A model generated the notes under the pieces. That model had not been told where the DNA came from, did not search any database, and saw only the letters and a program-made list of their open reading frames with translations. A program made the position numbers and the translations under genes. This document shows positions 1-64,000 of a stretch of DNA of 64,000 bases, one piece after another. Where the stretch lies: NCBI GenBank assembly GCA_015063245.1, contig SUSV01000006.1, positions 1 through 64,000 on the forward strand. Reading direction: 5' to 3'. The DNA is from Thermoplasmata archaeon. GTDB lineage: Archaea; Thermoplasmatota; Thermoplasmata; Methanomassiliicoccales; Methanomethylophilaceae. Position 1 is the stretch's first letter. Every line of letters begins with the position of its first letter.

Positions 1-56
1 CTGTTGCTTATCAACTGTCAAATCCTGACGAATCCCATTTTTTGAAAGGGTAATAA

Positions 57-1250
57 GGCGGATGTGTCAAAGTCAGGTATAAAGAATCAGAAATTCGCCC
101 ACATGATACCCTCATCATCCTGGACGAGATTCAAGAATCGACCAAGGCCAGATCGATGCTGAAATATTTTTCTGAGGACGGAAGGTACGATGTTGTCGCC
201 TCAGGGTCGCTTCTTGGAGTATCTGATTCCAGATTGGGCATATACAAGAATGTCCCGAATGACGACATGCTTCCGGTAGGGGGGGGGGAAGAGCACATTA
301 CTATGTATTCCCTGGATTTCGAGGAGTTTCTGCTGGCCACAGGGGTAAAACAGAAGGATATCGACAGGGTACGTGAATCATTGATCAAAAGAGAAAGATT
401 GTCGGATGTGGATGTTGATGTATTCTCTCGCAGATTCTATGCATTCATGGTGGTAGGAGGCATGCCGGATGCAGTCAAAGGTTTTGTGGAAGGCGGAATG
501 TCAGAAGCGGAAAGGGCTCTTGAATCCATAAGGGAGACCTGTATCAACGATATCAACCGCTACAACAAAGGGATAGATGTGGTAAAAACGCAGCAGTGTT
601 TCGAATCGATTTCAAACCAGTTGTCCAGTACGAATAAGCGTTTCACATATTCCCGCATAGACGGAGGCGGATCCCGCGGCTCCGGGGAGAAGTACATGGA
701 GAATCTCCTGTGGATAATGGCCGCAGGATATGGAAACTATTGCAGATCCATGACTGATCTGAGACAGCCTGTAGGACGTTTCGTCACAAAGGATGTTTTC
801 AAGGTTTACATGTCAGATACAGGAATGCTCATGAACATGATGGGTCCGGAGTCAAGAGTGGCGATCATGATGGGCGACACCGCATTCGATTTCGGTGCAG
901 TTACGGAGAATGCTGTCGCCGAGGCCCTGATGAAATCAGGCTACAAGCTGTACTACTATCGTAAGTCCAACGGCACTGACAAGATGGAACTGGACATGGT
1001 AATAGAAAGCGACGGTCTGGTTGCCGTGGAGGTGAAGAGGGGGAAGCACCGCAACTATCCCTCATTGAAGAAGACCTTGGGGAACGACAACGTCAAACGC
1101 AGGGTGATCTTCGAGAAGGGCAATGTATTCACCGATGAGCAGGGCATAGAGCATTATCCGCTATTCGCATCAGCATTCATTTTCCAACTCAAAGGCGACG
1201 ATCATATGGATCAGCTGATGGATGATATCGTTGGGGACCCATACAGCTGA
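57..1250 (+). pseudogene. 5'-truncated AAA_14/DUF4143 ATPase
   Basis: The open frame starts directly after two in-frame TAA codons (51-56) and opens in mid-domain with a Walker B-like segment (LIILDEIQ, about 105-128). It continues through SGSLLG and DFEEFL motifs to a C-terminal nuclease-like fold (ELDMVIES...VAVEVKRGK), the usual order of this ATPase family. The family normally has about 100 N-terminal residues with a P-loop (Walker A); these are absent, so ATP binding should be lost. The first ATG is at 156, already past Walker B. A run of ten G (279-288) lies inside the frame, a slippage-prone site, but the frame is conserved across it. Either a frameshifted gene whose 5' part lies outside the window or a decayed fragment. 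Family call is firm; pseudogene status is inferred from the missing P-loop. Confidence 0.7.
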
Positions 1251-1260
1251 GAATAAAAGG

Positions 1261-1343
1261 CGCGGAGGAAGGGATTTGAACCCTCGAGGAGATGCTCCAC
1301 CGGTTTTCAAGACCGGCGCCGTAGGCCGCTTGGCTACCTCCGC
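1261..1343 (-). tRNA. tRNA-Ser (anticodon UGA)
   Basis: The minus strand folds as a class II tRNA. The acceptor stem is GCGGAGG/CCTCCGC with discriminator G. The anticodon loop CTTGAAA carries TGA between CCGGT/ACCGG arms, there is a long variable arm (GGAG-CAT-CTCC), and the T loop is TTCAAAT. The long variable arm and G discriminator fit serine. No CCA is encoded. Its 3' end lies 10 bases from the end of the truncated DUF4143 frame. Confidence 0.95.
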
Positions 1344-1376
1344 TTGAGTAGCCGATTGAGGAATTACTATATCAAA

Positions 1377-2297
1377 TCAACTGAAAGTGGGCTCTTTCTT
1401 CGAATCCCAAATCCTGTCATAGGTACCTTGGAAGATCACGAACCAAAGGTTCTCGACCATCAGGGACAGGACCGCCGGAAGCAGGGCATTGGGATATGTG
1501 GATGAGAACATCACGATGCACAGCGTGGCTGCGAGACCCGAGTTCCTCCAGGTCGCCATTGCACAGTATATGACCGCACGGTCCTTGGCTACTCCGATCC
1601 TCTTCAGGAGGAACAGCAGGATGTAGCATGGGACGAATATCCTGACCATGTTCGCTAGGAGCAGCCAGGCGGCGACATCAGGGTTCTCGAGGATGTAATC
1701 CCTCCTGAACCCGACGCTGATGAAGACCATGCACAGCAGGATGAGGTTCATCGACATGATCTTCACGATCGGAGGGATGGTTATCCTGTTGAGCGGGATA
1801 TCCACTACGACAGGTATGATGACGAACAGGAGGACATATTCGAGGATCTTGGTCCAGCTGGCCGCCTCACCCATCAGGAGATGGGTCAGCAGGGGGGTGA
1901 CGACAAGAGCGACGACATATATCGAGGAGAAGGCGAGCATGGAGAGCTTCATGTCCCCTTTGAGATAGAATGCGGTGGTCATCACCGATATGGCGCAGGG
2001 GACGGCGGAGAGCATGACCCATCCGTACCAGAGCGCCTTGTCATCGATGAAGAGCAGACCTGTTGCGAGAGTGATGCCGGTGTTGAGAGCGAAACAGAGT
2101 AGCAGGCATATCAGCACACCCTTCCTGTTCTCGGTCATGTCCGAGAAATCGAATCTCAGACCCTGCAGGGCGAGGGTCATCTGGAGCATGAGGGTGATGA
2201 TGAGCATGTTGGGGGCATCTGGATGGTCGAATCCGAGGACGAGTCCGAGGATGATCCCAAGAACGATCCAGAATTTAACGTCCATGATCCTGTTCAT
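1377..2297 (-). CDS. bile acid:sodium symporter (BASS) family transporter
   Basis: A 306-residue integral membrane protein with about nine to ten hydrophobic segments. It opens MNRIMDVKFWIVLGIILGL and contains proline-, asparagine- and glycine-rich broken helices (LSAVPCAISVMTTAF; ATWRNSGLAAT) typical of the BASS/arsenite-efflux-like fold. Members move organic anions with sodium; the substrate here cannot be read from sequence. The ATG at 2297 was chosen because it gives an ATGA overlap (2294-2297) with the stop of the upstream helicase gene, implying translational coupling. An in-frame extension to 2480 would merely overprint the helicase. Confidence 0.8.
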   Translation of the reverse strand: MNRIMDVKFWIVLGIILGLVLGFDHPDAPNMLIITLMLQMTLALQGLRFDFSDMTENRKGVLICLLLCFALNTGITLATGLLFIDDKALWYGWVMLSAVPCAISVMTTAFYLKGDMKLSMLAFSSIYVVALVVTPLLTHLLMGEAASWTKILEYVLLFVIIPVVVDIPLNRITIPPIVKIMSMNLILLCMVFISVGFRRDYILENPDVAAWLLLANMVRIFVPCYILLFLLKRIGVAKDRAVIYCAMATWRNSGLAATLCIVMFSSTYPNALLPAVLSLMVENLWFVIFQGTYDRIWDSKKEPTFS

Positions 2298-4360
2298 CTG
2301 AAGAACCTCGCTGCTTCGCCTGCCGGATCGTCTGTGAGCCTGGCATCCAGCTGCTTCACGTATCTCGATGCCCTGCTGTCGAGGATGACCGCCATTCCGC
2401 GGTCGGTCTCGGTCCTGATTAGACGTCCGATGGCCTGTTTCATCTTTCTGATGGCAGGAACCTCGCTCGTGTATATCCATCCTTTGCCAGCACCGTATCT
2501 CTGGTCGAACATCGCAGACATGGCCTTCAGCTCCGATGATGGTGGGGGATATGGAATCCCAACTATAATGGCGAAGCAGAGCTCATCGCCGGGGAAGTCC
2601 ATCCCCTCGGCGACCGAACCTCCCATGACTGAGAAGAACACCCCATCCCTGCCGTTGCGGAATGCGGCCAGGTTCTCCATGGTCTTCCTCTGGTTCCTGG
2701 ACTCCTCCCAGTAGAGGTTCTTGTTGACATGGGTCTCGAGGTAGGGCCTCATCTGCTTCATGTAGTAGTATGAGGTGAAGAAGACCAGGGTGTTCTTGTC
2801 GACCGAGTTGCATAGCATCGAGATGTATCTCTCGATGCGCTTCTGCATCGTGGGGTCCTTCTGCATCTCCTTCTGCTGGGTGGTGACGTCGTTCACGTAG
2901 AGGACTGATTTGTTCTCGGGAGGGAACGGGGACGGGTACATCCTGAACCTGGGATTGCCCTTGAGCCCGAGCACCCTTGCATATTGGTCGAGCGGCTGGA
3001 GCGTACCGGACATGTGTATGGCCCCGGGTATGCTGTTGAGGAACAGCGATATCTCGTACGGATCGATGCATTTGGCACTCAGGTATTCCCCATCCTGGTC
3101 AACCTTGAGCGATCTCACGAATCTGTTGGATGCTGACGAGCACCAGTCGCGCATGGCGATGCCCAGCGTCTGTATCTCCGATACGCGGTTGTCCCCCTGT
3201 TCCATGAGGATCTCCGTCCTGGCCTCTCCGAGGTCGATGACCCTCTCTATAGCGGAATCGAGGTCGTTGGACTTCATGGAGAATTTCGACATCATGCGCT
3301 GCTCGATGTAATCGTCGGTAAGCACGACCTCCTTCTCGTTGAGCCCCAGCTTCTCTGTGGCGACGTTCCTGATGCAGTTCTTGAAGAACATCAGGAACTC
3401 CTTGAGCCCGACCTCCATCCAGACCGTCGGATTACCGCGCATGGTGCTGCATTCATCGATGGCATTGTCGACCATGCCGCGGTCTATTGTGAAGCTCTCC
3501 TGGTCCCTTGCGGCATCCACCAGGTTGTGCGCCTCGTCGACTATCAAGAGGATGCCCTCCGGTGTATCCTCAAGGCCGAGATTGACCATCAGGTTGCCGC
3601 GGATATCCGATGATAGGATGTGAACATACGGCACCGCCACAACATCCACGCTCTTCATGAGCTGCTTCTTCATCTCATAGGGGCACACGCCTATCCTCTC
3701 GCAGTATCTGTCGAGATCGTCTGATGTGGGGAAGCTGGTCTTGACATAGTTCCCGACGTTGTCGACCTCAGTCTTTATCCTGTCGAAGTAGCGGCATCCC
3801 CCGGCCCGGTTCTTGATGCTCTTGGAGCGCTTCTCCTCGCACATCATGGAAAGCACCTTGGGGGAGAGGTTCTCGTAATCCTTGGTCCCCCTGAAGAGCG
3901 GGCACGACTTGTTGCGTCCGGTGACTGTAAGTCCGGAGACCTCCTTGACGCGGGATATGGCCTTGAGCTCCCTCATGACCTGGTCGCTCTGGGAGATGGT
4001 CCTTGTGAGGTAGATGATCTTCTTACCGGCGATCTTTGCATGCTCCAGGCCGGCGGAGAGGGACACTATGGTCTTACCTGTGCCTGTCCCGGATTCGATG
4101 ATGATGTGCCTTCCCTCGTTCAATGCATTCCTAATGTCCGAGATGATGTCCATCTGACAGCCTCTCGGGACATACGGGAGGTATGGGGCATCCTTGTTCT
4201 CCTCCCTCACAAGCTGGACGGCAGTCTTCTTCGGACCGATGCCGTCGAGGGATGACTGGTTGCTCACCCATTCGGGATTGATCTGAGAACCGCATGAGAT
4301 GCATACCTTGCAGCCAGGAGGCAGAAGGCTCTTGCAATTCTTACAGAACATCCCCATCAT
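2294..4360 (-). CDS. XPD/DinG-like Fe-S superfamily 2 helicase with N-terminal zinc ribbon
   Basis: A 688-residue ATP-dependent DNA helicase. Residues 6-23 form a zinc-ribbon-like Cys cluster (C6, C9, C17, C20, C23), which is not standard for XPD. Walker A is ESGTGTGKT (89-97). Four spaced cysteines (KSCPLF, MMCEEK, GGCRYF, GVCPYEM) match the Fe-S domain that XPD-family enzymes use to separate strands. The DEAH box reads LIVDEAHNL, and C-terminal helicase motifs include GSVAEGMDFPG and QAIGRLIRT. XPD-family enzymes unwind DNA 5'-3' in repair. The downstream transporter overlaps by ATGA. The start is ATG at 4360 or 4357. Confidence 0.9.
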   Translation of the reverse strand: MMGMFCKNCKSLLPPGCKVCISCGSQINPEWVSNQSSLDGIGPKKTAVQLVREENKDAPYLPYVPRGCQMDIISDIRNALNEGRHIIIESGTGTGKTIVSLSAGLEHAKIAGKKIIYLTRTISQSDQVMRELKAISRVKEVSGLTVTGRNKSCPLFRGTKDYENLSPKVLSMMCEEKRSKSIKNRAGGCRYFDRIKTEVDNVGNYVKTSFPTSDDLDRYCERIGVCPYEMKKQLMKSVDVVAVPYVHILSSDIRGNLMVNLGLEDTPEGILLIVDEAHNLVDAARDQESFTIDRGMVDNAIDECSTMRGNPTVWMEVGLKEFLMFFKNCIRNVATEKLGLNEKEVVLTDDYIEQRMMSKFSMKSNDLDSAIERVIDLGEARTEILMEQGDNRVSEIQTLGIAMRDWCSSASNRFVRSLKVDQDGEYLSAKCIDPYEISLFLNSIPGAIHMSGTLQPLDQYARVLGLKGNPRFRMYPSPFPPENKSVLYVNDVTTQQKEMQKDPTMQKRIERYISMLCNSVDKNTLVFFTSYYYMKQMRPYLETHVNKNLYWEESRNQRKTMENLAAFRNGRDGVFFSVMGGSVAEGMDFPGDELCFAIIVGIPYPPPSSELKAMSAMFDQRYGAGKGWIYTSEVPAIRKMKQAIGRLIRTETDRGMAVILDSRASRYVKQLDARLTDDPAGEAARFFR

Positions 4361-4413
4361 ATGCGGACCATGTCGGGGGACTCATATAATCGTATTGCAA
4401 CGTTCGCTGAAAG

Positions 4414-5325
4414 TCAGAATTCTGCGTTGGTCTGATTCCTCAGATAATCCTTCGCACCATCGACTCCCATCGAAACAGCGCGGATCAGATGCTTCTCCGC
4501 CTCCTCCATCCTGCCCTTGGCCATGAGTGCCGAAGCGGCCTCATGATGCATGTTGATGAGGATCTCCGTATCGCTCAGTTTGTTGATCCGGACCATCTCC
4601 TCCATCAGCTTAATCGAGAGTTCGAGATCGGACAGGTATGCGTCGTCAAGGCCTATCTCGTTCTCGCATTGGGATCTTGAGATTATAGGGACGATGAGTT
4701 CCTCCATATCCTCTATCTCCGAGCTGTCAAGAAGGTCTGTGCCCACGGCGATGGCATCAGAATAGCAGCCTATGGCGGACTGGAAGTCCTGCTGCGCGAG
4801 ATAGCATTCGCCCTTGAGCGTGTGCAGCTCCATCTTCCTGTTCCCGGACCAGCGGTCGAAGGAGTTCTCGAGGAGGGACAGGGCCTTATCGACGAATGCC
4901 AAGGACTGCTCGCACCCGTCGGAATCCAGGAGGTTCTCTGCCGATTCGATGCACATGCGGATTATGCCGGCCTTGTCGAAATGGCGCGAATCGGCCCTGA
5001 GTGCAGGAAGCCTCTCGATAGCACGCTCATATTCCTCCGACGCATCGGAGTTCTGCTCGAAGAGGATCGAACCCATCGTTGCATGTGCCTTGACGAACGT
5101 CCCCGCATCTATGCCCACCCCTTCGGATTCGAGACCATCGATTATATCGGAAGCGGCGGTCAGGTCTTCCATGGCTGAAGTGAAGTATCCCATGAGATAC
5201 AGGACACATCCGCGGTTCACGTACGCTTCGACCAATTCCGGAGACGGCCCTCCGTTCTCCAGCATGTTGACGGTTGAGTTGTGTTCCTTCAGAGCCCGTT
5301 CCAGATACACATCGGATACGTCCAT
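4414..5325 (-). CDS. TPR-like helical repeat protein
   Basis: A 303-residue soluble protein built of paired amphipathic helices. Segments such as EAYVNRGCVLYLMGYFTSAMEDL, LKGECYLAQQDFQSAIGCYSDA and ASALMAKGRMEEAEKHLI carry the TPR pattern of small and large residues. No signal peptide or catalytic motif is seen. TPR proteins are scaffolds; the partner is unknown. It is divergent from the pyridoxal-kinase fusion gene, with about 60 bases between the starts. Other TPR/Sel1 proteins in this window (9310, 12257, 14707, 31044) show that such repeat proteins are common in this genome. Confidence 0.7.
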   Translation of the reverse strand: MDVSDVYLERALKEHNSTVNMLENGGPSPELVEAYVNRGCVLYLMGYFTSAMEDLTAASDIIDGLESEGVGIDAGTFVKAHATMGSILFEQNSDASEEYERAIERLPALRADSRHFDKAGIIRMCIESAENLLDSDGCEQSLAFVDKALSLLENSFDRWSGNRKMELHTLKGECYLAQQDFQSAIGCYSDAIAVGTDLLDSSEIEDMEELIVPIISRSQCENEIGLDDAYLSDLELSIKLMEEMVRINKLSDTEILINMHHEAASALMAKGRMEEAEKHLIRAVSMGVDGAKDYLRNQTNAEF

Positions 5326-5333
5326 GTTTGCAG

Positions 5334-5384
5334 TATACCATGTTTATAGAAATACTTTTTAACAATGCTATCGGTCAAGCGAAT
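5334..5384 (+). promoter_or_regulatory. divergent promoter region upstream of the PdxY-GNAT gene
   Basis: The A/T-rich stretch TTTATAGAAATACTTTTT (about 5342-5359) lies 26-43 bases before the ATG at 5385 and suits an archaeal TATA box with a short leader. The opposite-strand TPR gene starts at 5325, so the same short region must serve both directions. Confidence 0.45.
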
Positions 5385-6725
5385 ATGACTCATGGTAGAA
5401 TCCTGGCCGTACACGACATATCCTGTGTCGGTAGATGCTCTCTGACCGTCGCCCTTCCGATAATATCGTCGGTAGGAATCGAATGTTCTGTTCTTCCGAC
5501 GGCTGTCCTGTCTACGCATACAGGCGGTTTCCAGGGATTCACCTACCGCGACTTAACATCGGACGTAGTCCCCATCCAGGACCATTGGAGGTCGCTCGGC
5601 CTTACATTCGATGCGTTCTACACCGGGTTCCTGGGTTCCTTCGAGCAGATAGACCTTGTGAAGGATCTCATCGACAATCTCTCTAACGAGAAGACCACGG
5701 TCTATGTGGATCCCGTCATGGCAGACAACGGCAAGCTATACACGATCTTCGACGAATCCTTCCCCAAGGGGATGCGCACCCTGTGCGAGAAGGCGGATGT
5801 CCTGATGCCCAACCTCACGGAGCTGTGCTTCATGCTCGGCCTCGAGTACAGGCCGGGACCGTATACTTGGGAGTACATAGAATCCATATTCAAAGAGGCG
5901 GAGGTCTTCGGACTGAAGAAGATAGTAATCACTGGAGTGAGCTTCGACAGCGATACCGTCGGGGCCGTCTTCAAGGATTACGAGACCGGAGCAACAGGGC
6001 AGGTCATGAGACCCGTCATCGAGGGATACTACCACGGTACAGGGGACGTCTTCGGATCCGCTCTCGTCGGTGCTCTGGAGAACAAGCTCTCCCTCGAGGA
6101 TTCCGTCAGGGTGGCGGTCGATTTCACCGTAGAGGCCATCAAGAGGACTTTCTATTCAGGTGCCGATGTAAGATACGGTGTTGATTTCGAGCTCGGTATC
6201 GCCGATTACGTCAAGCATGTCGGCGATCTCAGGAAGTCCTTGCGATTCGAGCAGGTCCGGGAACCTGGGCAGATAGCCCGCGTCTCAGATCTGGCAGCAA
6301 CCATCTGGCCTGAGGCCTATTCATTCCTCGACCACGGGCTGATCGAGTACATGGTGAGGACATTCCAGAGCTACGGCCCGATCTCGGATTACGTAGCCAA
6401 GGGCTTCGTGTACTACATCGTGGTATGCGGTACCGAGGATGCAGGATACATCGGATACAATATGGAGAAAGACCGGATGTTCCTGTCGAAGATGTACATC
6501 TCGAAGGACCATCGGGGTGAGGGACTGTTTACGAAGGTCCTTGCGAAGCTGAAATCGGACTGCAGGGATGCGGGAGTCAACGCGATCTATCTCACCGTCA
6601 ACAGAGAGAACACAGCCGCCATCGGAGCCTATAAGCATCTCGGTTTCAAGACCATCGATAGAGTCGACAGTCCGATCGGCGAGGGCTTCGAGATGAATGA
6701 TTATATTATGGAATTGAGGTTCTGA
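5385..6725 (+). CDS. pyridoxal kinase (PdxY-like) fused to a GNAT acetyltransferase
   Basis: 446 residues in two domains. Residues 1 to about 285 are a PdxY/ribokinase-fold vitamin B6 kinase: RILAVHDISCVGRCSLT at the start, the STHTGGF substrate loop, YVDPVMADNG, and GTGDVFGSALVGAL with the catalytic Asp near 221. It would phosphorylate pyridoxal, pyridoxine or pyridoxamine to the 5'-phosphate. Residues about 285-446 are a GNAT fold (MYISKDHRGEGLFTKVLAKL is the acetyl-CoA loop; YLTVNRENTAAIGAYKHLGF is the conserved end). The ATG at 5385 was chosen because kinase homology begins there; upstream in-frame codons overprint the divergent TPR gene. The acetyl acceptor is unknown. Confidence 0.85.
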   Translation: MTHGRILAVHDISCVGRCSLTVALPIISSVGIECSVLPTAVLSTHTGGFQGFTYRDLTSDVVPIQDHWRSLGLTFDAFYTGFLGSFEQIDLVKDLIDNLSNEKTTVYVDPVMADNGKLYTIFDESFPKGMRTLCEKADVLMPNLTELCFMLGLEYRPGPYTWEYIESIFKEAEVFGLKKIVITGVSFDSDTVGAVFKDYETGATGQVMRPVIEGYYHGTGDVFGSALVGALENKLSLEDSVRVAVDFTVEAIKRTFYSGADVRYGVDFELGIADYVKHVGDLRKSLRFEQVREPGQIARVSDLAATIWPEAYSFLDHGLIEYMVRTFQSYGPISDYVAKGFVYYIVVCGTEDAGYIGYNMEKDRMFLSKMYISKDHRGEGLFTKVLAKLKSDCRDAGVNAIYLTVNRENTAAIGAYKHLGFKTIDRVDSPIGEGFEMNDYIMELRF

Positions 6726-6734
6726 GCCGATCAT

Positions 6735-8753
6735 ATGTTCATCCCGACCACAAGAGAGGAAATCACCGCTTTGGGTTGGGAATCCCTGGATGTCATAATC
6801 GTTTCCGGGGATACATACACTGATAATTCCTACAACGGGTCGGCGGTGATAGGACACTGGCTCATCAGGCATGGTTTCAGGGTCGGCATCATCGCCCAGC
6901 CGAGGATCGACGTTCCCGATGATATCACGCGTCTTGGGGTGCCGGAGCTCTTCTGGTCGGTGTCGGCAGGGTGTGTCGACTCCATGGTCGCCAACTACAC
7001 TGCAGTGCAGAAGTTCCGCAAGGATGACGATTTCACCCCCGGAGGTCAGAACAACCGCCGTCTGGACAGGGCATGCATAGCATATACAAACCTCATCAAG
7101 AAGTATGCAAAGGGCAAGCCCATCATCCTCGGGGGCATAGAGGCGAGCTTGAGGAGGATAGCACATTACGATTATTGGTCGGACTCTGTGAGGAGGTCCA
7201 TCCTGTTCGACTCCAAGGCCGATGCTATCACATACGGCATGGCCGAATTGAGCAATCTGGCTATTGCGGAATCGATGAGGGACGGAAGGGATTGGAAGAA
7301 CGTTCCCGGAGTTTGCTACATATCCAACGAGCCTCCTCAGGACTACATCCCCATCCCAAGCTACGAGGACTGTTCTAAGGATAACGAAGCATTCATGGAA
7401 TCCTTCAGGATATTCAGGGACAACTGCGATCCCGTTACTGCAAAGGGATTGGTCCAGCTTCATGCAAACCGCTATCTCGTCCAGAACCCGCCGTCCAGAC
7501 TGCTTACCTCAGAGGAGCTGGATTCCGTCTACGAGATGGATTTCGAGAACAGGGTGCATCCCTTCTATCTCAAGGACGGGGATGTCAAGGCCATACAGAC
7601 CGTCAGGAACTCGATCACGACGCACCGCGGATGCTACGGGGACTGTTCCTTCTGCGCGATAGCGGTCCACCAGGGCCGTACCGTGGTGTCCCGTTCAGAG
7701 GAATCGATCGTCAGAGAAGTTGAGAGGTATGCGGCTGATCCCAGATTCAACGGCATCATCCAGGATGTTGGAGGGCCTACAGCGAACATGTACGGCATCG
7801 AATGCCTGAAGAAGCTGAGGAACGGCTGCTGCAAGGATAAATCATGCCTTGGCGACCGCCCTTGCCCCAGCCTGCATATCGACCATTCCAGGCAGATCGG
7901 TCTGCTCAACCGCATCCGCAACGTACCTGGGGTGAGGAAGGTGTTCGTCAACTCAGGGATAAGATACGACATGATACTCGCCGATAAGGCCAGAGGAGAT
8001 GATTATCTCAATCTCCTGGTGAAGCACCATGTCTCGGGACAGATGAAGATCGCCCCGGAGCATATCTCTCCGAGGGTCCTGAAGGCCATGGGCAAGCCCG
8101 GACAGCAGCAGCTGAAGGATTTCAAGAGGAAGTTCGACCAGTGCGCCCAGTCATGCGGGAAGGACCTCTTCCTTACGTACTACTTCATCGCAGCCCATCC
8201 GGGATGCAGGGAGGAGGACATGCGCCAGCTGTCCAGGTTCTGCCATGACCAGCTCCACATAAGCCCTGAGCAGGTCCAGATCTTCACCCCTACGCCTTCC
8301 ACCGTCTCCACTGCGATGTATCGCTCGGGGAAGGATATGGACGGGAAGCCAATATTCAGCGAGCACGACACCAAGAGGAAGATAGCCCAGAAGTACATCG
8401 TTGTGAGGCGTGATGATGGCAAGCATCGATGTCAGCGACCGCATCAGGCCCAACGATGTCTACCCTTACGACGAGTACACAGTGATCCTGAAGTCATTGG
8501 CCCACATCAACTACGCATACCGCATCAAAGGGCAGGGCATACAGATCGAGCTGTCGGACTATCTCGAGGAGGCTCCGGACAACGTTCTGAGGGATGTCTG
8601 CCATTCGATAGTACAATGGTCCCTCGGACGCAGATTCTCGGCACCGCAGTCCCTATCGGATTACATCCATTCGGAGAGCTTCATAGTCTCCAACAGGCCC
8701 AAATACCTCAGAAGGTCCCGCTCATTCCTCATGAGCCAGCAGGGCAGAAATAA
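6735..8753 (+). CDS. YgiQ-type (UPF0313) radical SAM protein; 3' end probably frameshifted
   Basis: It follows the kinase fusion by 9 bases. The radical SAM motif CYGDCSFC (C300, C304, C307) binds the 4Fe-4S cluster that cleaves S-adenosylmethionine; an N-terminal B12-binding-like region is also typical of the family. Clear family similarity runs to about residue 556 (KRKIAQKYIV). From about 8412 the frame stays open to 8753, but it reads out of frame through the next gene, giving an Arg/His/Gln-rich tail unlike any domain. A TGA at 8411-8413, one frame away, overlaps the ATG of the next gene (TGATG), the junction style used throughout this window. A one-base deletion just upstream would explain this. 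Functional length is probably about 558 residues. The reaction catalysed by the family is not established. Confidence 0.8.
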   Translation: MFIPTTREEITALGWESLDVIIVSGDTYTDNSYNGSAVIGHWLIRHGFRVGIIAQPRIDVPDDITRLGVPELFWSVSAGCVDSMVANYTAVQKFRKDDDFTPGGQNNRRLDRACIAYTNLIKKYAKGKPIILGGIEASLRRIAHYDYWSDSVRRSILFDSKADAITYGMAELSNLAIAESMRDGRDWKNVPGVCYISNEPPQDYIPIPSYEDCSKDNEAFMESFRIFRDNCDPVTAKGLVQLHANRYLVQNPPSRLLTSEELDSVYEMDFENRVHPFYLKDGDVKAIQTVRNSITTHRGCYGDCSFCAIAVHQGRTVVSRSEESIVREVERYAADPRFNGIIQDVGGPTANMYGIECLKKLRNGCCKDKSCLGDRPCPSLHIDHSRQIGLLNRIRNVPGVRKVFVNSGIRYDMILADKARGDDYLNLLVKHHVSGQMKIAPEHISPRVLKAMGKPGQQQLKDFKRKFDQCAQSCGKDLFLTYYFIAAHPGCREEDMRQLSRFCHDQLHISPEQVQIFTPTPSTVSTAMYRSGKDMDGKPIFSEHDTKRKIAQKYIVVRRDDGKHRCQRPHQAQRCLPLRRVHSDPEVIGPHQLRIPHQRAGHTDRAVGLSRGGSGQRSEGCLPFDSTMVPRTQILGTAVPIGLHPFGELHSLQQAQIPQKVPLIPHEPAGQK

Positions 8754-9111
8754 GAATCTCATCGATTCGGTCGAGCGGCTGATGTACAATGATCTCGTCT
8801 ACGATGACGATATCAGGAACTCCTACTTCACATGGGCCACCCATATGGCGAAGTACCGCTTCGGGCAATGCAACCAGACCTTCCGTGTGGTATCCGTGAA
8901 TCCCATCCTCGATTCGGACGATGTCCCCGACCATGTCCTGGACTATGTGGTCTACCATGAGATACTGCATCTGAGGCAGGACATGTCCAAGAAGCACCGT
9001 CCCCACAACGCCCAGTTCAAGTTATGGGAGCATATGTTCCCGGGATACGAAGAGGCGAATCAGTATCTCAGGAACATCTATTCGAGCCGGGGGCCGACCG
9101 ATCGGCTCTAA
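8413..9111 (+). CDS. YgjP/SprT-like zinc metallopeptidase-fold protein
   Basis: 232 residues. The zincin motif HEILHLRQ has H182, E183 and H186, with further histidines at about 195-198 (KKHRPHNAQFKLWE), the arrangement of the DUF45/YgjP M48-like fold. The N-terminal half is helical and unassigned. No signal peptide, so probably cytosolic. Starts at 8413 or 8416 are both ATG; 8413 gives a TGATG junction with the presumed true stop of the upstream radical SAM gene. Stop is TAA. Substrate unknown. Confidence 0.75.
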   Translation: MMASIDVSDRIRPNDVYPYDEYTVILKSLAHINYAYRIKGQGIQIELSDYLEEAPDNVLRDVCHSIVQWSLGRRFSAPQSLSDYIHSESFIVSNRPKYLRRSRSFLMSQQGRNKNLIDSVERLMYNDLVYDDDIRNSYFTWATHMAKYRFGQCNQTFRVVSVNPILDSDDVPDHVLDYVVYHEILHLRQDMSKKHRPHNAQFKLWEHMFPGYEEANQYLRNIYSSRGPTDRL

Positions 9112-9212
9112 GGTATTCTTATTAACACCCTCGCATATACAAGTGGCATCAGACGGAGGGTTTATCCCTAACCTACGTATTCCTAGGGATGGACTGTATG
9201 TAGTCTGAAAAA

Positions 9213-9287
9213 GCGGATGTGGTCTAGCGGCTAGGATATTGCCTTCCCAAGGCAAATGTGCGGGTTCGATTCCCGCCATCCGCACCA
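9213..9287 (+). tRNA. tRNA-Gly (anticodon UCC)
   Basis: A class I cloverleaf. The acceptor stem is GCGGATG/CATCCGC with discriminator A, and CCA is encoded at 9285-9287. The anticodon loop CTTCCCA carries TCC between TTGC/GCAA-type arms, and the T arm is CGGG-TTCGATT-CCCG. No intron. It lies between the metallopeptidase gene and the amber-containing repeat gene, which starts 22 bases downstream. Confidence 0.95.
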
Positions 9288-9309
9288 TTCTCGTTCCGGA
9301 GGAAAAGGC

Positions 9310-10686
9310 ATGGAGGAATATGGGGTCGGCGAAAGGAACTCTGCTCCAGACGATGCTCCGGATATCAATGTTATAGAAACCCATGATTCCGTTCAGGATG
9401 CCGGGCTGAATTTCGAGCCCTTCGAGCACATCCCCAACCCTGCGGCCGAGGAGATAATCGCGAAGATGCATATCCTGCTCCTCATTGCGGAGGACAACCG
9501 CAACGAAGGGGAGATTCTTCATATCGCGGATTCTATGCTCGACATCGATCCCTTCTGCAGCGACGCACTGTTCTGGAAGGGCGGTTCGCTGTTCGACTCA
9601 TCAGATCTCATCGGCGGCCTCGAATCATGGGACAGGGCGATCCCAGACATGAGCCTCAGATATGTCGAGGATTATGCGGACATCATGCTGGAGACCATAG
9701 CAGATTGCTGCTAGCACGCCATTGTCGAACTGCATGACATGAGAAGGATTCCGGAACTGGTCATGGGCATCTGCGGCAAGCTCAGGGCAAGGGGCTACAG
9801 CAATCCGGAGCTTATGATCTCCGCGCTCCGCATGCCGTTGTATCTCGCAGAGGATGAACGTGATGCCGATGGCATCATCCGTATCTCCGAGTTCATGACA
9901 TCCATCGATCCCGAGTGCCCCGATGCGCTGTTCTGGATCGGGGGCAAGAGATCGGATTCCGATTTCCAAGGAGCTCTCGAGTGCTGGTCCAAGGCCGTCG
10001 GAGGCATGGATGTCAGATATATCAGGGACTATGCGGATGTCATCGTCGAGACGTTGGCGGAGGGATGCTTCGCCGATACATCAGACTATCATGCTGACCG
10101 TCAGATTCCATTGAGGATAGCCGGCATCTGCGAATCCATCAGCAGGAGGGTCCGCAGCGAAGACCTTCATTCCAATCTCGATCCGATGGGGTACATCATC
10201 GGCTGCCTGTTCGACCGCATAAGGCAGTCGGAGGATGCGGATGTTGCATCGAAGGCTTCGACCAAGGCCGTCATGCTCGCACTGTGCGATGCTTCGATAT
10301 CCCCGTCACTGGAATATCAGGACGACCTCTTCAGCCGTTCGGCGACGAGATTCGCCGTGCTACACGCAAGGGCGATGTTCGACAGGTTCGACTCGCCCGG
10401 ATACTTCAGGCGCAGATCCTGCTACAGGATCATCAGGGCGAACAACGATTTCATGCAAGCTCTCTCCAATTACGTCCACAAGGCAGCGAACAGATACTAC
10501 AGAGGGATCTTCGTCAGGCTGGAGAATCATTGGAAGGGTAATGATATGAGTGCCTTCACCGGCAGCCTGTTCGAAGCGTACGATGCACAGAGGTCGGGGA
10601 GACCGCAGTCCTCCAGCATCCAGAATAAGCGCAACCTGTGCATCAAGAGATACCTTATGGGCTACTTCGAGCCTGTCCGCGAATGA
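9310..10686 (+). CDS. duplicated-domain helical repeat protein with in-frame TAG (probable Pyl135)
   Basis: A single 458-residue frame interrupted only by TAG at 9712-9714 (codon 135) and ending in TGA. Two copies of a roughly 110-residue module follow each other. The first contains IDPFCSDALFWKGG and YVEDYADIMLETIADCC, then TAG, then HAIVELHDMRRIPELVMGIC. The second contains IDPECPDALFWIGG and YIRDYADVIVETLAEGC, then F, then ADTSDYHADRQIPLRIAGIC. The copies align without a gap across the TAG, which falls opposite Phe, so the TAG is an internal sense position. Pyrrolysine is the expected insertion in this lineage. The module resembles TPR/Sel1-like repeats; the function is not recognised. The ATG at 9310 has an upstream GGAGGAAAAGG ribosome site. 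The 3' end abuts the convergent gene at a shared TGATCA. Confidence 0.85.
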
Positions 10687-11310
10687 TCATTTCCTTATCC
10701 GGTCGTATATGCGCGGACCGAACGCCGCGATGAACGATATGATGAATGAGATTGAGATCACGAGGGCGACCATCCCCGGATCGGACTCGCCGCCTTCCAT
10801 GCTGCCGTCGGCGCTCATCATGAACATCAGCGCAAGCATCATCAGCATCGCCGTGTATTCATCCATCCCCTCATCGACTGAGATCTCGACATCGAATGCC
10901 ATGTTCAGTGACTCGTTTTCAGATGTCACTATGTCCACATTGATCTGTTCAATGATGGTGGATTTGCTCTCGTCCTCGGAGATGGGGGCCGTGATCGTCC
11001 AGGTTCCTGAGCTCCCTTCGGTCCCCGCAGGGGCGAGGCTCGTTATCTCAGGATTTTGGCAGACCAAGGTCTCGGGAACACGGACGGAGACATCCGCAAC
11101 CGTGCTGCTCTTGTTCTCGATGGTGAGCTCGAACATCCTATGCTCCCCCGGTTCGGCGTAGGTGTAGATGGTCTTCTCCCTGATGCTTGCCGCGTAATCC
11201 ACCGTGAAATCGAAATCCTCCTCCGCGATTGCATCGGAGTCCATGGACCAGAAAGGCAGGACCAGGGATGCGGCCAGGATGATGGGCACCATGATGCGGA
11301 GGGCCTTCAT
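10687..11310 (-). CDS. exported membrane-anchored protein, unknown function
   Basis: 207 residues. A signal peptide (MKALRIMVPIILAASLVLPF, ending near the acidic AEEDFDF) is followed by a beta-rich extracellular region and a C-terminal transmembrane helix (MVALVISISFIISFIAAFG) with a basic RIRK tail. The middle resembles archaeal beta-sandwich adhesion or NEW3-like modules (TIENKSSTVADVSVRVPE), but no family is certain. Probably a cell-surface protein. Its stop shares the palindrome TGATCA with the convergent repeat gene, with zero spacing. Confidence 0.65.
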   Translation of the reverse strand: MKALRIMVPIILAASLVLPFWSMDSDAIAEEDFDFTVDYAASIREKTIYTYAEPGEHRMFELTIENKSSTVADVSVRVPETLVCQNPEITSLAPAGTEGSSGTWTITAPISEDESKSTIIEQINVDIVTSENESLNMAFDVEISVDEGMDEYTAMLMMLALMFMMSADGSMEGGESDPGMVALVISISFIISFIAAFGPRIYDRIRK

Positions 11311-11356
11311 AAGCTATCATCGGATTTCTCGTATAAATTGATTAGAAATCGGATAG

Positions 11357-11956
11357 TCACATTTCCTGTGTCCCGTAGTACTTGCCGACCCCGCCGTAGC
11401 CGCTTATTATCCTGCCTTTGCGGGTGGCGAAGACGAAGTTGTCCAGGCGCTTCCTGAACTCGTCGGGGCGGCCCCTCGCGGCATCGATGTACGCGACGCG
11501 TATCCTTTTGTAAGGTTCGGGGAACGACACGTAATTGGCCCATACATCAGGTTCCCTTCTCAGTCCATCGATGATGTCCTCGGGGAAGACATACGGGGCA
11601 CGGATGATGTCCTCGACCATCGGTCTGACGTCGGGATGTATCAGTCCACATCCGTCCATCTAGATCAGGCGCTCGATGTTAGGTCTCGAATAGGTGCTGC
11701 TCCTCCTCGGGGTGAACCTTCTGAGCTGATGGGTGTCGTCCAGCCTCTTGGCCATCCCGTCGATCCATCCGAAGCACAAGGCCTCCTCGACCGCATCGTT
11801 GTACAGGATGCCCTTCTCGCCAGAATCCTTAGTCGGGAAGACGAACCATATCTCATCCCTATCGCGGAAATTGGCACAGAGCCAGCCACGCCATTCCGAA
11901 CGATCGTCGGAGTAGAATGTCTCCATGGTCCTGCCGTTTATGTTTACCTTAGTCAT
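11357..11956 (-). CDS. YdeI/OmpD-associated family protein with in-frame TAG (probable Pyl99)
   Basis: One frame of 199 residues with TAG at 11660-11662 (minus strand, codon 99) and a TGA stop. The N-terminal half (EIWFVFPTKDSG, LCFGWIDGMAKRLDD, RRFTPRRSSTYSRPN) and the C-terminal half (FPEPYKRIRVAYIDAARGR, a typical end of the family) each match one half of a normal roughly 190-residue YdeI protein. The TAG follows IERLI, where homologues continue straight into the segment before the second half. Two separate genes would each be half a domain. YdeI-family proteins have been linked to stress and antimicrobial-peptide tolerance in bacteria; a role here is unknown. Read-through as pyrrolysine is inference. 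Confidence 0.85.
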
Positions 11957-12256
11957 CGGAACGCGACGGCATCAGGATGATGCGATAAAGAACTTATCGG
12001 TGAGTCGATGCGATGTTAAACCATGAGGTACATTGGGAAGCATGGATCGCACAGGGCGAGGATCTGCATCAATTCGGTGAAGGTTACAGGTGCAATGTTG
12101 ATTATCTGAAATTGAAAGGCTGCGAAAGTCGATGATTGAAATCTAATGCTATCATGTCAGTTCTGTAGGTTGGAGCATAATATATATTGGGTTTTTTCGA
12201 TAGCGTTCCGAAAGAGACAATCTGTCTTTTGACAACGAGTTATTGAGGTATCTGAA
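11957..12256. other. intergenic region between divergent genes
   Basis: 300 bases between the YdeI-like gene (minus) and a Sel1-repeat gene (plus). A TATA-like stretch (ATAATATATATTGGG, about 12177-12191) precedes the Sel1 gene by about 70 bases. No tRNA, long repeat or convincing small gene is seen. Confidence 0.5.
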
Positions 12257-13141
12257 ATGGCTGAGGAGAGAGGTTTTGTATTCAATACTCCAGAAGGGGA
12301 TGTGGAGCTCTCCTTGGAGCAGGTAAAGGAACTTGCAGACAAAGGCGATGCCGACGGTCTGTATGCCTTGGGGATGGCCTATCTCTTCGGTTGGGACATC
12401 GAAGCTGATGAGAAGCTCGGTTACGAGTATCTCGAGGCCGCTTCCGACAAAGGCCAGACAGAAGCGATGACTCTCCTTGTACGTATGTTCATGCAGAACG
12501 AGTACCAGGGCATGGATGCTATCAAAGCGGCGGAGATGTCGATCAAGGCCGCCAAGGACGGCATACCGGATGCGCAGATGTACGCCGGCCTCGCATATAT
12601 GGACGGGGTCTCGGTCGAACAGGATTACAAGGAAGCTGCAAGGTACTTCCGTCTCGCAGCCAATCAAGGCAATAGCGAGGCAAGGACCAATCTCGCATAT
12701 CTCTTCCAGGAAGGCCTGGGAGTAGAGAAGGATCTGGAGAAGGCGTTCAAGATGTACCGCACCGCGGCCAAGAGCGGGAACATGAACGGCATGTTCCATG
12801 TCGGTATATGCTATGAGTTCGGACTCGGCACAGAGACCGATCTCACGAAGGCGATGGAGTGGTACAGGAAGGGCGATGAGCAGGGCGACCCATTCGCCGC
12901 TGAGAGGATCGCTTACATCTTGTCGGAAGGCTATGGTGACCAAAAACCGGACGAGGAACAGGCCTTTGAATACTTCTTGAAAGCCGCCAACTCCGGCATC
13001 GCTGGCTCTATGTTCATGGTCGGCTACTGCTATGCATCGGGGCACGGTGTCGAACCTGATGTCGAGGAGGCCAAGAAGTGGCTCAAGATGGCTGCCGACG
13101 GCGGCATCGAGGATGCGAAGGAACTGCTCGGGGAGCTGTGA
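12257..13141 (+). CDS. Sel1-like repeat protein
   Basis: 294 residues made almost wholly of seven to eight Sel1-like repeats with about 36-residue spacing. Examples are GLYALGMAYLFGWDIEAD, AQMYAGLAYMDGVSVEQD, ARTNLAYLFQEGLGVEKD, GMFHVGICYEFGLGTETD and SMFMVGYCYASGHGVEPD. It opens with a short acidic N-terminus; no signal peptide. Sel1 repeats form right-handed helical scaffolds for protein contacts. It is transcribed alone, ahead of cstA. A second Sel1 gene lies at 14707. Partner unknown. Confidence 0.85.
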   Translation: MAEERGFVFNTPEGDVELSLEQVKELADKGDADGLYALGMAYLFGWDIEADEKLGYEYLEAASDKGQTEAMTLLVRMFMQNEYQGMDAIKAAEMSIKAAKDGIPDAQMYAGLAYMDGVSVEQDYKEAARYFRLAANQGNSEARTNLAYLFQEGLGVEKDLEKAFKMYRTAAKSGNMNGMFHVGICYEFGLGTETDLTKAMEWYRKGDEQGDPFAAERIAYILSEGYGDQKPDEEQAFEYFLKAANSGIAGSMFMVGYCYASGHGVEPDVEEAKKWLKMAADGGIEDAKELLGEL

Positions 13142-13217
13142 CTCTGTTTCCCGATCCCTGTTTGGACATACAGTCCTGATAAAATCCATTTTATAGTATT
13201 CACGAATCGCATGTCAC

Positions 13218-14636
13218 GTGCTATTCGTTCTGGTCGGTGCGGTCTGCCTATTGCTCGGCTATCTGGTCTACAGCAGGATCGCCGAGAGGATATTCCTGCC
13301 GTTCAGGGATACAACGCCGGCATACACCAACGGCGACGGCGTTGATTACGTGCCTATGCCGACCTTGAAGAACCACCTCATCGAGCTTCTGAACATCGCA
13401 GGGACGGGACCGATTTTCGGAGCCCTGATGGGTGCCAAATGGGGTCCTGTAGCATTCCTCTGGGTCATATTCGGTTGCATACTCGGCGGCGCCATCCATG
13501 ACTACGTCTCAGGCATGATGTCCGTCAGGAACGGCGGAAGGTCGCTCACCAATCTCATGCCCCAGTATCTCGGGAAGGCCTTCAGGTACCCGGCGCTCAT
13601 GTTCATCATCGCGGTCCTCATCATATCGGCGGCCATGTTCACGAGGAGCGCTTGCGACCTGCTGGTCACGCTCACCGGCGTGGATTCCGGCGTTTGGCTG
13701 ATGCTCATCGTTATCTATTTCGCAGCCTCGGCCATATTGCCAATCGACAAGGTCATCGGCAGGATTTATCCGATATTCGGGATACTTCTGGTCTTCATGG
13801 CCATCGCGATCATCGCAGGCCTCTTCATCGAAGGATATTCATTGCCTTCGATGACCGTCGATAATCTGCATCCACATGGTGCAGATATGTTCCCAGACAT
13901 GTTCATAACGATTGCATGCGGTGCGGTCTCCGGGTTCCACGCAACCCAATCGACCCTTGTGGCCAGATGCCTCCGCACCGAGCATGACGGGCGCAGCGTC
14001 TTCTACGGCGCGATGATCGTCGAAGGAGTCATCGCATTGGTCTGGGTAGGTGCTGGACTGGCATTCTTCCCCGATACCCTCTCCCTTTCGGACGCTCTCG
14101 ACGACTCCGGTCCGTCCGGGGTGGTCTATGACATCAGCACCACCCTCCTGGGCCCTGCTGGCAGCGTATTGGCGGTTCTAGGGGTTATAGTGTGCCCCAT
14201 CACCTCAGGGGATACTGCGATAAGGGCCGTCAGGATGATGGTCCAGGACGATAAGAAGTGGGATACCAGGGATGTGAGGATTGCCACCGCGATAACATCT
14301 GTTACCATCCTCTCCGTCTGTGCCCTGTGCCTAATGGACTTCGAATCTCTATGGTATTACATGTCATGGATGAACCAGTCCCTGGCCTGTCTGACGCTGT
14401 GGACATGCACCGTTTTCATAATATCGATTCCCGGAAAGAGGATCCACTCCCTCATGACTGCATTGCCGGCCATGTTCATGACCATGGTCGTGGTATCGTT
14501 CATCATGCATTCCGATCTAGGGCTAAATCTGGATTATCAGCTTTCCGTGATCATATCTGCGGTCGTCACGATAGCGCTCGCCCTGATGTATTTCAAGGCT
14601 TTGTTCTTCTCTAGGACAGCTGCGAAAGGATGCTGA
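13218..14636 (+). CDS. cstA: CstA-family (carbon starvation) peptide transporter
   Basis: 472 residues with about 12-14 transmembrane segments. CstA signatures are ITGTGPIFGALMGAKWGP-like (AGTGPIFGALMGAKWGP), GGAIHDYVSGMMSVRNGG and SGFHATQSTLVARCL. In bacteria the family imports peptides or pyruvate; in a methanogen it may bring in peptides or amino acids. It is shorter than E. coli CstA (about 700) and near the short clostridial forms. The start is GTG at 13218 (VLFVLVGAVC...), because the nearby ATG at 13211 is in another frame. It stands alone between two Sel1 genes. Confidence 0.85.
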   Translation: MLFVLVGAVCLLLGYLVYSRIAERIFLPFRDTTPAYTNGDGVDYVPMPTLKNHLIELLNIAGTGPIFGALMGAKWGPVAFLWVIFGCILGGAIHDYVSGMMSVRNGGRSLTNLMPQYLGKAFRYPALMFIIAVLIISAAMFTRSACDLLVTLTGVDSGVWLMLIVIYFAASAILPIDKVIGRIYPIFGILLVFMAIAIIAGLFIEGYSLPSMTVDNLHPHGADMFPDMFITIACGAVSGFHATQSTLVARCLRTEHDGRSVFYGAMIVEGVIALVWVGAGLAFFPDTLSLSDALDDSGPSGVVYDISTTLLGPAGSVLAVLGVIVCPITSGDTAIRAVRMMVQDDKKWDTRDVRIATAITSVTILSVCALCLMDFESLWYYMSWMNQSLACLTLWTCTVFIISIPGKRIHSLMTALPAMFMTMVVVSFIMHSDLGLNLDYQLSVIISAVVTIALALMYFKALFFSRTAAKGC

Positions 14637-14706
14637 CCATACGAAGGAATTTCTCGCGGAGCTGTCGTGATTATTTATCTCTGGATTCGCATGCAGGTGC
14701 GATAAC

Positions 14707-15363
14707 ATGGATTCCGACAACCTCATCACCATGGCCCAGAACGGGGACGCAGAATCGCAGTACAAGCTCGGACTCAACTACATCTACGGGACGGATGTTC
14801 CCAAAGACCTCAAGACGGCGGCCGAATGGTTCTCAAAATCCGCCGACCAGGGCTATCTTCCCGCACGCAGGGAGCTCGGTATCCTCCTCGCATCAGGCGA
14901 GGCCGGAGAGCAGGATTTCGACAGGGCCATCCAGTACCTGTCAGAGGCTGCAGACCAGCTCGATCCCAGTGCCCTCTACCACCTCGGGATAATGTACGAG
15001 CACGGAATCGGGATCCAGAAGGACCTCCAGAAGGCGGTACGCATGTTAGCTTACGCAGCCGAGATGGGATATCCCGGAGCAGACACGGATGCCGAGAGGG
15101 TCGATAAGATCCTCTACGAGGAGAGGAAGGCCAAGCTCCGCGCAAGACCCCTGCTGAACCTGCAGATCTCCGACGTGGATGTCGAGGCGGCATGCTGCAA
15201 GCAGATGCTGGACAAGCTCCTGGACGAGGAGATCGTGTTCATCGATTCATACAAGGGCCCCGCCCTTCTGGGAGAGGACAAGGACGGTATGGATGCGGTC
15301 CTCGAATGCTGTCCGTTCTGCGGAAAGCCCATAGAGATCATCCCCCGCGACACCAAGTTCTGA
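14707..15363 (+). CDS. Sel1-repeat protein with C-terminal Cys pair module
   Basis: 218 residues. Three to four Sel1-like repeats (AESQYKLGLNYIYGTDVPKD; SALYHLGIMYEHGIGIQKD) occupy residues about 1-125. They are followed by a charged linker and a C-terminal segment with ECCPFCGKP near residue 200 and an earlier ACCKQ, perhaps a small metal site. It is the first gene of a tight cluster with the coiled-coil gene (15369) and the phosphoribosyltransferase (15844). Function not recognised. Confidence 0.75.
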   Translation: MDSDNLITMAQNGDAESQYKLGLNYIYGTDVPKDLKTAAEWFSKSADQGYLPARRELGILLASGEAGEQDFDRAIQYLSEAADQLDPSALYHLGIMYEHGIGIQKDLQKAVRMLAYAAEMGYPGADTDAERVDKILYEERKAKLRARPLLNLQISDVDVEAACCKQMLDKLLDEEIVFIDSYKGPALLGEDKDGMDAVLECCPFCGKPIEIIPRDTKF

Positions 15364-15368
15364 TCGCC

Positions 15369-15842
15369 ATGGAAGATATCGACAGGCAGATAGAGCAGCT
15401 TACAGCACAGCTCAATGCTCTCCGTGAGGAGATGCCCGCGACGCCGCTGGATGCCGAACGCAAGGCCATGGAGGTCGGCATCCTGGAGGAGCAGCTGGCA
15501 GATCTGTACCAGCAGAAAGGACTGTCCTCTGCGCCGAAGACAGCTGTCTCGGACAAGGATTCCCTCACAGAGGAGATCAAATCGATAACCGACGAGCTGA
15601 TGGACATCGAGATCAGGATGATCAAGGCCGAGATGGCCAACGACGATTCCGAGAGGACCAAGCTGCAGATGTGCGCCAATACGCTTAAAGCGAGGCGTCA
15701 GACGCTCATAGACGAGGTCAGGGAGATGAACTCGACGCCTGCACCCAAGCCTGAGAACGATTTCGAGGAGAGGCTCTCGGCCCTTGAGAAGGAGGTCGCG
15801 GACATCAAGACCCTCCTGTATCAGATCCTCACGAGGAAATGA
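15369..15842 (+). CDS. coiled-coil protein, unknown function
   Basis: 157 residues, almost wholly charged heptad-like sequence. An N-terminal coil (MEDIDRQIEQLTAQLNALRE) is followed by helices rich in Glu, Lys and Leu and a final coil (EERLSALEKEVADIKTLLYQ). No catalytic motif. It starts 5 bases after the Sel1 gene and ends 1 base before the phosphoribosyltransferase start, so the three are probably co-transcribed. A structural or adaptor role is all that can be suggested. Confidence 0.7.
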   Translation: MEDIDRQIEQLTAQLNALREEMPATPLDAERKAMEVGILEEQLADLYQQKGLSSAPKTAVSDKDSLTEEIKSITDELMDIEIRMIKAEMANDDSERTKLQMCANTLKARRQTLIDEVREMNSTPAPKPENDFEERLSALEKEVADIKTLLYQILTRK

Positions 15843-15843
15843 G

Positions 15844-16401
15844 ATGCGCTGCGAACAGCTCGAGAGATGCTATCTTGATTCCAAGATAGTCATGAAGGGC
15901 GATTATCCGTATTTTGTCAATCCCATCTCAGAGGGCAATCCTGCCGTCACCAAGGAGCTGCTCGAGGAGATCACCGACAATATAATCGAGATCAGCGACC
16001 TCGACTGCGACATCATCCTCACGCCCGAAGCTATGGCCATCCAATACGGCGCCGCATTGACGCTCCGCACAGGAATCCCTTTCCAGATCATCAGGAAGAG
16101 AGGTACCGGACTTCCCGATGAGATATCCTTTGAGAAGAGGACAGGATACGAGGGTGCCAGGATGTATCTTTCAAGCATCCCAGAAGGCTCAAAGGTCGCT
16201 ATCATCGACGACGTCCTAAGCACCGGAGGCACGCTGAGATCCACGGTAAAAGCCCTTCGCGAACATGGCATGATAGTCACGGAGATAATCATAATCCTGA
16301 ACAAATCCGATAATGATAAAGCCCTCTCAGAGGAGCTAGGGATCCCCATAAGGGTGCTTCTGAACGTCGGCGTCAGGGACGGGAAACCCGTATTGAGATG
16401 A
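15844..16401 (+). CDS. hpt: hypoxanthine/guanine phosphoribosyltransferase, archaeal type
   Basis: 185 residues. The PRPP-binding motif VAIIDDVLSTGGTL (118-131) and the N-terminal pattern IVMKGDYPYFVNPISEG followed by TPEAMAIQYGAALT match archaeal HPRT, a relative of bacterial APRT/XPRT. It would join hypoxanthine or guanine to PRPP to make IMP or GMP in purine salvage; exact base preference cannot be read. It is the last gene of the 14707-16401 cluster, with the start 1 base after the previous stop. Confidence 0.85.
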   Translation: MRCEQLERCYLDSKIVMKGDYPYFVNPISEGNPAVTKELLEEITDNIIEISDLDCDIILTPEAMAIQYGAALTLRTGIPFQIIRKRGTGLPDEISFEKRTGYEGARMYLSSIPEGSKVAIIDDVLSTGGTLRSTVKALREHGMIVTEIIIILNKSDNDKALSEELGIPIRVLLNVGVRDGKPVLR

Positions 16402-16482
16402 TCTTCCCAGACTTTTAGATACTGCGGGATTCCGAACACATCTGTACAATGTCTTATCTATTGTTATCATATTCTTGAACAC

Positions 16483-17364
16483 ATGTTTGCTGATGCCTGT
16501 CAGAAGGCGATGAAATACACCCGCCCGGTTGCTGTTTCAACACGCACCTATGACGGCCAGCTCAATACCGATGTCGGCGCGATGATCGTCCTCAACGAGG
16601 AAGGATGGGTCATCACAGCCGGTCACATCTTCGATTCTTTCGTCAAATTCCAGACCGATATCAAGAAGATGGAGGAGATCAAGAGTATCAATGCCTCCAG
16701 GGTCCAGAACCCCCATTCGCCCTCGAACGAGATCAAGATGGACAAGTCTCTGATCACCAACCATTCGTTCTGGTGGGGATGGGACGGGGTGAGGATAAAC
16801 AACGTCGTTGTCAACAGGCAGGTGGACATAGCCATCGGACGCCTTGAGAACTTCAATTCCGATTGGATCGAGGAGTATCCGGTCTTCGCAGACCCCGAGC
16901 ATATGCGCCTCGGCACCATCGTATGCCGCGGCGGATATCCTTTCATCAGCATCAAGCCTGAGTTCATAGAGGACAAGAAGGCTTTCCGCATACCTTCGAT
17001 ACCGCATGACAGGTGCTTCTATCCCATCGAAGGCATCTATTCCCATTACGAATCAAAAGGTAAGAGCGCCGACGGATCATGCATCATGAACTACATCGAG
17101 ACATCCTCACCCGGTCTCAAAGGCCAGTCCGGAGGCCCTATATTCGACAGGGATGGGCGCATCTACGGGATGCAGGTGATGACCGAGCACAGGCCCATGG
17201 GATTCCATCCAGCGGCCGAGCTGGACGGTCAGAAGTACATCGAGAACCAGTTCATGAACATCGGTGTCGGCATCCACGTGTCGACCATTTTCGAGCTTCT
17301 TAACAGCCGCAACATCCGCTATCAGATGGAAGGAGACGAGTCCGGATTCCGCATCATCGGATGA
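16483..17364 (+). CDS. trypsin-like serine protease-fold protein
   Basis: 293 residues with a complete chymotrypsin-fold triad: H48 in ITAGHIFDS, D115 in QVDIAIGRL, S216 in KGQSGGPIFD. No signal peptide or membrane anchor is seen, so the product is probably cytosolic, which is unusual for this fold. There is no PDZ domain, unlike HtrA/DegP. The N-terminus (ACQKAMKYTRPVAVST) resembles peptidases that guard against stress. The substrate is unknown. The 3' end meets the convergent HAD gene at a shared TGATCA. Confidence 0.8.
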   Translation: MFADACQKAMKYTRPVAVSTRTYDGQLNTDVGAMIVLNEEGWVITAGHIFDSFVKFQTDIKKMEEIKSINASRVQNPHSPSNEIKMDKSLITNHSFWWGWDGVRINNVVVNRQVDIAIGRLENFNSDWIEEYPVFADPEHMRLGTIVCRGGYPFISIKPEFIEDKKAFRIPSIPHDRCFYPIEGIYSHYESKGKSADGSCIMNYIETSSPGLKGQSGGPIFDRDGRIYGMQVMTEHRPMGFHPAAELDGQKYIENQFMNIGVGIHVSTIFELLNSRNIRYQMEGDESGFRIIG

Positions 17365-18036
17365 TCAGAACACGTACATGAGGTCCTGAATCGCATCGAT
17401 GTATTGGATGGATTCCTGCTTGCAGGTATCCTCCCTCAGCTCGTATCCGTAGACGGTTCCGATGAAATCCACACCGCATTTCAATGCTGCATTGCGGTCG
17501 TCGAAGCTGTCTCCGACCATCACGGCATCCGCAGGATCGACCTTGAGCTCATCGAGACAGCAGTTTATCACGTCGTCCTTGCGCATCTTGAGGTCCTCGG
17601 CTACGCCGCAGACATCATCGAAATAATCTCTGATGTGGAACAGATCGAGACGGTCCTCAGCGAATTGCCTTAGGGTGCAGGTGGCCATTCCGATGAGATA
17701 TCCTCTGTCCTTCAGATATTTCAATGTCTTATCGACACCGGGATACATCTCGAAGAGCGTGTTGCCTCCGTTGTTGTAGGCATCGACATAGAGCTTCACT
17801 GCATACTGCATCTCCTCGGGGCTTGAGAATCCGAAGATCTTCTGGACGCTGACATCGAAAGGTCCGGTCAGGCACAGCTCGAAGTCCTTGTCGGTGAGGT
17901 CATATCTGCCAATTCCTTCCGCAGCCATGCGCAGACAGTGGAAGTAGCTTTTCCTGGAATCGTTGATCGTGCCGTCCAGGTCGAAGATTATCAGTTTCTT
18001 TCCGGACATTCTTGCTTTGTATGTATCATCGATCAT
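17365..18036 (-). CDS. HAD-superfamily phosphatase (phosphoglycolate phosphatase-like)
   Basis: 223 residues. Motif I is IIFDLDGTIND with both catalytic Asp residues, motif II Thr lies in GMATCTLRQ, and motifs III/IV are in KMRKDDVINCC and AVMVGDSFDDRNAALKCG. A helical cap between motifs I and II places it in the Gph/pyrophosphatase-like subgroup. It hydrolyses a small phosphate ester; the substrate is not predictable. The ATG at 18036 has a GAGGCG site upstream; alternatives are ATG 18075 and ATG 18009. Confidence 0.8.
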   Translation of the reverse strand: MIDDTYKARMSGKKLIIFDLDGTINDSRKSYFHCLRMAAEGIGRYDLTDKDFELCLTGPFDVSVQKIFGFSSPEEMQYAVKLYVDAYNNGGNTLFEMYPGVDKTLKYLKDRGYLIGMATCTLRQFAEDRLDLFHIRDYFDDVCGVAEDLKMRKDDVINCCLDELKVDPADAVMVGDSFDDRNAALKCGVDFIGTVYGYELREDTCKQESIQYIDAIQDLMYVF

Positions 18037-18245
18037 CAGGGCGCCTCGATTGCAAATAAACGCATCTTGGAGCATGTGAAATAAACATATTTGTTAAACT
18101 TTACTGGAAATCCTCTGATTATCTGAATCGGTTGGAATCAATGTTTATACCGATTGGGCTATATCTGGGATTAGATAGATGAGTAAATCATCATATCTAA
18201 ATTAATATTGCATGTAAAGCAATCAACTAAATTAATAATGATACC

Positions 18246-18638
18246 ATGGAGACCAGAGCGATAACGAAGGAAGAATTGGTCGAACTGTTCAGGATCGGGG
18301 CCACACGCAAGATGGAGGAGCATGAGATCTTCGTCATGCGTGCCCTGGAGCATCCGGAACGCGCAGAGGTATATTCGGAACTTCAGTCGTATGTCGACAT
18401 CGAGAGCAGATACTACGATCTGGCCAGGCATTATTATGCAGGGGAGTTCTCGTATTTCGAGAACGGTGAGAACGAGGATCTGCTCCTTCTGACGAAGGTC
18501 AGCGAGCTCCCTCCCAAGCTCTACGCGGAGTATCTGCGCGAGATCGATCCTTCCCAGCGCGTATATGAGAAGATCACCCATGGTTATCTGCTATCATTGA
18601 AGCATAACATCTCCGAAGTGAAGGAGGCCATGCAATGA
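18246..18638 (+). CDS. orphan protein, first gene of an amber-containing pair
   Basis: 130 residues, helical and charged, without signal peptide, membrane segment or known motif (METRAITKEELVELFRIGAT at the N-terminus). Its stop overlaps the ATG of the next gene as ATGA (18635-18638), so the two are translationally coupled. It is preceded by a very AT-rich leader (18076-18245) with TTAATATT and TAAATTAATAATGAT tracts. Not recognised; possibly lineage-specific or carried by a mobile element, given the recombinases nearby. Confidence 0.65.
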   Translation: METRAITKEELVELFRIGATRKMEEHEIFVMRALEHPERAEVYSELQSYVDIESRYYDLARHYYAGEFSYFENGENEDLLLLTKVSELPPKLYAEYLREIDPSQRVYEKITHGYLLSLKHNISEVKEAMQ

Positions 18639-19396
18639 TCTACAATCAGGAGGAATGCAAGATCGTTGCATCCGTGTTGCAGCGCAAGACGATTGAGCGT
18701 TCTATATACAATTCTATGGAATCATTGCCTCTGTCCTTTAGGCTCTCCATGGACTGCCAGCTCGAGCTCGATATCAAGAGATGCCAAGCAATCATGAGGA
18801 TCGCTCAGAATGATTTCTCCAATGTGATCGACGATGTGGAGATACTTTCGCCACATCGCCCGTAGCTCCCTATCGATCTCTATCAGCATTACATGTCCTC
18901 TCTGCTGGAGACTGATATGTACTCCGAATCGGCATTCTCATTCTTCGTCAGCCTCGGTCTCAATTTCTTCATCCACATGACCAATGCGAAGAAATATGCG
19001 GCTTTGATGCTCAACGAGGCTAACGTCATCCCATACTCAGATTTCGTCACATATCAGAAGGTCAGGGAACTGCTCCTGTCCTCCAAGGAACGCTATGAGC
19101 TGCTGAAGGATGAGACCGACCTCCCGTACGCGGATGCAGGCAGATACATCGACTGCATGCTCGAGGAATGCGGCATCATGATCAAGATCCATCTCAGCAA
19201 GACGATACCTCTTGAGGACCTCTGCCTGCATATCGACGAGAGGGAGAAGGTTGACAAGGATGTGTATAACAAATTGTTCCTTCCCGAGATCGCCCCGGAA
19301 GATCGCAAGACTCTCCTTGACTTCCAGGCCAAGAGTGACTCTAGATTGGATGTGATGTATGCTCAAATCTTGGTCATCAACAAGATGGGATTGTGA
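18635..19396 (+). CDS. orphan protein with in-frame TAG (probable Pyl77)
   Basis: A 253-residue frame with TAG at 18863-18865 (codon 77) and a TGA stop. Before the TAG the frame encodes a helical 76-residue segment ending DDVEILSPHRP. After it the same frame continues at once with LPIDLYQHYMSSLLETDMYS and a further roughly 170 helical residues (SKERYELLKDETDLPYADAG; DRKTLLDFQAKSDSRLDVM). No ribosome site or earlier start separates the halves; the first ATG after the TAG is 10 codons in. Read-through with pyrrolysine is the simplest reading, but without a recognised family it cannot be tested by homology here. Alternative: two genes or a decayed gene. Confidence 0.65.
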
Positions 19397-20292
19397 TTCA
19401 TTATTAATTAATGTAGTAGCTTTATCTACATTATTTTTAATGATTAATCTATAATGCAATTGATAGATTAATATTAATAAAGCTGATTACTTAATTAGCT
19501 ACAATAATAATGAATATGTAAAGAGCAAAATCGAAAATTGTGATTACATGCATTTAATTAATCTAATAACATTATTTACTATATTATTTGCAAACTAAGG
19601 TTTGAAGTAATTTACCCGCATATAGAATTGTTAAAAATAAAGCTATTATCTAAATCTACTAAATTAATTTAACAAAAACCAAGTGCAATGAAAAATCGAT
19701 GAAAATCGTCAAATTTCGTCGAAAATGAGCATTTTTTGAAAATATTGAAAATTTTGCCTTTTGATCATCATTTCACCCCTGATTTTGGCATATTTCTGTC
19801 AATAACGGTCTCCCGAATATCAACTAAAAATGGGTATTTTGGAGTCAATTAGGGTGTACTTTTCGTTCAATTTTTGGGATTTTGAGAACATATGCAAACA
19901 CTATATGAAAAATATACATTATTGCTGATTATTGTGTAAGTTTCGAGAGCAACAGTAAAGCCTAGCGTCATGGTGATGCGGCTCTAACATTGATAGATTT
20001 GGTTCGATGCAATCACCCTAATCATAGAACTTAGGATCCAACAAATGCAAAGAGCAATAGGGCTCTGCTCACTCCTTCAAAGGCGCATCATCGATCGTGA
20101 AAGGCAGTCGCAAACACATCTTTGCAGCTAATCTTGAAAGTTCGTATTTAATCAATCTAATAATGTAATCAGCTTAATTAATTACATACAAAGGATTGAT
20201 GCAATAAGTGAATGATAATGGAGACAATTACAAATCATTAAAAATCAATCTAAACACGTTATTATTAGAATTAGTAAAGCTTAATGCTAAAC
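19397..20292. other. AT-rich non-coding island with short repeats
   Basis: About 900 bases without a supportable gene, much richer in A/T than the surroundings. An 11-base inverted pair AAGCTGATTAC occurs at 19480-19490 (plus) and 20165-20175 (minus). A 17-base direct repeat with one mismatch, TTTAATTAATCTAATAA, occurs at 19553-19569 and 20147-20163. AATAAAGCT occurs twice (near 19478 and 19636). A less AT-rich patch (about 19940-20110) encodes only a 28-residue frame. It could be a decayed insertion, an integration scar or a replication or partition site; no Orc1/Cdc6 gene is near. Confidence 0.5.
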
Positions 20293-21045
20293 TCAATCAA
20301 AATAGGCCCTCCACATCCTCGAAGCGAACTTCGGGAAGTGGGTTGCAAGGATGGAGATGCATCTGTTCTTGAATCCGCAGATGGATCTTGCCCTCCCTCT
20401 ATCAGCGGCACGAAGAGCCTTCTCTACAACATCCTCTTTGGAGACGGTACTCTTGAAAACCTTCGCGGGGGCATCATGCTCGGTCATGGCGATCTGGATG
20501 AAATCGGTCCTCACCCATCCGGGAGAGACTTCGGTCACAGAGATGTGCCGATCCTTCAGCTCGTATCTCAGTCCGGAGCAGAAATGCCTGACGAATGCTT
20601 TGGTCGAGGCATAGACGTTGAGGTCATACATCGCGATGTATGCCGAGAGGGAATCGAGCTCGATGATATGCCCGCCGTCTCTTATGTATGGTATGCAGGC
20701 CGATGTCATGGAGACCAATGCGGTGACGTTGAGATCTATCATGGATCTCGTGATGTCCTGAGGAAGTTCCCATGTGAGTCCGAATTTGCCGAAACCGGCG
20801 CAATTGACGAGATAGCCTATCTCAGGCCTCTCTGTTTGGATAATAGAAATGAAGCTGTCCAATCCGGCCCTGTCGGTCAAGTCGACGGAGAATATGCGGG
20901 TTGGTGTCTTCAGGGATGATGCAAGCTCCTCCAGCCTGTCGGTCCTTCTGGCGATTAGCCAAATGGAATCCAGGCCGTAGGAATCCAGCCTTCTGCTGAA
21001 TTCGGCACCGATTCCTGAAGACGCGCCGGTAATGATGGCGATCAT
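20293..21045 (-). CDS. short-chain dehydrogenase/reductase (SDR)
   Basis: 250 residues of classical SDR type. The NAD(P) motif is TGASSGIG near the N-terminus (IAIITGASSGIGAEF), followed by LVNCAGFGKFG (NNAG-like motif), catalytic Ser in IIELDSLSAYIAM and YASTKAFV (YxxxK). LIARRTDRLEELASSLK after the first strand suggests NADPH preference. The substrate is unknown. The C-terminus carries basic and aromatic residues. The ATG at 21045 was chosen over an in-frame TTG at 21048; it overlaps the stop of the small membrane peptide as TGATG. Confidence 0.85.
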   Translation of the reverse strand: MIAIITGASSGIGAEFSRRLDSYGLDSIWLIARRTDRLEELASSLKTPTRIFSVDLTDRAGLDSFISIIQTERPEIGYLVNCAGFGKFGLTWELPQDITRSMIDLNVTALVSMTSACIPYIRDGGHIIELDSLSAYIAMYDLNVYASTKAFVRHFCSGLRYELKDRHISVTEVSPGWVRTDFIQIAMTEHDAPAKVFKSTVSKEDVVEKALRAADRGRARSICGFKNRCISILATHFPKFASRMWRAYFD

Positions 21046-21143
21046 CAATCGACGAAGAGCGACGCTGCCGCCACTAAGGCAACTATGACCATAATGCCGA
21101 CCATCAGACAGGCAAGTATCTTTGCCCTTGTTTCTTTCTTCAT
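21045..21143 (-). CDS. 32-residue single-pass membrane peptide
   Basis: ATG at 21143 opens a basic start (MKKETRAKI) followed by one hydrophobic helix (LACLMVGIMVIVALVAAASL) and ends FVD-TGA. The stop overlaps the SDR start (TGATG, 21043-21047), which argues that it is a real translated leader or partner gene. It is orientated N-in by the positive-inside rule. No family is recognisable at this length. It may anchor or regulate the SDR enzyme, or serve as a coupling leader. Confidence 0.55.
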   Translation of the reverse strand: MKKETRAKILACLMVGIMVIVALVAAASLFVD

Positions 21144-21173
21144 AATCGGCAATTAAAATTCATCTATAAAGTA

Positions 21174-22031
21174 TCAACGAAAGTCCACTTCGTCATAGAC
21201 GGGAACGTACGTGACGCTCTTCTTGTTGGGGTCGTGGACCTTCTTCGCCATCTGCTCCTGGACGGCGTTGAACTCCTCTGCGGTCACCACGATGGATCCG
21301 TCATGTTTGATCAGGAGCTCCTCCCACCTCATGTACCCTGCGTAGACAGGGTTGTGAAGTATGTTGCGGAGATTGAATTTGTTCCAGGGGTTGTTCTTCC
21401 TCGTGAGGTCCCCCCTGCAATTGAGATTGTAGCAGATCGTATCTATGGTGTCCCCGTTCTTGTATGAATCGAATATGTATCTGACGACCTCCTGCTCCTT
21501 GTCGTCATCTACAAGCCTGCCGTTTTGGATCCTGTATCCGAACGGGGGTGTGAAGCCCATGGTTCTCTTCTCGTCATCGCTTTCGCTGAGGTTCTCGGCC
21601 TTCTCGCGCATACCGTCCTTGGTACGCTCGCCTATCTGTTCGCTCTCAAGCTGTGCGATGCTCTGGATCATCTCCATCACGAAACGTCCCATGGCAGTGT
21701 TCGTGACGAACTTCTCCTGCTTGGAAATGAAGTTCTTATGCTTCTTGTTCAGGATATCCATCATCTCGATGAAATTCCTGGTGTTCCTGTGGATACGGTC
21801 CATCTTCAGAACAACAATGGCATCCCAGGAATCGATGTCTTCCATCATCTGACGGTAGCCCGGACGCCTCGTATTGCGTCCGGAGTATCCGTCGTCTATG
21901 TACAATTTGTATATGGTGTAGTCCATGACTTCGCAGTGTGCTCTGAGCTCCTTCTCCTGAGCACCCAAAGAGAACCCTTCTATGGCCTGCTCTTCAGTGG
22001 AAACCCTGATGTATACTGCAACAGTCGTCAT
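21174..22031 (-). CDS. serine site-specific recombinase (second of tandem pair)
   Basis: 285 residues. The N-terminal resolvase/invertase catalytic domain opens VAVYIRVSTEEQA, with the nucleophilic Ser in RVST, followed by YIDDGYSGRNTRRPGY and VLKMDRIHRNTRNF. A Recombinase domain follows (PPFGYRIQNGRLV; NLRNILHNPVYAGYMRWEEL). Shorter than large serine integrases, with no zinc-ribbon/coiled-coil C-terminus. It overlaps the upstream paralogue by ATGA (22028-22031), so the two are made together. Such enzymes cut and rejoin DNA at short att-like sites. Confidence 0.9.
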   Translation of the reverse strand: MTTVAVYIRVSTEEQAIEGFSLGAQEKELRAHCEVMDYTIYKLYIDDGYSGRNTRRPGYRQMMEDIDSWDAIVVLKMDRIHRNTRNFIEMMDILNKKHKNFISKQEKFVTNTAMGRFVMEMIQSIAQLESEQIGERTKDGMREKAENLSESDDEKRTMGFTPPFGYRIQNGRLVDDDKEQEVVRYIFDSYKNGDTIDTICYNLNCRGDLTRKNNPWNKFNLRNILHNPVYAGYMRWEELLIKHDGSIVVTAEEFNAVQEQMAKKVHDPNKKSVTYVPVYDEVDFR

Positions 22032-22801
22032 GAAACCGAGTATTCAGGATTGATTGCCTTGAACTTCTCCACTGAAACGATAGCCTCAGTCTTGGTGCTG
22101 AGCCTGATACCATCCCATTCCCTCTGGCCGATGTAGATCGGGTTGTGGAGGATGTTAGAGATAGTCTGCCTGCTCCATCCGACTCCCTTCTTGGATTCGA
22201 TGCCCGCACTGTTGAGGTAATCGCAGATGTCCTGAAGCGTGGATCCCCTCGTGTACATGTTGAAGATCGCACGTACGATATGCGCCTCATCGTCGATGAC
22301 GACAAGGTTCCCATCCTTGTATTCGTATCCGTAAGGGTGAGCTGATCCGAGGTTGCCGGAACCGTTCTCGGCCTTATACTTCATGGCCAGCTTGACCCTC
22401 TCCCCTATCTGTTCGCTCTCCAATTGAGCTATACGTTGCATTATGTCCATAACAAATCTGCCCATAGCACTCACCGTGTCAAATTGGTCGTAGACGGATG
22501 CAAAGTTCTTGTTCCTCTTGCGTAACAGATCCATCATCTGGGTGAAGTTGACGCTGTTCCTGTGGATACGGTCCATCTTGAGAACTACTATGACGTCCCA
22601 TTTATCGATATCCTTGAGCATGCGCTGATACTCAGGACGGGCCGTCTTGGTACCAGAATATCCATCGTCTATGTACCGGTCCGCGATATCGTAGTTTTCT
22701 GCCGCGCAGTAGGCCTCGAGCTTCCTCATTTGAGCTTCCAGAGAGAATCCGTCGATGGCCTGATCCTCAGTGGACACCCTAACGTAAAGTGCTGCACGCA
22801 A
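22028..22801 (-). CDS. serine site-specific recombinase (first of tandem pair)
   Basis: 257 residues, a paralogue of the downstream recombinase with the same order of domains: ALYVRVSTEDQA with catalytic Ser, YIDDGYSGTKTARPEY, VLKMDRIHRNSVNF, then HPYGYEYKDGNLV and TISNILHNPIYIGQREWDG. The start appears to be TTG at 22801 (homology begins there, GGGATGGA lies just upstream, and no in-frame ATG exists). An in-frame TAG at 22805-22807 blocks extension. It lacks the C-terminal coiled coil of phage integrases. Pairing with the second enzyme suggests a heteromeric recombinase. Confidence 0.88.
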   Translation of the reverse strand: MRAALYVRVSTEDQAIDGFSLEAQMRKLEAYCAAENYDIADRYIDDGYSGTKTARPEYQRMLKDIDKWDVIVVLKMDRIHRNSVNFTQMMDLLRKRNKNFASVYDQFDTVSAMGRFVMDIMQRIAQLESEQIGERVKLAMKYKAENGSGNLGSAHPYGYEYKDGNLVVIDDEAHIVRAIFNMYTRGSTLQDICDYLNSAGIESKKGVGWSRQTISNILHNPIYIGQREWDGIRLSTKTEAIVSVEKFKAINPEYSVS

Positions 22802-22836
22802 GTGCTATCCATCCCGTATTCTCTATCCCCTTTTAG

Positions 22837-22846
22837 ATTTATAAAA
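22837..22846 (-). promoter_or_regulatory. TATA box for the recombinase operon
   Basis: On the minus strand TTTATAAATC lies 36-45 bases upstream of the TTG start at 22801, fitting a short leader containing the GGGATGGA ribosome site. Confidence 0.5.
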
Positions 22847-22915
22847 TTCGCGTAAGCCGATTGTCGGAGTGAGAATAAAAGATGTTAAAAAGTTCGGATC
22901 GAGATGATAATCAGT

Positions 22916-23389
22916 TCAAAACTGCTTATTCTCATTCTTGATGCGGAGCATCGTATCGGTAATGTCGAGGACGATCCTTGCCGCCTGCAGCGCCTCTTCC
23001 ATGGAGTACTGCTTGGACTTGTACTTGAGAGCCTCATCGATCAGCTGGAGCTCCATGGCGTATGTGCCCATAATCTCTTCAGAAACTGTGATGATCTGCC
23101 TCCTGTTGTCTGAAGGGTCCTTCTTACGGGATATGAAGCCCTTCTTCTCCATGGAGATGACGGTCTGGGAGATGAGGGCCTTTGAACTGTTGAATATCTC
23201 GACGAGATCGCTCGCAGTGCAGTTATCGAACTTCCAGATGGTATAAAGGTAGACCATCTCCTTGAACGATGGGCGAACAACCTGATCTTCGTCATTGTAC
23301 AGTCTAACCTGCAGAACCGCAAGGTTCGCATATGCTCCTAAAAGCGCCTTACTGAAATCTAACCTTGACTCCTTTAATGATGCAGGCAT
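22916..23389 (-). CDS. MarR-family transcriptional regulator
   Basis: 157 residues, a winged-helix MarR protein. The recognition helix region is ASDLVEIFNSSKALISQTVISM, followed by the wing KKGFISRKKDPSDNRRQI, whose DxRxxxI pattern is the family hallmark; the flanking helices form the dimer interface. It lies upstream of, and co-directional with, the tandem recombinases (gap about 115 bases with its own TATA). It is preceded by a perfect inverted repeat (23398-23416), a likely autoregulatory operator. Effector unknown. Confidence 0.88.
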   Translation of the reverse strand: MPASLKESRLDFSKALLGAYANLAVLQVRLYNDEDQVVRPSFKEMVYLYTIWKFDNCTASDLVEIFNSSKALISQTVISMEKKGFISRKKDPSDNRRQIITVSEEIMGTYAMELQLIDEALKYKSKQYSMEEALQAARIVLDITDTMLRIKNENKQF

Positions 23390-23397
23390 AATACCAG

Positions 23398-23416
23398 GTT
23401 AATAACTATTATTAAC
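23398..23416. promoter_or_regulatory. inverted-repeat operator upstream of the MarR gene
   Basis: GTTAATAA-CTA-TTATTAAC is a perfect 8-base dyad with a 3-base spacer, starting 9 bases upstream of the marR-type start. MarR dimers typically bind such A/T-rich palindromes at their own promoter. Confidence 0.6.
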
Positions 23417-23539
23417 TCATGTTTAATAAATGTAAGCACGAAACAGTTATTCTTTCTTAACTGTGATAGAATTAAGGAAGAAGTAGCCAGATTTCAAATG
23501 TTTGTAGAGAAAATATCTAAAGAATTAGTAAGTTAAAGG

Positions 23540-23556
23540 GAGGGGGTGTACCCCTC
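23540..23556 (-). terminator. hairpin terminator after the thermosome gene
   Basis: GAGGGG-GTGTA-CCCCTC forms a 6-bp G/C stem 12 bases beyond the thermosome stop on the minus strand, followed by CCCTTTAACTT. Confidence 0.55.
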
Positions 23557-23567
23557 GATTATTAACT

Positions 23568-25211
23568 TCACATGATCGGGCCGCCGCCCATTCCGCGGGG
23601 TCCGTTGGCGAGAGCATCGCTTGCGGCGGGTGCCGGGGGTGCCCTGCGGGATGCGATGACATCATCGATCCTGAGGATCATGTTACAGACCTCCTCAGCG
23701 GAGTTGATTGCCTGAGATTTGACCCTGAGGGGCTCGATGACGTTCTTGGCGAGCATATCGACTGCCTCACCGGAATCGAGGTCGAGACCGAAGTATTTGG
23801 CCTTGGCGTTCTTCTTCTCGTGGGCGTTCTTCAGCTTGATGATGCTGTCGATGGGGTCGATACCTGCATTCTCCGCGAGGGTCCAGGGGATGATCTCCAT
23901 GGCCTTTGCGAACTTCTCGATTGCAAGCTGCTCACGTCCTCCGACGGATGATGCGTAATCGATGAGAGCGAGCTCGACCTCGATCTCGGGTGCTCCGGCT
24001 CCGGCAACGACCTTTCCATCCTCGAGTGCGACTCCTACTGCGCGGATAGCGTCTGTGAGAGCCCTCTCGACCTCTTCGAGGACGTGCTCTGTTCCGCCGC
24101 GAATGAAGATCGTGACTGCCTTTGCGTTCTTGCATCCGGTGATGAATGACATTCCGTCCTCGCCGATCTTCTTCTCCTCGACGCATCCTGCTGTACCGAG
24201 GTCCTTGCTTGTGATCTCCATGACGTTTCCGCAGATTGTAGCGCCGGTGGCGAGTGCGATGGCGTCGAGATCGGAAGACTTGCATCTCCTGTATGCGAGG
24301 ATTCCTGCTTTTGCAAGGTAGTGCTGGACGAGCTCGTCGATTCCCTTGGAGCAGTAGACGACGTTTGCACCGGACTTCTTGATGGCCTCGACCATTGCCT
24401 TCATGGAGTTCTCTTCCTCGGAGAGGAATGAGGACATCATTGTGGGGTCGGTGATCTGGATTGCTGCGTCGAACTCGGTCTTCTTGACCTCGAGTGCGCA
24501 TGAGAACAGGGCGATCTTGGCCTTCTCGACCTTCTCGGGCATCCTGCTGTGGAGCCTCTCCTTGTCGACAACGATACCGGAAACGACCTCTGTATCCGCG
24601 ATGGTTCCTCCGACCTTCTTCTGGAGGCGGATGTTCTTGGCGTCGACCGCTCCCTTGTCAGCGACTGCCTTGGCTGCCTTGACGACGATGTCTGCGAGGT
24701 AGTTCTCCTCGTCCCCGACAGACTTTCCTGTAAGGGCTGTTGCAGCGACCTGCTTGAGGATCTTGTCGTTCTTGGCGTCGACTGCGATCTTGTCGAGGAT
24801 CTCGATGGCCTTGTTGGCTGCCATCTTGTATCCGTTCGTGATGACTGTGGGGTGAACGTTCGCCTCGATGAGCTCCTCTGACTGCTTGAGGAGTTCTCCT
24901 GCAAGGACGACGGATGTTGTCGTTCCGTCTCCGCACTCTGTGTCCTGGGTCTTCGCGACCTCGACGACCATCTTCGCTGCGGGGTGCTGAACATCGATCT
25001 CCTTGAGGATTGTGACTCCGTCGTTCGTGATGACGACGTCACCGATCGTGTTGACGAGCATCTTGTCCATTCCCTTGGGTCCGAGTGTGGACCTGACAGC
25101 ATCCGCGACCGCCTTTGCGGCAGCGATGTTGTTGAACTGGGCTTCTTTGTCCTTGCTTCTCTGTGTTCCCTCTTTGAGAACGATCACAGGCTGATTTCCA
25201 GAACCATACAT
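23568..25211 (-). CDS. thsA: thermosome (group II chaperonin) subunit
   Basis: 547 residues. Group II chaperonin signatures include [48 protein letters not shown], the apical lid region, and [16 protein letters not shown] near the end. It folds proteins in an ATP-driven double ring in the cytosol. The C-terminus is short ([11 protein letters not shown]) but keeps a Gly/Met-rich tail. The ATG at 25211 was chosen: the preceding in-frame GTG is part of the ribosome site AAAGGTGA. A TATA box lies at 25251-25260. It is monocistronic, ending in a hairpin. Confidence 0.97.
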
Positions 25212-25250
25212 GGTTTTCACCTTTCTATGTTGGACGATATTTTAGTTCTT

Positions 25251-25260
25251 CTATATAAAA
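25251..25260 (-). promoter_or_regulatory. TATA box of the thermosome gene
   Basis: Minus-strand TTTTATATAG lies 40-49 bases before the ATG at 25211, with AAAGGTGA as ribosome site between them. This is the clearest archaeal promoter in the window and suits a highly expressed gene. Confidence 0.7.
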
Positions 25261-25299
25261 GATGCTATTAATGCTCCAACTTGATGGTGACTGCCAGCA

Positions 25300-26577
25300 T
25301 CAATAGAAGTCCTCGATGCGGCGCTGTGTCAGATAATCCTTCAGGATGTCGGAATTGTGCAACCAGCGTTCCTTCTTGAGGTACATGAAGCTGTTTATCT
25401 GATCCCACATGGGCTGGAGGGATTCGGCAGTGTACGGCTTTGTGCGGAGCGCGGCACGGACGTTCTCCCTTATGTTCCAAACCCCAAGGGGGATGTCGTA
25501 ACCGGGATGGACCTCGCGGAAGACTATCGCCGCTGCGGAACGGCGGATGCTCTTCAGATATTCGACGACAGCCAATCTCGCAGCATAATAGGCGCCGGTG
25601 ATGTTGTCCGCGTATGTCGTGCGACCGTCGAAGCTCTCATGGTCCTGGGCTATGATGATCTCGTTGGGGCTGGGATTCCAGGATGTCTTGGGATACCAGG
25701 CCTCCATCATCTCGAAGCGCCAGGTCACAGGCATCAGGAGGATGGACCACCAATTGTCCAGCTCTTTCCATTGGAAGAGCCTGAACTCGTCTATTGTCTC
25801 ATAGAACTTGATCTCCTTAGCCATGTTCTTGCTCAGGATGTCGTCAACTGCGGTGATGCTCCATCTGGTGGGGACGAAACGCCTGCGTTTTCCCACACCC
25901 ATCGTACCCACGGAGAACGCCTTCTCTATCTCCGATACCAGGGTCCCGCCCTTGTACGCCGCCAGGACAGCATCGGTGGAGTTCATGTCGATGTCGTAGA
26001 ACGATTTCTCCAGATTGCGCTCGAATCTCCCGTTGCCTACTGATATGGTCTCCATCCTTCCCGACGGGCCGAAGGGGATTATATCGTCATCAAGGACGAC
26101 ACGTCCGGAGGGCTTCCTCTCGAACAGGGTCTCAACCTCGACAGGGCGCTCGGTCAGGGCCAGTTCCTGGACGTTGTCCACGATCCTGCCCGATTTGGAG
26201 AAATCCCTGGCATCTATCCTGTATTTTCCGCGCACGAGCTGGAATCTCATGGAGGCGATATCATACATCGATTTGCCCGACCAGAGCTCGGGCTTGTCCA
26301 GGATCTCGGTCTCGCCCATGTATGTGGGCAGGAGCGGGCCTATCTCGACCTTCGGATAGCCGTATCTCCCGACGAAGACGGCCGGAGGGGAGCTGCCTGC
26401 GATATCCTTCGATTTGATGTCCGGTGTGGCGAACTTCTTCGAATAGAATTTCAGCATCAGCGGGCATTTATCCCGTCCGCATAGCCTCCTGGAGCCTTTG
26501 CAGATGTTGCAGAGCCCGTTCTTGACCACATCGCCCGATTGGGCTATCTCGTCGAAGAGTGTGCTCTGACTGACCAT
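25300..26577 (-). CDS. nreA: NreA-type DNA repair protein with C-terminal PIP box
   Basis: 425 residues. The N-terminal Cys cluster (C23, C26, C33, C38 in LCNICKGSRRLCGRDKC) and conserved blocks such as SPPAVFVGRYGYPKV and GPLLPTY define the archaeal Nre family, which acts with PCNA in DNA-damage repair. The last eight residues, QRRIEDFY, match the PCNA-interacting (PIP) consensus Q-x-x-h-x-x-a-a. The ATG at 26577 is followed by VSQSTLFDE. It is transcribed alone between hisD and the thermosome gene. Confidence 0.9.
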   Translation of the reverse strand: MVSQSTLFDEIAQSGDVVKNGLCNICKGSRRLCGRDKCPLMLKFYSKKFATPDIKSKDIAGSSPPAVFVGRYGYPKVEIGPLLPTYMGETEILDKPELWSGKSMYDIASMRFQLVRGKYRIDARDFSKSGRIVDNVQELALTERPVEVETLFERKPSGRVVLDDDIIPFGPSGRMETISVGNGRFERNLEKSFYDIDMNSTDAVLAAYKGGTLVSEIEKAFSVGTMGVGKRRRFVPTRWSITAVDDILSKNMAKEIKFYETIDEFRLFQWKELDNWWSILLMPVTWRFEMMEAWYPKTSWNPSPNEIIIAQDHESFDGRTTYADNITGAYYAARLAVVEYLKSIRRSAAAIVFREVHPGYDIPLGVWNIRENVRAALRTKPYTAESLQPMWDQINSFMYLKKERWLHNSDILKDYLTQRRIEDFY

Positions 26578-26618
26578 GGGACCTCATAGGATACAACAGA
26601 TAAAACGTGAACGATAGA

Positions 26619-26656
26619 GGAGACAGTTGGATTTCTCCGTGCAAGGGGCTGTCTCC
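26619..26656. repeat. inverted repeat upstream of nreA
   Basis: GGAGACAG (26619-26626) and CTGTCTCC (26649-26656) form a perfect 8-bp dyad with a 22-base spacer that contains TTG/CAA extending the stem imperfectly. It lies 42-79 bases upstream of nreA. It could be an operator or an RNA stem in the leader. Confidence 0.4.
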
Positions 26657-26758
26657 TGCTATGAAAAGAGCATAACCTCTCAGAATTTAAAATATTCCGC
26701 AGAATGTTGACAAAACAGCAATTTTTTCATTATTAGTATTTAAATGAAGATGGAAAAG

Positions 26759-26772
26759 AGGGGGAACCCCCT
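26759..26772 (-). terminator. hairpin terminator after hisD
   Basis: AGGGGG-AA-CCCCCT lies 6 bases past the hisD stop on the minus strand and is followed there by CTTTTCC, a G/C stem plus pyrimidine run. Confidence 0.55.
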
Positions 26773-26777
26773 AGGTT

Positions 26778-28037
26778 TCATTCCTTGTCGCCGACATCGC
26801 GGACGGAGACCGATGCTCCGTGGGCATAGAGTCCCTCGGCGTTGGCAAGGGTCTCGACGGTTGGCGCGAGGTTGGCGAGTCCCTCCCTGGAGAGGTACTG
26901 CACGGTGGAGGTCTTCATGAAGGCCATGACGTTCAGACCGGAGCAGGTCTTCGCATGACCCGCAGTGGGCAGGACGTGGTTGGTCCCGGATGCGTAGTCC
27001 CCGGCTGCGACAGGTGTGTAGGGTCCGACGAAGATGGAGCCTGCGTTCCTGACCTTGCTGAGGGTGTCGAGCGGATCCTTGGTCTGGATCGAAAGGTGTT
27101 CCGGTGCGATCTCGTTCATCATCTCGATGGCGAGGTCCATGTCGGTCGTGATGATGTATCCGGAGTTGTTCATAGCCTTCTCAATGATCTCCTTCCTGGG
27201 CGCCTCGGCGATGTACTTCTCCATGATGGCCCATGCCTTATCAGGCAGGTCGGGGTCGTTGGTGATCAGGATGCATGCGGATGACGGGTCGTGCTCCGCC
27301 TGTGCGACCAGATCCATCGCCACGAAATCGACGTCAGCTGTCTCATCGGCGAGAACCGCTACCTCGCTGGGTCCTGCAGGGAAGTCGATGTCGACCTTGT
27401 CCCTGAGCATCATCTTGGCAGCGGTCACGAATACGTTGCCGGGCCCGACTATCTTCTGGACGGGCTCCACGCTCTCGGTTCCGAGGGCCATGGCCGCGAT
27501 GGCCTGAGCGCCGCCGCTGTAGTAGATCTCGTCCACTCCTGCGATGTCCGCAGCTACCAGCGTGAGCGGGTTCGCGGGAGCGGGTGTGAACATGATGACC
27601 TCGTCGACCCCTGCGACCTTGGCAGGGATGGCTGTCATCAGCACTGTGCTGGGATACGATGCCCTGCCGCCTGGGATGTAGCATCCGACCCTCTCGAGCG
27701 GAGTGGTCTTTACTCCCAGTGTGATTCCGGGCTCGACCTCGGTGAGCCAGAGTCCTGCGGGCTTCTGCATCTTATGGAAGCGTTCGATGTTGTAAGCCGC
27801 ATTCTCGAGCTCATCAACAACGTCCTGTGAGACCTTCTCGTAAGCTGCCTCTATCTCATCTCTGCTGACTGCGACGGACTTGAGTTTGACCTTGTCGAAC
27901 TTCTCTGCGAGCTCGATCAATGCCTTGTCCCCGTCTTTACGGACCTGCTCTATTATGGCTTTGACTGTGTCATTCACCTGGTCCACTTTTGATGCGCGGT
28001 TTTCTGCCCAGAAATCCTCGCTTACATGCTTCCACAT
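26778..28037 (-). CDS. hisD: histidinol dehydrogenase
   Basis: 419 residues. Signatures include VGCYIPGGRASYPSTVLMTAIPA, PAGPSEVAVLADE, DLVAQAEHDPSS and NHVLPT with catalytic His/Glu residues. It oxidises L-histidinol to L-histidine with two NAD+, the last step of histidine synthesis, using zinc. It is not clustered with other his genes here. The ATG at 28037 was chosen (MWKHVSEDFW); longer in-frame extensions run into the promoter, where a TATA stretch sits at 28059-28067. Confidence 0.95.
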   Translation of the reverse strand: MWKHVSEDFWAENRASKVDQVNDTVKAIIEQVRKDGDKALIELAEKFDKVKLKSVAVSRDEIEAAYEKVSQDVVDELENAAYNIERFHKMQKPAGLWLTEVEPGITLGVKTTPLERVGCYIPGGRASYPSTVLMTAIPAKVAGVDEVIMFTPAPANPLTLVAADIAGVDEIYYSGGAQAIAAMALGTESVEPVQKIVGPGNVFVTAAKMMLRDKVDIDFPAGPSEVAVLADETADVDFVAMDLVAQAEHDPSSACILITNDPDLPDKAWAIMEKYIAEAPRKEIIEKAMNNSGYIITTDMDLAIEMMNEIAPEHLSIQTKDPLDTLSKVRNAGSIFVGPYTPVAAGDYASGTNHVLPTAGHAKTCSGLNVMAFMKTSTVQYLSREGLANLAPTVETLANAEGLYAHGASVSVRDVGDKE

Positions 28038-28058
28038 GATTTTCTCAAAGTAACTCGC

Positions 28059-28067
28059 ATATATAAT
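28059..28067 (-). promoter_or_regulatory. TATA box of hisD
   Basis: Minus-strand ATTATATAT lies only 22-30 bases before the hisD ATG, predicting a nearly leaderless transcript. The divergent trkA gene starts at 28147. Confidence 0.55.
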
Positions 28068-28146
28068 GGGTATATCTCTGTGAGAGCGAATATAACTTAA
28101 ACTAGAAGGTAAATTATTAAAATGCAATATTGTTGGTGAAACCAGT

Positions 28147-29499
28147 ATGAAAGTCATCATCATTGGTGCAAGCGGCGTCGGTTATGTTGCCGCCGAGACC
28201 ATATCTGATGCACACGACGTGCTCGTCATCGAGATCGATCCCGATGTTGCCGATTCGGTGAAGAACCGTCTCAATGTGTCGGTCCTCAACGAGGACGGTA
28301 CGAATCCGAGGGTCCTCGAGAAGTATATCAACCTTCATCATCCAGATGTAATCATCTCCACCCTCAAGCGTGATGACTCCAACCTGTACATCTGCATGCT
28401 GGCCAAGAGGTTCAAGCCCGATATCAAGACCGTGGCATCCATCACGAATCCGGATTACGTCATCAAGACGTCATCGGAGGGATACGAAGGCGTCGATGTC
28501 ATAATCTCCCCGGAGCTCATCACGGCCGAGAAGATGTACAGGCTCTGCGCCCTGGAGAACGCTATCGACTACGAATCCCTGTCGGCTTTCGGATTGTCCA
28601 TGGCTGTCTTCGAGATCGGACAGAACAGCTATTTCATCGGACAGATCGTGATGAACACATTCAATCTCGAGGAGTGCTCGGTCTTCGCGATATATCGCAA
28701 CGACGAGCTCTATTTCCAGGTGGACACCATGGAGATCCATGTCGGGGACAGGATATGCCTGATGGGTTCGGAAGAGGCGCTCCAGAAATACAATGACGCG
28801 ATTGGCGTCGATGTTACGTCCAGGGACATAGTCATCCTAGGCGGTACCATCGTCGGTAGGAACCTCGCGACTCTGCTGGCGAACGACCAGAAGAAGAGGT
28901 ACATCAGGATCGTCGAGAAACGTCAGGACTACTGCCAGGACATGTCAAGGGTTCTGAACGGGGTGGTCGTGGTCAACGGTGACTTCACCGAGCCCGACAT
29001 CCAGTCTTCGGAGAACATCTTCAGGGCCGACTGCCTTGTCACTGTGACCAACCAGGATGATACCAATCTCCTGATGTGCATGTCCGGACAGAAATACAAC
29101 ACGAACAAGATCATCTCCAGATACCTCAAGAAGGAGTACATGGACATCTTCATGTTCACCGGTCTTGCAACGATCATCGGATACGATATGATCGTCTCCA
29201 ACGAGATATCCAAGTGCGTCATGTCTGAATCGAAGGTCCTGCTGAGGATGAGGGATCATGACGAATTGTTCTTCATACACGATGTCAACGACCGCTCCAA
29301 ACTGCTGAACAAATATTACGGCGATCTAATCATACCTGACGGACTTAGGGTCATCGCCATCAATCGCGGCGAAGAGAGGATTTTCCCTGCAATGGATACA
29401 ATGTTCCTGGACGGAGACCGCGTGATAGTGTTCACGAACTACGCCAGCGGCAAAGGTATCGCAAAGGTGTTCGGAAGGAACGCAGTGACAGAGAGCTGA
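28147..29499 (+). CDS. trkA: TrkA potassium-uptake regulatory subunit
   Basis: 450 residues with two RCK modules. The first Rossmann motif is IIGASGVGYVAAETI with VIEIDPD; the second is ILGGTIVGRNLATLLA followed by IVEKRQDYCQDMS. Each is followed by a TrkA-C domain (LINK... ECSVFAIYRNDELYF; DGLRVIAINRGEERIF). It binds NAD(H)/nucleotides and gates the TrkH channel at the membrane. It is followed by trkH after 4 bases and is divergent from hisD. Confidence 0.93.
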   Translation: MKVIIIGASGVGYVAAETISDAHDVLVIEIDPDVADSVKNRLNVSVLNEDGTNPRVLEKYINLHHPDVIISTLKRDDSNLYICMLAKRFKPDIKTVASITNPDYVIKTSSEGYEGVDVIISPELITAEKMYRLCALENAIDYESLSAFGLSMAVFEIGQNSYFIGQIVMNTFNLEECSVFAIYRNDELYFQVDTMEIHVGDRICLMGSEEALQKYNDAIGVDVTSRDIVILGGTIVGRNLATLLANDQKKRYIRIVEKRQDYCQDMSRVLNGVVVVNGDFTEPDIQSSENIFRADCLVTVTNQDDTNLLMCMSGQKYNTNKIISRYLKKEYMDIFMFTGLATIIGYDMIVSNEISKCVMSESKVLLRMRDHDELFFIHDVNDRSKLLNKYYGDLIIPDGLRVIAINRGEERIFPAMDTMFLDGDRVIVFTNYASGKGIAKVFGRNAVTES

Positions 29500-29503
29500 T
29501 GTG

Positions 29504-31039
29504 ATGATCAAACCCGGCTTCTTCGAGAGGATCGACAAAATTTCGCTGTTCAAGAGCACGGAGTTCAAGGTGCTGGGAGGCCTGGAGATCATCCTAGCCT
29601 TGACTCTGCTCCTGCCTACGTTCTATGCCCTGAACAAAGGCGAGGACGCTTCGATCTTCTTCAAGCCCATCATACCGCTGTTCATCCTCGGTCTCACCCA
29701 GATGATCATATTCGGTCAGTCCAGGAACTTCAGGACTGTCAACGGTCTCACCCTGGTCGGACTGGTCTGGGTGGTGACGTTCATCATCGGATCCCTGCCG
29801 TTCTACCTCGCCGGTATGTCTGCGCTGGATTCCATATTCGAATCCGTGAGCTGCATCACAACGACCGGCAGTTCCCTGGTCGTCGATGTCTACGATTGGC
29901 CGGAGAGTCTCATGGTGTGGAGGTCATTCCTCCAGTGGGTCGGAGGTATCATGGTCGTCATCATCTTCATCTACATCCTTCCGATGTTCGGGATGGGACG
30001 CACCTTCTTCAGCAACGAGCTCGAGGGTTCCGGAACCTCCCAGTTCTCGATGAAGCTCCGCAATGCGGCCAAATCGTTCATTCTGGTCTACGTGTCCCTC
30101 TCATTGATCAACTTCCTGCTGCTGATGATCTTCAGGGCATCGTTCGTCGATGCGCTTTGTCTTGCCCTTACCACCATCTCGACAGGGGGTCTGCTGGTGT
30201 CCAACTCCAGCCTTACGGACATGAACATATGGATCCAGCTGATCACCATGTTCTTCATGTTCGTCGGAGGAGTGAACTTCTACCTTCACTACAAGGCCAT
30301 ATACGGAAGGAAGCCGAAGGTATACAAGGAGAGCAAGGAGCTGCTGATGCTCAGCATATGGTTCCTGTCCGTTGCCGCGGTCATTTTCATGATCAACATC
30401 TTCCCTGAGATCGACGGCGTATCGGATATCGGGGGATATGCTACAGAGTTCAAGAACGTCCTGTTCACGGTCATATCCATCGGAACCACATCGGGATTCT
30501 CCGTCGAGGATTACACTGTCTATCCCGAGATCTCCCTGTTCATCATCCTTGTCCTGATGATGGTGGGTGCATCCGCAGGTTCCACAAGCGGAGGAATTAA
30601 GTTCGGAAGGATCAGGATCATGTTCAAGTTCTTCAGCAACATCATGAAGAACGTCCTCCACCCCAATGCCATCTATACCGTCAAGATCGACGGGGAGAAC
30701 GTAGACAACAGCCGTGTGATCAACGCAGTCTCCATCACCCTTCTTTACATCCTGACGATGTTCATCGCCCTCATCGTGCTGCTGGCGAGCGGGCTGCCTT
30801 GGATGGACTCGCTCGGATTGGCTGCAGGAGCCCTTACGAATACCGGAGTGGGATTCGGGAACTTCGGCCCTTCCGGGTCGATGAGCGAGCTCACCGATTC
30901 TATCAAGATATTCCTGATGTTCCTCATGTGGGTAGGACGTCTGGAGATCACGCTTGCGCTGGTCTTCTTCACGCCTACATTCTGGCATGATGTGAGGTTC
31001 TCTTACAGATCGATCTTCAACTTCAAGAAGTATTTCTGA
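29504..31039 (+). CDS. trkH: TrkH/KtrB-type potassium channel subunit
   Basis: 511 residues with four M1-P-M2-like repeats. Selectivity-filter segments include TTTGSSLVV, TISTGGLLV, GTTSGFSVE and NTGVGFGNF, each with the key Gly. A further hallmark is SAGSTSGGIKFGRI. It carries potassium across the cytoplasmic membrane with TrkA. The start is ATG at 29504; GTG at 29501 is also possible. It forms an operon with trkA. Confidence 0.93.
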   Translation: MIKPGFFERIDKISLFKSTEFKVLGGLEIILALTLLLPTFYALNKGEDASIFFKPIIPLFILGLTQMIIFGQSRNFRTVNGLTLVGLVWVVTFIIGSLPFYLAGMSALDSIFESVSCITTTGSSLVVDVYDWPESLMVWRSFLQWVGGIMVVIIFIYILPMFGMGRTFFSNELEGSGTSQFSMKLRNAAKSFILVYVSLSLINFLLLMIFRASFVDALCLALTTISTGGLLVSNSSLTDMNIWIQLITMFFMFVGGVNFYLHYKAIYGRKPKVYKESKELLMLSIWFLSVAAVIFMINIFPEIDGVSDIGGYATEFKNVLFTVISIGTTSGFSVEDYTVYPEISLFIILVLMMVGASAGSTSGGIKFGRIRIMFKFFSNIMKNVLHPNAIYTVKIDGENVDNSRVINAVSITLLYILTMFIALIVLLASGLPWMDSLGLAAGALTNTGVGFGNFGPSGSMSELTDSIKIFLMFLMWVGRLEITLALVFFTPTFWHDVRFSYRSIFNFKKYF

Positions 31040-31043
31040 AGGC

Positions 31044-31871
31044 TCAGTGGCCTTCGCAGAAGGAGAGGATCGTTATCGCAGCCTTGTGGCCGGGGGACAC
31101 CTCGTTTATCGCTCCGGCGACGATCTTTGCCTGGTCGTACTGCCCCTTCTGGGCAAGGCACATGCCCAGGATCTCGAGGGCACCGAGGTGCTGAGGGTTG
31201 ATCTTGATGGCACGGGTCGCATAGCCGGCCGCGGATTTGATGTTGCCTGTGATGCGCATGACATATGCGGCCACCGCGTTGGAATCCGCTGATTTGTCCT
31301 TGACGCAGTTGCGTACGTATTTCAGAGCCTCCTTGTCATGCCCTCCGAGCATGAGAGATCTCACATAAGCTACTCTCACATCATAGTCGTCAGGGAACTC
31401 CTGGAGAAGCTGTGACGAGGTCTCCATGGAGGTCTTGTGCTCTCCGAGGGAGCTGAGTATGCTGCACAGGAGGACACGGTCGTTGATCACAGGATTCTCT
31501 ATCTTGCTGTACGTCTCATAGGCTGACTCGTACTCTTCCATATCGTACTCGCACTGGCATCTCTGCCTGTACATGCGGTCCGTAGGTGTGAGCTTTCTGA
31601 GCACATCCACCGCAAAGGTGGGGCAATCGAGATTCCTCAGGGCGGATGCGATCTCCAGCCCGTTGCTGTCATCGGTCATTTCGACGAGCTTGTTGGCCAC
31701 CTTGGACTCGGTACCGTCCTGGGGGACCATCTTCAGCAGAGACATGCACTTGAGCATCTCGTAGGGGTCATCTGAAGAGTTAACGATCTCCATGATGTTG
31801 GCCGTCACCAGCTCCGTGTTCCCGGAAGCGATATCGTCCGAAATCTTGCTGAACATCTCGTCGTTTGACAT
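31044..31871 (-). CDS. TPR-repeat protein
   Basis: 275 residues, all helical repeats. TPR-like segments include RQRCQCEYDMEEYESAYETY, SILSSLGEHKTSMETSSQLL, YVMRITGNIKSAAGYATRAI and LGMCLAQKGQYDQAKIVAGA. No signal peptide. Convergent to trkH with only 4 bases between stops. Adaptor function presumed; partner unknown. Confidence 0.75.
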   Translation of the reverse strand: MSNDEMFSKISDDIASGNTELVTANIMEIVNSSDDPYEMLKCMSLLKMVPQDGTESKVANKLVEMTDDSNGLEIASALRNLDCPTFAVDVLRKLTPTDRMYRQRCQCEYDMEEYESAYETYSKIENPVINDRVLLCSILSSLGEHKTSMETSSQLLQEFPDDYDVRVAYVRSLMLGGHDKEALKYVRNCVKDKSADSNAVAAYVMRITGNIKSAAGYATRAIKINPQHLGALEILGMCLAQKGQYDQAKIVAGAINEVSPGHKAAITILSFCEGH

Positions 31872-31964
31872 CGAACTCTCATAAGCTCTTCCTTATAAAA
31901 TTCGTTTCAAGAGTATTTGTCCGTCTACAGTCACAGTTGTTCAATAGCAGACAACCTGCAATCA

Positions 31965-31973
31965 TAATTTATA
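31965..31973 (+). promoter_or_regulatory. TATA box of the PARIS-like operon
   Basis: TAATTTATA lies 23-31 bases before the ATG at 31996, the spacing of a short-leader archaeal promoter. Confidence 0.5.
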
Positions 31974-31995
31974 GCCAATAATCTATTTTCTGTGC

Positions 31996-33036
31996 ATGAA
32001 GATAAGGTCGGTTGCGATACACGGACTTTTCAATGAATTCAACTATGAAATGACCCTGAATCCGGATCTTACTTTCATTCATTCTCCTAACGGATGCGGA
32101 AAGACCATCATGATGCATATGGTCTACAGCGTCCTGAAAGGGGATTCCTCATTCCTTGAGGATATCCCCTTCCAAAGGATGGATATCGGATTCGAGGATG
32201 ACAGCACACTCATCATTGATTTCAACATGGGTCGCATGACCTTCAGCATCATCAAGAACAAGGTCAAATCCGAGATAACCCTGGAGGAGCTGGAGAACAT
32301 CTCGGACATCGTCTACATATCGCCGGATCGTATGACGCTCAAGAAGAAGGATGGGCATCTGGTGGACGCCCTGGAGGCATATGCGCAGGAATTGTACGAG
32401 ACCATCCGCCGCGCAAAGGATGATTCGGCTCTCCCTCCATCGACATCGATCGAGAGGAGGCCGATGAACGACAGCGAGCTGGAGTTCTGGTGCAAGGACC
32501 TCAAGGCAAAGCTGGATTTCATCAAGGATGCCGGTTTCGAGCCGAAGATGCCCTCAGGCATAAGGTTCCCTCCGTCAAGGTACGACCTCATCGATGCCAG
32601 GGAGAGGTATGAGGATCTCGCATACTCCATCGCGGAATACGTCAGCAAGGATTACCAATTGGCCGAATCGATCATCGTCTTCAAGGACATCATTAACAAC
32701 ATCTACCTTAACAAGCAGATAGATGTGACCGATAACGGCAAGCTCATCGTCGCGATGAACAACGGCACGACGCTCCCACTAGGCAAGCTCTCTTCAGGTG
32801 AGAAGCAGCTCCTGCTGATCTTCTACCAGATACTGTTCCACTCCAACACAGGTTCCATCATCCTGCTGGATGAACCGGAGATATCCCTCCATGTCACTTG
32901 GCAGCAGATGCTCGGCGATTACTTCCAGGACATCTGCCGCGTGAGGAAGGTCCAGATGGTCGTCTCCACGCATTCGCCTCAGGTCATCCACGACAGATGG
33001 GACTACGCTAAAGAGCTGGTGCAGAGGAATGCGTGA
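31996..33036 (+). CDS. ABC-type ATPase of a PARIS-like (AriA) defence pair
   Basis: 346 residues. Walker A is SPNGCGKT (30-37), the ABC signature is LSSGEKQ (265-271), Walker B is ILLDEPE with D292/E293, and the H-loop His is at 326 (STHSPQ). The central helical insertion and single-polypeptide layout are those of AAA_15/AAA_21 (OLD/RecF-like) ATPases. The stop overlaps the next gene, a DUF4435 protein, by 8 bases. That ATPase plus DUF4435 pairing is the published composition of PARIS, in which AriA senses phage anti-restriction proteins and releases AriB. Short compared with E. coli AriA. Defence role is inference. Confidence 0.75.
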   Translation: MKIRSVAIHGLFNEFNYEMTLNPDLTFIHSPNGCGKTIMMHMVYSVLKGDSSFLEDIPFQRMDIGFEDDSTLIIDFNMGRMTFSIIKNKVKSEITLEELENISDIVYISPDRMTLKKKDGHLVDALEAYAQELYETIRRAKDDSALPPSTSIERRPMNDSELEFWCKDLKAKLDFIKDAGFEPKMPSGIRFPPSRYDLIDARERYEDLAYSIAEYVSKDYQLAESIIVFKDIINNIYLNKQIDVTDNGKLIVAMNNGTTLPLGKLSSGEKQLLLIFYQILFHSNTGSIILLDEPEISLHVTWQQMLGDYFQDICRVRKVQMVVSTHSPQVIHDRWDYAKELVQRNA

Positions 33037-33883
33037 ATTTCTTACCGCTGACGATATCTGCAATCAGATATCGATGAACAGGTCAATTTTCAGGGGCCTC
33101 GTCCTTCTTTCCGAAGGCAACACGGATGAGAGGCTCTTCGGCAAGTTCATCAACAGGCCGACGGCAAGGATCATACCCGCTCATTCCAAGGATAATGTTC
33201 GTAATGTAATCACCAAGATGTCCAACAGGGGGGACGGGAAGGTTCTGGGAATCGTCGACCGGGACCTGGACGACTTCAAGGGCCGTCTTCTGAATCCCCC
33301 AATATTCTACACGGACTCCCGCGACATGGAGATGATGCTGATAAACAGCGATGCCCTCGACCAGGTCCTGAACGAATACGGCGATCCCGACAGGATAGAG
33401 AGGTTCGTCCACCAGTTCGGCCCCGTACGTCAGGCGATCATAGACGCTGCGTATCCGATAGGACTCCTGATGTACATCTCGTTCATCCGCGGCTACAATC
33501 TCAATTTCAAGAACCTGAACTTCAGGGATTTCATCGATAGGAGGACCCTCAGGACCGACATCTCGAAGATGGTCGTATCCGTGATAAACAACACGTCCGG
33601 CTGCGAGATCAACCGGAAGAACCTGATCAAGGACCTTACTATGCACGAGCACAAGTTCTCCGACCGTACCGCTCTTGCAAGGGGCCATGACGCCGTGGAC
33701 ATCCTTCTGATCGGCCTGAGGGATAATTTCGGCGCCTATAATTCCTCGAACCTCAACGAGGGCGCTCTGGGAGGCGCACTGAGGCTTGCGTACCATCAGA
33801 ACGATTTCGGTTCCACCAACCTCTACTCGGATACCCACAAATGGGCCGATTCAAGGAACACGAGGCTTTGGAGCTTCAATTGA
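33029..33883 (+). CDS. DUF4435 TOPRIM-like nuclease of a PARIS-like (AriB) pair
   Basis: 284 residues. Conserved acidic sites of the TOPRIM/OLD fold are E29 in LLSEGNTDERLF and D77/D79 in GIVDRDLDD. TDSRDMEMMLINSDALDQVL and the end GHDAVDILLIGLRDNFG fit DUF4435. In PARIS the AriB dimer cuts host tRNA to abort infection. The ATG at 33029 lies inside the upstream ATPase gene (8-base overlap), implying matched synthesis. The 3' end overlaps the convergent xseB gene by 8 bases. Alternative: an OLD-like repair or anti-plasmid pair. Confidence 0.75.
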   Translation: MREFLTADDICNQISMNRSIFRGLVLLSEGNTDERLFGKFINRPTARIIPAHSKDNVRNVITKMSNRGDGKVLGIVDRDLDDFKGRLLNPPIFYTDSRDMEMMLINSDALDQVLNEYGDPDRIERFVHQFGPVRQAIIDAAYPIGLLMYISFIRGYNLNFKNLNFRDFIDRRTLRTDISKMVVSVINNTSGCEINRKNLIKDLTMHEHKFSDRTALARGHDAVDILLIGLRDNFGAYNSSNLNEGALGGALRLAYHQNDFGSTNLYSDTHKWADSRNTRLWSFN

Positions 33884-34118
33884 CGTCGAAGTCCTCGGTC
33901 TTGATCTGACCCTCGGACTCCATTATCTTCTGGATGCGGCGCTCGCTCTCATCCAGGATCTTCCTGCAGTGATTCCTGAGGATCACGGCCTTCTCATAGA
34001 TCTCGATGCTCTTGTCCAGGTCGATGCCGCCTGCCTCCAGGTCCTTCACGAGGTTCTCCAATACTGCGATGGCCTCTTCGAAGGTCATCTTCTCTACTTC
34101 TTCAGAATAGTCTGTCAT
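33876..34118 (-). CDS. xseB: exodeoxyribonuclease VII small subunit
   Basis: 80 residues. The XseB signature MTFEEAIAVLENLVKDLEAGGIDLDKSIEIYEKA is followed by a short acidic tail. It coats the XseA coiled coil in the ExoVII complex, which degrades single-stranded DNA from both ends. The start overlaps the xseA stop by ATGA (34115-34118). ExoVII is mainly bacterial, so an old transfer is likely. Confidence 0.93.
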   Translation of the reverse strand: MTDYSEEVEKMTFEEAIAVLENLVKDLEAGGIDLDKSIEIYEKAVILRNHCRKILDESERRIQKIMESEGQIKTEDFDVN

Positions 34119-35515
34119 GTTCTCTTCTCCTTTTCCTTTACCTCGGCCTTGGCCGTTCCGTCCCTGAAGCGGATGGAGACGGGTTCGCCTATGCGGATGC
34201 CTTCGACGGAAGTGACCACGCTTCCGTCATCGGCGGTTATCATGCTGTATCCTCTCTCGAGGACGTTGTAAGGGCTGACTCCCTCGAGGTGCCTTGAATC
34301 CGATACAAGGGAGTTGCTCTTGTCGTCATAGAGCACCTTTATCGCCCTCTCGGGCCTGTCTTTGTAGGAATCCAGTTTTGCGGTGCAGCGCTCCATTATG
34401 CGCTCGCAGTCGTTGCTGACCTTCGTGAACATCCTGTCCATGTCGGAGTCCAGGGATTCGATGTGCATCAGGGCGCTCTCCGGCCTGAGCTTGGAATCTA
34501 TGCTGTTGAATGCATTGCGCATGGTGCTGACGGTCTGCATGAAAGCGTAATCCATGCTCTTCGACAGCTCATCCAGATGTATCGAGCGCATATCTATGTC
34601 ATTCATGGCGTTCTCGGGATCGAGCTTCGCGTCCAGCACCTCGAAACGATGCTTGATCCCCTTTGTATAGGTGTCCATCGCACGGTTCAGACGGCTCTCG
34701 AACGATCTCAGCTCCGAACGTATCTCGTTCTTGTCGCGGAGGATCAGCGCCGCGGCACCGGTCGGTGTTGGCGCCCTGAGATCGGCTACGAAATCGGCTA
34801 TGGTGAAGTCGGTCTCATGGCCTACGGCGGATACGACCGGAGCCTGTGATTCGTAGATCGCTCTGGCGACGATCTCCTCGTTGAAGGCCCATAGGTCCTC
34901 GATGGAGCCTCCGCCTCTGCCTACGATGATCACATCGACGTTGATCTTGTTCAGCAGCTTTATGCCTGCGACGATCGATTCGGCCGCGCCTTCTCCCTGG
35001 ACCATGGCAGGCGCCAATATGATATCCGCAGTGTATCTGGAAGCCGATGTGGTGATGATATCATGGATGACCGCACCTGTCGCAGAAGTGACGACTCCGA
35101 TGCGCTTGGGATAACGGGGGATCTCCCTTTTCCTGGTCTGGTCGAAGAGACCCTCGCCCTGAAGCTTCTTCTTGAGCGCCTCGAATGCGATGTACCTGTC
35201 GCCGATACCCGACTGTTTCATTGTTTCAACGATGAACTGGTAGCTCCCCCTCTGGACGTACATGTCGATCTTGCCGAAGGCGGTTATCTTCATGTTCTCC
35301 TTAGGCTCGAAATCTAAACGGCCGCGGGCGGAGGCGAACATGGTCGCACGGATCTCGCTAGTCGGGTCCTTCAGAACGAAGTAGTAGTGGCCTGACGGAT
35401 ACTTCTTGAGATTCGATATCTCCCCTGTGACCCAGATATCGTTGACAGCGGGCGTCCTGGCGAAAAGCTCCTTGACACGGCTGTTAAGCTCGGTAACAGA
35501 TATCACTTCAGGCAT
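34115..35515 (-). CDS. xseA: exodeoxyribonuclease VII large subunit
   Basis: 466 residues. An N-terminal OB fold (ISVTELNSRVKELFARTPAV; VTGEISNLKKYPSGHYYF) precedes the catalytic domain with VVTSATGAVIHDII, VIIVGRGGGSIEDLWAFNEE and VVSAVGHETDFTIADFVAD. A long coiled coil follows, then the end module VLERGYSMI. The ATG at 35515 was chosen (MPEVISVTEL); the upstream in-frame TTG adds only a few residues. With xseB it makes a complete ExoVII, cytosolic, acting in repair. Confidence 0.95.
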   Translation of the reverse strand: MPEVISVTELNSRVKELFARTPAVNDIWVTGEISNLKKYPSGHYYFVLKDPTSEIRATMFASARGRLDFEPKENMKITAFGKIDMYVQRGSYQFIVETMKQSGIGDRYIAFEALKKKLQGEGLFDQTRKREIPRYPKRIGVVTSATGAVIHDIITTSASRYTADIILAPAMVQGEGAAESIVAGIKLLNKINVDVIIVGRGGGSIEDLWAFNEEIVARAIYESQAPVVSAVGHETDFTIADFVADLRAPTPTGAAALILRDKNEIRSELRSFESRLNRAMDTYTKGIKHRFEVLDAKLDPENAMNDIDMRSIHLDELSKSMDYAFMQTVSTMRNAFNSIDSKLRPESALMHIESLDSDMDRMFTKVSNDCERIMERCTAKLDSYKDRPERAIKVLYDDKSNSLVSDSRHLEGVSPYNVLERGYSMITADDGSVVTSVEGIRIGEPVSIRFRDGTAKAEVKEKEKRT

Positions 35516-35614
35516 CACGACCCCATCGGCGAACAATCATTTATCGTATTCGTTGAGTCGGAAGCTATGATGGTTGGAGCGTTATCTTTATTTTCTATCC
35601 GAAGATGTGCGGCC

Positions 35615-36049
35615 ATGGATAAGAGCGAGCTGATACCTCTGATGTCAGAGGATGCAGTCATCTATGCGGATCGTGTCCTGGATGTTTTCGATGCACCGTT
35701 CGCCTGCCAGATGGGTATCGAGATCGAGAGCGTGAGCACCGAGCAGGTCGTCTGCAGGATGAAGGTCGAGCCATTCATGATCAACAGCATGGGCCGTGCT
35801 CACGGTGCGGCAATCTATGCGCTCATGGACCATACATTCGCAATCATGTCGAACATGGTCCACGACGGTACCGGTCAGAGTATGGAGGTCAAGTACTATC
35901 GCCCCGCTTCGTCAGAGCTGCGGTGCATCGCGCGTCCGTTGAACATATCCCGTTCCCTGGGCATCTACGATGTCAGGGTTTATTCGGTCGAGGGGAAGCT
36001 CATAGCATCAGCTACTTGTACTGCATTCGTCTTGAATAAGGTAGAATGA
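35615..36049 (+). CDS. PaaI-like hotdog thioesterase
   Basis: 144 residues of hotdog fold. VVCRMKVEPFMINSMGRAHGAAIYALMDHTFAIM contains the NxxGxxHGG-like signature (here with AHGAA) and the catalytic acidic residue in MDHT. EVKYYRP and CIARPLNISRSLG are typical of the acyl-CoA thioesterase family. It hydrolyses a thioester in the cytosol; the substrate is unknown. The ATG at 35615 follows a TATA-like TCTTTATTTTCTAT (about 35585-35598). The stop overlaps the next gene's ATG (ATGA at 36046). Confidence 0.85.
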   Translation: MDKSELIPLMSEDAVIYADRVLDVFDAPFACQMGIEIESVSTEQVVCRMKVEPFMINSMGRAHGAAIYALMDHTFAIMSNMVHDGTGQSMEVKYYRPASSELRCIARPLNISRSLGIYDVRVYSVEGKLIASATCTAFVLNKVE

Positions 36050-36462
36050 CCCGCTACTGCCCCAAATGCGGTGAGGCCGTTCCCACAAACAGCCTGACCT
36101 GCCCGAAATGCTACAGCAAGCTCCCTACTGCCGAGCCTCCGAAGGAAAATAAGCAGACGAGGAGCAGGACGCAGAAGACAAAGCGCACGCGCCTTCTGCT
36201 CACCACCATCCCTGCCCTTTTCGGATTCCTGGGCCTTTGGCACATATACAGGAACTACAAGAACCCGAGAGGATACTTCTTCCTTGCAATGGGGATACTG
36301 TTCTTTTTTGCGGGGAACACCCTTCTGTTCCTGCCCGTGTTCGATTTCGCGACAGCGGCTCTGAAGACGTTGTTCGGATTGGGATTGCTAGGGATATACT
36401 TCCTGCTGTTCCTATGGTCCCTTTTCGAATCGCTGATGGATTTCAGCATCGTCGTAAGATGA
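36046..36462 (+). CDS. zinc-ribbon membrane protein
   Basis: 138 residues. An N-terminal zinc ribbon (YCPKCGEAV...LTCPKCYSK) and a basic linker (RSRTQKTKRTRLL) are followed by three hydrophobic helices (PALFGFLGLWHIY; GYFFLAMGILFFFAGNTLL; FGLGLLGIYFLLFLW). The ribbon is cytosolic. It is coupled by ATGA to the thioesterase. The family is common in Methanomassiliicoccales-like genomes but has no known function. A related architecture occurs at 61133. The 3' end shares TGATCA with the convergent gene. Confidence 0.75.
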   Translation: MTRYCPKCGEAVPTNSLTCPKCYSKLPTAEPPKENKQTRSRTQKTKRTRLLLTTIPALFGFLGLWHIYRNYKNPRGYFFLAMGILFFFAGNTLLFLPVFDFATAALKTLFGLGLLGIYFLLFLWSLFESLMDFSIVVR

Positions 36463-36990
36463 TCAGAAGTAACCCGTCTGCCTGAGCTTCATCATGATCG
36501 ATGTGGACATTAGGCAGCGGTCCATCGCCGTATCGCCTTTGACATCCATCGGATTGCCCGGCGTCACATAATCGTACGCATCGCGAAGCGTCTTCGAGTA
36601 TTCCATGGGCAATCTGCTCGCGATAGAGGGGAAGAGGGTGAGCTCACCGTTGAGATCCCACGGTTCGACGCATAGGAACCTCCCGAAGGTGAAGTTCACA
36701 TTGAACGAGGTGCACTCCTTGTCCTTCAACTTCGCGAGAACCTCCTTCACGACCTCCGATTCCGAAGGGGCGCTGTACAGCGTCTCTGCTGTAATACCGT
36801 AATTATCCTGGAGATAATCGAGGGAATCCTTCCCGAGATCGAGCGGATCGGCGAAGATGAACGAATCGTATATCGTATCGAAATCGGTCCCGTCCTTGAA
36901 CATGCGGCAGACGGCGACCTCGACTACACGGTCCGCAGGGAATCCACTGGGGCCGGTAACGGCGCATTCGACGATATACACGTCATCCAT
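36463..36990 (-). CDS. degenerate DEDD (DnaQ-like) exonuclease paralogue
   Basis: 175 residues with the fold of the 45257 exonuclease but catalytically broken. DTETTG of the intact paralogue is replaced by ECAVTG at the start (VYIVECAVTGPSGF). FNVNFTFGRFLCVEPWDLNG corresponds to YNIGYDMNKFLYLDPWDLK, and the C-terminal HRALSDA motif has become TAMDRCLMS. A non-catalytic nucleic-acid-binding role is plausible. The ATG at 36990 was chosen over the in-frame GTG at 37005. It is divergent from the AddB-like gene, 90 bases away. Confidence 0.65.
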   Translation of the reverse strand: MDDVYIVECAVTGPSGFPADRVVEVAVCRMFKDGTDFDTIYDSFIFADPLDLGKDSLDYLQDNYGITAETLYSAPSESEVVKEVLAKLKDKECTSFNVNFTFGRFLCVEPWDLNGELTLFPSIASRLPMEYSKTLRDAYDYVTPGNPMDVKGDTAMDRCLMSTSIMMKLRQTGYF

Positions 36991-37079
36991 GCCCCAGAAA
37001 TGCACCAGCCATGTAAAATAATCTCTTCTTCAAAGATGGCAAAAGATAGTATTAGTACGTAGTAGTGCATGCCGTTATC

Positions 37080-39725
37080 ATGTTGCGCTGCAAGAGCATC
37101 GATGAGCTTTATGAAGAGGTCCAGGAGTTCGATCTTGTCATCACTGTGGATGCCGCTCTCGCCACTGCTCTCAACGCACGCATCGATAAAGCCTTCATCG
37201 GCCATTTCGCGATGACCCCCAAGCAGATCGCAGGACATATCGCATCGAGGATCATCAACAAGCCGCTTTATTCGGAATTGAAGCTGATCTCCACGGTATC
37301 CGACGAGACAGGGATGAACCTGAAATACGTCCACAGCGAGCTGGAGAACATCAAGGAGATCAGGAAATACACCAAGGATGTCAGGAAGCATCTTCATTCC
37401 GCCTCATCCAAGCGCGTCTACGATTCTTTCGAACCGCTGCCGACATTAGAGCGCGTCATGGGGAGCTTCGTGCCCGACGATGACGAATTCTACAGGAAGG
37501 AGAAGGTAGCCGTTATAGGGGTCGATCTATTCAACGACCTCGACAAGCACTTCATACCGATTGATTACGAGCCGATATCGCTGTTCACCGACGAGGAGTA
37601 CGAGATCGACAGGATTTACGAGGTGGGGAACGACCGCCAGCTCGCCGAGAACGCGGTGGAACTCATCGACCCGGCCAATCCGTCGGATTATGCGGTGGTC
37701 GTCAATGTCACCAGCCCTCTTACCGACGCTTTAAGGTCCTCTCTGTACCGCAAGGGGATACCTTTCATCAACTCACTGAACGTGAGGGACCTGTCGCAGA
37801 TCAGGGACTATCTGCGTTTCATCACGTTATCGCTGGATTTCGAGACGCTGCGCGTAAAGCATGTCAAGGAGCTTTTCTCCAACTATAACGGCGGGTTCTT
37901 CAAGGGGAGGGAGGAATTCCTCCTCTGCAGACAGACGGACAGCGATATGACTCCCAGGGCTGTGGAGCTTTGGAACGTCATGAAGAACATCTTCAGCATG
38001 ACCTTCTCAGAGGTGTGCGAAGCGATATGCAACAAGAGGACTAAGGTCCAGGTCAACAATCTCATCAACGAGCTGAACATAGCTGACAGGACGATCACAT
38101 CCAATCTCCTTAACGAGGTCAGGTACGCGGTGGACAATGTGAAGGAGCTCACCCATAACGAGGAGATCCCGGAGAATGAGAGGAACGGGGCCCTTATCGT
38201 GGACTGCAAGAACTCGATCTACATAGACCGCCCCGTCGTCATCTATCTCGGCATGGAACAGGATTGGAACATCTCGGTCGTCGGGAAGCCTTACATCGAC
38301 GTCGAGGATGAGACGGATAAGAACGTTATGAGGCTAAGTTGCCTCATACAGCAGGGAGATTCGAGATATTATCTGGTAAATCCCACCAAAGGGGGTAAAC
38401 CTGCTAGGCCGTGCATACTCTTCGACCTTGTTTTCAAGAGGCCTGTGGATAGGTTCGGACTCATGTGCAACGAGCTTGTCAAAGGACGCTGGCACTCCGA
38501 CACCGAGAGCATGATCCCCGACAGGGTTCCCGTCGCCGATATCGACAGGGATGCATTCAGCGGACCCTTCTCCAAATCGTCATTCAACTCGTATTTCAAC
38601 TGCCCGATGATGTTCCTTTTCAACAAGGTCCTGACCACCCCTGATGAGAAGGATTCAGAATTCGGTACGCTCATCCACTCGTTCGCCGAATTCTATGTGT
38701 GCTACCCCGAGGACGTCCGCACATTGGGCGTGGATCACTTCGTCGACCTTATCTCCGACAAGTACTCAGGGCTGTCCTCTCCTCTCATGGAGGGGCTCGA
38801 CAAGGACAGGATTAGGAAGGCCATGAAGGCCATCATAGAATATCTGGATTTCATCGGGGTGAAGGAATTCCCTCTGGACACTGAGGTCTCCAGCAAGGAC
38901 CATCCGAATCGCATAATGCAGCTTATGGGTAAGAAGTACACCAGCTCCCTGTGCGAAAGGGAGCTCGTATCAGAGAAATATCCCGTTTACGGTCAGCTCG
39001 ACCTTACCTGGATGGGCGTCATCACCGATTACAAGACAGGTAATGCGAAGACCTGCAAGGATATAGCCGATGCCATGACGTTCGAGTCCAAGGTCAAGTT
39101 CCACGAGTTCCAGGCACCCATCTATCTCGCCCTGATGAAGGAGGATGAGATGACCAAGGGCAGGTTCAACCTTTTCTACGCGATGGATCACGATGTAACC
39201 TCATCCGTAGGCGACGTATCCATCGGAGAGAACGTGCGCTCTGTCGTTCTGAGGGAGGGGTCCCTTAAGGATGTCATCACGAGGAGCAGCCATACCAGAG
39301 CGTTCCTGGAAGCCAATATGAGCAAGAATCTGAGGTCCCATGCCAGAGCCATACTCGACATCATAGCCGAGATAGCATCGGACGATCCTGCCGATTGGAG
39401 CGGGGATGAGGGCCTTATCACGAATATCCTGAGCATCGCCGGACTTTCAGATTGCAAGACCAACAGGAAGACGGTGGTTGCAGGCATCAATAAGATAGCC
39501 AATCTGGGTAAGGGCGGCCTGGTCGTGACCGAACAATGCGTGGAGGTACCAGAGACCACCCTTGAGACCATTATGGCACGCATATCGGAGATGCACAAGG
39601 AGATGCGCGCACAGAGCATCGAAGGATTCCCTGCGGCACCGAAGGTGGTATGCGAGGAATGTAGATACTATCAGGTGTGCACAAGGGAGATCATCGTTCC
39701 GGAGGAGGTCGATTACGATGAGTGA
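37080..39725 (+). CDS. AddB-like PD-(D/E)XK nuclease with Fe-S cysteines
   Basis: 881 residues. The N-terminal two thirds is an inactive helicase-like body. The C-terminal RecB-family nuclease domain opens FSKSSFNSYFNCP (C508) and has LIHSFAE and the catalytic GQLDLTW...ITDYK (D near 641, D650, K652). C-terminal cysteines in CEECRYYQVC (858, 861, 867) complete the four-Cys 4Fe-4S pattern of AddB. It pairs with the helicase-nuclease gene starting 8 bases before its stop. In bacteria AddAB processes double-strand breaks for recombination. An in-frame GTG at 37065 is an alternative start. Confidence 0.85.
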   Translation: MLRCKSIDELYEEVQEFDLVITVDAALATALNARIDKAFIGHFAMTPKQIAGHIASRIINKPLYSELKLISTVSDETGMNLKYVHSELENIKEIRKYTKDVRKHLHSASSKRVYDSFEPLPTLERVMGSFVPDDDEFYRKEKVAVIGVDLFNDLDKHFIPIDYEPISLFTDEEYEIDRIYEVGNDRQLAENAVELIDPANPSDYAVVVNVTSPLTDALRSSLYRKGIPFINSLNVRDLSQIRDYLRFITLSLDFETLRVKHVKELFSNYNGGFFKGREEFLLCRQTDSDMTPRAVELWNVMKNIFSMTFSEVCEAICNKRTKVQVNNLINELNIADRTITSNLLNEVRYAVDNVKELTHNEEIPENERNGALIVDCKNSIYIDRPVVIYLGMEQDWNISVVGKPYIDVEDETDKNVMRLSCLIQQGDSRYYLVNPTKGGKPARPCILFDLVFKRPVDRFGLMCNELVKGRWHSDTESMIPDRVPVADIDRDAFSGPFSKSSFNSYFNCPMMFLFNKVLTTPDEKDSEFGTLIHSFAEFYVCYPEDVRTLGVDHFVDLISDKYSGLSSPLMEGLDKDRIRKAMKAIIEYLDFIGVKEFPLDTEVSSKDHPNRIMQLMGKKYTSSLCERELVSEKYPVYGQLDLTWMGVITDYKTGNAKTCKDIADAMTFESKVKFHEFQAPIYLALMKEDEMTKGRFNLFYAMDHDVTSSVGDVSIGENVRSVVLREGSLKDVITRSSHTRAFLEANMSKNLRSHARAILDIIAEIASDDPADWSGDEGLITNILSIAGLSDCKTNRKTVVAGINKIANLGKGGLVVTEQCVEVPETTLETIMARISEMHKEMRAQSIEGFPAAPKVVCEECRYYQVCTREIIVPEEVDYDE

Positions 39726-42600
39726 GCTCAACGAGCGCCAGGAGGTCATCGCGAAGACTCTGAACGGACCGATCGTAGTGGATGCCGGGCCTGGTACCGG
39801 CAAGACACATACCATCGTCGAGCGCTACATCAACATCATTTCCCAGGATGATGTCAGCCCAAGGGATGTCCTTCTGCTCACATTCACCACCAATGCAGCG
39901 GCCGAGATGGACGAGAGGATCAAGAAGCGCATGGCCGAGGCTGGGATGGAGAAGGATTCGAAACTGGTGCAGACCAAGACGTTCGATGCGTTCTGTTTAT
40001 CCGTAGTGTTGGATTCACCCGACCTTGTCAGCAGTTTCTTCGGTTTCAGCGAGAAGCTCACCCGTTCGGCCACACTGTATCAGAACGATACGCTGAACAG
40101 GGACTACTTCATCAGGTTCCTTGACGATTTCCTGTACAGGAAAGGCTCGGACTACGGGGACACGGCCGTGCTAGCAAGCGGTGATCCCGTGACGATAATG
40201 AAGCTCATCTACAAGCTCATGTCACGCGGGCTGATCCCGCTCAGGACAGGATGGTTCGGGAAGGACTGGCAGGCCGATCTTGAGGGGGATACGGAGACCA
40301 TACGCGGCTATCTGGAGCAGAGGAACACCTTGAACGACAAGGGTGTGAGCGAGAACATGGAGATACTCGCCAAGATCGACGAGGATGCCGTCTACAACCC
40401 TCCAACGGTCACTGTCGGAAGCCCCCTGGATGCCGAGACACTCGATTCAGCAGCGAGGCCCGAAAGGGGTGAGCTTTTCAGATTCATACATGACGTCTAC
40501 TACGAATACATCAGGAGGAGCATATCAGATAACCGTCTCACCTTCGGTCTGAATGCCATGCTGGCCTTCACAGTCCTCTACTCGAAGGAATCCGTGAGGG
40601 AGAGGAACTCCTTCAGATACCTGATGGTAGATGAGTTCCAGGATACGAACGCCAACCAGATGATGATCTCCCTGATGATCCTGAAGGAGCCAAACCTATG
40701 CGTCGTCGGGGATTGGAAACAGGGGATCTACGGATTCCGTTTCGTCTCCATCGACAACATCCTGAACTTCGAGGAGAAGTGCGTGGAGATGAGGAGGTTC
40801 CTCAACGATGACCTGAAGAGGGTGCAGTTCCAGATACCCGAGGTAACCAAGCTGTCCCTGGATGTGAACTACCGCTCATCCCAGCTCATCATAGACAAGG
40901 CCTATGAGTGCATATTCCTGAAGGGATCCAAGACCGATGAGGTGAACGAGGGGGAGCTGAGGGAGAAGGTCGTTTATCTGAAGCAGGGCCGCACCGATCT
41001 CAAGGATGAGACTGCCATACGCTTCGTCCAGAGCGACTCTCAGGAACAAGAGGTGGACGAAGTAATCGCTGCCATCAAGGACTATGTCTTCAGCGGGAAG
41101 TACACGATAGTAAACGGCGACAGCAGGCGCAACCCAGGTTTCGGTGACATCGCTATCATCTGCCGCAATACCAAGCACTGCCGGATGATCATGACGGCAT
41201 GTGAGAACGCAGGGATACCCGCTTACCTTCAGGGCGATGTGCAGATAATGTCGACCCGCGAGGGAAAGCTCACATTGGCATGGCTGAGGTTCGTAAACAA
41301 CGAGCGTGACCCCTGGGGCTATGTTCCCATCATGGTGGATATGGGCTATACCCCGCCTGAGATCCGCAAGGCGTCTAAGATGCCCGAGTATATACCGGAG
41401 ACACTAATCCAGCAGAGGGATGCGCTGTACCTCAAGAGGAGGAGGATCACCGAGCTCCTGACCTCCATGTTCTCGTTCTACAGGCTGGACAACGACATAA
41501 CCCAGGCTATAATAACGACCGTTTCATCCCTGCACAGCGGTTCGCTGCTAACAATATCCGACATCATCCGCGTCATCGAGGACGATATCGAATCAGGTTC
41601 CACATATTCCGTGGAGAATTTCATCGACTCCAAGGCGGTTACGATAATGACGATGCACAAGGCGAAGGGACTCGAGTTTCCCATCGTCATCACCCCGTTC
41701 ATCGATTTCAAGACTATGCCCTCCGAGATCCCTGACAGGAGCGTGTTCACCTTCGACGAGCTTTGCGGCGTTCGCTGCACCAAGGAGATCGGTAAGTTCG
41801 GCGACTATTCCAAGATTTGCACGGACTGGAGGACCAGGCTCGCGAAGGCATCGGTCAAGACAGACTACAGTGAGGAGAGGAGGCTCATGTTCGTCGCTCT
41901 CTCCAGAGCGAAGCAGTACGAGACCGTCATCTGCGGCCATAAACCGTCGGCATTCATGAAAGGTCTCTCCTCGGAGGATTATGAGGACATACCCTCCGTC
42001 GATACGGATATCAAGTCGGTCAGCGAGGGGCTCATCGATGCTCCGCCCAAGGCCGTCTATGAGAAGAGGTGCTCCAAGCTAGGTGTGCACGAGATCCTGA
42101 ACTTCGACAACGGTGAAGGCGAATCCAACTCGTCCGGATGCGACGAGGTATGCGGGAAAGGTATGGAGTACGGTACCGAGATCCATAAGCTGGCTCAGAT
42201 CATGTGCCAGGGCGGGACCGTGGATGAGACGAAGTATCCCGAGCTGCCAGTCATAAGGGGCATATTGGACTCGCTGAAGGATGCGGACATCCTTTATCCC
42301 GAGATCGAATGCGGTCTTCCCGTGCCCGGAGAGGATACAACACTGAGGGGCGTCATCGACCTTCTCGCGCTGTACCCGGACCACGTCGAGATACACGATT
42401 ACAAGACGGATGTCAGCGACAGGTTCGAGCAAGAGTATGTTGTTCAGCTCTCAGTCTACGCATATGCCGCGCAGCAGTTCTACGACAAGCCTGTGGAATG
42501 CTATATCGACTATGTATCGAGGGGCTGCAGCAAGAGAATCGATATCGTCTGTATGGACGAGATAGCCAAAAGGGTACATGCACGCACGCATAAATTATAA
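39718..42600 (+). CDS. AddA-like UvrD-family helicase with C-terminal nuclease
   Basis: 960 residues. Walker A is DAGPGTGKT (22-30). Other SF1A motifs include LTFTTNAAAEM, MVDEFQDTN, VVGDWKQGIYGFR, MTMHKAKGLEFP and RRLMFVALSRAK. A C-terminal PD-(D/E)XK domain has GTEIHKLAQ and GVIDLLAL...IHDYK (D881, D894, K896) without an Fe-S set. Together with the AddB-like protein it forms a two-nuclease, one-motor AddAB-type complex for resecting DNA ends. ATG overlaps the upstream stop by 8 bases. Stop is TAA. Confidence 0.9.
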   Translation: MSELNERQEVIAKTLNGPIVVDAGPGTGKTHTIVERYINIISQDDVSPRDVLLLTFTTNAAAEMDERIKKRMAEAGMEKDSKLVQTKTFDAFCLSVVLDSPDLVSSFFGFSEKLTRSATLYQNDTLNRDYFIRFLDDFLYRKGSDYGDTAVLASGDPVTIMKLIYKLMSRGLIPLRTGWFGKDWQADLEGDTETIRGYLEQRNTLNDKGVSENMEILAKIDEDAVYNPPTVTVGSPLDAETLDSAARPERGELFRFIHDVYYEYIRRSISDNRLTFGLNAMLAFTVLYSKESVRERNSFRYLMVDEFQDTNANQMMISLMILKEPNLCVVGDWKQGIYGFRFVSIDNILNFEEKCVEMRRFLNDDLKRVQFQIPEVTKLSLDVNYRSSQLIIDKAYECIFLKGSKTDEVNEGELREKVVYLKQGRTDLKDETAIRFVQSDSQEQEVDEVIAAIKDYVFSGKYTIVNGDSRRNPGFGDIAIICRNTKHCRMIMTACENAGIPAYLQGDVQIMSTREGKLTLAWLRFVNNERDPWGYVPIMVDMGYTPPEIRKASKMPEYIPETLIQQRDALYLKRRRITELLTSMFSFYRLDNDITQAIITTVSSLHSGSLLTISDIIRVIEDDIESGSTYSVENFIDSKAVTIMTMHKAKGLEFPIVITPFIDFKTMPSEIPDRSVFTFDELCGVRCTKEIGKFGDYSKICTDWRTRLAKASVKTDYSEERRLMFVALSRAKQYETVICGHKPSAFMKGLSSEDYEDIPSVDTDIKSVSEGLIDAPPKAVYEKRCSKLGVHEILNFDNGEGESNSSGCDEVCGKGMEYGTEIHKLAQIMCQGGTVDETKYPELPVIRGILDSLKDADILYPEIECGLPVPGEDTTLRGVIDLLALYPDHVEIHDYKTDVSDRFEQEYVVQLSVYAYAAQQFYDKPVECYIDYVSRGCSKRIDIVCMDEIAKRVHARTHKL

Positions 42601-42623
42601 TAAAATGGCTCTTATCACCCGAT

Positions 42624-45254
42624 ATGAACGGTCTTACATCTGAAGAAGTCAATGAACGGATCAAACAAGGTCTAATCAATGACGCGGATGTCAAGACCAG
42701 CAGATCGTATACCGACATTTTCGTCAAGAATGCGTTCTCGCCCTTCAACATCGTCCTTTTTGTTCTCGGCATAGCGCTGCTAATCCTGCACAGCTATGTC
42801 AGTGCGATATCCGCGACAGGTATCATCATTATCAACATCATAATATCGACCATCCAGGAGATGCGCGCCAAGCGCCGTCTGGACCAGATCTCGCTTCTCA
42901 CACGCCCCAAGGTCACGGTCATCCGCGACGGTGAGGAGAAACAGGTCGACCAGGGCGAGGTCGTGAAGGACGACCTCATCGTCATTCGTGCAGGGGAACA
43001 GGCCGTCGTCGACGGAACCCTCAACTCCTGCAAATCCCTGGAAATGGATGAGTCGCTGCTCACGGGTGAATCCACCACCGTTCGCAAGAACACGGGCGAC
43101 TTCATCTATTCAGGTTCGGTCTGCGTCACCGGAGAGGGATGCTTCACAGTCACCGCATTCGGCGACGACTCATACGCATCCCAGATGCTCAGCAGTGCGA
43201 AGAAGTTCACTGCCAAGAAGACCCCTCTCCAGATGGAGACGCAGACGATCACGACGATCCTGATCACCATAGCGTTCATAATGCTGTTCATCGCCCTCAT
43301 CAGGGAGATCATCACAGGTACCGATTTCTTCAATGAGGATGAGCTCGCGGCCACGATCGAGGTCTTCGTGATATGCATCGACGTGGTCCCCATAGGATTG
43401 TTCCTATTGATCACCCTCACCTACATGATAGCGGCGATCAGGATGGCCAACACAGGCGTCCTCCTGCAGAGCTTCAACTCTGTCGAATCGATCAGCCACG
43501 TGGACACAGTGTGTATGGACAAGACCGGTACCATCACGACGAACAACCTCGTCTTCGAATCCGCCGAGTACATGATGCCTCATGATGAGGCTGAGCTGTG
43601 CATCCGTCTCTTCGCATCCAACACCGGAAGCAAGAACAAGACCATGACCGCCCTCACGAGCAAGTTTGGTGACCTCCAGGCGGAGCTCGTAGAGGAGATA
43701 CAGTTCTCCTCCGCAAGGAAATACAGCGCTGTCAAGGTCAGATACGAGGGAAAGGTCTACACCCTCTACTCCGGAGCATGGAATGTGCTTAAAGTACATC
43801 TCTCCGAAACCGATCAGATCGATTCCATCATAAGCAGGGAATCGTCCAAGGGTCTGAGGACGCTCGTCCTATGTGCATCGGAGGATCTCCCGCTCATTAA
43901 GGGCGAGGAGTACATGATCCACGACCTGACGCCTGTCGCCGTCGTCTCCATCAGGGACGAGGTCAGATCAGACTGCAGGTCCACCATCCAGGTCTTCCTG
44001 GACAACGGAATGGACCTCAAGGTTATCTCAGGAGACGACCCGGTTACCGTGGAGGCCCTCTTCAAGATTGCCGACATCCCCGGGGAGAGGCGCATCATCT
44101 CAGGTCCAGAACTTGACCAGATCCCCGATTCCGAGCTGGATGAGGTGATTCTCAACACCAACATCTTCGGAAGGATGAAGCCAGAGAACAAGGAGACAGT
44201 CATCGAGGTCCTCAAGCGCAACAGGAGATACGTCGCGATGATCGGTGACGGAGTCAACGATGTGAAGCCCATCAAATCCGCCCATGTCGGAGTCGCTCTC
44301 GAATCTGGTTCCGGTGCCGCGCGCGGTGTTGCGGACATGATCCTCATAGACGACAACTTCTCCGCCCTTCCCAAAGCACTCGTTGAGGGAAGGAGGACCG
44401 TATCCGGAATCAGGGATATCCTGAAGATCTATCTGTCAAGGAACCTCGCGATGGCGATGATGTTCATCCCCATCTTCCTCTTCCTAGGATATCTCCCCAT
44501 GCTGCCTGTCCAGAACTCGTTCTACGCGTTCACATCCGTGACGATCATCGCATTCTTCATGACCGTGTTCGCCAAGCCTGACGAGAACGATGAGCTGATC
44601 CTGCCTAGCGTTCTGCGGTTCGCGATACCTTCGGCGATTGTCATCGGTTTGGGAGGTGTGATCGTCTATCTCCTGTCCTGGTATTTCGCAGACCAGGGTA
44701 TGTTCGAGCTCGATCTGAGCTATCTGGCTGGACTGACCGACCTGTTCAACCTTGATGTGCCCGGAATCATCGACAAGTATCTCGTATGGCAATCGGACTC
44801 CTATTCCCCAACTGATGCGGATTCGGAGATCATCGCCAGGAACTGCCTTGTCCTCTACGCCACCCTGACCGGTGCGATCCAGCTCCTCATCGTCTGTCCC
44901 CGTTTCAAGTTCCTGTCCACGGACGGCAACATCAACAAGAGGCTCCTGCCCATCATCCTCGTCGTGGTGATCATCCTGTTCATCATCGCCCTATATGCAT
45001 TCCTGCCCCAGGCGCTTACCATCATGGCGCTGGTCAGGCTGCCTGACGGTGCGATACTCTTCATCATCATGATGGTCATCGTCGCCTTCTTCCTGATACT
45101 GTTCATCGTCAAGATGGACGTCACCCATTATCTCGTCAACAAGTTCGAGAAGTGGTACCTCAAGAAGCTGGACAAGGAATATGTGAAAGGGGATGTCGTG
45201 AACATCGACGGGACCAAGTTCCTCAAGATCCCGGAGATAAAGATCAAGAAGTGA
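42624..45254 (+). CDS. cation-transporting P-type ATPase (CtpE-like)
   Basis: 876 residues. The actuator motif is LLTGES, the phosphorylation site is DKTGT (D299) and the hinge is MIGDGVND (D542-D546). The TM4 motif VVPIGLF (P-x-G-L) lies before the phosphorylation domain, and about eight to ten membrane helices are present, with several extra C-terminal helices and a long charged tail. No N-terminal metal-binding domain, so not a copper/zinc P1B pump. Layout resembles CtpE-type calcium or P2-like pumps; the ion is uncertain. The 3' end is TGAGCTCA with the convergent exonuclease gene. Confidence 0.85.
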   Translation: MNGLTSEEVNERIKQGLINDADVKTSRSYTDIFVKNAFSPFNIVLFVLGIALLILHSYVSAISATGIIIINIIISTIQEMRAKRRLDQISLLTRPKVTVIRDGEEKQVDQGEVVKDDLIVIRAGEQAVVDGTLNSCKSLEMDESLLTGESTTVRKNTGDFIYSGSVCVTGEGCFTVTAFGDDSYASQMLSSAKKFTAKKTPLQMETQTITTILITIAFIMLFIALIREIITGTDFFNEDELAATIEVFVICIDVVPIGLFLLITLTYMIAAIRMANTGVLLQSFNSVESISHVDTVCMDKTGTITTNNLVFESAEYMMPHDEAELCIRLFASNTGSKNKTMTALTSKFGDLQAELVEEIQFSSARKYSAVKVRYEGKVYTLYSGAWNVLKVHLSETDQIDSIISRESSKGLRTLVLCASEDLPLIKGEEYMIHDLTPVAVVSIRDEVRSDCRSTIQVFLDNGMDLKVISGDDPVTVEALFKIADIPGERRIISGPELDQIPDSELDEVILNTNIFGRMKPENKETVIEVLKRNRRYVAMIGDGVNDVKPIKSAHVGVALESGSGAARGVADMILIDDNFSALPKALVEGRRTVSGIRDILKIYLSRNLAMAMMFIPIFLFLGYLPMLPVQNSFYAFTSVTIIAFFMTVFAKPDENDELILPSVLRFAIPSAIVIGLGGVIVYLLSWYFADQGMFELDLSYLAGLTDLFNLDVPGIIDKYLVWQSDSYSPTDADSEIIARNCLVLYATLTGAIQLLIVCPRFKFLSTDGNINKRLLPIILVVVIILFIIALYAFLPQALTIMALVRLPDGAILFIIMMVIVAFFLILFIVKMDVTHYLVNKFEKWYLKKLDKEYVKGDVVNIDGTKFLKIPEIKIKK

Positions 45255-45256
45255 GC

Positions 45257-45880
45257 TCAGGACCTTTTCTCAGGCCTGTACGTACCGTCCCTGAACATCT
45301 GTATCATGAGATATGAGGCCATCCTCGCATCAGACAGCGCCCTGTGGTCCTGTTTTCCGTTTATGCCCGCGGGATCGCCTGCTACGATGTTCTCGTAGGC
45401 ATAATCGAGCTTCGGATACCTGTATTCGCGACCGTAGTATTGGCTTGGGAGCTTGCAGACGTCCTTGGCAGCGAGCATGATGTCGTAGCACTCGTTGAAG
45501 CTGAGCTTGAGATCCCAGGGATCGAGATAGAGGAACTTGTTCATATCGTAACCTATGTTGTATGCGGTCACGTACTTGTTCCTCAGAAGCCTTCTGACAT
45601 CGTCGATGACCTTCATGGCAGGAGGTGCCTCGCGAACCATATCGAGGGTCATATCGGTGTTCTCGAAGATCCATGCGCTGCGGCGGTAATCGTCCCACTC
45701 ATCGACGTCGTATCCGAGCACCGATGAATATACATCCTCGACGGTGCCCCTGCGGAGCGATACCTTGGTTATCCCGATGTCGACGACGACATCCTTGGGA
45801 GCACCGAAAAGACCTGTGGTCTCGGTATCCAAAACATAGATCTCGTCCGGAGGGATGTCATCGAGAGTCATCGGCTGCAT
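45257..45880 (-). CDS. DEDD 3'-5' exonuclease (DnaQ-like)
   Basis: 207 residues. Exo I is VLDTETTGLFG, Exo II lies in VTAYNIGYDMNKFLYLD, and Exo III is KQDHRALSDARM, all with intact acidic residues (DEDDh type). It would remove nucleotides from DNA or RNA 3' ends. A degenerate paralogue lies at 36463. Transcribed alone and convergent with the P-type ATPase gene. Confidence 0.87.
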   Translation of the reverse strand: MQPMTLDDIPPDEIYVLDTETTGLFGAPKDVVVDIGITKVSLRRGTVEDVYSSVLGYDVDEWDDYRRSAWIFENTDMTLDMVREAPPAMKVIDDVRRLLRNKYVTAYNIGYDMNKFLYLDPWDLKLSFNECYDIMLAAKDVCKLPSQYYGREYRYPKLDYAYENIVAGDPAGINGKQDHRALSDARMASYLMIQMFRDGTYRPEKRS

Positions 45881-45942
45881 AGGACCCTGTATAGTCCATG
45901 TTATTTTAGGTCTTTTTATAAGATAATGGATTACTCTGCATC

Positions 45943-47316
45943 ATGGAAGCAAAGGGCAAGATGGCTATGGCGATTGCATTCGCTGCAGTCATCCTACTAT
46001 CCGGATCCTGCTTGCTCCCGCCTTCGTCCGCCGAGACCGAGGAGAAGGGCGAATACGGGAATGTATGGGGCATGGACTACATCCGGTTCAACGAGCTGAT
46101 AAAGCTGCAATCGGAAAGGACCATAGAGGAATGGCTGATCTATTACAGCGATTCCGTTGAGGGTTATGAATTCGGACTTGCTGTTGAACCGAGATTCGAC
46201 AGCAATTTCGCCACGATCAGGAAGACGACCGTCTCGGATGATACGATAATCATCAAGGACCGCGTCTCCGGTTTCATGAAGTTGTATGCCAAGCTCTACA
46301 TGGTAGGGAACTTCCCTGAAGCCGGGCATTACGAATCCAAAGGCGAGGAAACTATGCTCGACCTCATCGTCAGGACCCTGGAGGAGGCCCCGAAGAGCGA
46401 TGTCCACGAGATCGACATCGATTTCAAGATCGATGCATATGTCGACGCTTATCTCACCACGAAGGTCGACCGTGACACCGGAGAGGTCTCTGACATCGAC
46501 CTCCAGTTCAGATCGTGCTTCATCGAGACGGAGAACCGCAACTTCGACCTTTATCTCGATGACCTGGAGGACGGCCGCAAATCGATGGACCTCGGATACA
46601 AGAGGATCAAGGCCGACAACGACTTCTATCTCAATTTCGACATCGGATTCGATGCCGAGGGACTCAAGATGATCAGCGATGAGCCTTCTTGGCATATCGA
46701 GCCCAAGGTCACAGAGCACGTCAGCAAGTCCCTGGTCTCCACCCACCTGAAGGGCGGTCTGTGGGACCGTGCTCTGAGCAAGCTGTATGCCAAGGACAAC
46801 GTCGAATTGCCCAAGTTCGTTCTGGATCTGCTCGCGCAGGGAGGGAATTATGTGGACCTCTACGACACCATCAAGCTCCTCACAGGATCGGATGTCCCCG
46901 ACCTCACATTCACAACCTCGCTTGATGCACACTACATGGAGGATGAGCACGGTTACAAGTACACAGTGCTGGAATCGGCTGACGGTAAGAACGTCATGAA
47001 GTTCTCCATGGGCGCGTACATACTCAACCTTTCTCACATCGTCAGCCTTTTCCCGGACTCCGTGCTTCCCCAGACCGAGAAGAGCATCATCATGGTAATC
47101 TTCGCCATCCTCGGATTGAACTCCATCGATGTGAAGGACATCTCCAAGAACCTTGTCGATGAGGACAGGTGCATGATGATAATGACATACGCGGATTCGA
47201 ACATCAGGGAATTCGAGAACGATTCCGCACACATACCGACATTCTATCTGGTTTCAGCGGTGATCGGGATCATCATATCAATTCTCATCCTGATAATATG
47301 GAGGCGCTCGCCATGA
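45943..47316 (+). CDS. exported membrane-anchored protein, unknown function
   Basis: 457 residues. A signal peptide (AMAIAFAAVILLSGSCLL) is followed by a large extracellular domain rich in Asp/Glu and beta-strand patterns (EIDIDFKIDAYVDAYLTTKV; DIDLQFRSCFIETENRN) and a C-terminal helix (FYLVSAVIGIIISILILII) with WRRSP at the end. Probably displayed on the cell surface. It is coupled by ATGA to the downstream MFS transporter, so the two may work together. No family recognised. Confidence 0.65.
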   Translation: MEAKGKMAMAIAFAAVILLSGSCLLPPSSAETEEKGEYGNVWGMDYIRFNELIKLQSERTIEEWLIYYSDSVEGYEFGLAVEPRFDSNFATIRKTTVSDDTIIIKDRVSGFMKLYAKLYMVGNFPEAGHYESKGEETMLDLIVRTLEEAPKSDVHEIDIDFKIDAYVDAYLTTKVDRDTGEVSDIDLQFRSCFIETENRNFDLYLDDLEDGRKSMDLGYKRIKADNDFYLNFDIGFDAEGLKMISDEPSWHIEPKVTEHVSKSLVSTHLKGGLWDRALSKLYAKDNVELPKFVLDLLAQGGNYVDLYDTIKLLTGSDVPDLTFTTSLDAHYMEDEHGYKYTVLESADGKNVMKFSMGAYILNLSHIVSLFPDSVLPQTEKSIIMVIFAILGLNSIDVKDISKNLVDEDRCMMIMTYADSNIREFENDSAHIPTFYLVSAVIGIIISILILIIWRRSP

Positions 47317-48818
47317 TGGGGATGAACAGGCAGGAGCTCAACCGTGCCATAGGCATGTGGGGTATCGCGTTGTGCGTTTTCGCCGCTGCCGCGGGTTGGG
47401 TCTTCATAAGGTTCGGTCAGGCATGGTCCCTTACCGATCTCCCTATCTCTACGCATATCGGATACGTCGTTCCGATCTATGTGGTGCTCGAGGTCGCTCT
47501 GATGCCCATAGGGGCGAAGATGGCCGATATCCATGGATTCAAGCCCATATTCGCCATCGGAGCGTCTGTATACATACTAGGTTCGATGCTGAGCATGATA
47601 TCTCCCACCGTGGAGCATATGATCGTCTTCAGGTTCATCCAGGGTGCCGGAGCCGGAATCATCATCGGTCTCGGATTCTCTGTCGTCGGCAGGTTCTATG
47701 ACAATGAGAAGAGAGGTAAGCCGAACGAGCTCATGACCATCGCATTCGCTTTCGGTTCCCTGTTCGGAACGGCCATAGGGTTCTTCCTCACTGATAATTA
47801 CGACTGGAGGATAGGATTCCTCTGCTTCGGAATCATCACCGCCGTAGGTTTCTTCATGACCTGGTTCTTCCTCGAACCAGAGGAGCATGATGACAGGAAA
47901 CCGGATGTCCTCAACATGGTCCTCACCGCCCTGCTGTTCGGAATCGTGGCGCTGTACACGCAGTCCGTGAATATCGAATTCCCGATCTTCTCGTGGAAAT
48001 CGCTGCTGTTCATCGGCACCATCGCCGTACTTGTCGTACTGGTCATCGTTCAGTCCAAGAGGTCCGAGAATCCGACGATACCCGTCGGCATCCCGATGTT
48101 CGAGAAAAAGCTGATGTTCCTGATGTTCATGTTCAGCCTCTGCGGACTCGGTCTCATCCAGTACTTCTTCAAGCTGTACCTCACATACTACGAGTTCGAC
48201 ATCTACAAGGCAAGCAGCATGTTCATCTTCATGCTCGCCGGAGCGGCGGTCACATCCTTAGCCGGATGCCGTCTGGTCTTCAAAACCGGTGTCAGGCCAT
48301 GGGTCGTCCTGGGAGGGATCATAGTCACCATCGCCCTCATCCTCACGCACTTCATCGCTGACGACGGGGTCCCGCAGTTTGCCGCCTCAGTCTTTGTGTT
48401 CGGAATCGGTCTCGGATGCATCGTCACCGAAATCCTCTGCAGCTTCCAGACCGTAGTCAGGAAAGAGGACATGGGCAGCCACACCGGTGCGCTCATGGCC
48501 ATACGCATGGCAGGAATCCTTGTAGGTAACGCAATCGTCGGCTCCTACATAGAGGAGAACATGCACATGGACTATCAGGGCAATGTCATTCATCTGACCC
48601 CTGATACGGAGATCATCTCGGAGATCGGTGCGGCGGTCATCAACGACCTCGCATATGTGGTCGAGAAGCTCAACGAATCATTCGTCACCGTGCTCCTCTT
48701 CATGGCAGTGGTCACCGCATTCCTGGCGATTGTCTCCTACACCGTCGAGAAGGACGATGTGAAGGCGTTGGAAGGGGCTTCCGAGGAAGAGGACGGCGAG
48801 ATTACCGAAGAGTCCTGA
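47313..48818 (+). CDS. MFS transporter (drug-exporter-like)
   Basis: 501 residues with about 14 transmembrane helices, the DHA2/14-TMS layout. The loop-2 motif is GAKMADIHGFKPIF (GxxxDxxGxxx), and a motif C-like stretch reads FRFIQGAGAGIIIGLGFSVVG. The acidic tail (EEEDGEITEES) is cytosolic. It would export small molecules with proton exchange. The ATG at 47313 was chosen for the ATGA overlap with the upstream surface-protein gene. A G/C hairpin follows at 48829-48848. Confidence 0.85.
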   Translation: MMGMNRQELNRAIGMWGIALCVFAAAAGWVFIRFGQAWSLTDLPISTHIGYVVPIYVVLEVALMPIGAKMADIHGFKPIFAIGASVYILGSMLSMISPTVEHMIVFRFIQGAGAGIIIGLGFSVVGRFYDNEKRGKPNELMTIAFAFGSLFGTAIGFFLTDNYDWRIGFLCFGIITAVGFFMTWFFLEPEEHDDRKPDVLNMVLTALLFGIVALYTQSVNIEFPIFSWKSLLFIGTIAVLVVLVIVQSKRSENPTIPVGIPMFEKKLMFLMFMFSLCGLGLIQYFFKLYLTYYEFDIYKASSMFIFMLAGAAVTSLAGCRLVFKTGVRPWVVLGGIIVTIALILTHFIADDGVPQFAASVFVFGIGLGCIVTEILCSFQTVVRKEDMGSHTGALMAIRMAGILVGNAIVGSYIEENMHMDYQGNVIHLTPDTEIISEIGAAVINDLAYVVEKLNESFVTVLLFMAVVTAFLAIVSYTVEKDDVKALEGASEEEDGEITEES

Positions 48819-48828
48819 TAAACGATTT

Positions 48829-48848
48829 AAGGGGGCTTCACGCCCCTT
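48829..48848 (+). terminator. hairpin terminator after the MFS gene
   Basis: GGGGC-TTCAC-GCCCC (48832-48846), flanked by AA and TT, lies 10 bases after the stop. Confidence 0.5.
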
Positions 48849-48981
48849 CAAAATTCTCTGAATGGTTCATTGTCGGAGAATCAGAAATCTAGTCTGTATG
48901 TCCGACCCCTGTGCCTGATAATATTTGAACCGAACTATTCATAAAAAATCAATGTGGAAATATCGAATGGATAGAATCGGT

Positions 48982-49719
48982 TCAGTATAGTTTCTTCCGT
49001 ATCACGACATGCGATATTGAATAGAAAATCGTGATATATATCAGGACTACCAACACTGATACAGGTTCTATGGCGCTGCAATTGGCAGCCTCACGTATGA
49101 TTGATGTTGTATGTGATAGGGGGAGGGCCCAAACAATATCGCCGACAATAGGAGGCAAGGAGTCTATCTCGAACAGCGTTCCGCACATGAACGACATCGG
49201 GAGGATGATGATGCTGTTGAACATCGATAGCGTAGGTGTGGAATCCGCAAGTAGTCCGGCGGCTACACCCAGCAGCGAGAACATTATGCTGGAAAGCAGC
49301 ATCGAAATAATCAGTAGCAAAGTGATATGCAGGCCGGTGGTGAGCATCATCCCCAGTCCAATAATTATGAGTCCACCAACCAACCCTCTGATTATACCCA
49401 TAACAGATTTACCGAAAATGACAGAACATGTATGCATCGGACAGAGGATCAGCTCATCGAAACTGGAATGAAAGAGTCTTTGGATTACGATCTTCTGGGA
49501 AGATGAAGAAAAACCTGAGTTCATAGAGGATATCGCCACGATACCCGGTATCACATAAGCTATGTAATCTGAATCTCCAGAGCGCATCCCGTATCCGAAT
49601 GCGAGCAGATACAACAATGGACCTACTAATGTAGAGACGAGCGTCTGGACCAGATTGTGCTTCATGTAGCATAGGTCTCCGTAGGCAACCCTGAATATTT
49701 CCGACGGAATGTTATGCAT
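48982..49719 (-). CDS. ABC-2 type exporter permease
   Basis: 245 residues with six membrane helices. ABC2 features are LVSTLVGPLLYLLAFGYGM, GIVAISSMNSGFSSSSQKIVIQRLFHSSFDE and LPMSFMCGTLFEIDSLPP. It works with the ATPase at 49719, whose stop overlaps its ATG by one base (TGATG). Substrate not predictable; drug- or lipid-exporter class. Confidence 0.87.
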   Translation of the reverse strand: MHNIPSEIFRVAYGDLCYMKHNLVQTLVSTLVGPLLYLLAFGYGMRSGDSDYIAYVIPGIVAISSMNSGFSSSSQKIVIQRLFHSSFDELILCPMHTCSVIFGKSVMGIIRGLVGGLIIIGLGMMLTTGLHITLLLIISMLLSSIMFSLLGVAAGLLADSTPTLSMFNSIIILPMSFMCGTLFEIDSLPPIVGDIVWALPLSHTTSIIREAANCSAIEPVSVLVVLIYITIFYSISHVVIRKKLY

Positions 49720-50591
49720 CAGAGCTTCCCTCCTGTGAGTTCCAAGAAGACATCCTCCAGGTTCGTAGGTCTGATGGAGATGCTGCCGCCGGCAGATGCG
49801 TTCAGGGATGCTTTCTTAGCTGATTGCATATCCTGGAAGTACTCTGTATGCTCGTTCCCATTCTCATCAACAATAACCAAAGTGAATTTCCCGACCATTT
49901 CCTTAAGTTCTGCAGGGGTGCCTTCTACAATCAATCTGCCTTTATTGATGATACCTACACGATCGCACAGCGATTCCGCTTCGTAGATGTAATGGGTGGT
50001 TAGGAATATGGTCGTACCCTGATTGTTGATGTTGCGTATCATCTTCCAAAGCATATTCCTGGACTGTGTGTCGAGACCCGTTGTGGGCTCATCCATGAAA
50101 AGAATGTTAGGATTGTGAATCAGCGAGCAAACAATGGAAACTCTCTTCTTCCATCCGCCGGAGAGTTTTGACACCTTGTCGCCCATACGGCCTGACAGTT
50201 CCATCAGGTCTGCCAGATATTCCATACGATCCTTGGACTTCCTAATAGATAGGTTCTGCATCATGCCGTGGTGGAATATGTTCTCCCTCACGGTAAGATC
50301 CTTGTCAAGGCTGTTTTGCTGTTGAATGACCCCTATGCATCTCCTCGCTTTCAAGAATTGTGTCCGTGTATCATGGCCGTCAATAACAATACTTCCGGAA
50401 GTGGGTTTTTCCATTGTTGTAAGCAAACGTATAGTCGTCGTCTTACCTGCACCGTTAGGGCCGAGGAAACCATAGATTTCTCCTTTATTCACAGTGATGT
50501 CCAGACCATCGACAGCAGTGAGCTTTCCGAAACGCTTAACAAGATTCTCGGCTTGAATTATGTGTTCGTTGTCCATCTGTTCATCTTCCAT
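49719..50591 (-). CDS. ABC exporter ATPase
   Basis: 290 residues (or 285 from ATG at 50576). Walker A is LGPNGAGKTT, the Q-loop is VIQQQNS, the signature is KLSGGWKKR, Walker B is NILFMDEPTTGLD and the H-loop is LTTHY. A C-terminal extension (IRPTNLEDVFLELTGGKL) is typical of DrrA/NatA-type exporters. It forms an operon with the ABC-2 permease. It is divergent from the iron/chelate importer; GTTAAC and GGTTAG half-sites lie between them. Confidence 0.9.
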   Translation of the reverse strand: MEDEQMDNEHIIQAENLVKRFGKLTAVDGLDITVNKGEIYGFLGPNGAGKTTTIRLLTTMEKPTSGSIVIDGHDTRTQFLKARRCIGVIQQQNSLDKDLTVRENIFHHGMMQNLSIRKSKDRMEYLADLMELSGRMGDKVSKLSGGWKKRVSIVCSLIHNPNILFMDEPTTGLDTQSRNMLWKMIRNINNQGTTIFLTTHYIYEAESLCDRVGIINKGRLIVEGTPAELKEMVGKFTLVIVDENGNEHTEYFQDMQSAKKASLNASAGGSISIRPTNLEDVFLELTGGKL

Positions 50592-50712
50592 TATAAGAGT
50601 CTAACCAAAGTTAACTGGACGTCAGTCTCTGGATGCAGACAATAGGTGCATGGCCATCGTCATTCAGCCTTCCAGCAGTAATGATTCAGCAATTATGCTC
50701 ACATCTTAATTT

Positions 50713-50722
50713 CTTATATTTA
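50713..50722 (+). promoter_or_regulatory. TATA box of the metal-chelate importer operon
   Basis: CTTATATTTA lies about 26 bases upstream of the centre of the palindromic operator, so that operator should cover the transcription start. Confidence 0.5.
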
Positions 50723-50729
50723 ATTATAG

Positions 50730-50754
50730 CTAAACATGTTTAGGAAAACCTAAA
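50730..50754. promoter_or_regulatory. overlapping palindromic operator, DtxR/IdeR-like
   Basis: CTAAACATGTTTAG (50730-50743) is a perfect 14-base palindrome. It overlaps TTTAGG-AAAA-CCTAAA (50739-50754), a 6-base dyad. The TTAGG/CCTAA half-sites resemble those bound by DtxR/IdeR/MntR-type metal repressors. Placement over the presumed start of the importer operon suggests repression when metal is sufficient. The regulator is not in the window. Confidence 0.6.
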
Positions 50755-50805
50755 ATACTGTCAATACTAACCGTGATTCGCGTAGAACGCGCCTAGTGTG
50801 ATAAT

Positions 50806-51906
50806 ATGAATTCAAAGATGATCGCCATCATAGCGGCGGTTGCTGTAGTCGCAATCGCTGTTGCAGCATTCATTGTGCTGTCTGACGACAGCGATGAAAA
50901 CGATCTCCCGACAGATGGGATTGTAATCACTGATAGCCTTGGCAAAGAGGTTACCATCGGTAAAGCTGCTGAGGATGTTGTCATTATAAGTGGAAACCAA
51001 GCTGAGTTCTTCCAGATTCTTGGCCTCGAAGATAAAATAGTCGGTGCTTCTCAAACCGTATTCAATTCTCAGGACGTTTACAAGGAAGGATTCTTTGATA
51101 ATATACAGAATGTAGGTAAGTACAACGGTACCGCTATTGTAGAGAATATCGTGAAGACGGAGACCAAGTTCGTCATATCTCCTACATCTATGGGACTCAA
51201 AGAAGCCACCATTAACGAACTGAAGAACACCTATGGTATCACTACAATAATTCTCGAGTGCTTTGGTGAGACGATGATCCATGACGCCGAGCAGATTGTG
51301 AAGATGTTCGCATCCGAGTCAGCGAAGGATGCGTTGGATGAGTATAAGTCTCTTTACAACGAAGTCAAAGACAAAGCCCTCAAGGCCGCATCGAAGGATA
51401 AGAAAGATGTGAGTTTCCTCATCCAGACGCCCACAATGAAAGGATTCTACACAGATAATTCGGAGCAGGCAAAGAATGCGAAGCTCATAGCCGGTCACAA
51501 CAGCCTCTCAGAATGGTATGACTCCGGACTCGACATCTCGGGAACCTTCGCGACTCCCAGTCCTGAATCTATTGCCGCACAGAGCCAGAAGGTAGGTATC
51601 GATTACTATATCGTACGCGGTTCTTCAAGCAAGACCTTGGATGCAGCAGCTGTCAGTGCAATTGAGACTCTCGGAGATTACGCATCTTCTGTTAAACCGA
51701 TTCAGGACGGAAATATGTACGTGATACACTCGGATGTTGCATCCGGTTGTCGCGATTATATCGGATTCATCATCTACGCCCAGATATTCGGCATAAATGT
51801 AGATGCGGATCCTGTGAAACTCGCCAATGAGTTCAACGAGAAGTACGGATTCAGGGGAGATGAATACACCTCTCTACTGCTAAACTACCAACCAGCCACG
51901 GCCTAA
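50806..51906 (+). CDS. ABC importer substrate-binding protein (FecB/BtuF type)
   Basis: 366 residues. One N-terminal hydrophobic helix (IAIIAAVAVVAIAVAAFIVL) without a lipobox Cys acts as membrane anchor. A periplasmic-binding fold follows (GIVITDSLGKEVTIGKAAEDVVIIS; ETKFVISPTSMGLKEATINEL). Such proteins bind iron-siderophore, haem or corrinoid outside the cell. Operon order is binding protein, permease, ATPase, then a CbiX-like chelatase, which favours a tetrapyrrole or metal substrate. A hairpin follows its stop. Stop is TAA. Confidence 0.85.
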   Translation: MNSKMIAIIAAVAVVAIAVAAFIVLSDDSDENDLPTDGIVITDSLGKEVTIGKAAEDVVIISGNQAEFFQILGLEDKIVGASQTVFNSQDVYKEGFFDNIQNVGKYNGTAIVENIVKTETKFVISPTSMGLKEATINELKNTYGITTIILECFGETMIHDAEQIVKMFASESAKDALDEYKSLYNEVKDKALKAASKDKKDVSFLIQTPTMKGFYTDNSEQAKNAKLIAGHNSLSEWYDSGLDISGTFATPSPESIAAQSQKVGIDYYIVRGSSSKTLDAAAVSAIETLGDYASSVKPIQDGNMYVIHSDVASGCRDYIGFIIYAQIFGINVDADPVKLANEFNEKYGFRGDEYTSLLLNYQPATA

Positions 51907-51915
51907 ACCTATCCA

Positions 51916-51935
51916 GGGGCGTTCTGCCCCTTTTT
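51916..51935 (+). terminator. hairpin with T-run between binding protein and permease
   Basis: GGGGC-GTTCT-GCCCC followed by TTTTT directly after the binding-protein gene and before the permease. It may end part of the transcripts, so that the binding protein outnumbers the membrane parts. Confidence 0.6.
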
Positions 51936-51949
51936 CCATGGTGCAGTAC

Positions 51950-53095
51950 ATGACAGATGCTTCGACGATAGATAGGATAGAAGGGTTGGACAGAGAGAGC
52001 AATCTGCACAGGGTGTATAACGCATCGGTCAGAAAGAAAATGACCTTCATCACCATCATGGTGATTGCTCTGGTGATTGCGTTCATATTGTCCGTGGCGT
52101 TGGGCACTGTGGACATCCCGTTCACTGATACAGTCAAGGCCATCCTATACAACATCTATCCCGATCCCAGTCTGATGCCCAGCGAGAGCTACTATGTGAA
52201 GTTCATTTATGCCAGGTCAGGAAGGTCATTCCTGTGCATCCTGACTGGAGTGAGCCTTGCCATAGCTGGGACGATAATGCAGGGTGTTCTTAGGAACCCC
52301 CTCGTAAGTCCCTTCACTTTAGGTGTCTCATCAGCTGCATCCTTCGGTGCTGCAATGGGTATTGTGTTCTGGCCATTTCTATTTGGTTCTACGGTGACCT
52401 CATACACGGTACTGGGGTCTGTGATGACGGATCAGGATATATTCATGGTCATCATGGCATTCATATTCAGTCTTCTCAGCGTCTTTTTCGTCCTGCTGAT
52501 GGCAAGGAGGACTGCCATGTCACGTTCAACCGTGATTTTATCAGGAGTCATCATCAGCTACTTCTTCCAAGCGGGAGTTAGCTTCGCCAAATACGTATCT
52601 GATGATGAGTCTCTCAGAGATATTACCAATTGGCTTCTGGGAGGTATGTGGAAGGCCAGTATGGGCGTGGATTTCATTGTATTCCCAATCGTTGCAATCT
52701 GTTCTATTTATCTCATGTATCTTTCCCCGAAGATCAACGTCCTCGCCGCAGGGGACGATGTTGCACAAAGCCTGGGCATCGATGTCAATAAGCTTAGGGA
52801 CAAGGTGCTGATTGTATCGACTCTTATGTCCTCAGTATGCTTGGCTTTCACTGGAATCATAGGATTCATCGGTCTGATGGCACCCCATATCTGCAGAATG
52901 ATCATAGGCAACGATACCAGATTCCTGGTGCCTGCATCAGCACTTATGGGATCGCTGATTTTGCTTGTTTCAGACACGGTCGGAAGGATAATAATGCGTC
53001 CGGAGGAACTCCCTGTCGGCATCATAATGTACGTGCTAGGCGGCATCTTCTTCGTTTGGATGATGCTTCGCAAGAAGAAGGAGGTGGTCATGTGA
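51950..53095 (+). CDS. FecCD-family ABC importer permease
   Basis: 381 residues (385 from ATG 51938). About nine to ten membrane helices. Signatures are GRSFLCILTGVSLAIAGTIMQGVLRNPLVSPFTLGVSS and GIIGFIGLMAPHICRMIIG, diagnostic of BtuC/FecCD. The ATG at 51950 is preferred because GGTG lies six bases upstream. It forms the channel for the FecB-type binding protein, with the ATPase overlapping its stop. Confidence 0.9.
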   Translation: MTDASTIDRIEGLDRESNLHRVYNASVRKKMTFITIMVIALVIAFILSVALGTVDIPFTDTVKAILYNIYPDPSLMPSESYYVKFIYARSGRSFLCILTGVSLAIAGTIMQGVLRNPLVSPFTLGVSSAASFGAAMGIVFWPFLFGSTVTSYTVLGSVMTDQDIFMVIMAFIFSLLSVFFVLLMARRTAMSRSTVILSGVIISYFFQAGVSFAKYVSDDESLRDITNWLLGGMWKASMGVDFIVFPIVAICSIYLMYLSPKINVLAAGDDVAQSLGIDVNKLRDKVLIVSTLMSSVCLAFTGIIGFIGLMAPHICRMIIGNDTRFLVPASALMGSLILLVSDTVGRIIMRPEELPVGIIMYVLGGIFFVWMMLRKKKEVVM

Positions 53096-53880
53096 CCATG
53101 AGCATCACCAATCTTGTCCAGGGTTACGGAAACAAGATGGTTCTGAAAGACGTCTCCTTCGATGTCGAACAAGGAGAGATGGTGGCGATTCTGGGACCTA
53201 ACGGTTCAGGGAAATCCACCCTTATCAAGTCGATATGCAGGATAAAGCAGCCTCTCGGCGGTTCAATCACAATAGATGGAGATAACATCATGGGGATAGG
53301 CCGCAAGGTATTCTCAAAGTACATCGGATATGTGCCGCAGAAATTCACACCTTCGGACTATATGCAGGTCTTCGATGCCGTTCTGATAGGGCGTGCCCCG
53401 TATATGGAATGGACCTATTCCAGAGAGGATTTCGAGATGGCCGCTAAAGCGGTCGAAATAATGGGTATAGACGATCTTCTCGAGAAGAACATCCATGATC
53501 TGTCTGGGGGTCAGATCCAGAAGGTGATCATTGCCAGAGCCATAACTCAGGATCCCCGCTATTACATCCTCGATGAACCAACAAGTGCTTTGGACCTGAG
53601 GAATCAGCTGAACACACTTCGTTCAATGCGCGACATCATCGAGAGAAAGGATGCCGGGGTCCTCGTCGCACTGCATGATATCAATTTGGCTATGCACTTC
53701 ACCGACAAGGTTGTGATGCTAAAGGACGGCCTTGTTTATGCTTGCGGTAAGCCAGAGGATGTCATAACAGAGCAGAGTATCAAGGACATCTACGGAGTGT
53801 CATCGGAAATAGTAGATGGCAAGGATGGGAAATATGTCCACATCTGTGAGGATCTATCATATCGTTCACCACTACTCTGA
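53092..53880 (+). CDS. FecE/BtuD-type ABC importer ATPase
   Basis: 262 residues. Walker A is LGPNGSGKST, the signature is LSGGQIQKV, Walker B is YYILDEPTSALD and the H-loop His is in ALHDINLA. The start is GTG at 53092, inside the permease stop (GTGA) and five bases after GGAGGTG; ATG at 53098 is an alternative. It powers import of a metal chelate or corrinoid. Confidence 0.92.
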   Translation: MTMSITNLVQGYGNKMVLKDVSFDVEQGEMVAILGPNGSGKSTLIKSICRIKQPLGGSITIDGDNIMGIGRKVFSKYIGYVPQKFTPSDYMQVFDAVLIGRAPYMEWTYSREDFEMAAKAVEIMGIDDLLEKNIHDLSGGQIQKVIIARAITQDPRYYILDEPTSALDLRNQLNTLRSMRDIIERKDAGVLVALHDINLAMHFTDKVVMLKDGLVYACGKPEDVITEQSIKDIYGVSSEIVDGKDGKYVHICEDLSYRSPLL

Positions 53881-53915
53881 AATTCAATCTTTTAACCAAT
53901 TGAGGAGAGATCGTC

Positions 53916-54695
53916 ATGAAGACTGCTATACTGCTTGCTGCCCATGGGGCTAAAGAATCTGTAAATGCTGATGCCGCAACGAGTAATCTGCAGAAGGTTT
54001 ACGAGATGACCGGATTGGATACATACAAGGGCTATGTACATATCGAACCATTCGTGCAGGAATCTATTTCTAGGATGTCTGCTGAAGGTGTCGACAGGGC
54101 TGTAATCGTGCCTCTGTTCACATTCAGTGGATTTATACCGGATATCGTCCTTAGGAAATCGGTAGGTGCGGAGCCCGGATCCCGTACAGCCACGATAGAA
54201 GCTCAGGGAAGGGACATGGAGGTTATTTTCACCGAAACGCTATGCGACCATCCACTGATGAAAGACATCTTGCTCAAGAAGTGTGAGAAGGAGCAAGCCA
54301 CAGCAGAGCATACATCGATAATGCTCATATGGCACGGTTCCAGGAAAGCAGGCCCCGATGATAATGCTGAGATGTGTGCCGACTACCTCAGAAATGCTGG
54401 ATACGATGTGATCTGTTCATACAACGAATTTCAGCATCCGACAGTAGAGGAGGGTCTATCTAAAGCATCCTCTTCGAAATCTGATGTTCTTGCAATCCCC
54501 ATGTTCATATCGCCCGGTTCTCATACCATTTCAGACATACCGCCTAAGCTCATGCTTAAAGACAATTGCAGGCGCAGTGTCGTCAATATTCACGGAAAGG
54601 ATGTCACCGTGAGATATGCTGATGAGATTGGAATGGAATCCGGAATCACAGATATCATCATGGATCGCATAAGAAATGTCATGGATGTGTCTTGA
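53916..54695 (+). CDS. two-domain CbiX/CbiK-like sirohydrochlorin chelatase
   Basis: 259 residues with two CbiX-type halves. H10 lies in LLAAHGAKES and H140 in LIWHGSRKAGPDD, each the metal-binding His of a chelatase domain. Family enzymes insert cobalt, nickel or iron into sirohydrochlorin for cobalamin, F430 or haem d1 routes. It follows the chelate importer by 35 bases, so co-regulation by the operator at 50730-50754 is plausible. The archaeal F430 enzyme CfbA is half this size; this is the long type. Metal not predictable. Confidence 0.8.
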   Translation: MKTAILLAAHGAKESVNADAATSNLQKVYEMTGLDTYKGYVHIEPFVQESISRMSAEGVDRAVIVPLFTFSGFIPDIVLRKSVGAEPGSRTATIEAQGRDMEVIFTETLCDHPLMKDILLKKCEKEQATAEHTSIMLIWHGSRKAGPDDNAEMCADYLRNAGYDVICSYNEFQHPTVEEGLSKASSSKSDVLAIPMFISPGSHTISDIPPKLMLKDNCRRSVVNIHGKDVTVRYADEIGMESGITDIIMDRIRNVMDVS

Positions 54696-54730
54696 TGTAA
54701 GTGATTGCATCTTGCTTAATCCCTTATCCA

Positions 54731-55312
54731 ATTAGAAGACTGATACAATCCTATAAGAATCCCGTTCACATGTACATCCATCAGCCTGCCGGCGATTGGC
54801 TTGCCGGGTACAGGCAGTTTGAGAAGGCTTACAGAGAAGGCAAAATCAGATCGATAGGCATCTCCAACTTCTAAGGCAAGTACCTCGATTCACTGAAAGA
54901 CCAGTGAGAGATTGTACCCCAGTTCATCCAGGTGGAGGCTCACCCGTATTTCACACAGAAGGATCTTCGTGAGATTCTGGACAGGTACTGGATAAAGATA
55001 ATGAGCTGGTATCCCCTTGGTCACGGCGACAGCCGTCTTATGTCTGAAACCATTTTCTCAGAGATAGGTAGGAAGTACGGAAAGACTCCGGCGCAGGTGA
55101 TTCTTAGATGGCATGTGCAGATGGGTTTCGCTGTCATCCACGGCAGCAGGAATGTTGAGCATATCAGAGATAACCACAACATAATGGATTTCGAGTTCAC
55201 AGAAGACGAGATGGACCGCATCACCGAGCCGGATTGCGGAGAGAGGTATTATCACCGTACCGATTCTCAGCTCGATCAGTTCGCCGCATGGAGACCGGAT
55301 TTTGAACATTAA
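54731..55312 (+). pseudogene. decayed aldo/keto reductase
   Basis: One frame reads as the C-terminal two thirds of an aldo/keto reductase (IHQPAGDWLAGYRQFEKAY, EGKIRSIGISNF, FIQVEAHPYFTQ, APAQVILRW-like TPAQVILRWHV). It is broken by TAA at 54872-54874 and TGA at 54905-54907, and the N-terminal region with the catalytic Asp/Tyr is missing. The stops are not TAG, so amber read-through does not rescue it. Inactivated gene fragment. Confidence 0.85.
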
Positions 55313-55347
55313 GCTCTATGGATGATAGAGATTGCTTTACAAGTTCT

Positions 55348-55379
55348 GAATTGTAGTGCGTAAATACGCATTACAATTC
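55348..55379. repeat. 14-bp near-perfect hairpin/dyad
   Basis: GAATTGTAGTGCGT, spacer AAAT, then ACGCATTACAATTC: arms match except one G/T position that can still pair in RNA. It stands in the 143-base gap between the aldo/keto reductase remnant and sfsA. It could be an operator dyad or a stable RNA stem (terminator or leader). Confidence 0.6.
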
Positions 55380-55455
55380 AATACGATTCTGATTATAGGC
55401 GGCATCATGGCGATGTATATAGATTCGTTTTGTACTGCCTATGATAGTCTGAAAC

Positions 55456-56139
55456 ATGAGATACGGCCGTATAGTCCAAGGAAAATTCATTAACCGTCCG
55501 AACCGCTTCATCGCATACGTCGATATCGGCGGCACAGTTGAGATGTGTCACGTGAAGAACACGGGCAGATGCAAGGAGATCCTCGTCCCTGGAGCGGTAT
55601 GCATCCTTTACGATTCTGATAATCCTTCCCGGAAGACCCGCTACGATCTCATTGCCGCATACAAGGGCGGGAACCTGATAAACATCGATTCCCAGGCTCC
55701 GAACGCTGCATTCAAGGAGAGCATACCCAGGCTGGAGCTCTTCGGCGATAGCCCCGAGATACATCCCGAATACACTCACGGCGATTCACGCTTCGATTTC
55801 CTCGTCATAGATGGTGATAGGAAATGCTTCGTAGAGGTCAAGGGGGTGACGCTCGAGATAGATGGTGTCTGCAGGTTCCCTGATGCCCCTACCGAACGCG
55901 GTGTGAAGCATCTCAAAGGCCTCATGGCAGCATTGGACGAGGGATACGAATGCTATGTGGCGTTGATAGTCCAGATGAAGGGCATGCATGTCTTCGAACC
56001 GAATTACGATACGCATGAGGAGTTCGGCATGGTGCTCGAAGAGGCCTACCGCAAAGGGGTCGGCATACTCGTTTACGACTGCATAGTCCAACCTGATTCG
56101 ATGACAGTGGACTCGCCTATACCGTTCAGATTCAGATGA
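55456..56139 (+). CDS. sfsA: SfsA family nuclease-fold protein
   Basis: 227 residues. SfsA hallmarks are the N-terminal OB-like part (GKFINRPNRFIAYVDIGG; CHVKNTGRCKEIL) and the PD-(D/E)XK-like core SRFDFLVIDGDRKCFVEVKGVTLE followed by FPDAPTERGVKHLK. E. coli SfsA is associated with sugar fermentation and binds nucleic acid; its biochemical role in archaea is unsettled. Convergent with the HPr-kinase-like gene, 3 bases apart. Confidence 0.92.
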   Translation: MRYGRIVQGKFINRPNRFIAYVDIGGTVEMCHVKNTGRCKEILVPGAVCILYDSDNPSRKTRYDLIAAYKGGNLINIDSQAPNAAFKESIPRLELFGDSPEIHPEYTHGDSRFDFLVIDGDRKCFVEVKGVTLEIDGVCRFPDAPTERGVKHLKGLMAALDEGYECYVALIVQMKGMHVFEPNYDTHEEFGMVLEEAYRKGVGILVYDCIVQPDSMTVDSPIPFRFR

Positions 56140-56142
56140 GCA

Positions 56143-57081
56143 TCACATCGATGAGACGATCTCTCTGATCCTGTCCTGGGTCTCCGTTGCCGAGAGGATT
56201 GTGTTGACCATGAATACGCGGCATTGACCGAGATATTCCCTGAAGAACTCACGGCGGAGTGCTATGCTCCTGTCGTCACGGATGAGCTGATGCGGATTGC
56301 AGAAATCATTGGATTCGAGGTATGCGAGGGCATCCTCGGCGTCCATCTCCCTTACAACCTCGGAATCAGATCCGTCCCTCTTGAGGAGGATGATCGTGTG
56401 CATGGCGGTCTTGGGGATTACGGACCCCTCGCCGCGGACCCATCTTACGTTGCCGATCCCTCTGCCTTTGTTATCGAATCTGACACCCGTCACCAGGGAC
56501 CGGTACTCCTCCCAGACATCTCCGATGTCGGCATCGATGTAGCAGTTCTTCTCCGAACCTGTGATGCGGGGCCTTCCCGAGCCGAACTGGACGAAATACC
56601 AGTCATCAGATATCAGATGGGCGTTCCCTACCCTGAGTAGCCCCCATGATTGAGTGGTCTTCCCGGTCTTGGAGGGTGCGATGAGAGTCACACCTTTCCC
56701 GTCGATATCGATGGCCGCGCCGTGCACGGAATAGATGCGATGTGCCTGTTCCAGGATGTTGCCTGCCATTCCCAGTGCGACGCTCTTGATCCAACCGTAG
56801 TAATCGAAATCGAAGAGGAACATAGTGAATGTGGAAACATCGTATTCTGCATGGAGCCCCGAGCCGTCCTCGATGCAGTATATCCTCGCATGGGACCTCG
56901 TGTAATCGGACATGTGGTAGAAGTTATCGGACCACATGTCGATGTAGTCCTTCTTCTCGGTGAACAGCTCGATGCATATACCGTTGATATCCGCCTTGAG
57001 GCGGTAGAGGTTCATGGATGCGCATCTCTGCAGGAGTTCCGCAGTCCTGTCCTTTCCGATTAGAGTAACTTCATAGCCCAT
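56143..57081 (-). CDS. HPr-kinase-like P-loop protein
   Basis: 312 residues. VHGAAIDIDGKGVTLIAPSK continues into TGKTT, a P-loop at 135-143 with K141, followed by LISDDWYFV, which matches the HprK/PEPCK-like kinase fold rather than an AAA ATPase. The N-terminal 100 residues are unassigned. HPr kinases phosphorylate a Ser in bacterial sugar-transport regulators; no HPr or PTS gene is present here, so the substrate is unknown. It stands alone, with a short upstream gap to the nitroreductase gene. Confidence 0.7.
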   Translation of the reverse strand: MGYEVTLIGKDRTAELLQRCASMNLYRLKADINGICIELFTEKKDYIDMWSDNFYHMSDYTRSHARIYCIEDGSGLHAEYDVSTFTMFLFDFDYYGWIKSVALGMAGNILEQAHRIYSVHGAAIDIDGKGVTLIAPSKTGKTTQSWGLLRVGNAHLISDDWYFVQFGSGRPRITGSEKNCYIDADIGDVWEEYRSLVTGVRFDNKGRGIGNVRWVRGEGSVIPKTAMHTIILLKRDGSDSEVVREMDAEDALAYLESNDFCNPHQLIRDDRSIALRREFFREYLGQCRVFMVNTILSATETQDRIREIVSSM

Positions 57082-57138
57082 TTGATCACCACTGGTATGC
57101 CCGATTCCCTATAAAGGAACTTTTGGACGGATCAGGAT

Positions 57139-57927
57139 TCACATCCAGTGGACGGTCTTCTCGTCCCTGGGGACGGTCCTTCTGTATCTCATCCTCGGGT
57201 GTCCGACGATGAACACCGCGTATGCAGTGAGCACTTCTCTGATCCCCGGGAAGAATCCCATGAATGTCTCGGGATCGTTCTCCGATGCCTGAAGGATCCA
57301 TCTGGAATGGAAGCCTCCCAATCCCATGGATGAGGCCATGAGATCGATCTGCTCCATGGGGATGATAGCGTCTATCGGGAATCTTGCGAAGGCTATGATG
57401 AGTTGTCTGCCCTCCCACGTGAAAGGATTGTTCTTCTCCTTCATCCCGCCGTCGACATAGTCGACGAACTGCTTGAGGCGGGGATGCTCGTCCGTATGCG
57501 ACCTCAGTATGCCTGCGCACATCCTCATGAAATCATCGAAACGCTCGTCGATAACCGCGAACTCGACCGCCTGTGAGTTCTCTGCCGTCGGTGCGTATCT
57601 TGCACTCGAGACGAGCTGCTCCAGCTCCTCCTTGGTGCATTTGCGGTCGAACCAGCGCATGCTGCGCCTGTTGCGATAGAGTCCGGACAAAGAATCAGGA
57701 TCCACAGGAGCCGATGCAGGAAGAGGCTGTTCATCGACGAAGTCCCTGAGCCTTATCGCGTCCTTCGGGCATACCGACATGCAGTGCCCGCATCTGAAGC
57801 AGTAGTATGGCGAATCGATCTCATGCACCCTCTTATCGTCTCCCACCGCCAGGTGGCCTCTTATGCAGACCTTGGTGCATTGACCGCAGCCGATGCACTC
57901 ATCCGAAATGATCAATTCTTGCTTCAT
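57139..57927 (-). CDS. ferredoxin-nitroreductase fusion
   Basis: 262 residues. Two 4Fe-4S motifs lie at the N-terminus (CIGCGQCTKVC and CFRCGHCMSVCP). The rest is a nitroreductase FMN domain (YRNRRSMRWFDRK; SARYAPTAENSQAVEF; ASSMGLGGFHSRW; VGHPRMRYRRTVPR). It would pass electrons from ferredoxin-type clusters to FMN and reduce nitro or quinone-like compounds. It is divergent from the flavodoxin gene at 58039, a possible electron partner. Confidence 0.9.
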   Translation of the reverse strand: MKQELIISDECIGCGQCTKVCIRGHLAVGDDKRVHEIDSPYYCFRCGHCMSVCPKDAIRLRDFVDEQPLPASAPVDPDSLSGLYRNRRSMRWFDRKCTKEELEQLVSSARYAPTAENSQAVEFAVIDERFDDFMRMCAGILRSHTDEHPRLKQFVDYVDGGMKEKNNPFTWEGRQLIIAFARFPIDAIIPMEQIDLMASSMGLGGFHSRWILQASENDPETFMGFFPGIREVLTAYAVFIVGHPRMRYRRTVPRDEKTVHWM

Positions 57928-58038
57928 TTTGTTCCAATATAGTAAGTAAAATGGATAAAAATGTGACTTCGACCATTATTTAAAAATAGCGAGTAAGACG
58001 TAATCCTATCATCGCGAAAGCGATTGGGATGTGATGGG

Positions 58039-58446
58039 ATGCCAAAAGCACTAATCTATACAGCAGGTATGCTGTCAAAGGGAAATTCGGAGGTAGCCAA
58101 GTATATCTCCGATAAGGGAAAGACCGATATTTTCAACCTCAAGGACCTTATGAGATTGAATCTTGACGCTTACGATACCGTCATCTTCGGAACCGGCAAC
58201 AACGGCGGCAATCCGGACAGGCTCGTGATGGAGTTCATGCACAACAACATGGATGCCCTCATCAACAAGAAGAAGTACCTCTACGTGGTCGTCTCCAAGG
58301 ATGATGAGAAGACAGGAGAGCAGGTCCAGAAGATCGGAAAGGATCTCGGAGTGCCTGATGTCGTTTCGTTCAACAAGAGGTCGGAGGACATGAACAACTT
58401 CGGAATGCCCTCGTCCGTCGATGACTTCATCTCAGGATTGGAGTGA
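58039..58446 (+). CDS. flavodoxin-like protein
   Basis: 135 residues. The N-terminal phosphate loop is replaced by IYTAGMLSKGNSEVAKYIS, but the fold is flavodoxin-like (YDTVIFGTGNNGGNPDRLVME for the second FMN loop; KKKYLYVVVSKDD). ATG at 58039 is preferred (MPKALIYTAG). It may carry electrons, perhaps with the divergent ferredoxin-nitroreductase. Followed by DUF1294 after 4 bases. Confidence 0.78.
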   Translation: MPKALIYTAGMLSKGNSEVAKYISDKGKTDIFNLKDLMRLNLDAYDTVIFGTGNNGGNPDRLVMEFMHNNMDALINKKKYLYVVVSKDDEKTGEQVQKIGKDLGVPDVVSFNKRSEDMNNFGMPSSVDDFISGLE

Positions 58447-58450
58447 TCGG

Positions 58451-58729
58451 ATGAGCGGGATCGTGATCGGCTGTCTGGTAGTCTATCTGATACTCAACAT
58501 CGTCGCTCTCCTGGCATACGTCTGGGATAAGCACAAGGCCATCAACGACAAGTGGAGGACGAAGGAGTCCACATTGATCCTGCTGGCCTTGTTCGGTCCT
58601 ATAGGAGCGACGGCCGGTATGCAGCTCGTGAGGCACAAGACGCAGAAGATCAAGTTCAAGCTGGTCTATCTGTTCCTCGTGATCCACATCGCCGTTATCG
58701 CATACCTCGTGTACGCAGGTGTCTTCTGA
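58451..58729 (+). CDS. DUF1294 membrane protein
   Basis: 92 residues. Three membrane helices, with the DUF1294 pattern YVWDKHKAINDKWRTKESTLILLALFGPIGATAGMQLVRHKTQK. The family is widespread in bacteria and methanogens; function unknown. It follows the flavodoxin gene by 4 bases. Confidence 0.85.
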   Translation: MSGIVIGCLVVYLILNIVALLAYVWDKHKAINDKWRTKESTLILLALFGPIGATAGMQLVRHKTQKIKFKLVYLFLVIHIAVIAYLVYAGVF

Positions 58730-58735
58730 TACCGG

Positions 58736-59674
58736 TCACAGCGAATTTATCTTACGAACATCGAGTTCCTGGCCCGGGTGGCCGAGGAGGACGACACGGC
58801 TGTCCTCCCTCTGACGGATGAGCTCCATCCCCACCTTGGGCCCCAACTCGTTGGCAAAATCCACTATTTCTTTGAATGACGGCATGCAGTCCATCGAGAG
58901 ACGCTGCCTCGAACCGCCCACGAAGACGTACCCTTTCGGTTCTATTAGGTCGGGCTCGGCGATGTTATCGAGCTTGGCGTACTCGTCGGTCCACCCCAGG
59001 TTGTGACCCTTGACAAGGGTGTGCCTGATGACTGTGCCAGTATCGAGCGAGGGCATAAGTTCCAGGGTACGTATTATCCTCTGCCATCCGTCCTTGATCT
59101 TCGGCCTGCAGACCTTTCTGTATATCTCCTCGTTCGGTGCGGCGACTGTAACGTAAATCTTGCACGGCAGCTCATCGAGGGCCTCCAGCCTCTCAGGATA
59201 AGTTCCATTGGTGACGAGGAATGTCGTCATACCCCTTGAATGGCATTCCTTGATGAAATCCGATAGATAAGGATAGGTTATCGGCTCCCCGGCAAGGGAG
59301 ATCGCCACCTGGTTGGGATTCATGGCCTCCTCGAACCTCTTGGGGTCGCATCTCGGATCGCCTTTGAATCCCTGGATGAGCTTGCGCTGCTCGTTGATGA
59401 GGGCATCGAGCATCTCCTTGGGCTCGGCCCAGTCCATTACCTCGAAATCGTTGTTCTGCACCCTCCAACAGAAGGTGCAGAGGTGGCTGCACTCGTTGAT
59501 GGCAGGGGTCATCTGGAGGCATCTGTGGCTCTGGATGCCGTAGAAATCCTGCTTGTAGCAGTGCCTCTCATGCAGCATGCTCTCCTTCATCCAATGGCAG
59601 AGTTTGACGGCCGCATGATCGTTGTAGAGCCTGTATTGCTGCTTGATCAGAAGGTTCCTGTAATTCTCATCCAT
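58736..59674 (-). CDS. taw1: tRNA 4-demethylwyosine synthase Taw1
   Basis: 312 residues. The radical SAM triad C62-C66-C69 is in ECSHLCTFCW, and extra cysteines C26, C39 and C52 supply the second 4Fe-4S cluster typical of TYW1. Conserved segments are VAISLAGEPITYPYL and FLVTNGTYPERLEAL. It joins pyruvate carbons to m1G37 of tRNA-Phe, the first step of wybutosine/wyosine synthesis. It follows the rfcL frame by 9 bases once the amber codon is read through. Confidence 0.95.
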   Translation of the reverse strand: MDENYRNLLIKQQYRLYNDHAAVKLCHWMKESMLHERHCYKQDFYGIQSHRCLQMTPAINECSHLCTFCWRVQNNDFEVMDWAEPKEMLDALINEQRKLIQGFKGDPRCDPKRFEEAMNPNQVAISLAGEPITYPYLSDFIKECHSRGMTTFLVTNGTYPERLEALDELPCKIYVTVAAPNEEIYRKVCRPKIKDGWQRIIRTLELMPSLDTGTVIRHTLVKGHNLGWTDEYAKLDNIAEPDLIEPKGYVFVGGSRQRLSMDCMPSFKEIVDFANELGPKVGMELIRQREDSRVVLLGHPGQELDVRKINSL

Positions 59675-59683
59675 GTCTTCACC

Positions 59684-61132
59684 TCAGAAATCGAAAAGGC
59701 TAGCCTGATTCTTCTTTTTCTCCGGGGCGGGCTTCTTCACCGGCTCGGCAGGAACCTCCTCTGGAGGCTCCACTATCACAGCGGGCTGCTCCGCGGCGGC
59801 AGGCTTTGGCTTCTTGACTGCAGGCACGGAGGCCTCTTCCTCGATAATCTTGAAGACGGCTTTTACCTCCTTAGAATCGGGTTTCTTGTCGAGAAGGAAT
59901 CCGAGCTCCTCCGGTTCGAGTGCCAGCTACTTTGTCATGACAAGACGCATCTCCTCCTCGTTGGCGGCGAGCTGCTTGATATAAGGGAGTACATCGAGGT
60001 CTACGCGGCGGGTCGATGTATGGAGGTAGACGGCCAGCTTGAGGCAGACCGATTTCCTGAGAGTACGAGCGGTCTTGCTGCGGGACATCTTGGAAAGGTA
60101 TGAGGGGAAGTGAAGACGATCATGGGAATACCTGTTGGACATGCGGGCGGTGTTGACGCCTGCGGACATCATGTCTCCTGCATAGGACCAGAATCCGTAA
60201 TACTGGCGCCTCATGACGCGGCCTAGGTAGATGTCGGCGCGGGAGAGCTTCTCGTATCCGCGAACGAGATCGCCTCTGTCAAGGTACTCGTATGGGAGAT
60301 TCTCATCCACCCAGAGCTCCATCTCGCCAGGATCGGTATCGGTGTCGAGCATCACGCGCCTGGCCTTCATGGCATCGGGCGACCTGAAGATCGCCGACAT
60401 GAGCGCATACATATCGTTGCGCTTGTCGCGTGCGGATATACCCTCTGCCATCTCGGCCGTAACATGATCGTTGCCGAGGCAGAGGGCCTCCAGATTGCGG
60501 ACGGCTGCGCGCATATCGCCGTTTGCCTTCTCTGCGATGATGGCCATCGCTTCCGGATCCACGGTGACGCCCTCGTTAGCCGCTATCTTATTGAGTGCCT
60601 TGACAACTGAAGGCACCTTGGGCCTTTGGAATGTTATCTGAAGGGTGTTCGTCTTGGCTGCGCTGCATTTCCTGGACAGCTCGTAGTAATCGTTCACTAT
60701 GAGTATCACTGGCTGGAGGGTCTCCTTGATGAGCTTCGTTATGACAGGGATTGCCCCGCGGTCCACATTGCCGAAGAAATTGTCGGCCTCGTCCAGTACG
60801 ATGAGCTTCCTCTGGCCCTTGCCTGTGTCAAGGTAGGATCCGTCGTCCGAGAACGTGTTGAACTTGGACCCCCTTATGGCGATATCCTCGATGGCCTGTC
60901 CGGTACGCTGATCGGATGCGTTCATCTCGACGATGGACCAGCCCATGTCCCTCGCTAGGGCCTCCGCTGATGTAGTCTTCCCTATACCGGGCGTGCCTAT
61001 CAGCACGACGGCCCTCATCGCCGGGATACCGGAGTTCCATGACTCCGCCCACTGCCTTAGGGTGTTGACTGCCCCGGGATTGCCGATGACGTCGTCCAGG
61101 GTCTTCGGGCGGTATTTCTCTGTCCAGTCCAT
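59684..61132 (-). CDS. rfcL: replication factor C large subunit with in-frame TAG (probable Pyl402) and PIP box
   Basis: 482 residues. AAA+ clamp-loader motifs are MDWTEKYRPKTLDDVIGNPG, Walker A IGTPGIGKT (45-53), VLDEADNFFG, and the RfcL C-terminal helical domain. TAG at 59927-59929 (codon 402) lies inside this domain. The frame continues LALEPEELGFLLDKKPDS, then an Ala/Pro/Lys linker and the terminal PCNA-binding motif NQASLFDF before TGA. RfcL proteins normally end in such a PIP box. Termination at TAG would remove about 80 residues and leave a 240-base gap before taw1, in a cluster whose genes otherwise abut. Read-through as pyrrolysine is inferred. Loads the PCNA clamp with RfcS. Confidence 0.93.
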
Positions 61133-61627
61133 TCAGCGCCTCCCTAGCTTGATGCTGATGAGTACATCCACGACCGAGAAGAAAAAGAATCCGACCTGGA
61201 TGAATATCAGGATGGTGGTCCCGGCATCGGTCGCCTCCAGGGACGGGGCGATGTAGAACAGGAGCAGTGTGGTGCAGATGTAGACGAATGCCTTGGACCA
61301 TCTCTTCTGGACCAGCTGCCCCAATCCGAATATGTTGAAGAATCCGGGGATGATCGCCAGACCCGCAGCGAGCAGGTCCATGTTCGTGTACTTGGTCTTG
61401 GAAGCGGAGCGTACAGGGATTCCGGATTCGGAGACCTTCTCTCCGCAGTAAGAGCAGTATTGGGATTCCGGTATGAGCTGCTTCCCGCATTTGGGACAGG
61501 TTTTGGCGTAGATGACCGTCAGATCGTCGTTCAGCAGATATGCATCCTTTGCCCAGGCGCCGCACGTGTAGCAGAAATCCCTGTCTGCAGGGATCTCGGC
61601 ACCGCATCCGGAGCAGATGCGCTTCAT
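61133..61627 (-). CDS. zinc-ribbon membrane protein
   Basis: 164 residues. Two zinc ribbons (ICSGCGAEIP...FCYTCGAW and TCPKCGKQL...YCSYCGEK) precede three to four membrane helices (LLAAGLAIIPGFFNIFGLGQL; AFVYICTTLLLFYIA; ILIFIQVGFFFFSVVDVLI). It overlaps the upstream ABC gene by ATGA (61624-61627) and abuts rfcL (stop TGA, then ATG). Similar architecture to the 36046 gene. Function unknown. Confidence 0.75.
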   Translation of the reverse strand: MKRICSGCGAEIPADRDFCYTCGAWAKDAYLLNDDLTVIYAKTCPKCGKQLIPESQYCSYCGEKVSESGIPVRSASKTKYTNMDLLAAGLAIIPGFFNIFGLGQLVQKRWSKAFVYICTTLLLFYIAPSLEATDAGTTILIFIQVGFFFFSVVDVLISIKLGRR

Positions 61628-62430
61628 TCGCAGTCACCTCCGCTCATGAACATCTGATAGATGCCGTGGTCCTCCACGACGTCTATCCTCTCGCCGTATA
61701 TCTCGGATATCATCTCCGATGACAGCGCGGTTTCCTTGGGTCCGTCGTAGAATACGCGGCCGTCCTTCATCGCTATGACGCGTCTGACGGATGCGGGTAT
61801 ATCGGAGAGGTCGTGGGTGATCATGACGATGCAAACCCCCCTGTCGATGAGGATGTCGAACATCCTGCGGAACTTGGATTTCATGACTATGTCCAAACCG
61901 GTCATGGGCTCGTCCAGGACGAGCAGTTTAGGTTCCGTAACCAGTGCCCTGGCGATGAGTGCCCTGCGCATCTCGCCAAGGGAGAGGCATTCGATAGGCC
62001 TTTCTAGGAGGTCCTCGATGCCCATCATCATGGCTTTGGAATAGACCGCCTGCTTCATCTCGTCGGTGACGGTCTTGTCGCGGAAGACGTCTAGGCTGTT
62101 GAAGAATCCGGAGCATATGACCTCGAATACGCTGGTATCCGGCCTGAACATGTTCTGCAGGTCCATGGACACGACACCCATCCTCTGACGGATGTCGAAA
62201 AGATTCCAGCGGTCGAGACCGAAGATGCGCATGGTCGCAGGAAGATCCTCATCGTAATATGGATGGATGTCTCCGCGGAGCAGCTTGATCAGGGTCGTCT
62301 TCCCGGAGCCGTTGGCCCCTATAACGGCGACGTTCTCGCCCTGCATGATGTCGAGGTCCACCGAGCTCAGTATGTATTTGCCGTCCCTGACCACAGAGAC
62401 GTTCCTGAGCTCCAGCGCCTTCTCTTCCAT
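61624..62430 (-). CDS. ABC transporter ATPase
   Basis: 268 residues. Walker A is IGANGSGKTT, the signature is CLSLGEMRR, Walker B is KLLVLDEPMTGLD and the H-loop is ITHDL. LSLGE instead of LSGG and the ModF-like architecture suggest a soluble or energy-coupling ABC protein. No permease is adjacent; the downstream zinc-ribbon membrane protein overlaps by ATGA and might be its partner. First gene of the cluster leading to rfcL and taw1. Confidence 0.85.
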   Translation of the reverse strand: MEEKALELRNVSVVRDGKYILSSVDLDIMQGENVAVIGANGSGKTTLIKLLRGDIHPYYDEDLPATMRIFGLDRWNLFDIRQRMGVVSMDLQNMFRPDTSVFEVICSGFFNSLDVFRDKTVTDEMKQAVYSKAMMMGIEDLLERPIECLSLGEMRRALIARALVTEPKLLVLDEPMTGLDIVMKSKFRRMFDILIDRGVCIVMITHDLSDIPASVRRVIAMKDGRVFYDGPKETALSSEMISEIYGERIDVVEDHGIYQMFMSGGDCE

Positions 62431-62502
62431 GAGGGTACAATGGATAGATGGTACTTATGGGTATACATTAAGAAATGAGACCGGAAGATGGATTCTTCCG
62501 GT

Positions 62503-62793
62503 TTATGGTTTCGGCGCCCTCAGGAACCTGTCGAGTTCGGCAAGGGTGCTAGCGACATGCTTTCCGCTTTCGGTGAGCCTGATCATGATGGAGCGCGTGT
62601 TCGGATCCCTGATCTGGGTTATCAGACCCATGGATTCGAGACGGTCCAGCTTATCCGGGATGCGCGGGTTGGATGAGACGTTATGGTACACATCGATCTT
62701 ACGGCACTCACCGTTGAGCGACAGGAACATCATGATGGATATCAGATGCTTCTCTTCGAATGTCAATATGCTGTTCTCAATATCATCATTCAA
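62503..62793 (-). CDS. winged-helix transcriptional regulator
   Basis: 96 residues, MarR-like winged helix. Helix-turn-helix region is CRKIDVYHNVSSNPRIPDKLDRL, the wing MGLITQIRDPNTRSIMIRLTE. It is coupled by ATGA to the sodium:solute symporter and may control it. Stop is TAA. Confidence 0.78.
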   Translation of the reverse strand: MNDDIENSILTFEEKHLISIMMFLSLNGECRKIDVYHNVSSNPRIPDKLDRLESMGLITQIRDPNTRSIMIRLTESGKHVASTLAELDRFLRAPKP

Positions 62794-64000
62794 TCCGTCT
62801 CACTTCCCGGGTTGTCCCCAGATGCAGTATTTAGTTGGTATCTATTTACCATTATTGCTACTGCCATGACGAGTGCCGACAGGGGCAGGGATATGACCAG
62901 GGGGTCGATGAAGGCGATGGTCTCACCAGGGAAGAGTACCGCCTCTCCGGTTATCCATTCGCAGACTGGCAGGAATATGCTCATTCCGCCGTTGAGGAAC
63001 AGAGCCGAGAAGAGGTAGGCGATCGTTCCGACGGATATGCTTGCGATAGCGGCGGTCTTGCACGGGTTCTTAGAGTACAGGCAGTGCAGGTATGCAGGGA
63101 GCAATGCGGCCGCGGTGACCCCCATGAAGATGGATGTGGCCTTGGCGATGATGTCCTTCGGCATCATGTAGCAGTAAACTACCACGAGCACCATGAACAC
63201 GACGATGAACAGCCTGTTGATGTTGATCGACTGCGAATCTCCCCTCGACCTGTCCTTCCTGTTCCTGAAGACGGAGAACAGATCGTATCCCCCCGACACT
63301 CCGATGGTGTGCATGAGGGCACTGATGGTGGAGATGCATGCACAGATGAGCGACAGCAGGAACAGGGATACGAACACCTCTCCGAATGTGACATCCTTGA
63401 ATATCTCGAGGATGAACTGGGGGATGATGAAATCCGTTCCGAGCCCCTGCGAGGAGATGTACTGGAATGAGGTCATTCCATGCTCATCGAAGAAGTACAC
63501 ATTGGTGAGAGGTCCGATGGTGTATGCGGAACCAACGACGACCAGGATGAATATCGAACCGATGAGCAGAGACCTGTCGAGGTCCCTGTCGGACTTGGCC
63601 GACATGTACCTTACTGCGAGCTGGGGCTGTGTGAGAGCCCCGATTCCGACACCCATGATGAATGTGGTGACGACGGTGAGCCACTCCCTGCTGCCGAAGG
63701 AAGAAGTCTCCGTCCATCCGTTGAATCCCTCAGCAAAACCAAGAGATGCAGTATGGGATACTTTCTCATCCCAGATGGTGTTGAGGCTGTCGTATCCTGC
63801 CTCGATTCCTCCGGTGTAGACGAATGTGACGACGAGGATAACTGCCATTCCGATGAACATGATCAGTGCCTGAAGGGCATCGTTGTACATGACGGCGATG
63901 ATTCCTCCGTAGACGACGTAGATGGCGACTATGATGGAGAGTCCGACAAGGATGTAGTTGTAGTAATCATTCAGTCCGGTGATGACCGCAAGGGAGTTGA
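62790..64000 (-). CDS. sodium:solute symporter (SSS family), partial
   Basis: The C-terminal 402 residues; the 5' end lies beyond the window. SSS features are YVVYGGIIAVMYNDALQALI, VSGGYDLFSVFR-like loop and about ten membrane helices (ALTQPQLAVRYMSAKSDRDL; FMGVTAAALLPAYLHCLYSK). It imports an organic solute, such as a proline, pantothenate or acetate type substrate, with sodium. It is followed by a winged-helix gene through ATGA. Confidence 0.88.
   Translation of the reverse strand, partial: NSLAVITGLNDYYNYILVGLSIIVAIYVVYGGIIAVMYNDALQALIMFIGMAVILVVTFVYTGGIEAGYDSLNTIWDEKVSHTASLGFAEGFNGWTETSSFGSREWLTVVTTFIMGVGIGALTQPQLAVRYMSAKSDRDLDRSLLIGSIFILVVVGSAYTIGPLTNVYFFDEHGMTSFQYISSQGLGTDFIIPQFILEIFKDVTFGEVFVSLFLLSLICACISTISALMHTIGVSGGYDLFSVFRNRKDRSRGDSQSININRLFIVVFMVLVVVYCYMMPKDIIAKATSIFMGVTAAALLPAYLHCLYSKNPCKTAAIASISVGTIAYLFSALFLNGGMSIFLPVCEWITGEAVLFPGETIAFIDPLVISLPLSALVMAVAIMVNRYQLNTASGDNPGSETD

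Follow-up and report, generated by a model that had tools for sequence, protein, structure and literature searches.

The reading frame at positions 9310–10686 of the window, by which we mean the whole 64,000-nt stretch of DNA analysed here, very probably represents a single gene in which the in-frame UAG codon (codon 135) is decoded by tRNA-Pyl, yielding as its main product a 458-residue, all-helical repeat protein that carries pyrrolysine near the end of a helix. The frame comprises 458 codons without a second internal stop or a frameshift, and the G+C content by codon position is coding-like on both sides of the TAG codon (GC3 of 0.67 on its 5' side and 0.72 on its 3' side). The features of this gene, together with two other TAG-containing genes in the window that served as internal controls, are listed below.

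9213..9287, forward strand: tRNA-Gly (CCC), directly 5' of the gene and not part of it
9298..9302, forward strand: Shine–Dalgarno-like GGAGG, 7 nt 5' of ATG 9310, duplex energy -9.5 kcal/mol
9310..10686, forward strand: whole gene, encoding a 458-residue helical-repeat protein when TAG is read as pyrrolysine; terminal TGA
9436..9795, forward strand: module 1 (residues 43–162), the extra N-terminal copy, which bears the TAG codon
9712..9714, forward strand: in-frame TAG (codon 135), the sole internal stop of the frame
9796..10152, forward strand: module 2 (residues 163–281), with Phe254 (TTC) at the place equivalent to TAG; supported by the duplication alignment and by hhalign to the ~280-residue family
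9814..9816, forward strand: internal ATG (Met169), strongest candidate for the start of a separate second product, near the point where ~280-residue relatives begin
10153..10683, forward strand: C-terminal helical part (residues 282–458), common to a ~280-residue family of Methanomethylophilaceae
11357..11956, reverse strand: YdeI/OmdA-type protein, with TAG at codon 99 (11660–11662)
59684..61132, reverse strand: RfcL, replication factor C large subunit, with TAG at codon 402 (59927–59929)

Module duplication across the TAG codon

The comparison of the protein with itself, which had been proposed in the initial annotation, yielded two diagonals that pair residues 47–97 with 167–217 (offset 120) and residues 92–161 with 211–280 (offset 119). 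The second diagonal is ungapped and runs across the TAG codon, which lies opposite Phe254 (TTC), and the MGIC sequence at residues 152–155 is paired with AGIC at residues 271–274, so that both the gap-free alignment over TAG and the pairing of these motifs described earlier were borne out. Small gaps between the modules occur near residues 44 and 97, and none at TAG. The gapped alignment of residues 1–157 with residues 158–300 scored 236, whereas 1000 shuffles averaged 29.7 (s.d. 4.9) and did not exceed 50. The tandem duplication is therefore well founded, and the size of the module is ~119 residues instead of the ~110 residues given previously. Residues 136–161 alone scored +33 against module 2, a value that was reached by 0 of 100,000 random draws (mean -27, s.d. 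11). The first eight residues past TAG are hardly conserved between the modules, with one of the eight identical. Between the modules, pN is 0.375 and pS is 0.68; these rates suggest constraint, though they are near saturation.

The initial annotation regarded the duplication as proof that TAG occupies a sense position. The duplication does show that the ancestor of codon 135 was a sense codon within one open frame. However, the word proof is too strong for the present-day reading of the codon, because a fresh nonsense mutation would leave an identical alignment; it is the genome-wide evidence that carries the step to current readthrough.

TAG as a probable sense codon in the host genome

The host genome (Methanomethylophilaceae, order Methanomassiliicoccales; 1.49 Mb in 12 contigs) contains a complete pyrrolysine cassette, in which pylT, pylS, pylB, pylC and pylD are arranged in one row. 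The scores obtained with the NCBIfam models TIGR02367, TIGR03910, TIGR03909 and TIGR03911 were 264 bits for PylS_Cterm (cut-off 178), 440 for PylB (348), 325 for PylC (248) and 192 for PylD (150), respectively, and a tRNA-Pyl with the anticodon CUA (cta) was identified by ARAGORN just 5' of pylS. As in known users of pyrrolysine, the mttB gene of this genome (L007) contains one in-frame TAG, in the context ...AGM-TAG-TDAKIPDSQAAHEK... A PYLIS-like hairpin was not found 3' of TAG 135, where a 92-nt fold was weaker than those of shuffled sequences (z-score +1.0); elements of the PYLIS type are not obligatory (PMC4153887).

The use of TAG as a stop codon was sampled in the window and in four other 20-kb stretches, which together make up approximately a tenth of the genome, using a simple and crude codon-bias gene caller. 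Of the 53 frames called in the window, TGA terminates 46, TAA terminates 4 and TAG terminates 3. All three of the TAG-ended frames, namely the gene at 9310–10686, RfcL and the YdeI/OmdA-type gene, continue beyond the TAG in the same frame with sequence of coding character, and the remaining long TAG-ended frames of the window resemble opposite-strand shadows of called genes. Window genes that were missed by the caller end in TGA or TAA. The 72 genes of the other four stretches (80 kb) end in TGA (63 genes) or TAA (9 genes), and none in TAG. Thus, among ~120 genes in the window and the 80 kb sampled elsewhere, TAG did not terminate any gene that was called reliably. As TAG accounts for ~20% of stop trinucleotides, the chance of finding 0 in 119 genes is ~1e-11, and it is still ~6e-7 when the TAG use of M. 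luminyensis (11.3%; PMC4153887) is taken as the rate. TAG stops make up 1.6% in "Ca. M. alvus" (PMC4153887).

The two other TAG-containing genes of the window carry the codon at positions that are occupied by amino acids in sibling proteins. At codon 402 of RfcL, six of nine siblings, among them the nearest, have Glu and the others Ala, Arg or Gly. The conserved C-terminal tail of RfcL, QASLFDF, the PCNA-binding motif of archaeal RfcL, is located 3' of this TAG. The tail is made only upon TAG readthrough, and this clamp-loader subunit would then depend on pyrrolysine. In the YdeI/OmdA-type protein, the siblings mostly have Trp at codon 99 (NIERLIWLDS) and otherwise Asn or Arg. The TAG codon precedes the OmdA domain. 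Furthermore, the YdeI genes of at least four sibling genomes (L029, L032, L036 and L044) possess in-frame TAG codons of their own at differing positions: G077 and G085 share one position, at which other siblings have Glu, and further TAG codons are present in G097 and G088. These differences in YdeI and RfcL from one sibling to another suggest that, where a position is tolerant, TAG comes and goes as any ordinary codon would. Taken together, the Pyl cassette, the lack of TAG-terminated genes in the sample and the TAG codons at sense positions in two window genes support, at the level of sequence, current readthrough of TAG in this genome.

Protein family and alternative readings of the locus

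A search of 147 genomes from the order gave no whole-length relative of the 458-residue protein, and none was detected in public genome contigs, viral contigs, phage records or PDB sequences, so that the residue at codon 135 could not be read from an ortholog. A weak match in genome G127 (E 2.9e-4) was dropped because it sits among other genes and in a different frame. No Pfam family was matched at E values up to 1, including TPR, a second comparison at a threshold of 0.1 likewise gave none, and there was no NCBIfam match. A profile of the two modules led to a ~280-residue helical family in Methanomethylophilaceae that is encoded downstream of a UbiD-type gene. When aligned with hhalign, residues 184–455 covered nearly the whole profile of this family, including its C-terminal end (score 47.7 over 240 columns); the best of 40 shuffles scored 23.7, and 15 other window proteins scored no higher than 19.7. 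Judged from these profile comparisons, residues 163–458 are homologous to the whole ~280-residue family, which makes module 1 a copy added at the N-terminus. The members of this family (e.g. L177:1447-2286 and L176:1447-2289, both downstream of a UbiD-type decarboxylase gene) differ from the 458-residue protein in having a single module and no TAG, in sharing only ~20% identity with it and in their gene neighbourhood. The gene thus has the appearance of a family member whose first module was copied once more at the N-terminus, with the TAG codon falling in that copy; the last 27 residues of module 1 come after TAG. The same genome also encodes a 747-residue paralog (L204:109-2352; G000:C5), which contains two helical units as well as cysteine-rich stretches resembling zinc ribbons and belongs to an undescribed family of Methanomethylophilaceae.

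The gene at 9310–10686 is not adjacent to a UbiD-type gene; its neighbours are the tRNA-Gly gene, a YgjP-like gene and an unnamed gene. Synteny traced from both the YdeI side and the YgjP side indicated that this neighbourhood is not conserved, and no positional ortholog can therefore be read. Several other observations were made in this region and elsewhere in the window. The frame of a radical SAM (YgiQ-type) gene at 6735–8753 extends ~110 codons, in another frame, into the ygjP-like gene at 8410–9111; a similar run-on is present in the sibling G085 (L171) and absent from G081 and G087. A sibling YgjP-like gene (L144, G081:C11:5026-5694) contains one in-frame TAG. The segment at 48982–54695 has a lower G+C content (0.44–0.48) and carries ABC exporter genes and a set of genes for an ABC importer, likely of the iron-siderophore type.

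AlphaFold, run on the single sequence, predicts an all-helical structure for the 458-residue protein, with low confidence (pLDDT 48.6). In this low-confidence model, the helix holding codon 135 is predicted to span residues 116–139, with TAG near its end. Foldseek searches with the same model (pLDDT 48.6) gave weak matches to TPR structures, and the module profile also matches TPR-like stretches in other proteins. The protein resembles TPR repeats in its helix-pair pattern and differs from them in the lack of a Pfam TPR match. With a model of this quality, the Foldseek hits do no more than suggest a TPR-like fold. The most likely role of the protein, and presumably of its relatives too, would be that of a TPR-like binding scaffold.

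The strongest rival explanation is that the locus gives two products, since a complete protein could be encoded from approximately residue 166 onwards. According to this explanation, UAG 135 would end a truncated, 134-residue duplicate, and a second frame would start internally, at best from Met169 (9814) or else from Met144 (9739), to give an ordinary single-module protein. The homology of residues 163–458 to complete ~280-residue proteins, with a start at approximately residue 166, is consistent with this, as is the fact that the sequence after Met169 could alone be a complete family protein. In addition, the ATG at 9814 is preceded by CGGAG, with a duplex energy of -5.8 kcal/mol (-9.5 for ATG 9310), but the GGAG lies only ~3 nt before the ATG, which is an unusually short spacing. 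The initial annotation had pointed to an independent start just past 9714 with its own ribosome site. The ATG at 9739 has no Shine–Dalgarno-like sequence (-0.6 kcal/mol), and this test is weak in this genome. We gave little weight to the comparison of these motifs, because they do not separate the starts called in the window from random positions (median -3.1 versus -3.6 kcal/mol). Against two products, residues 136–161 have kept a similarity to module 2 that greatly exceeds chance, which is unexpected for an untranslated or unneeded stretch, and TAG does not act as a stop in the ~120 other genes sampled. We consider separate products improbable. A related proposal is that UAG 135 acts as a switch, with the two-module protein being made when pyrrolysine is plentiful, and termination followed by initiation at Met169 giving a one-module form when it is scarce. 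We regard such a switch as very unlikely; if it did exist, the methylamine or pyrrolysine status of the cell would set the size of the scaffold.

A recent nonsense mutation in a decaying gene, with TAG still terminating translation or being leakily read, has an equally slim chance of being correct. The gene is lineage-specific and has no sibling ortholog, as is often the case with expendable genes. However, its 458 codons contain no further stop or frameshift, the coding signal is equally good before and after TAG, and in a genome whose sampled genes have no TAG stops a mutation to TAG would be decoded instead of causing termination. Least probable of all is that TAG arose by an assembly or sequencing error, although the genome is metagenome-assembled, as are most of its siblings from the public collection. 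Random errors would also have produced TAA, TGA and frameshifts within genes, whereas two more TAG codons are present in conserved genes of the window and the YdeI genes of siblings have theirs elsewhere in the gene.

For a single gene with a pyrrolysine codon, we infer the following course of events. The module would have been duplicated first, and TAG would then have arisen by drift at a tolerant position in the added copy, where UAG 135 is presumably read efficiently. An origin by drift at such a position would imply that pyrrolysine has no catalytic role in the 458-residue protein.

Relation to other pyrrolysine-using archaea

Pyrrolysine proteins beyond the methylamine methyltransferases have been predicted in "Ca. 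Methanomethylophilus alvus" by Borrel et al. (2014), whose Table 7 contains 16 cases, one of them a protein with Sel1 repeats (PMC4153887). The present genome resembles that of "Ca. M. alvus", a member of the same order, in having a complete pyl cassette, rare TAG stops and TAG inside unrelated genes. The case described here differs in that a different protein is concerned, an internal duplication additionally reveals the sense position and TAG stops number 0 in ~120 genes. Kivenson et al. are reported to have described, in 2025, an archaeal code in which every TAG codon is read as pyrrolysine; such a code would cover exactly this kind of genome-wide reading. The close relatives of the window RfcL are found in genomes of Candidatus Methanomethylophilaceae and Methanomassiliicoccales, many of them from rumen and gut samples. 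The host appears to be a methanogen of the gut or rumen, from a group known to read the stop codon TAG as pyrrolysine, the 22nd amino acid, and the gene appears to be a new example of a phenomenon already described, involving no new mechanism.

The gene at 9310–10686 adds one more homology-supported pyrrolysine protein that has no link to methylamine metabolism and, together with RfcL and the YdeI/OmdA-type protein, supports the view that TAG is a plain sense codon in this lineage. For annotation, this means that TAG should be translated as pyrrolysine in these archaea; otherwise, approximately 3 of 50 genes in a window of this kind would be split in two.

What the first reader, a model, noticed from the sequence alone, without database searches (positions are those of the whole stretch)
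59684..60000. Amber codon splits RfcL from its PCNA-binding tail
The frame of the clamp-loader large subunit holds TAG at 59927-59929. The same frame then runs 80 codons through a linker to the terminal PIP motif NQASLFDF. A PIP box is what RfcL proteins end with, so this tail is functional sequence and not chance. If amber read-through is partial, the cell would make two forms of RfcL, with and without PCNA binding. That could tie replication to pyrrolysine supply, and hence to the methylamine metabolism that pyrrolysine serves. The regulatory idea is inference; the sequence arrangement is seen directly.
Basis: partly seen in the sequence, partly recalled or inferred. Interest (0 to 1): 0.92.

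Follow-up and report, generated by a model that had tools for sequence, protein, structure and literature searches.

The report
Pyrrolysine codon inside clamp-loader gene rfcL
In this methanogenic archaeon the gene for the large clamp-loader subunit carries one amber (TAG) codon that is almost certainly read as the amino acid pyrrolysine; it is one of about 17-29 such codons scattered through a genome that has nearly stopped using TAG as a stop, so it looks like a chance, tolerated mutation and not a replication switch.

Summary
Observation confirmed. The rfcL frame (61132-59684, minus) has one TAG at codon 402 (59927-59929), then 80 sense codons ending in NQASLFDF and TGA. The tail is real: most of 99 relatives encode it without interruption, usually ending QxSLFDF, with Glu (GAG/GAA) at the TAG site in five of six close relatives. 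The genome has tRNA-Pyl(CUA), pylS and pylB/C/D-like genes beside an mtmB with TAG. TAG ends only 22 of 1323 called genes, and 14 of 20 testable ones continue into coding sequence, against 106 of 1283 for TAA/TGA. In-frame TAGs also sit inside RNase HII, Trm5 and CobB/CbiA-like genes.

So TAG402 is most likely read as pyrrolysine. The two-form switch is not supported. The TAG is private to this genome, as are those of RNase HII and Trm5, whereas mtmB's is conserved. The lost part is not just a PIP tail: residues 403-435 hold the last two helices of the folded C-terminal domain. No downstream RNA structure was found. Best reading: a neutral Glu-to-Pyl change, the pattern published for Ca. Methanomethylophilus alvus (PMC4153887).

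The parts
59684..61132 (-). rfcL, replication factor C large subunit, 482 residues read with TAG as pyrrolysine (TGA stop at 59684-59686)
   Evidence: translation; NCBIfam RfcL equivalog NF003229 above its cut-off (351.6 against 280 bits), other RfcL models below theirs; orthologs along the full length in relatives
59927..59929 (-). in-frame amber codon TAG, codon 402, read as pyrrolysine; GAG or GAA (Glu) in five of six close relatives
59828..59926 (-). residues 403-435, end of the folded C-terminal domain (predicted helices 407-414 and 421-435), lost together with the tail if translation stops at TAG
   Evidence: AlphaFold model (pLDDT about 85-87 for residues 411-430); dN over 403-428 equal to that of the body
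59711..59827 (-). residues 436-474, variable disordered Pro/Lys/Glu linker
   Evidence: pLDDT below 50 for most of it; high dN over 429-470; alignment
59687..59710 (-). residues 475-482 NQASLFDF, C-terminal PIP box
   Evidence: same or similar C-terminus in relatives; pattern QxxLxxFx

Best explanation
TAG402 is a pyrrolysine codon that most likely arose by one G-to-T change from a Glu codon (GAG) in a genome where TAG is almost wholly given over to pyrrolysine. Ribosomes carrying Pyl-tRNA(CUA) read through it and make full-length RfcL with pyrrolysine at the end of helix 393-402 and an intact C-terminal domain and PIP box. The change is most likely neutral or nearly so: tolerated because amber decoding is routine, not selected as a switch. 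A side effect is that replication, like several other core functions, needs the pyl genes. Shown: the sequence arrangement, the pyl genes, the genome-wide TAG pattern, the lack of conservation of the position. Inferred: efficient decoding in the cell, the ancestral GAG, and neutrality.
For: pylT(CUA)-pylS-pylB-pylC-pylD cluster next to a TAG-containing mtmB (pylBCD named from gene order and translation). TAG ends 22 of 1323 called genes, and 14 of 20 testable ones continue into coding sequence against 106 of 1283 for TAA/TGA. With TAG as sense, 17 of 29 in-frame TAGs have coding sequence on both sides, against 7/109 (TAA) and 82/1210 (TGA). TAGs lie in mid-domain of RNase HII, Trm5, a CobB/CbiA-like gene, MtmB and MttB. 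The rfcL TAG is not shared: the other relatives with a TAG in the rfcL frame (G030, G037, G048, G057) have it at other positions. RNase HII and Trm5 TAGs are private too, while mtmB's TAG is in every full-length match in relatives. Sequence after the TAG is still constrained. Same pattern published for Ca. M. alvus: 16 extra Pyl proteins, 1.6% TAG stops (PMC4153887).
Against: No proteomics or pylS-null data. aRF1 is single-copy with intact NIKS and YxCxxxF motifs, so some termination at TAG is expected. The nearest relative is at dS about 1.5, so the age of the TAG is unknown, and constraint on the tail after the TAG arose cannot be separated from constraint before it. The genome is a 12-contig assembly without read data, so a base error at this codon cannot be excluded.
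Confidence: 0.85

Rival explanations
1. One reading: partial read-through gives two RfcL forms, with and without PCNA binding, tying replication to pyrrolysine and methylamine supply.
For: TAG lies upstream of the PIP box; a second, independent TAG lies upstream of the PIP box in G030 (codon 466); the release factor keeps its motifs, so some short product is possible.
Against: TAG position not conserved. The short form lacks two predicted helices as well as the PIP box. No downstream RNA structure (z 0.56). TAGs are scattered over unrelated genes, several in mid-domain. A published review states that products terminated early at Pyl codons are degraded (PMC9499178).
Confidence: 0.05
2. TAG terminates here: RfcL is a 401-residue protein and the rest is a decaying tail.
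For: Standard code; aRF1 intact.
Against: Full pyl set, coding continuation, conserved helices and PIP box after the TAG, and no second strong rfcL match in the genome.
Confidence: 0.03
3. Assembly or sequencing error: the true codon is GAG (Glu).
For: One base away from GAG of close relatives; metagenome-type assembly with no reads at hand.
Against: Many other in-frame TAGs in the same genome, but no such excess for TAA or TGA, which random base errors would not give; other genomes also have TAG in rfcL, G030 being a single-contig assembly.
Confidence: 0.05
4. Pyrrolysine at 402 has been selected for a chemical role in RfcL.
For: Nothing direct; the residue lies in a folded helix.
Against: Position not conserved; relatives have Glu, Ala, Asp, Asn and other residues there.
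Confidence: 0.02

Closest known systems
Extra Pyl-containing proteins of Candidatus Methanomethylophilus alvus (Borrel et al. 2014, PMC4153887)
   Same: Gut-lineage Methanomassiliicoccales; 16 predicted in-frame TAG genes besides the methyltransferases, TAG as stop in 1.6% of genes, core genes among them (MtxX, Cas1, a phospholipid-synthesis gene); the authors already suggest that such TAGs could make Pyl decoding essential for growth.
   Different: RfcL is not in their Table 7, and different genes carry the TAG here (for example RNase HII, Trm5, CobB/CbiA-like, UvrD-like).
MtmB/MttB methylamine methyltransferases with in-frame TAG
   Same: TAG read as pyrrolysine by the same machinery, in the same genome.
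   Different: There the TAG is conserved in all full-length mtmB matches of relatives; in RfcL it is private to one genome.
Pyl in tRNA-His guanylyltransferase of Methanosarcina by neutral evolution (Heinemann et al. 2009; title seen only in the reference list of PMC4153887; paper not held)
   Same: Pyrrolysine in a housekeeping protein without a role in methylamine use, explained by neutral evolution.
   Different: Different protein and lineage; details not checked here.
Archaeal RfcL (for example RFC-B of Haloferax volcanii, with a C-terminal PIP box, PMC7776575)
   Same: Same architecture: AAA+ core, C-terminal domain, C-terminal PIP box.
   Different: No amber codon described there.

Membership tests
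Archaeal replication factor C large subunit | Full-length RfcL homology with AAA+ and RFC-type lid | tested here: met
   NCBIfam NF003229 above cut-off, best scores all to RfcL models; AAA and RFC lid domains
Archaeal replication factor C large subunit | C-terminal PIP box | tested here: met
   NQASLFDF, same or similar in relatives; PCNA binding itself not tested
Pyrrolysine-containing protein | Complete Pyl synthesis and decoding set in the genome | tested here: met
   tRNA-Pyl (CTA anticodon), PylS C-terminal domain above cut-off, and pylB/C/D-like genes in order behind it
Pyrrolysine-containing protein | Homologous coding sequence on both sides of the TAG in one frame | tested here: met
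Pyrrolysine-containing protein | Pyrrolysine found at the position by mass spectrometry | not testable with these tools
   no proteomic data at hand
Regulated read-through switch | TAG position conserved among relatives | tested here: not met
   TAG at this site only in this genome
Regulated read-through switch | Downstream RNA element such as a PYLIS | tested here: not met
   109-nt stretch folds no better than shuffles, z 0.56; such an element is not required for Pyl insertion in general (PMC9499178)
Regulated read-through switch | Short form is a complete folded domain | tested here: not met
   two predicted helices of the C-terminal domain lie after the TAG (predicted structure only)
Regulated read-through switch | Two protein lengths in the cell | not testable with these tools
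   needs immunoblot or proteomics

The most novel reading that the evidence does not exclude
Termination competes with pyrrolysine insertion at codon 402 often enough that, when methylamines run out, full-length RfcL (together with RNase HII, Trm5 and others) falls, so that growth and replication are coupled to pyrrolysine supply as an unselected consequence of amber recoding.
Probability: 0.12. Interest if true: 0.65.

Novelty: new member of a known kind. Interest (0 to 1): 0.33.

Why it matters
It adds a core replication protein, and in the same genome RNase HII and Trm5, to the proteins that appear to need amber decoding in the gut lineage of Methanomassiliicoccales. This supports the view that in such genomes TAG has become an ordinary sense codon and the pyl genes have become needed for housekeeping, not only for methylamine use. 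It also warns that standard annotation will truncate these genes.

Tried and rejected
Search for the PylS N-terminal domain: absent, as expected for this order (PMC9499178, PMC3941956). PYLIS-like structure after the TAG: none. Altered release factor: aRF1 has NIKS and YxCxxxF, as do relatives without pylS, so no change there explains the recoding. Clustering of TAGs in rfcL across relatives: three internal TAGs in about 90 orthologs; against a rough, hand-made expectation of 1.0 the Poisson probability is 0.08, not significant. Pfam and NCBIfam on the 80-residue tail alone: nothing. Literature on a pyrrolysine RfcL: a search for both terms gave three papers, and none of their titles or abstracts reports it. 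From memory there is a recent report of an archaeal code with all TAG codons as pyrrolysine; it is not in the held library, so it is not used as evidence.

Full report
What is there. The minus-strand frame 61132-59684 encodes a 482-residue RfcL if TAG is read as an amino acid. The single TAG is codon 402 (59927-59929). Eighty codons follow, ending NQASLFDF and TGA.

The tail is real. In a search of 100 genomes (this one and 99 relatives) most rfcL orthologs run through without a stop. In the alignment of those read in detail, the site of TAG402 is GAG in G013 and G009 (84% and 79% identical) and GAA in G003, G019 and G030; G007 has GCC. So the TAG is one base away from the Glu codon of the closest relatives. 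Nei-Gojobori counts against the closest relative give dN 0.08 over residues 403-428 and 0.03 over 471-482, against 0.09 for residues 1-401; only the linker 429-470 is loose (dN 0.88). dS is about 1.5, so the TAG may be much younger than that split and this test cannot date it.

Structure. An AlphaFold model from 34 sequences (mean pLDDT 79, pTM 0.48) puts residue 402 at the end of helix 393-402, followed by helices 407-414 and 421-435 with local pLDDT about 85-87; after about 436 the chain is disordered. A product ended at TAG would therefore lose the last two helices of the C-terminal (collar) domain as well as the PIP box. That the collar is where RFC subunits assemble is general knowledge, not tested here.

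The decoding machinery is present. ARAGORN finds tRNA-Pyl (CTA) at L056:10104-10174, followed in order by pylS and pylB-, pylC- and pylD-like genes, with an mtmB containing TAG just upstream. The PylS N-terminal domain is absent, as published for this order (PMC3941956, PMC9499178). The lineage is identified by relatives: the closest named matches are Thermoplasmata, Methanomassiliicoccaceae and Candidatus Methanomethylophilaceae assemblies, several from ruminants.

TAG is used as sense across the genome. A simple codon-usage gene caller on separate stretches gives 1323 genes: 1188 TGA, 113 TAA, 22 TAG. Of genes with a measurable continuation, 14 of 20 TAG-ended ones continue into coding-like sequence, against 106 of 1283 TAA/TGA-ended ones (Fisher p 4e-11). 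When each stop in turn is read as sense, 17 of 29 in-frame TAGs have coding sequence on both sides, against 7 of 109 TAA and 82 of 1210 TGA. The gene caller is home-made and the absolute counts are approximate; the contrast between codons is what counts. Pfam shows the TAG inside domains of RNase HII, Trm5, a CobB/CbiA-like enzyme, MtmB and MttB; UvrD-like, Mur-ligase-like and Na/Pi-cotransporter genes carry it too. For RNase HII and Trm5 a stop at TAG would cut the catalytic domain.

The rfcL TAG is not a conserved feature. mtmB shows what a functional Pyl codon looks like: every full-length match in relatives has one TAG. rfcL, RNase HII and Trm5 show the opposite: their TAGs are private to this genome among the relatives searched. 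rfcL has TAG elsewhere in a few relatives: G030 at codon 466 where the near-identical G019 has GAA; G057 at codon 201, inside the AAA+ part; and G037, G048 and G057 directly after the PIP box, where it looks like the natural stop. This is the pattern of scattered, independent gains.

Is there a switch? Nothing specific supports one. There is no unusual RNA structure after the TAG. The single aRF1 has intact NIKS and YxCxxxF motifs, also seen in relatives without pylS, so termination may compete with pyrrolysine insertion; a review describes that competition and says prematurely ended products are degraded (PMC9499178). I therefore do not exclude partial termination, but regard two functional RfcL forms as unlikely.

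Prior art. Borrel and co-workers (PMC4153887) reported 16 extra Pyl proteins and 1.6% TAG stops in Ca. M. alvus, and proposed that TAGs in genes of major function may have made Pyl decoding essential. RfcL is not in their table. The present finding is a new member of that set.

Method note. I took stretches covering nearly all of it and worked on each separately, without joining them.

Noticed in passing
window 9310-10686 (+): Second in-frame TAG gene in the window: TAG at codon 135 of a 458-residue frame, coding-like on both sides, no Pfam match.
   Followed up: partly
window 11357-11956 (-): Third in-frame TAG gene: TAG at codon 99 of a 199-residue protein with an OmdA/YdeI-type domain.
   Followed up: partly
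window 18749-19396 (+): In-frame TAG at codon 39 of a 215-residue frame; weak coding signal before the TAG, so the start may simply lie after it.
   Followed up: no
L102:4807-5451 (-): RNase HII with TAG at codon 72, inside the domain and private to this genome: another replication-related enzyme that would need amber decoding.
   Followed up: yes
L073:12596-13594 (+): Trm5-type tRNA methyltransferase with TAG at codon 289, inside the catalytic domain and private to this genome.
   Followed up: yes
L058 (G057:C124) and L060 (G048:C27), rfcL: In these relatives TAG follows the PIP box (SLFQF-TAG) and looks like the natural stop, with TGA or TAA 5-11 codons later; G057 also has an internal TAG at codon 201, so one gene may use TAG both ways. 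No pylS was found in G057, an 84% complete assembly.
   Followed up: partly
G003 (same genus): No PylS match in a 96% complete genome, although two mtmB genes with TAG are present: either an assembly gap or loss of pylS.
   Followed up: no
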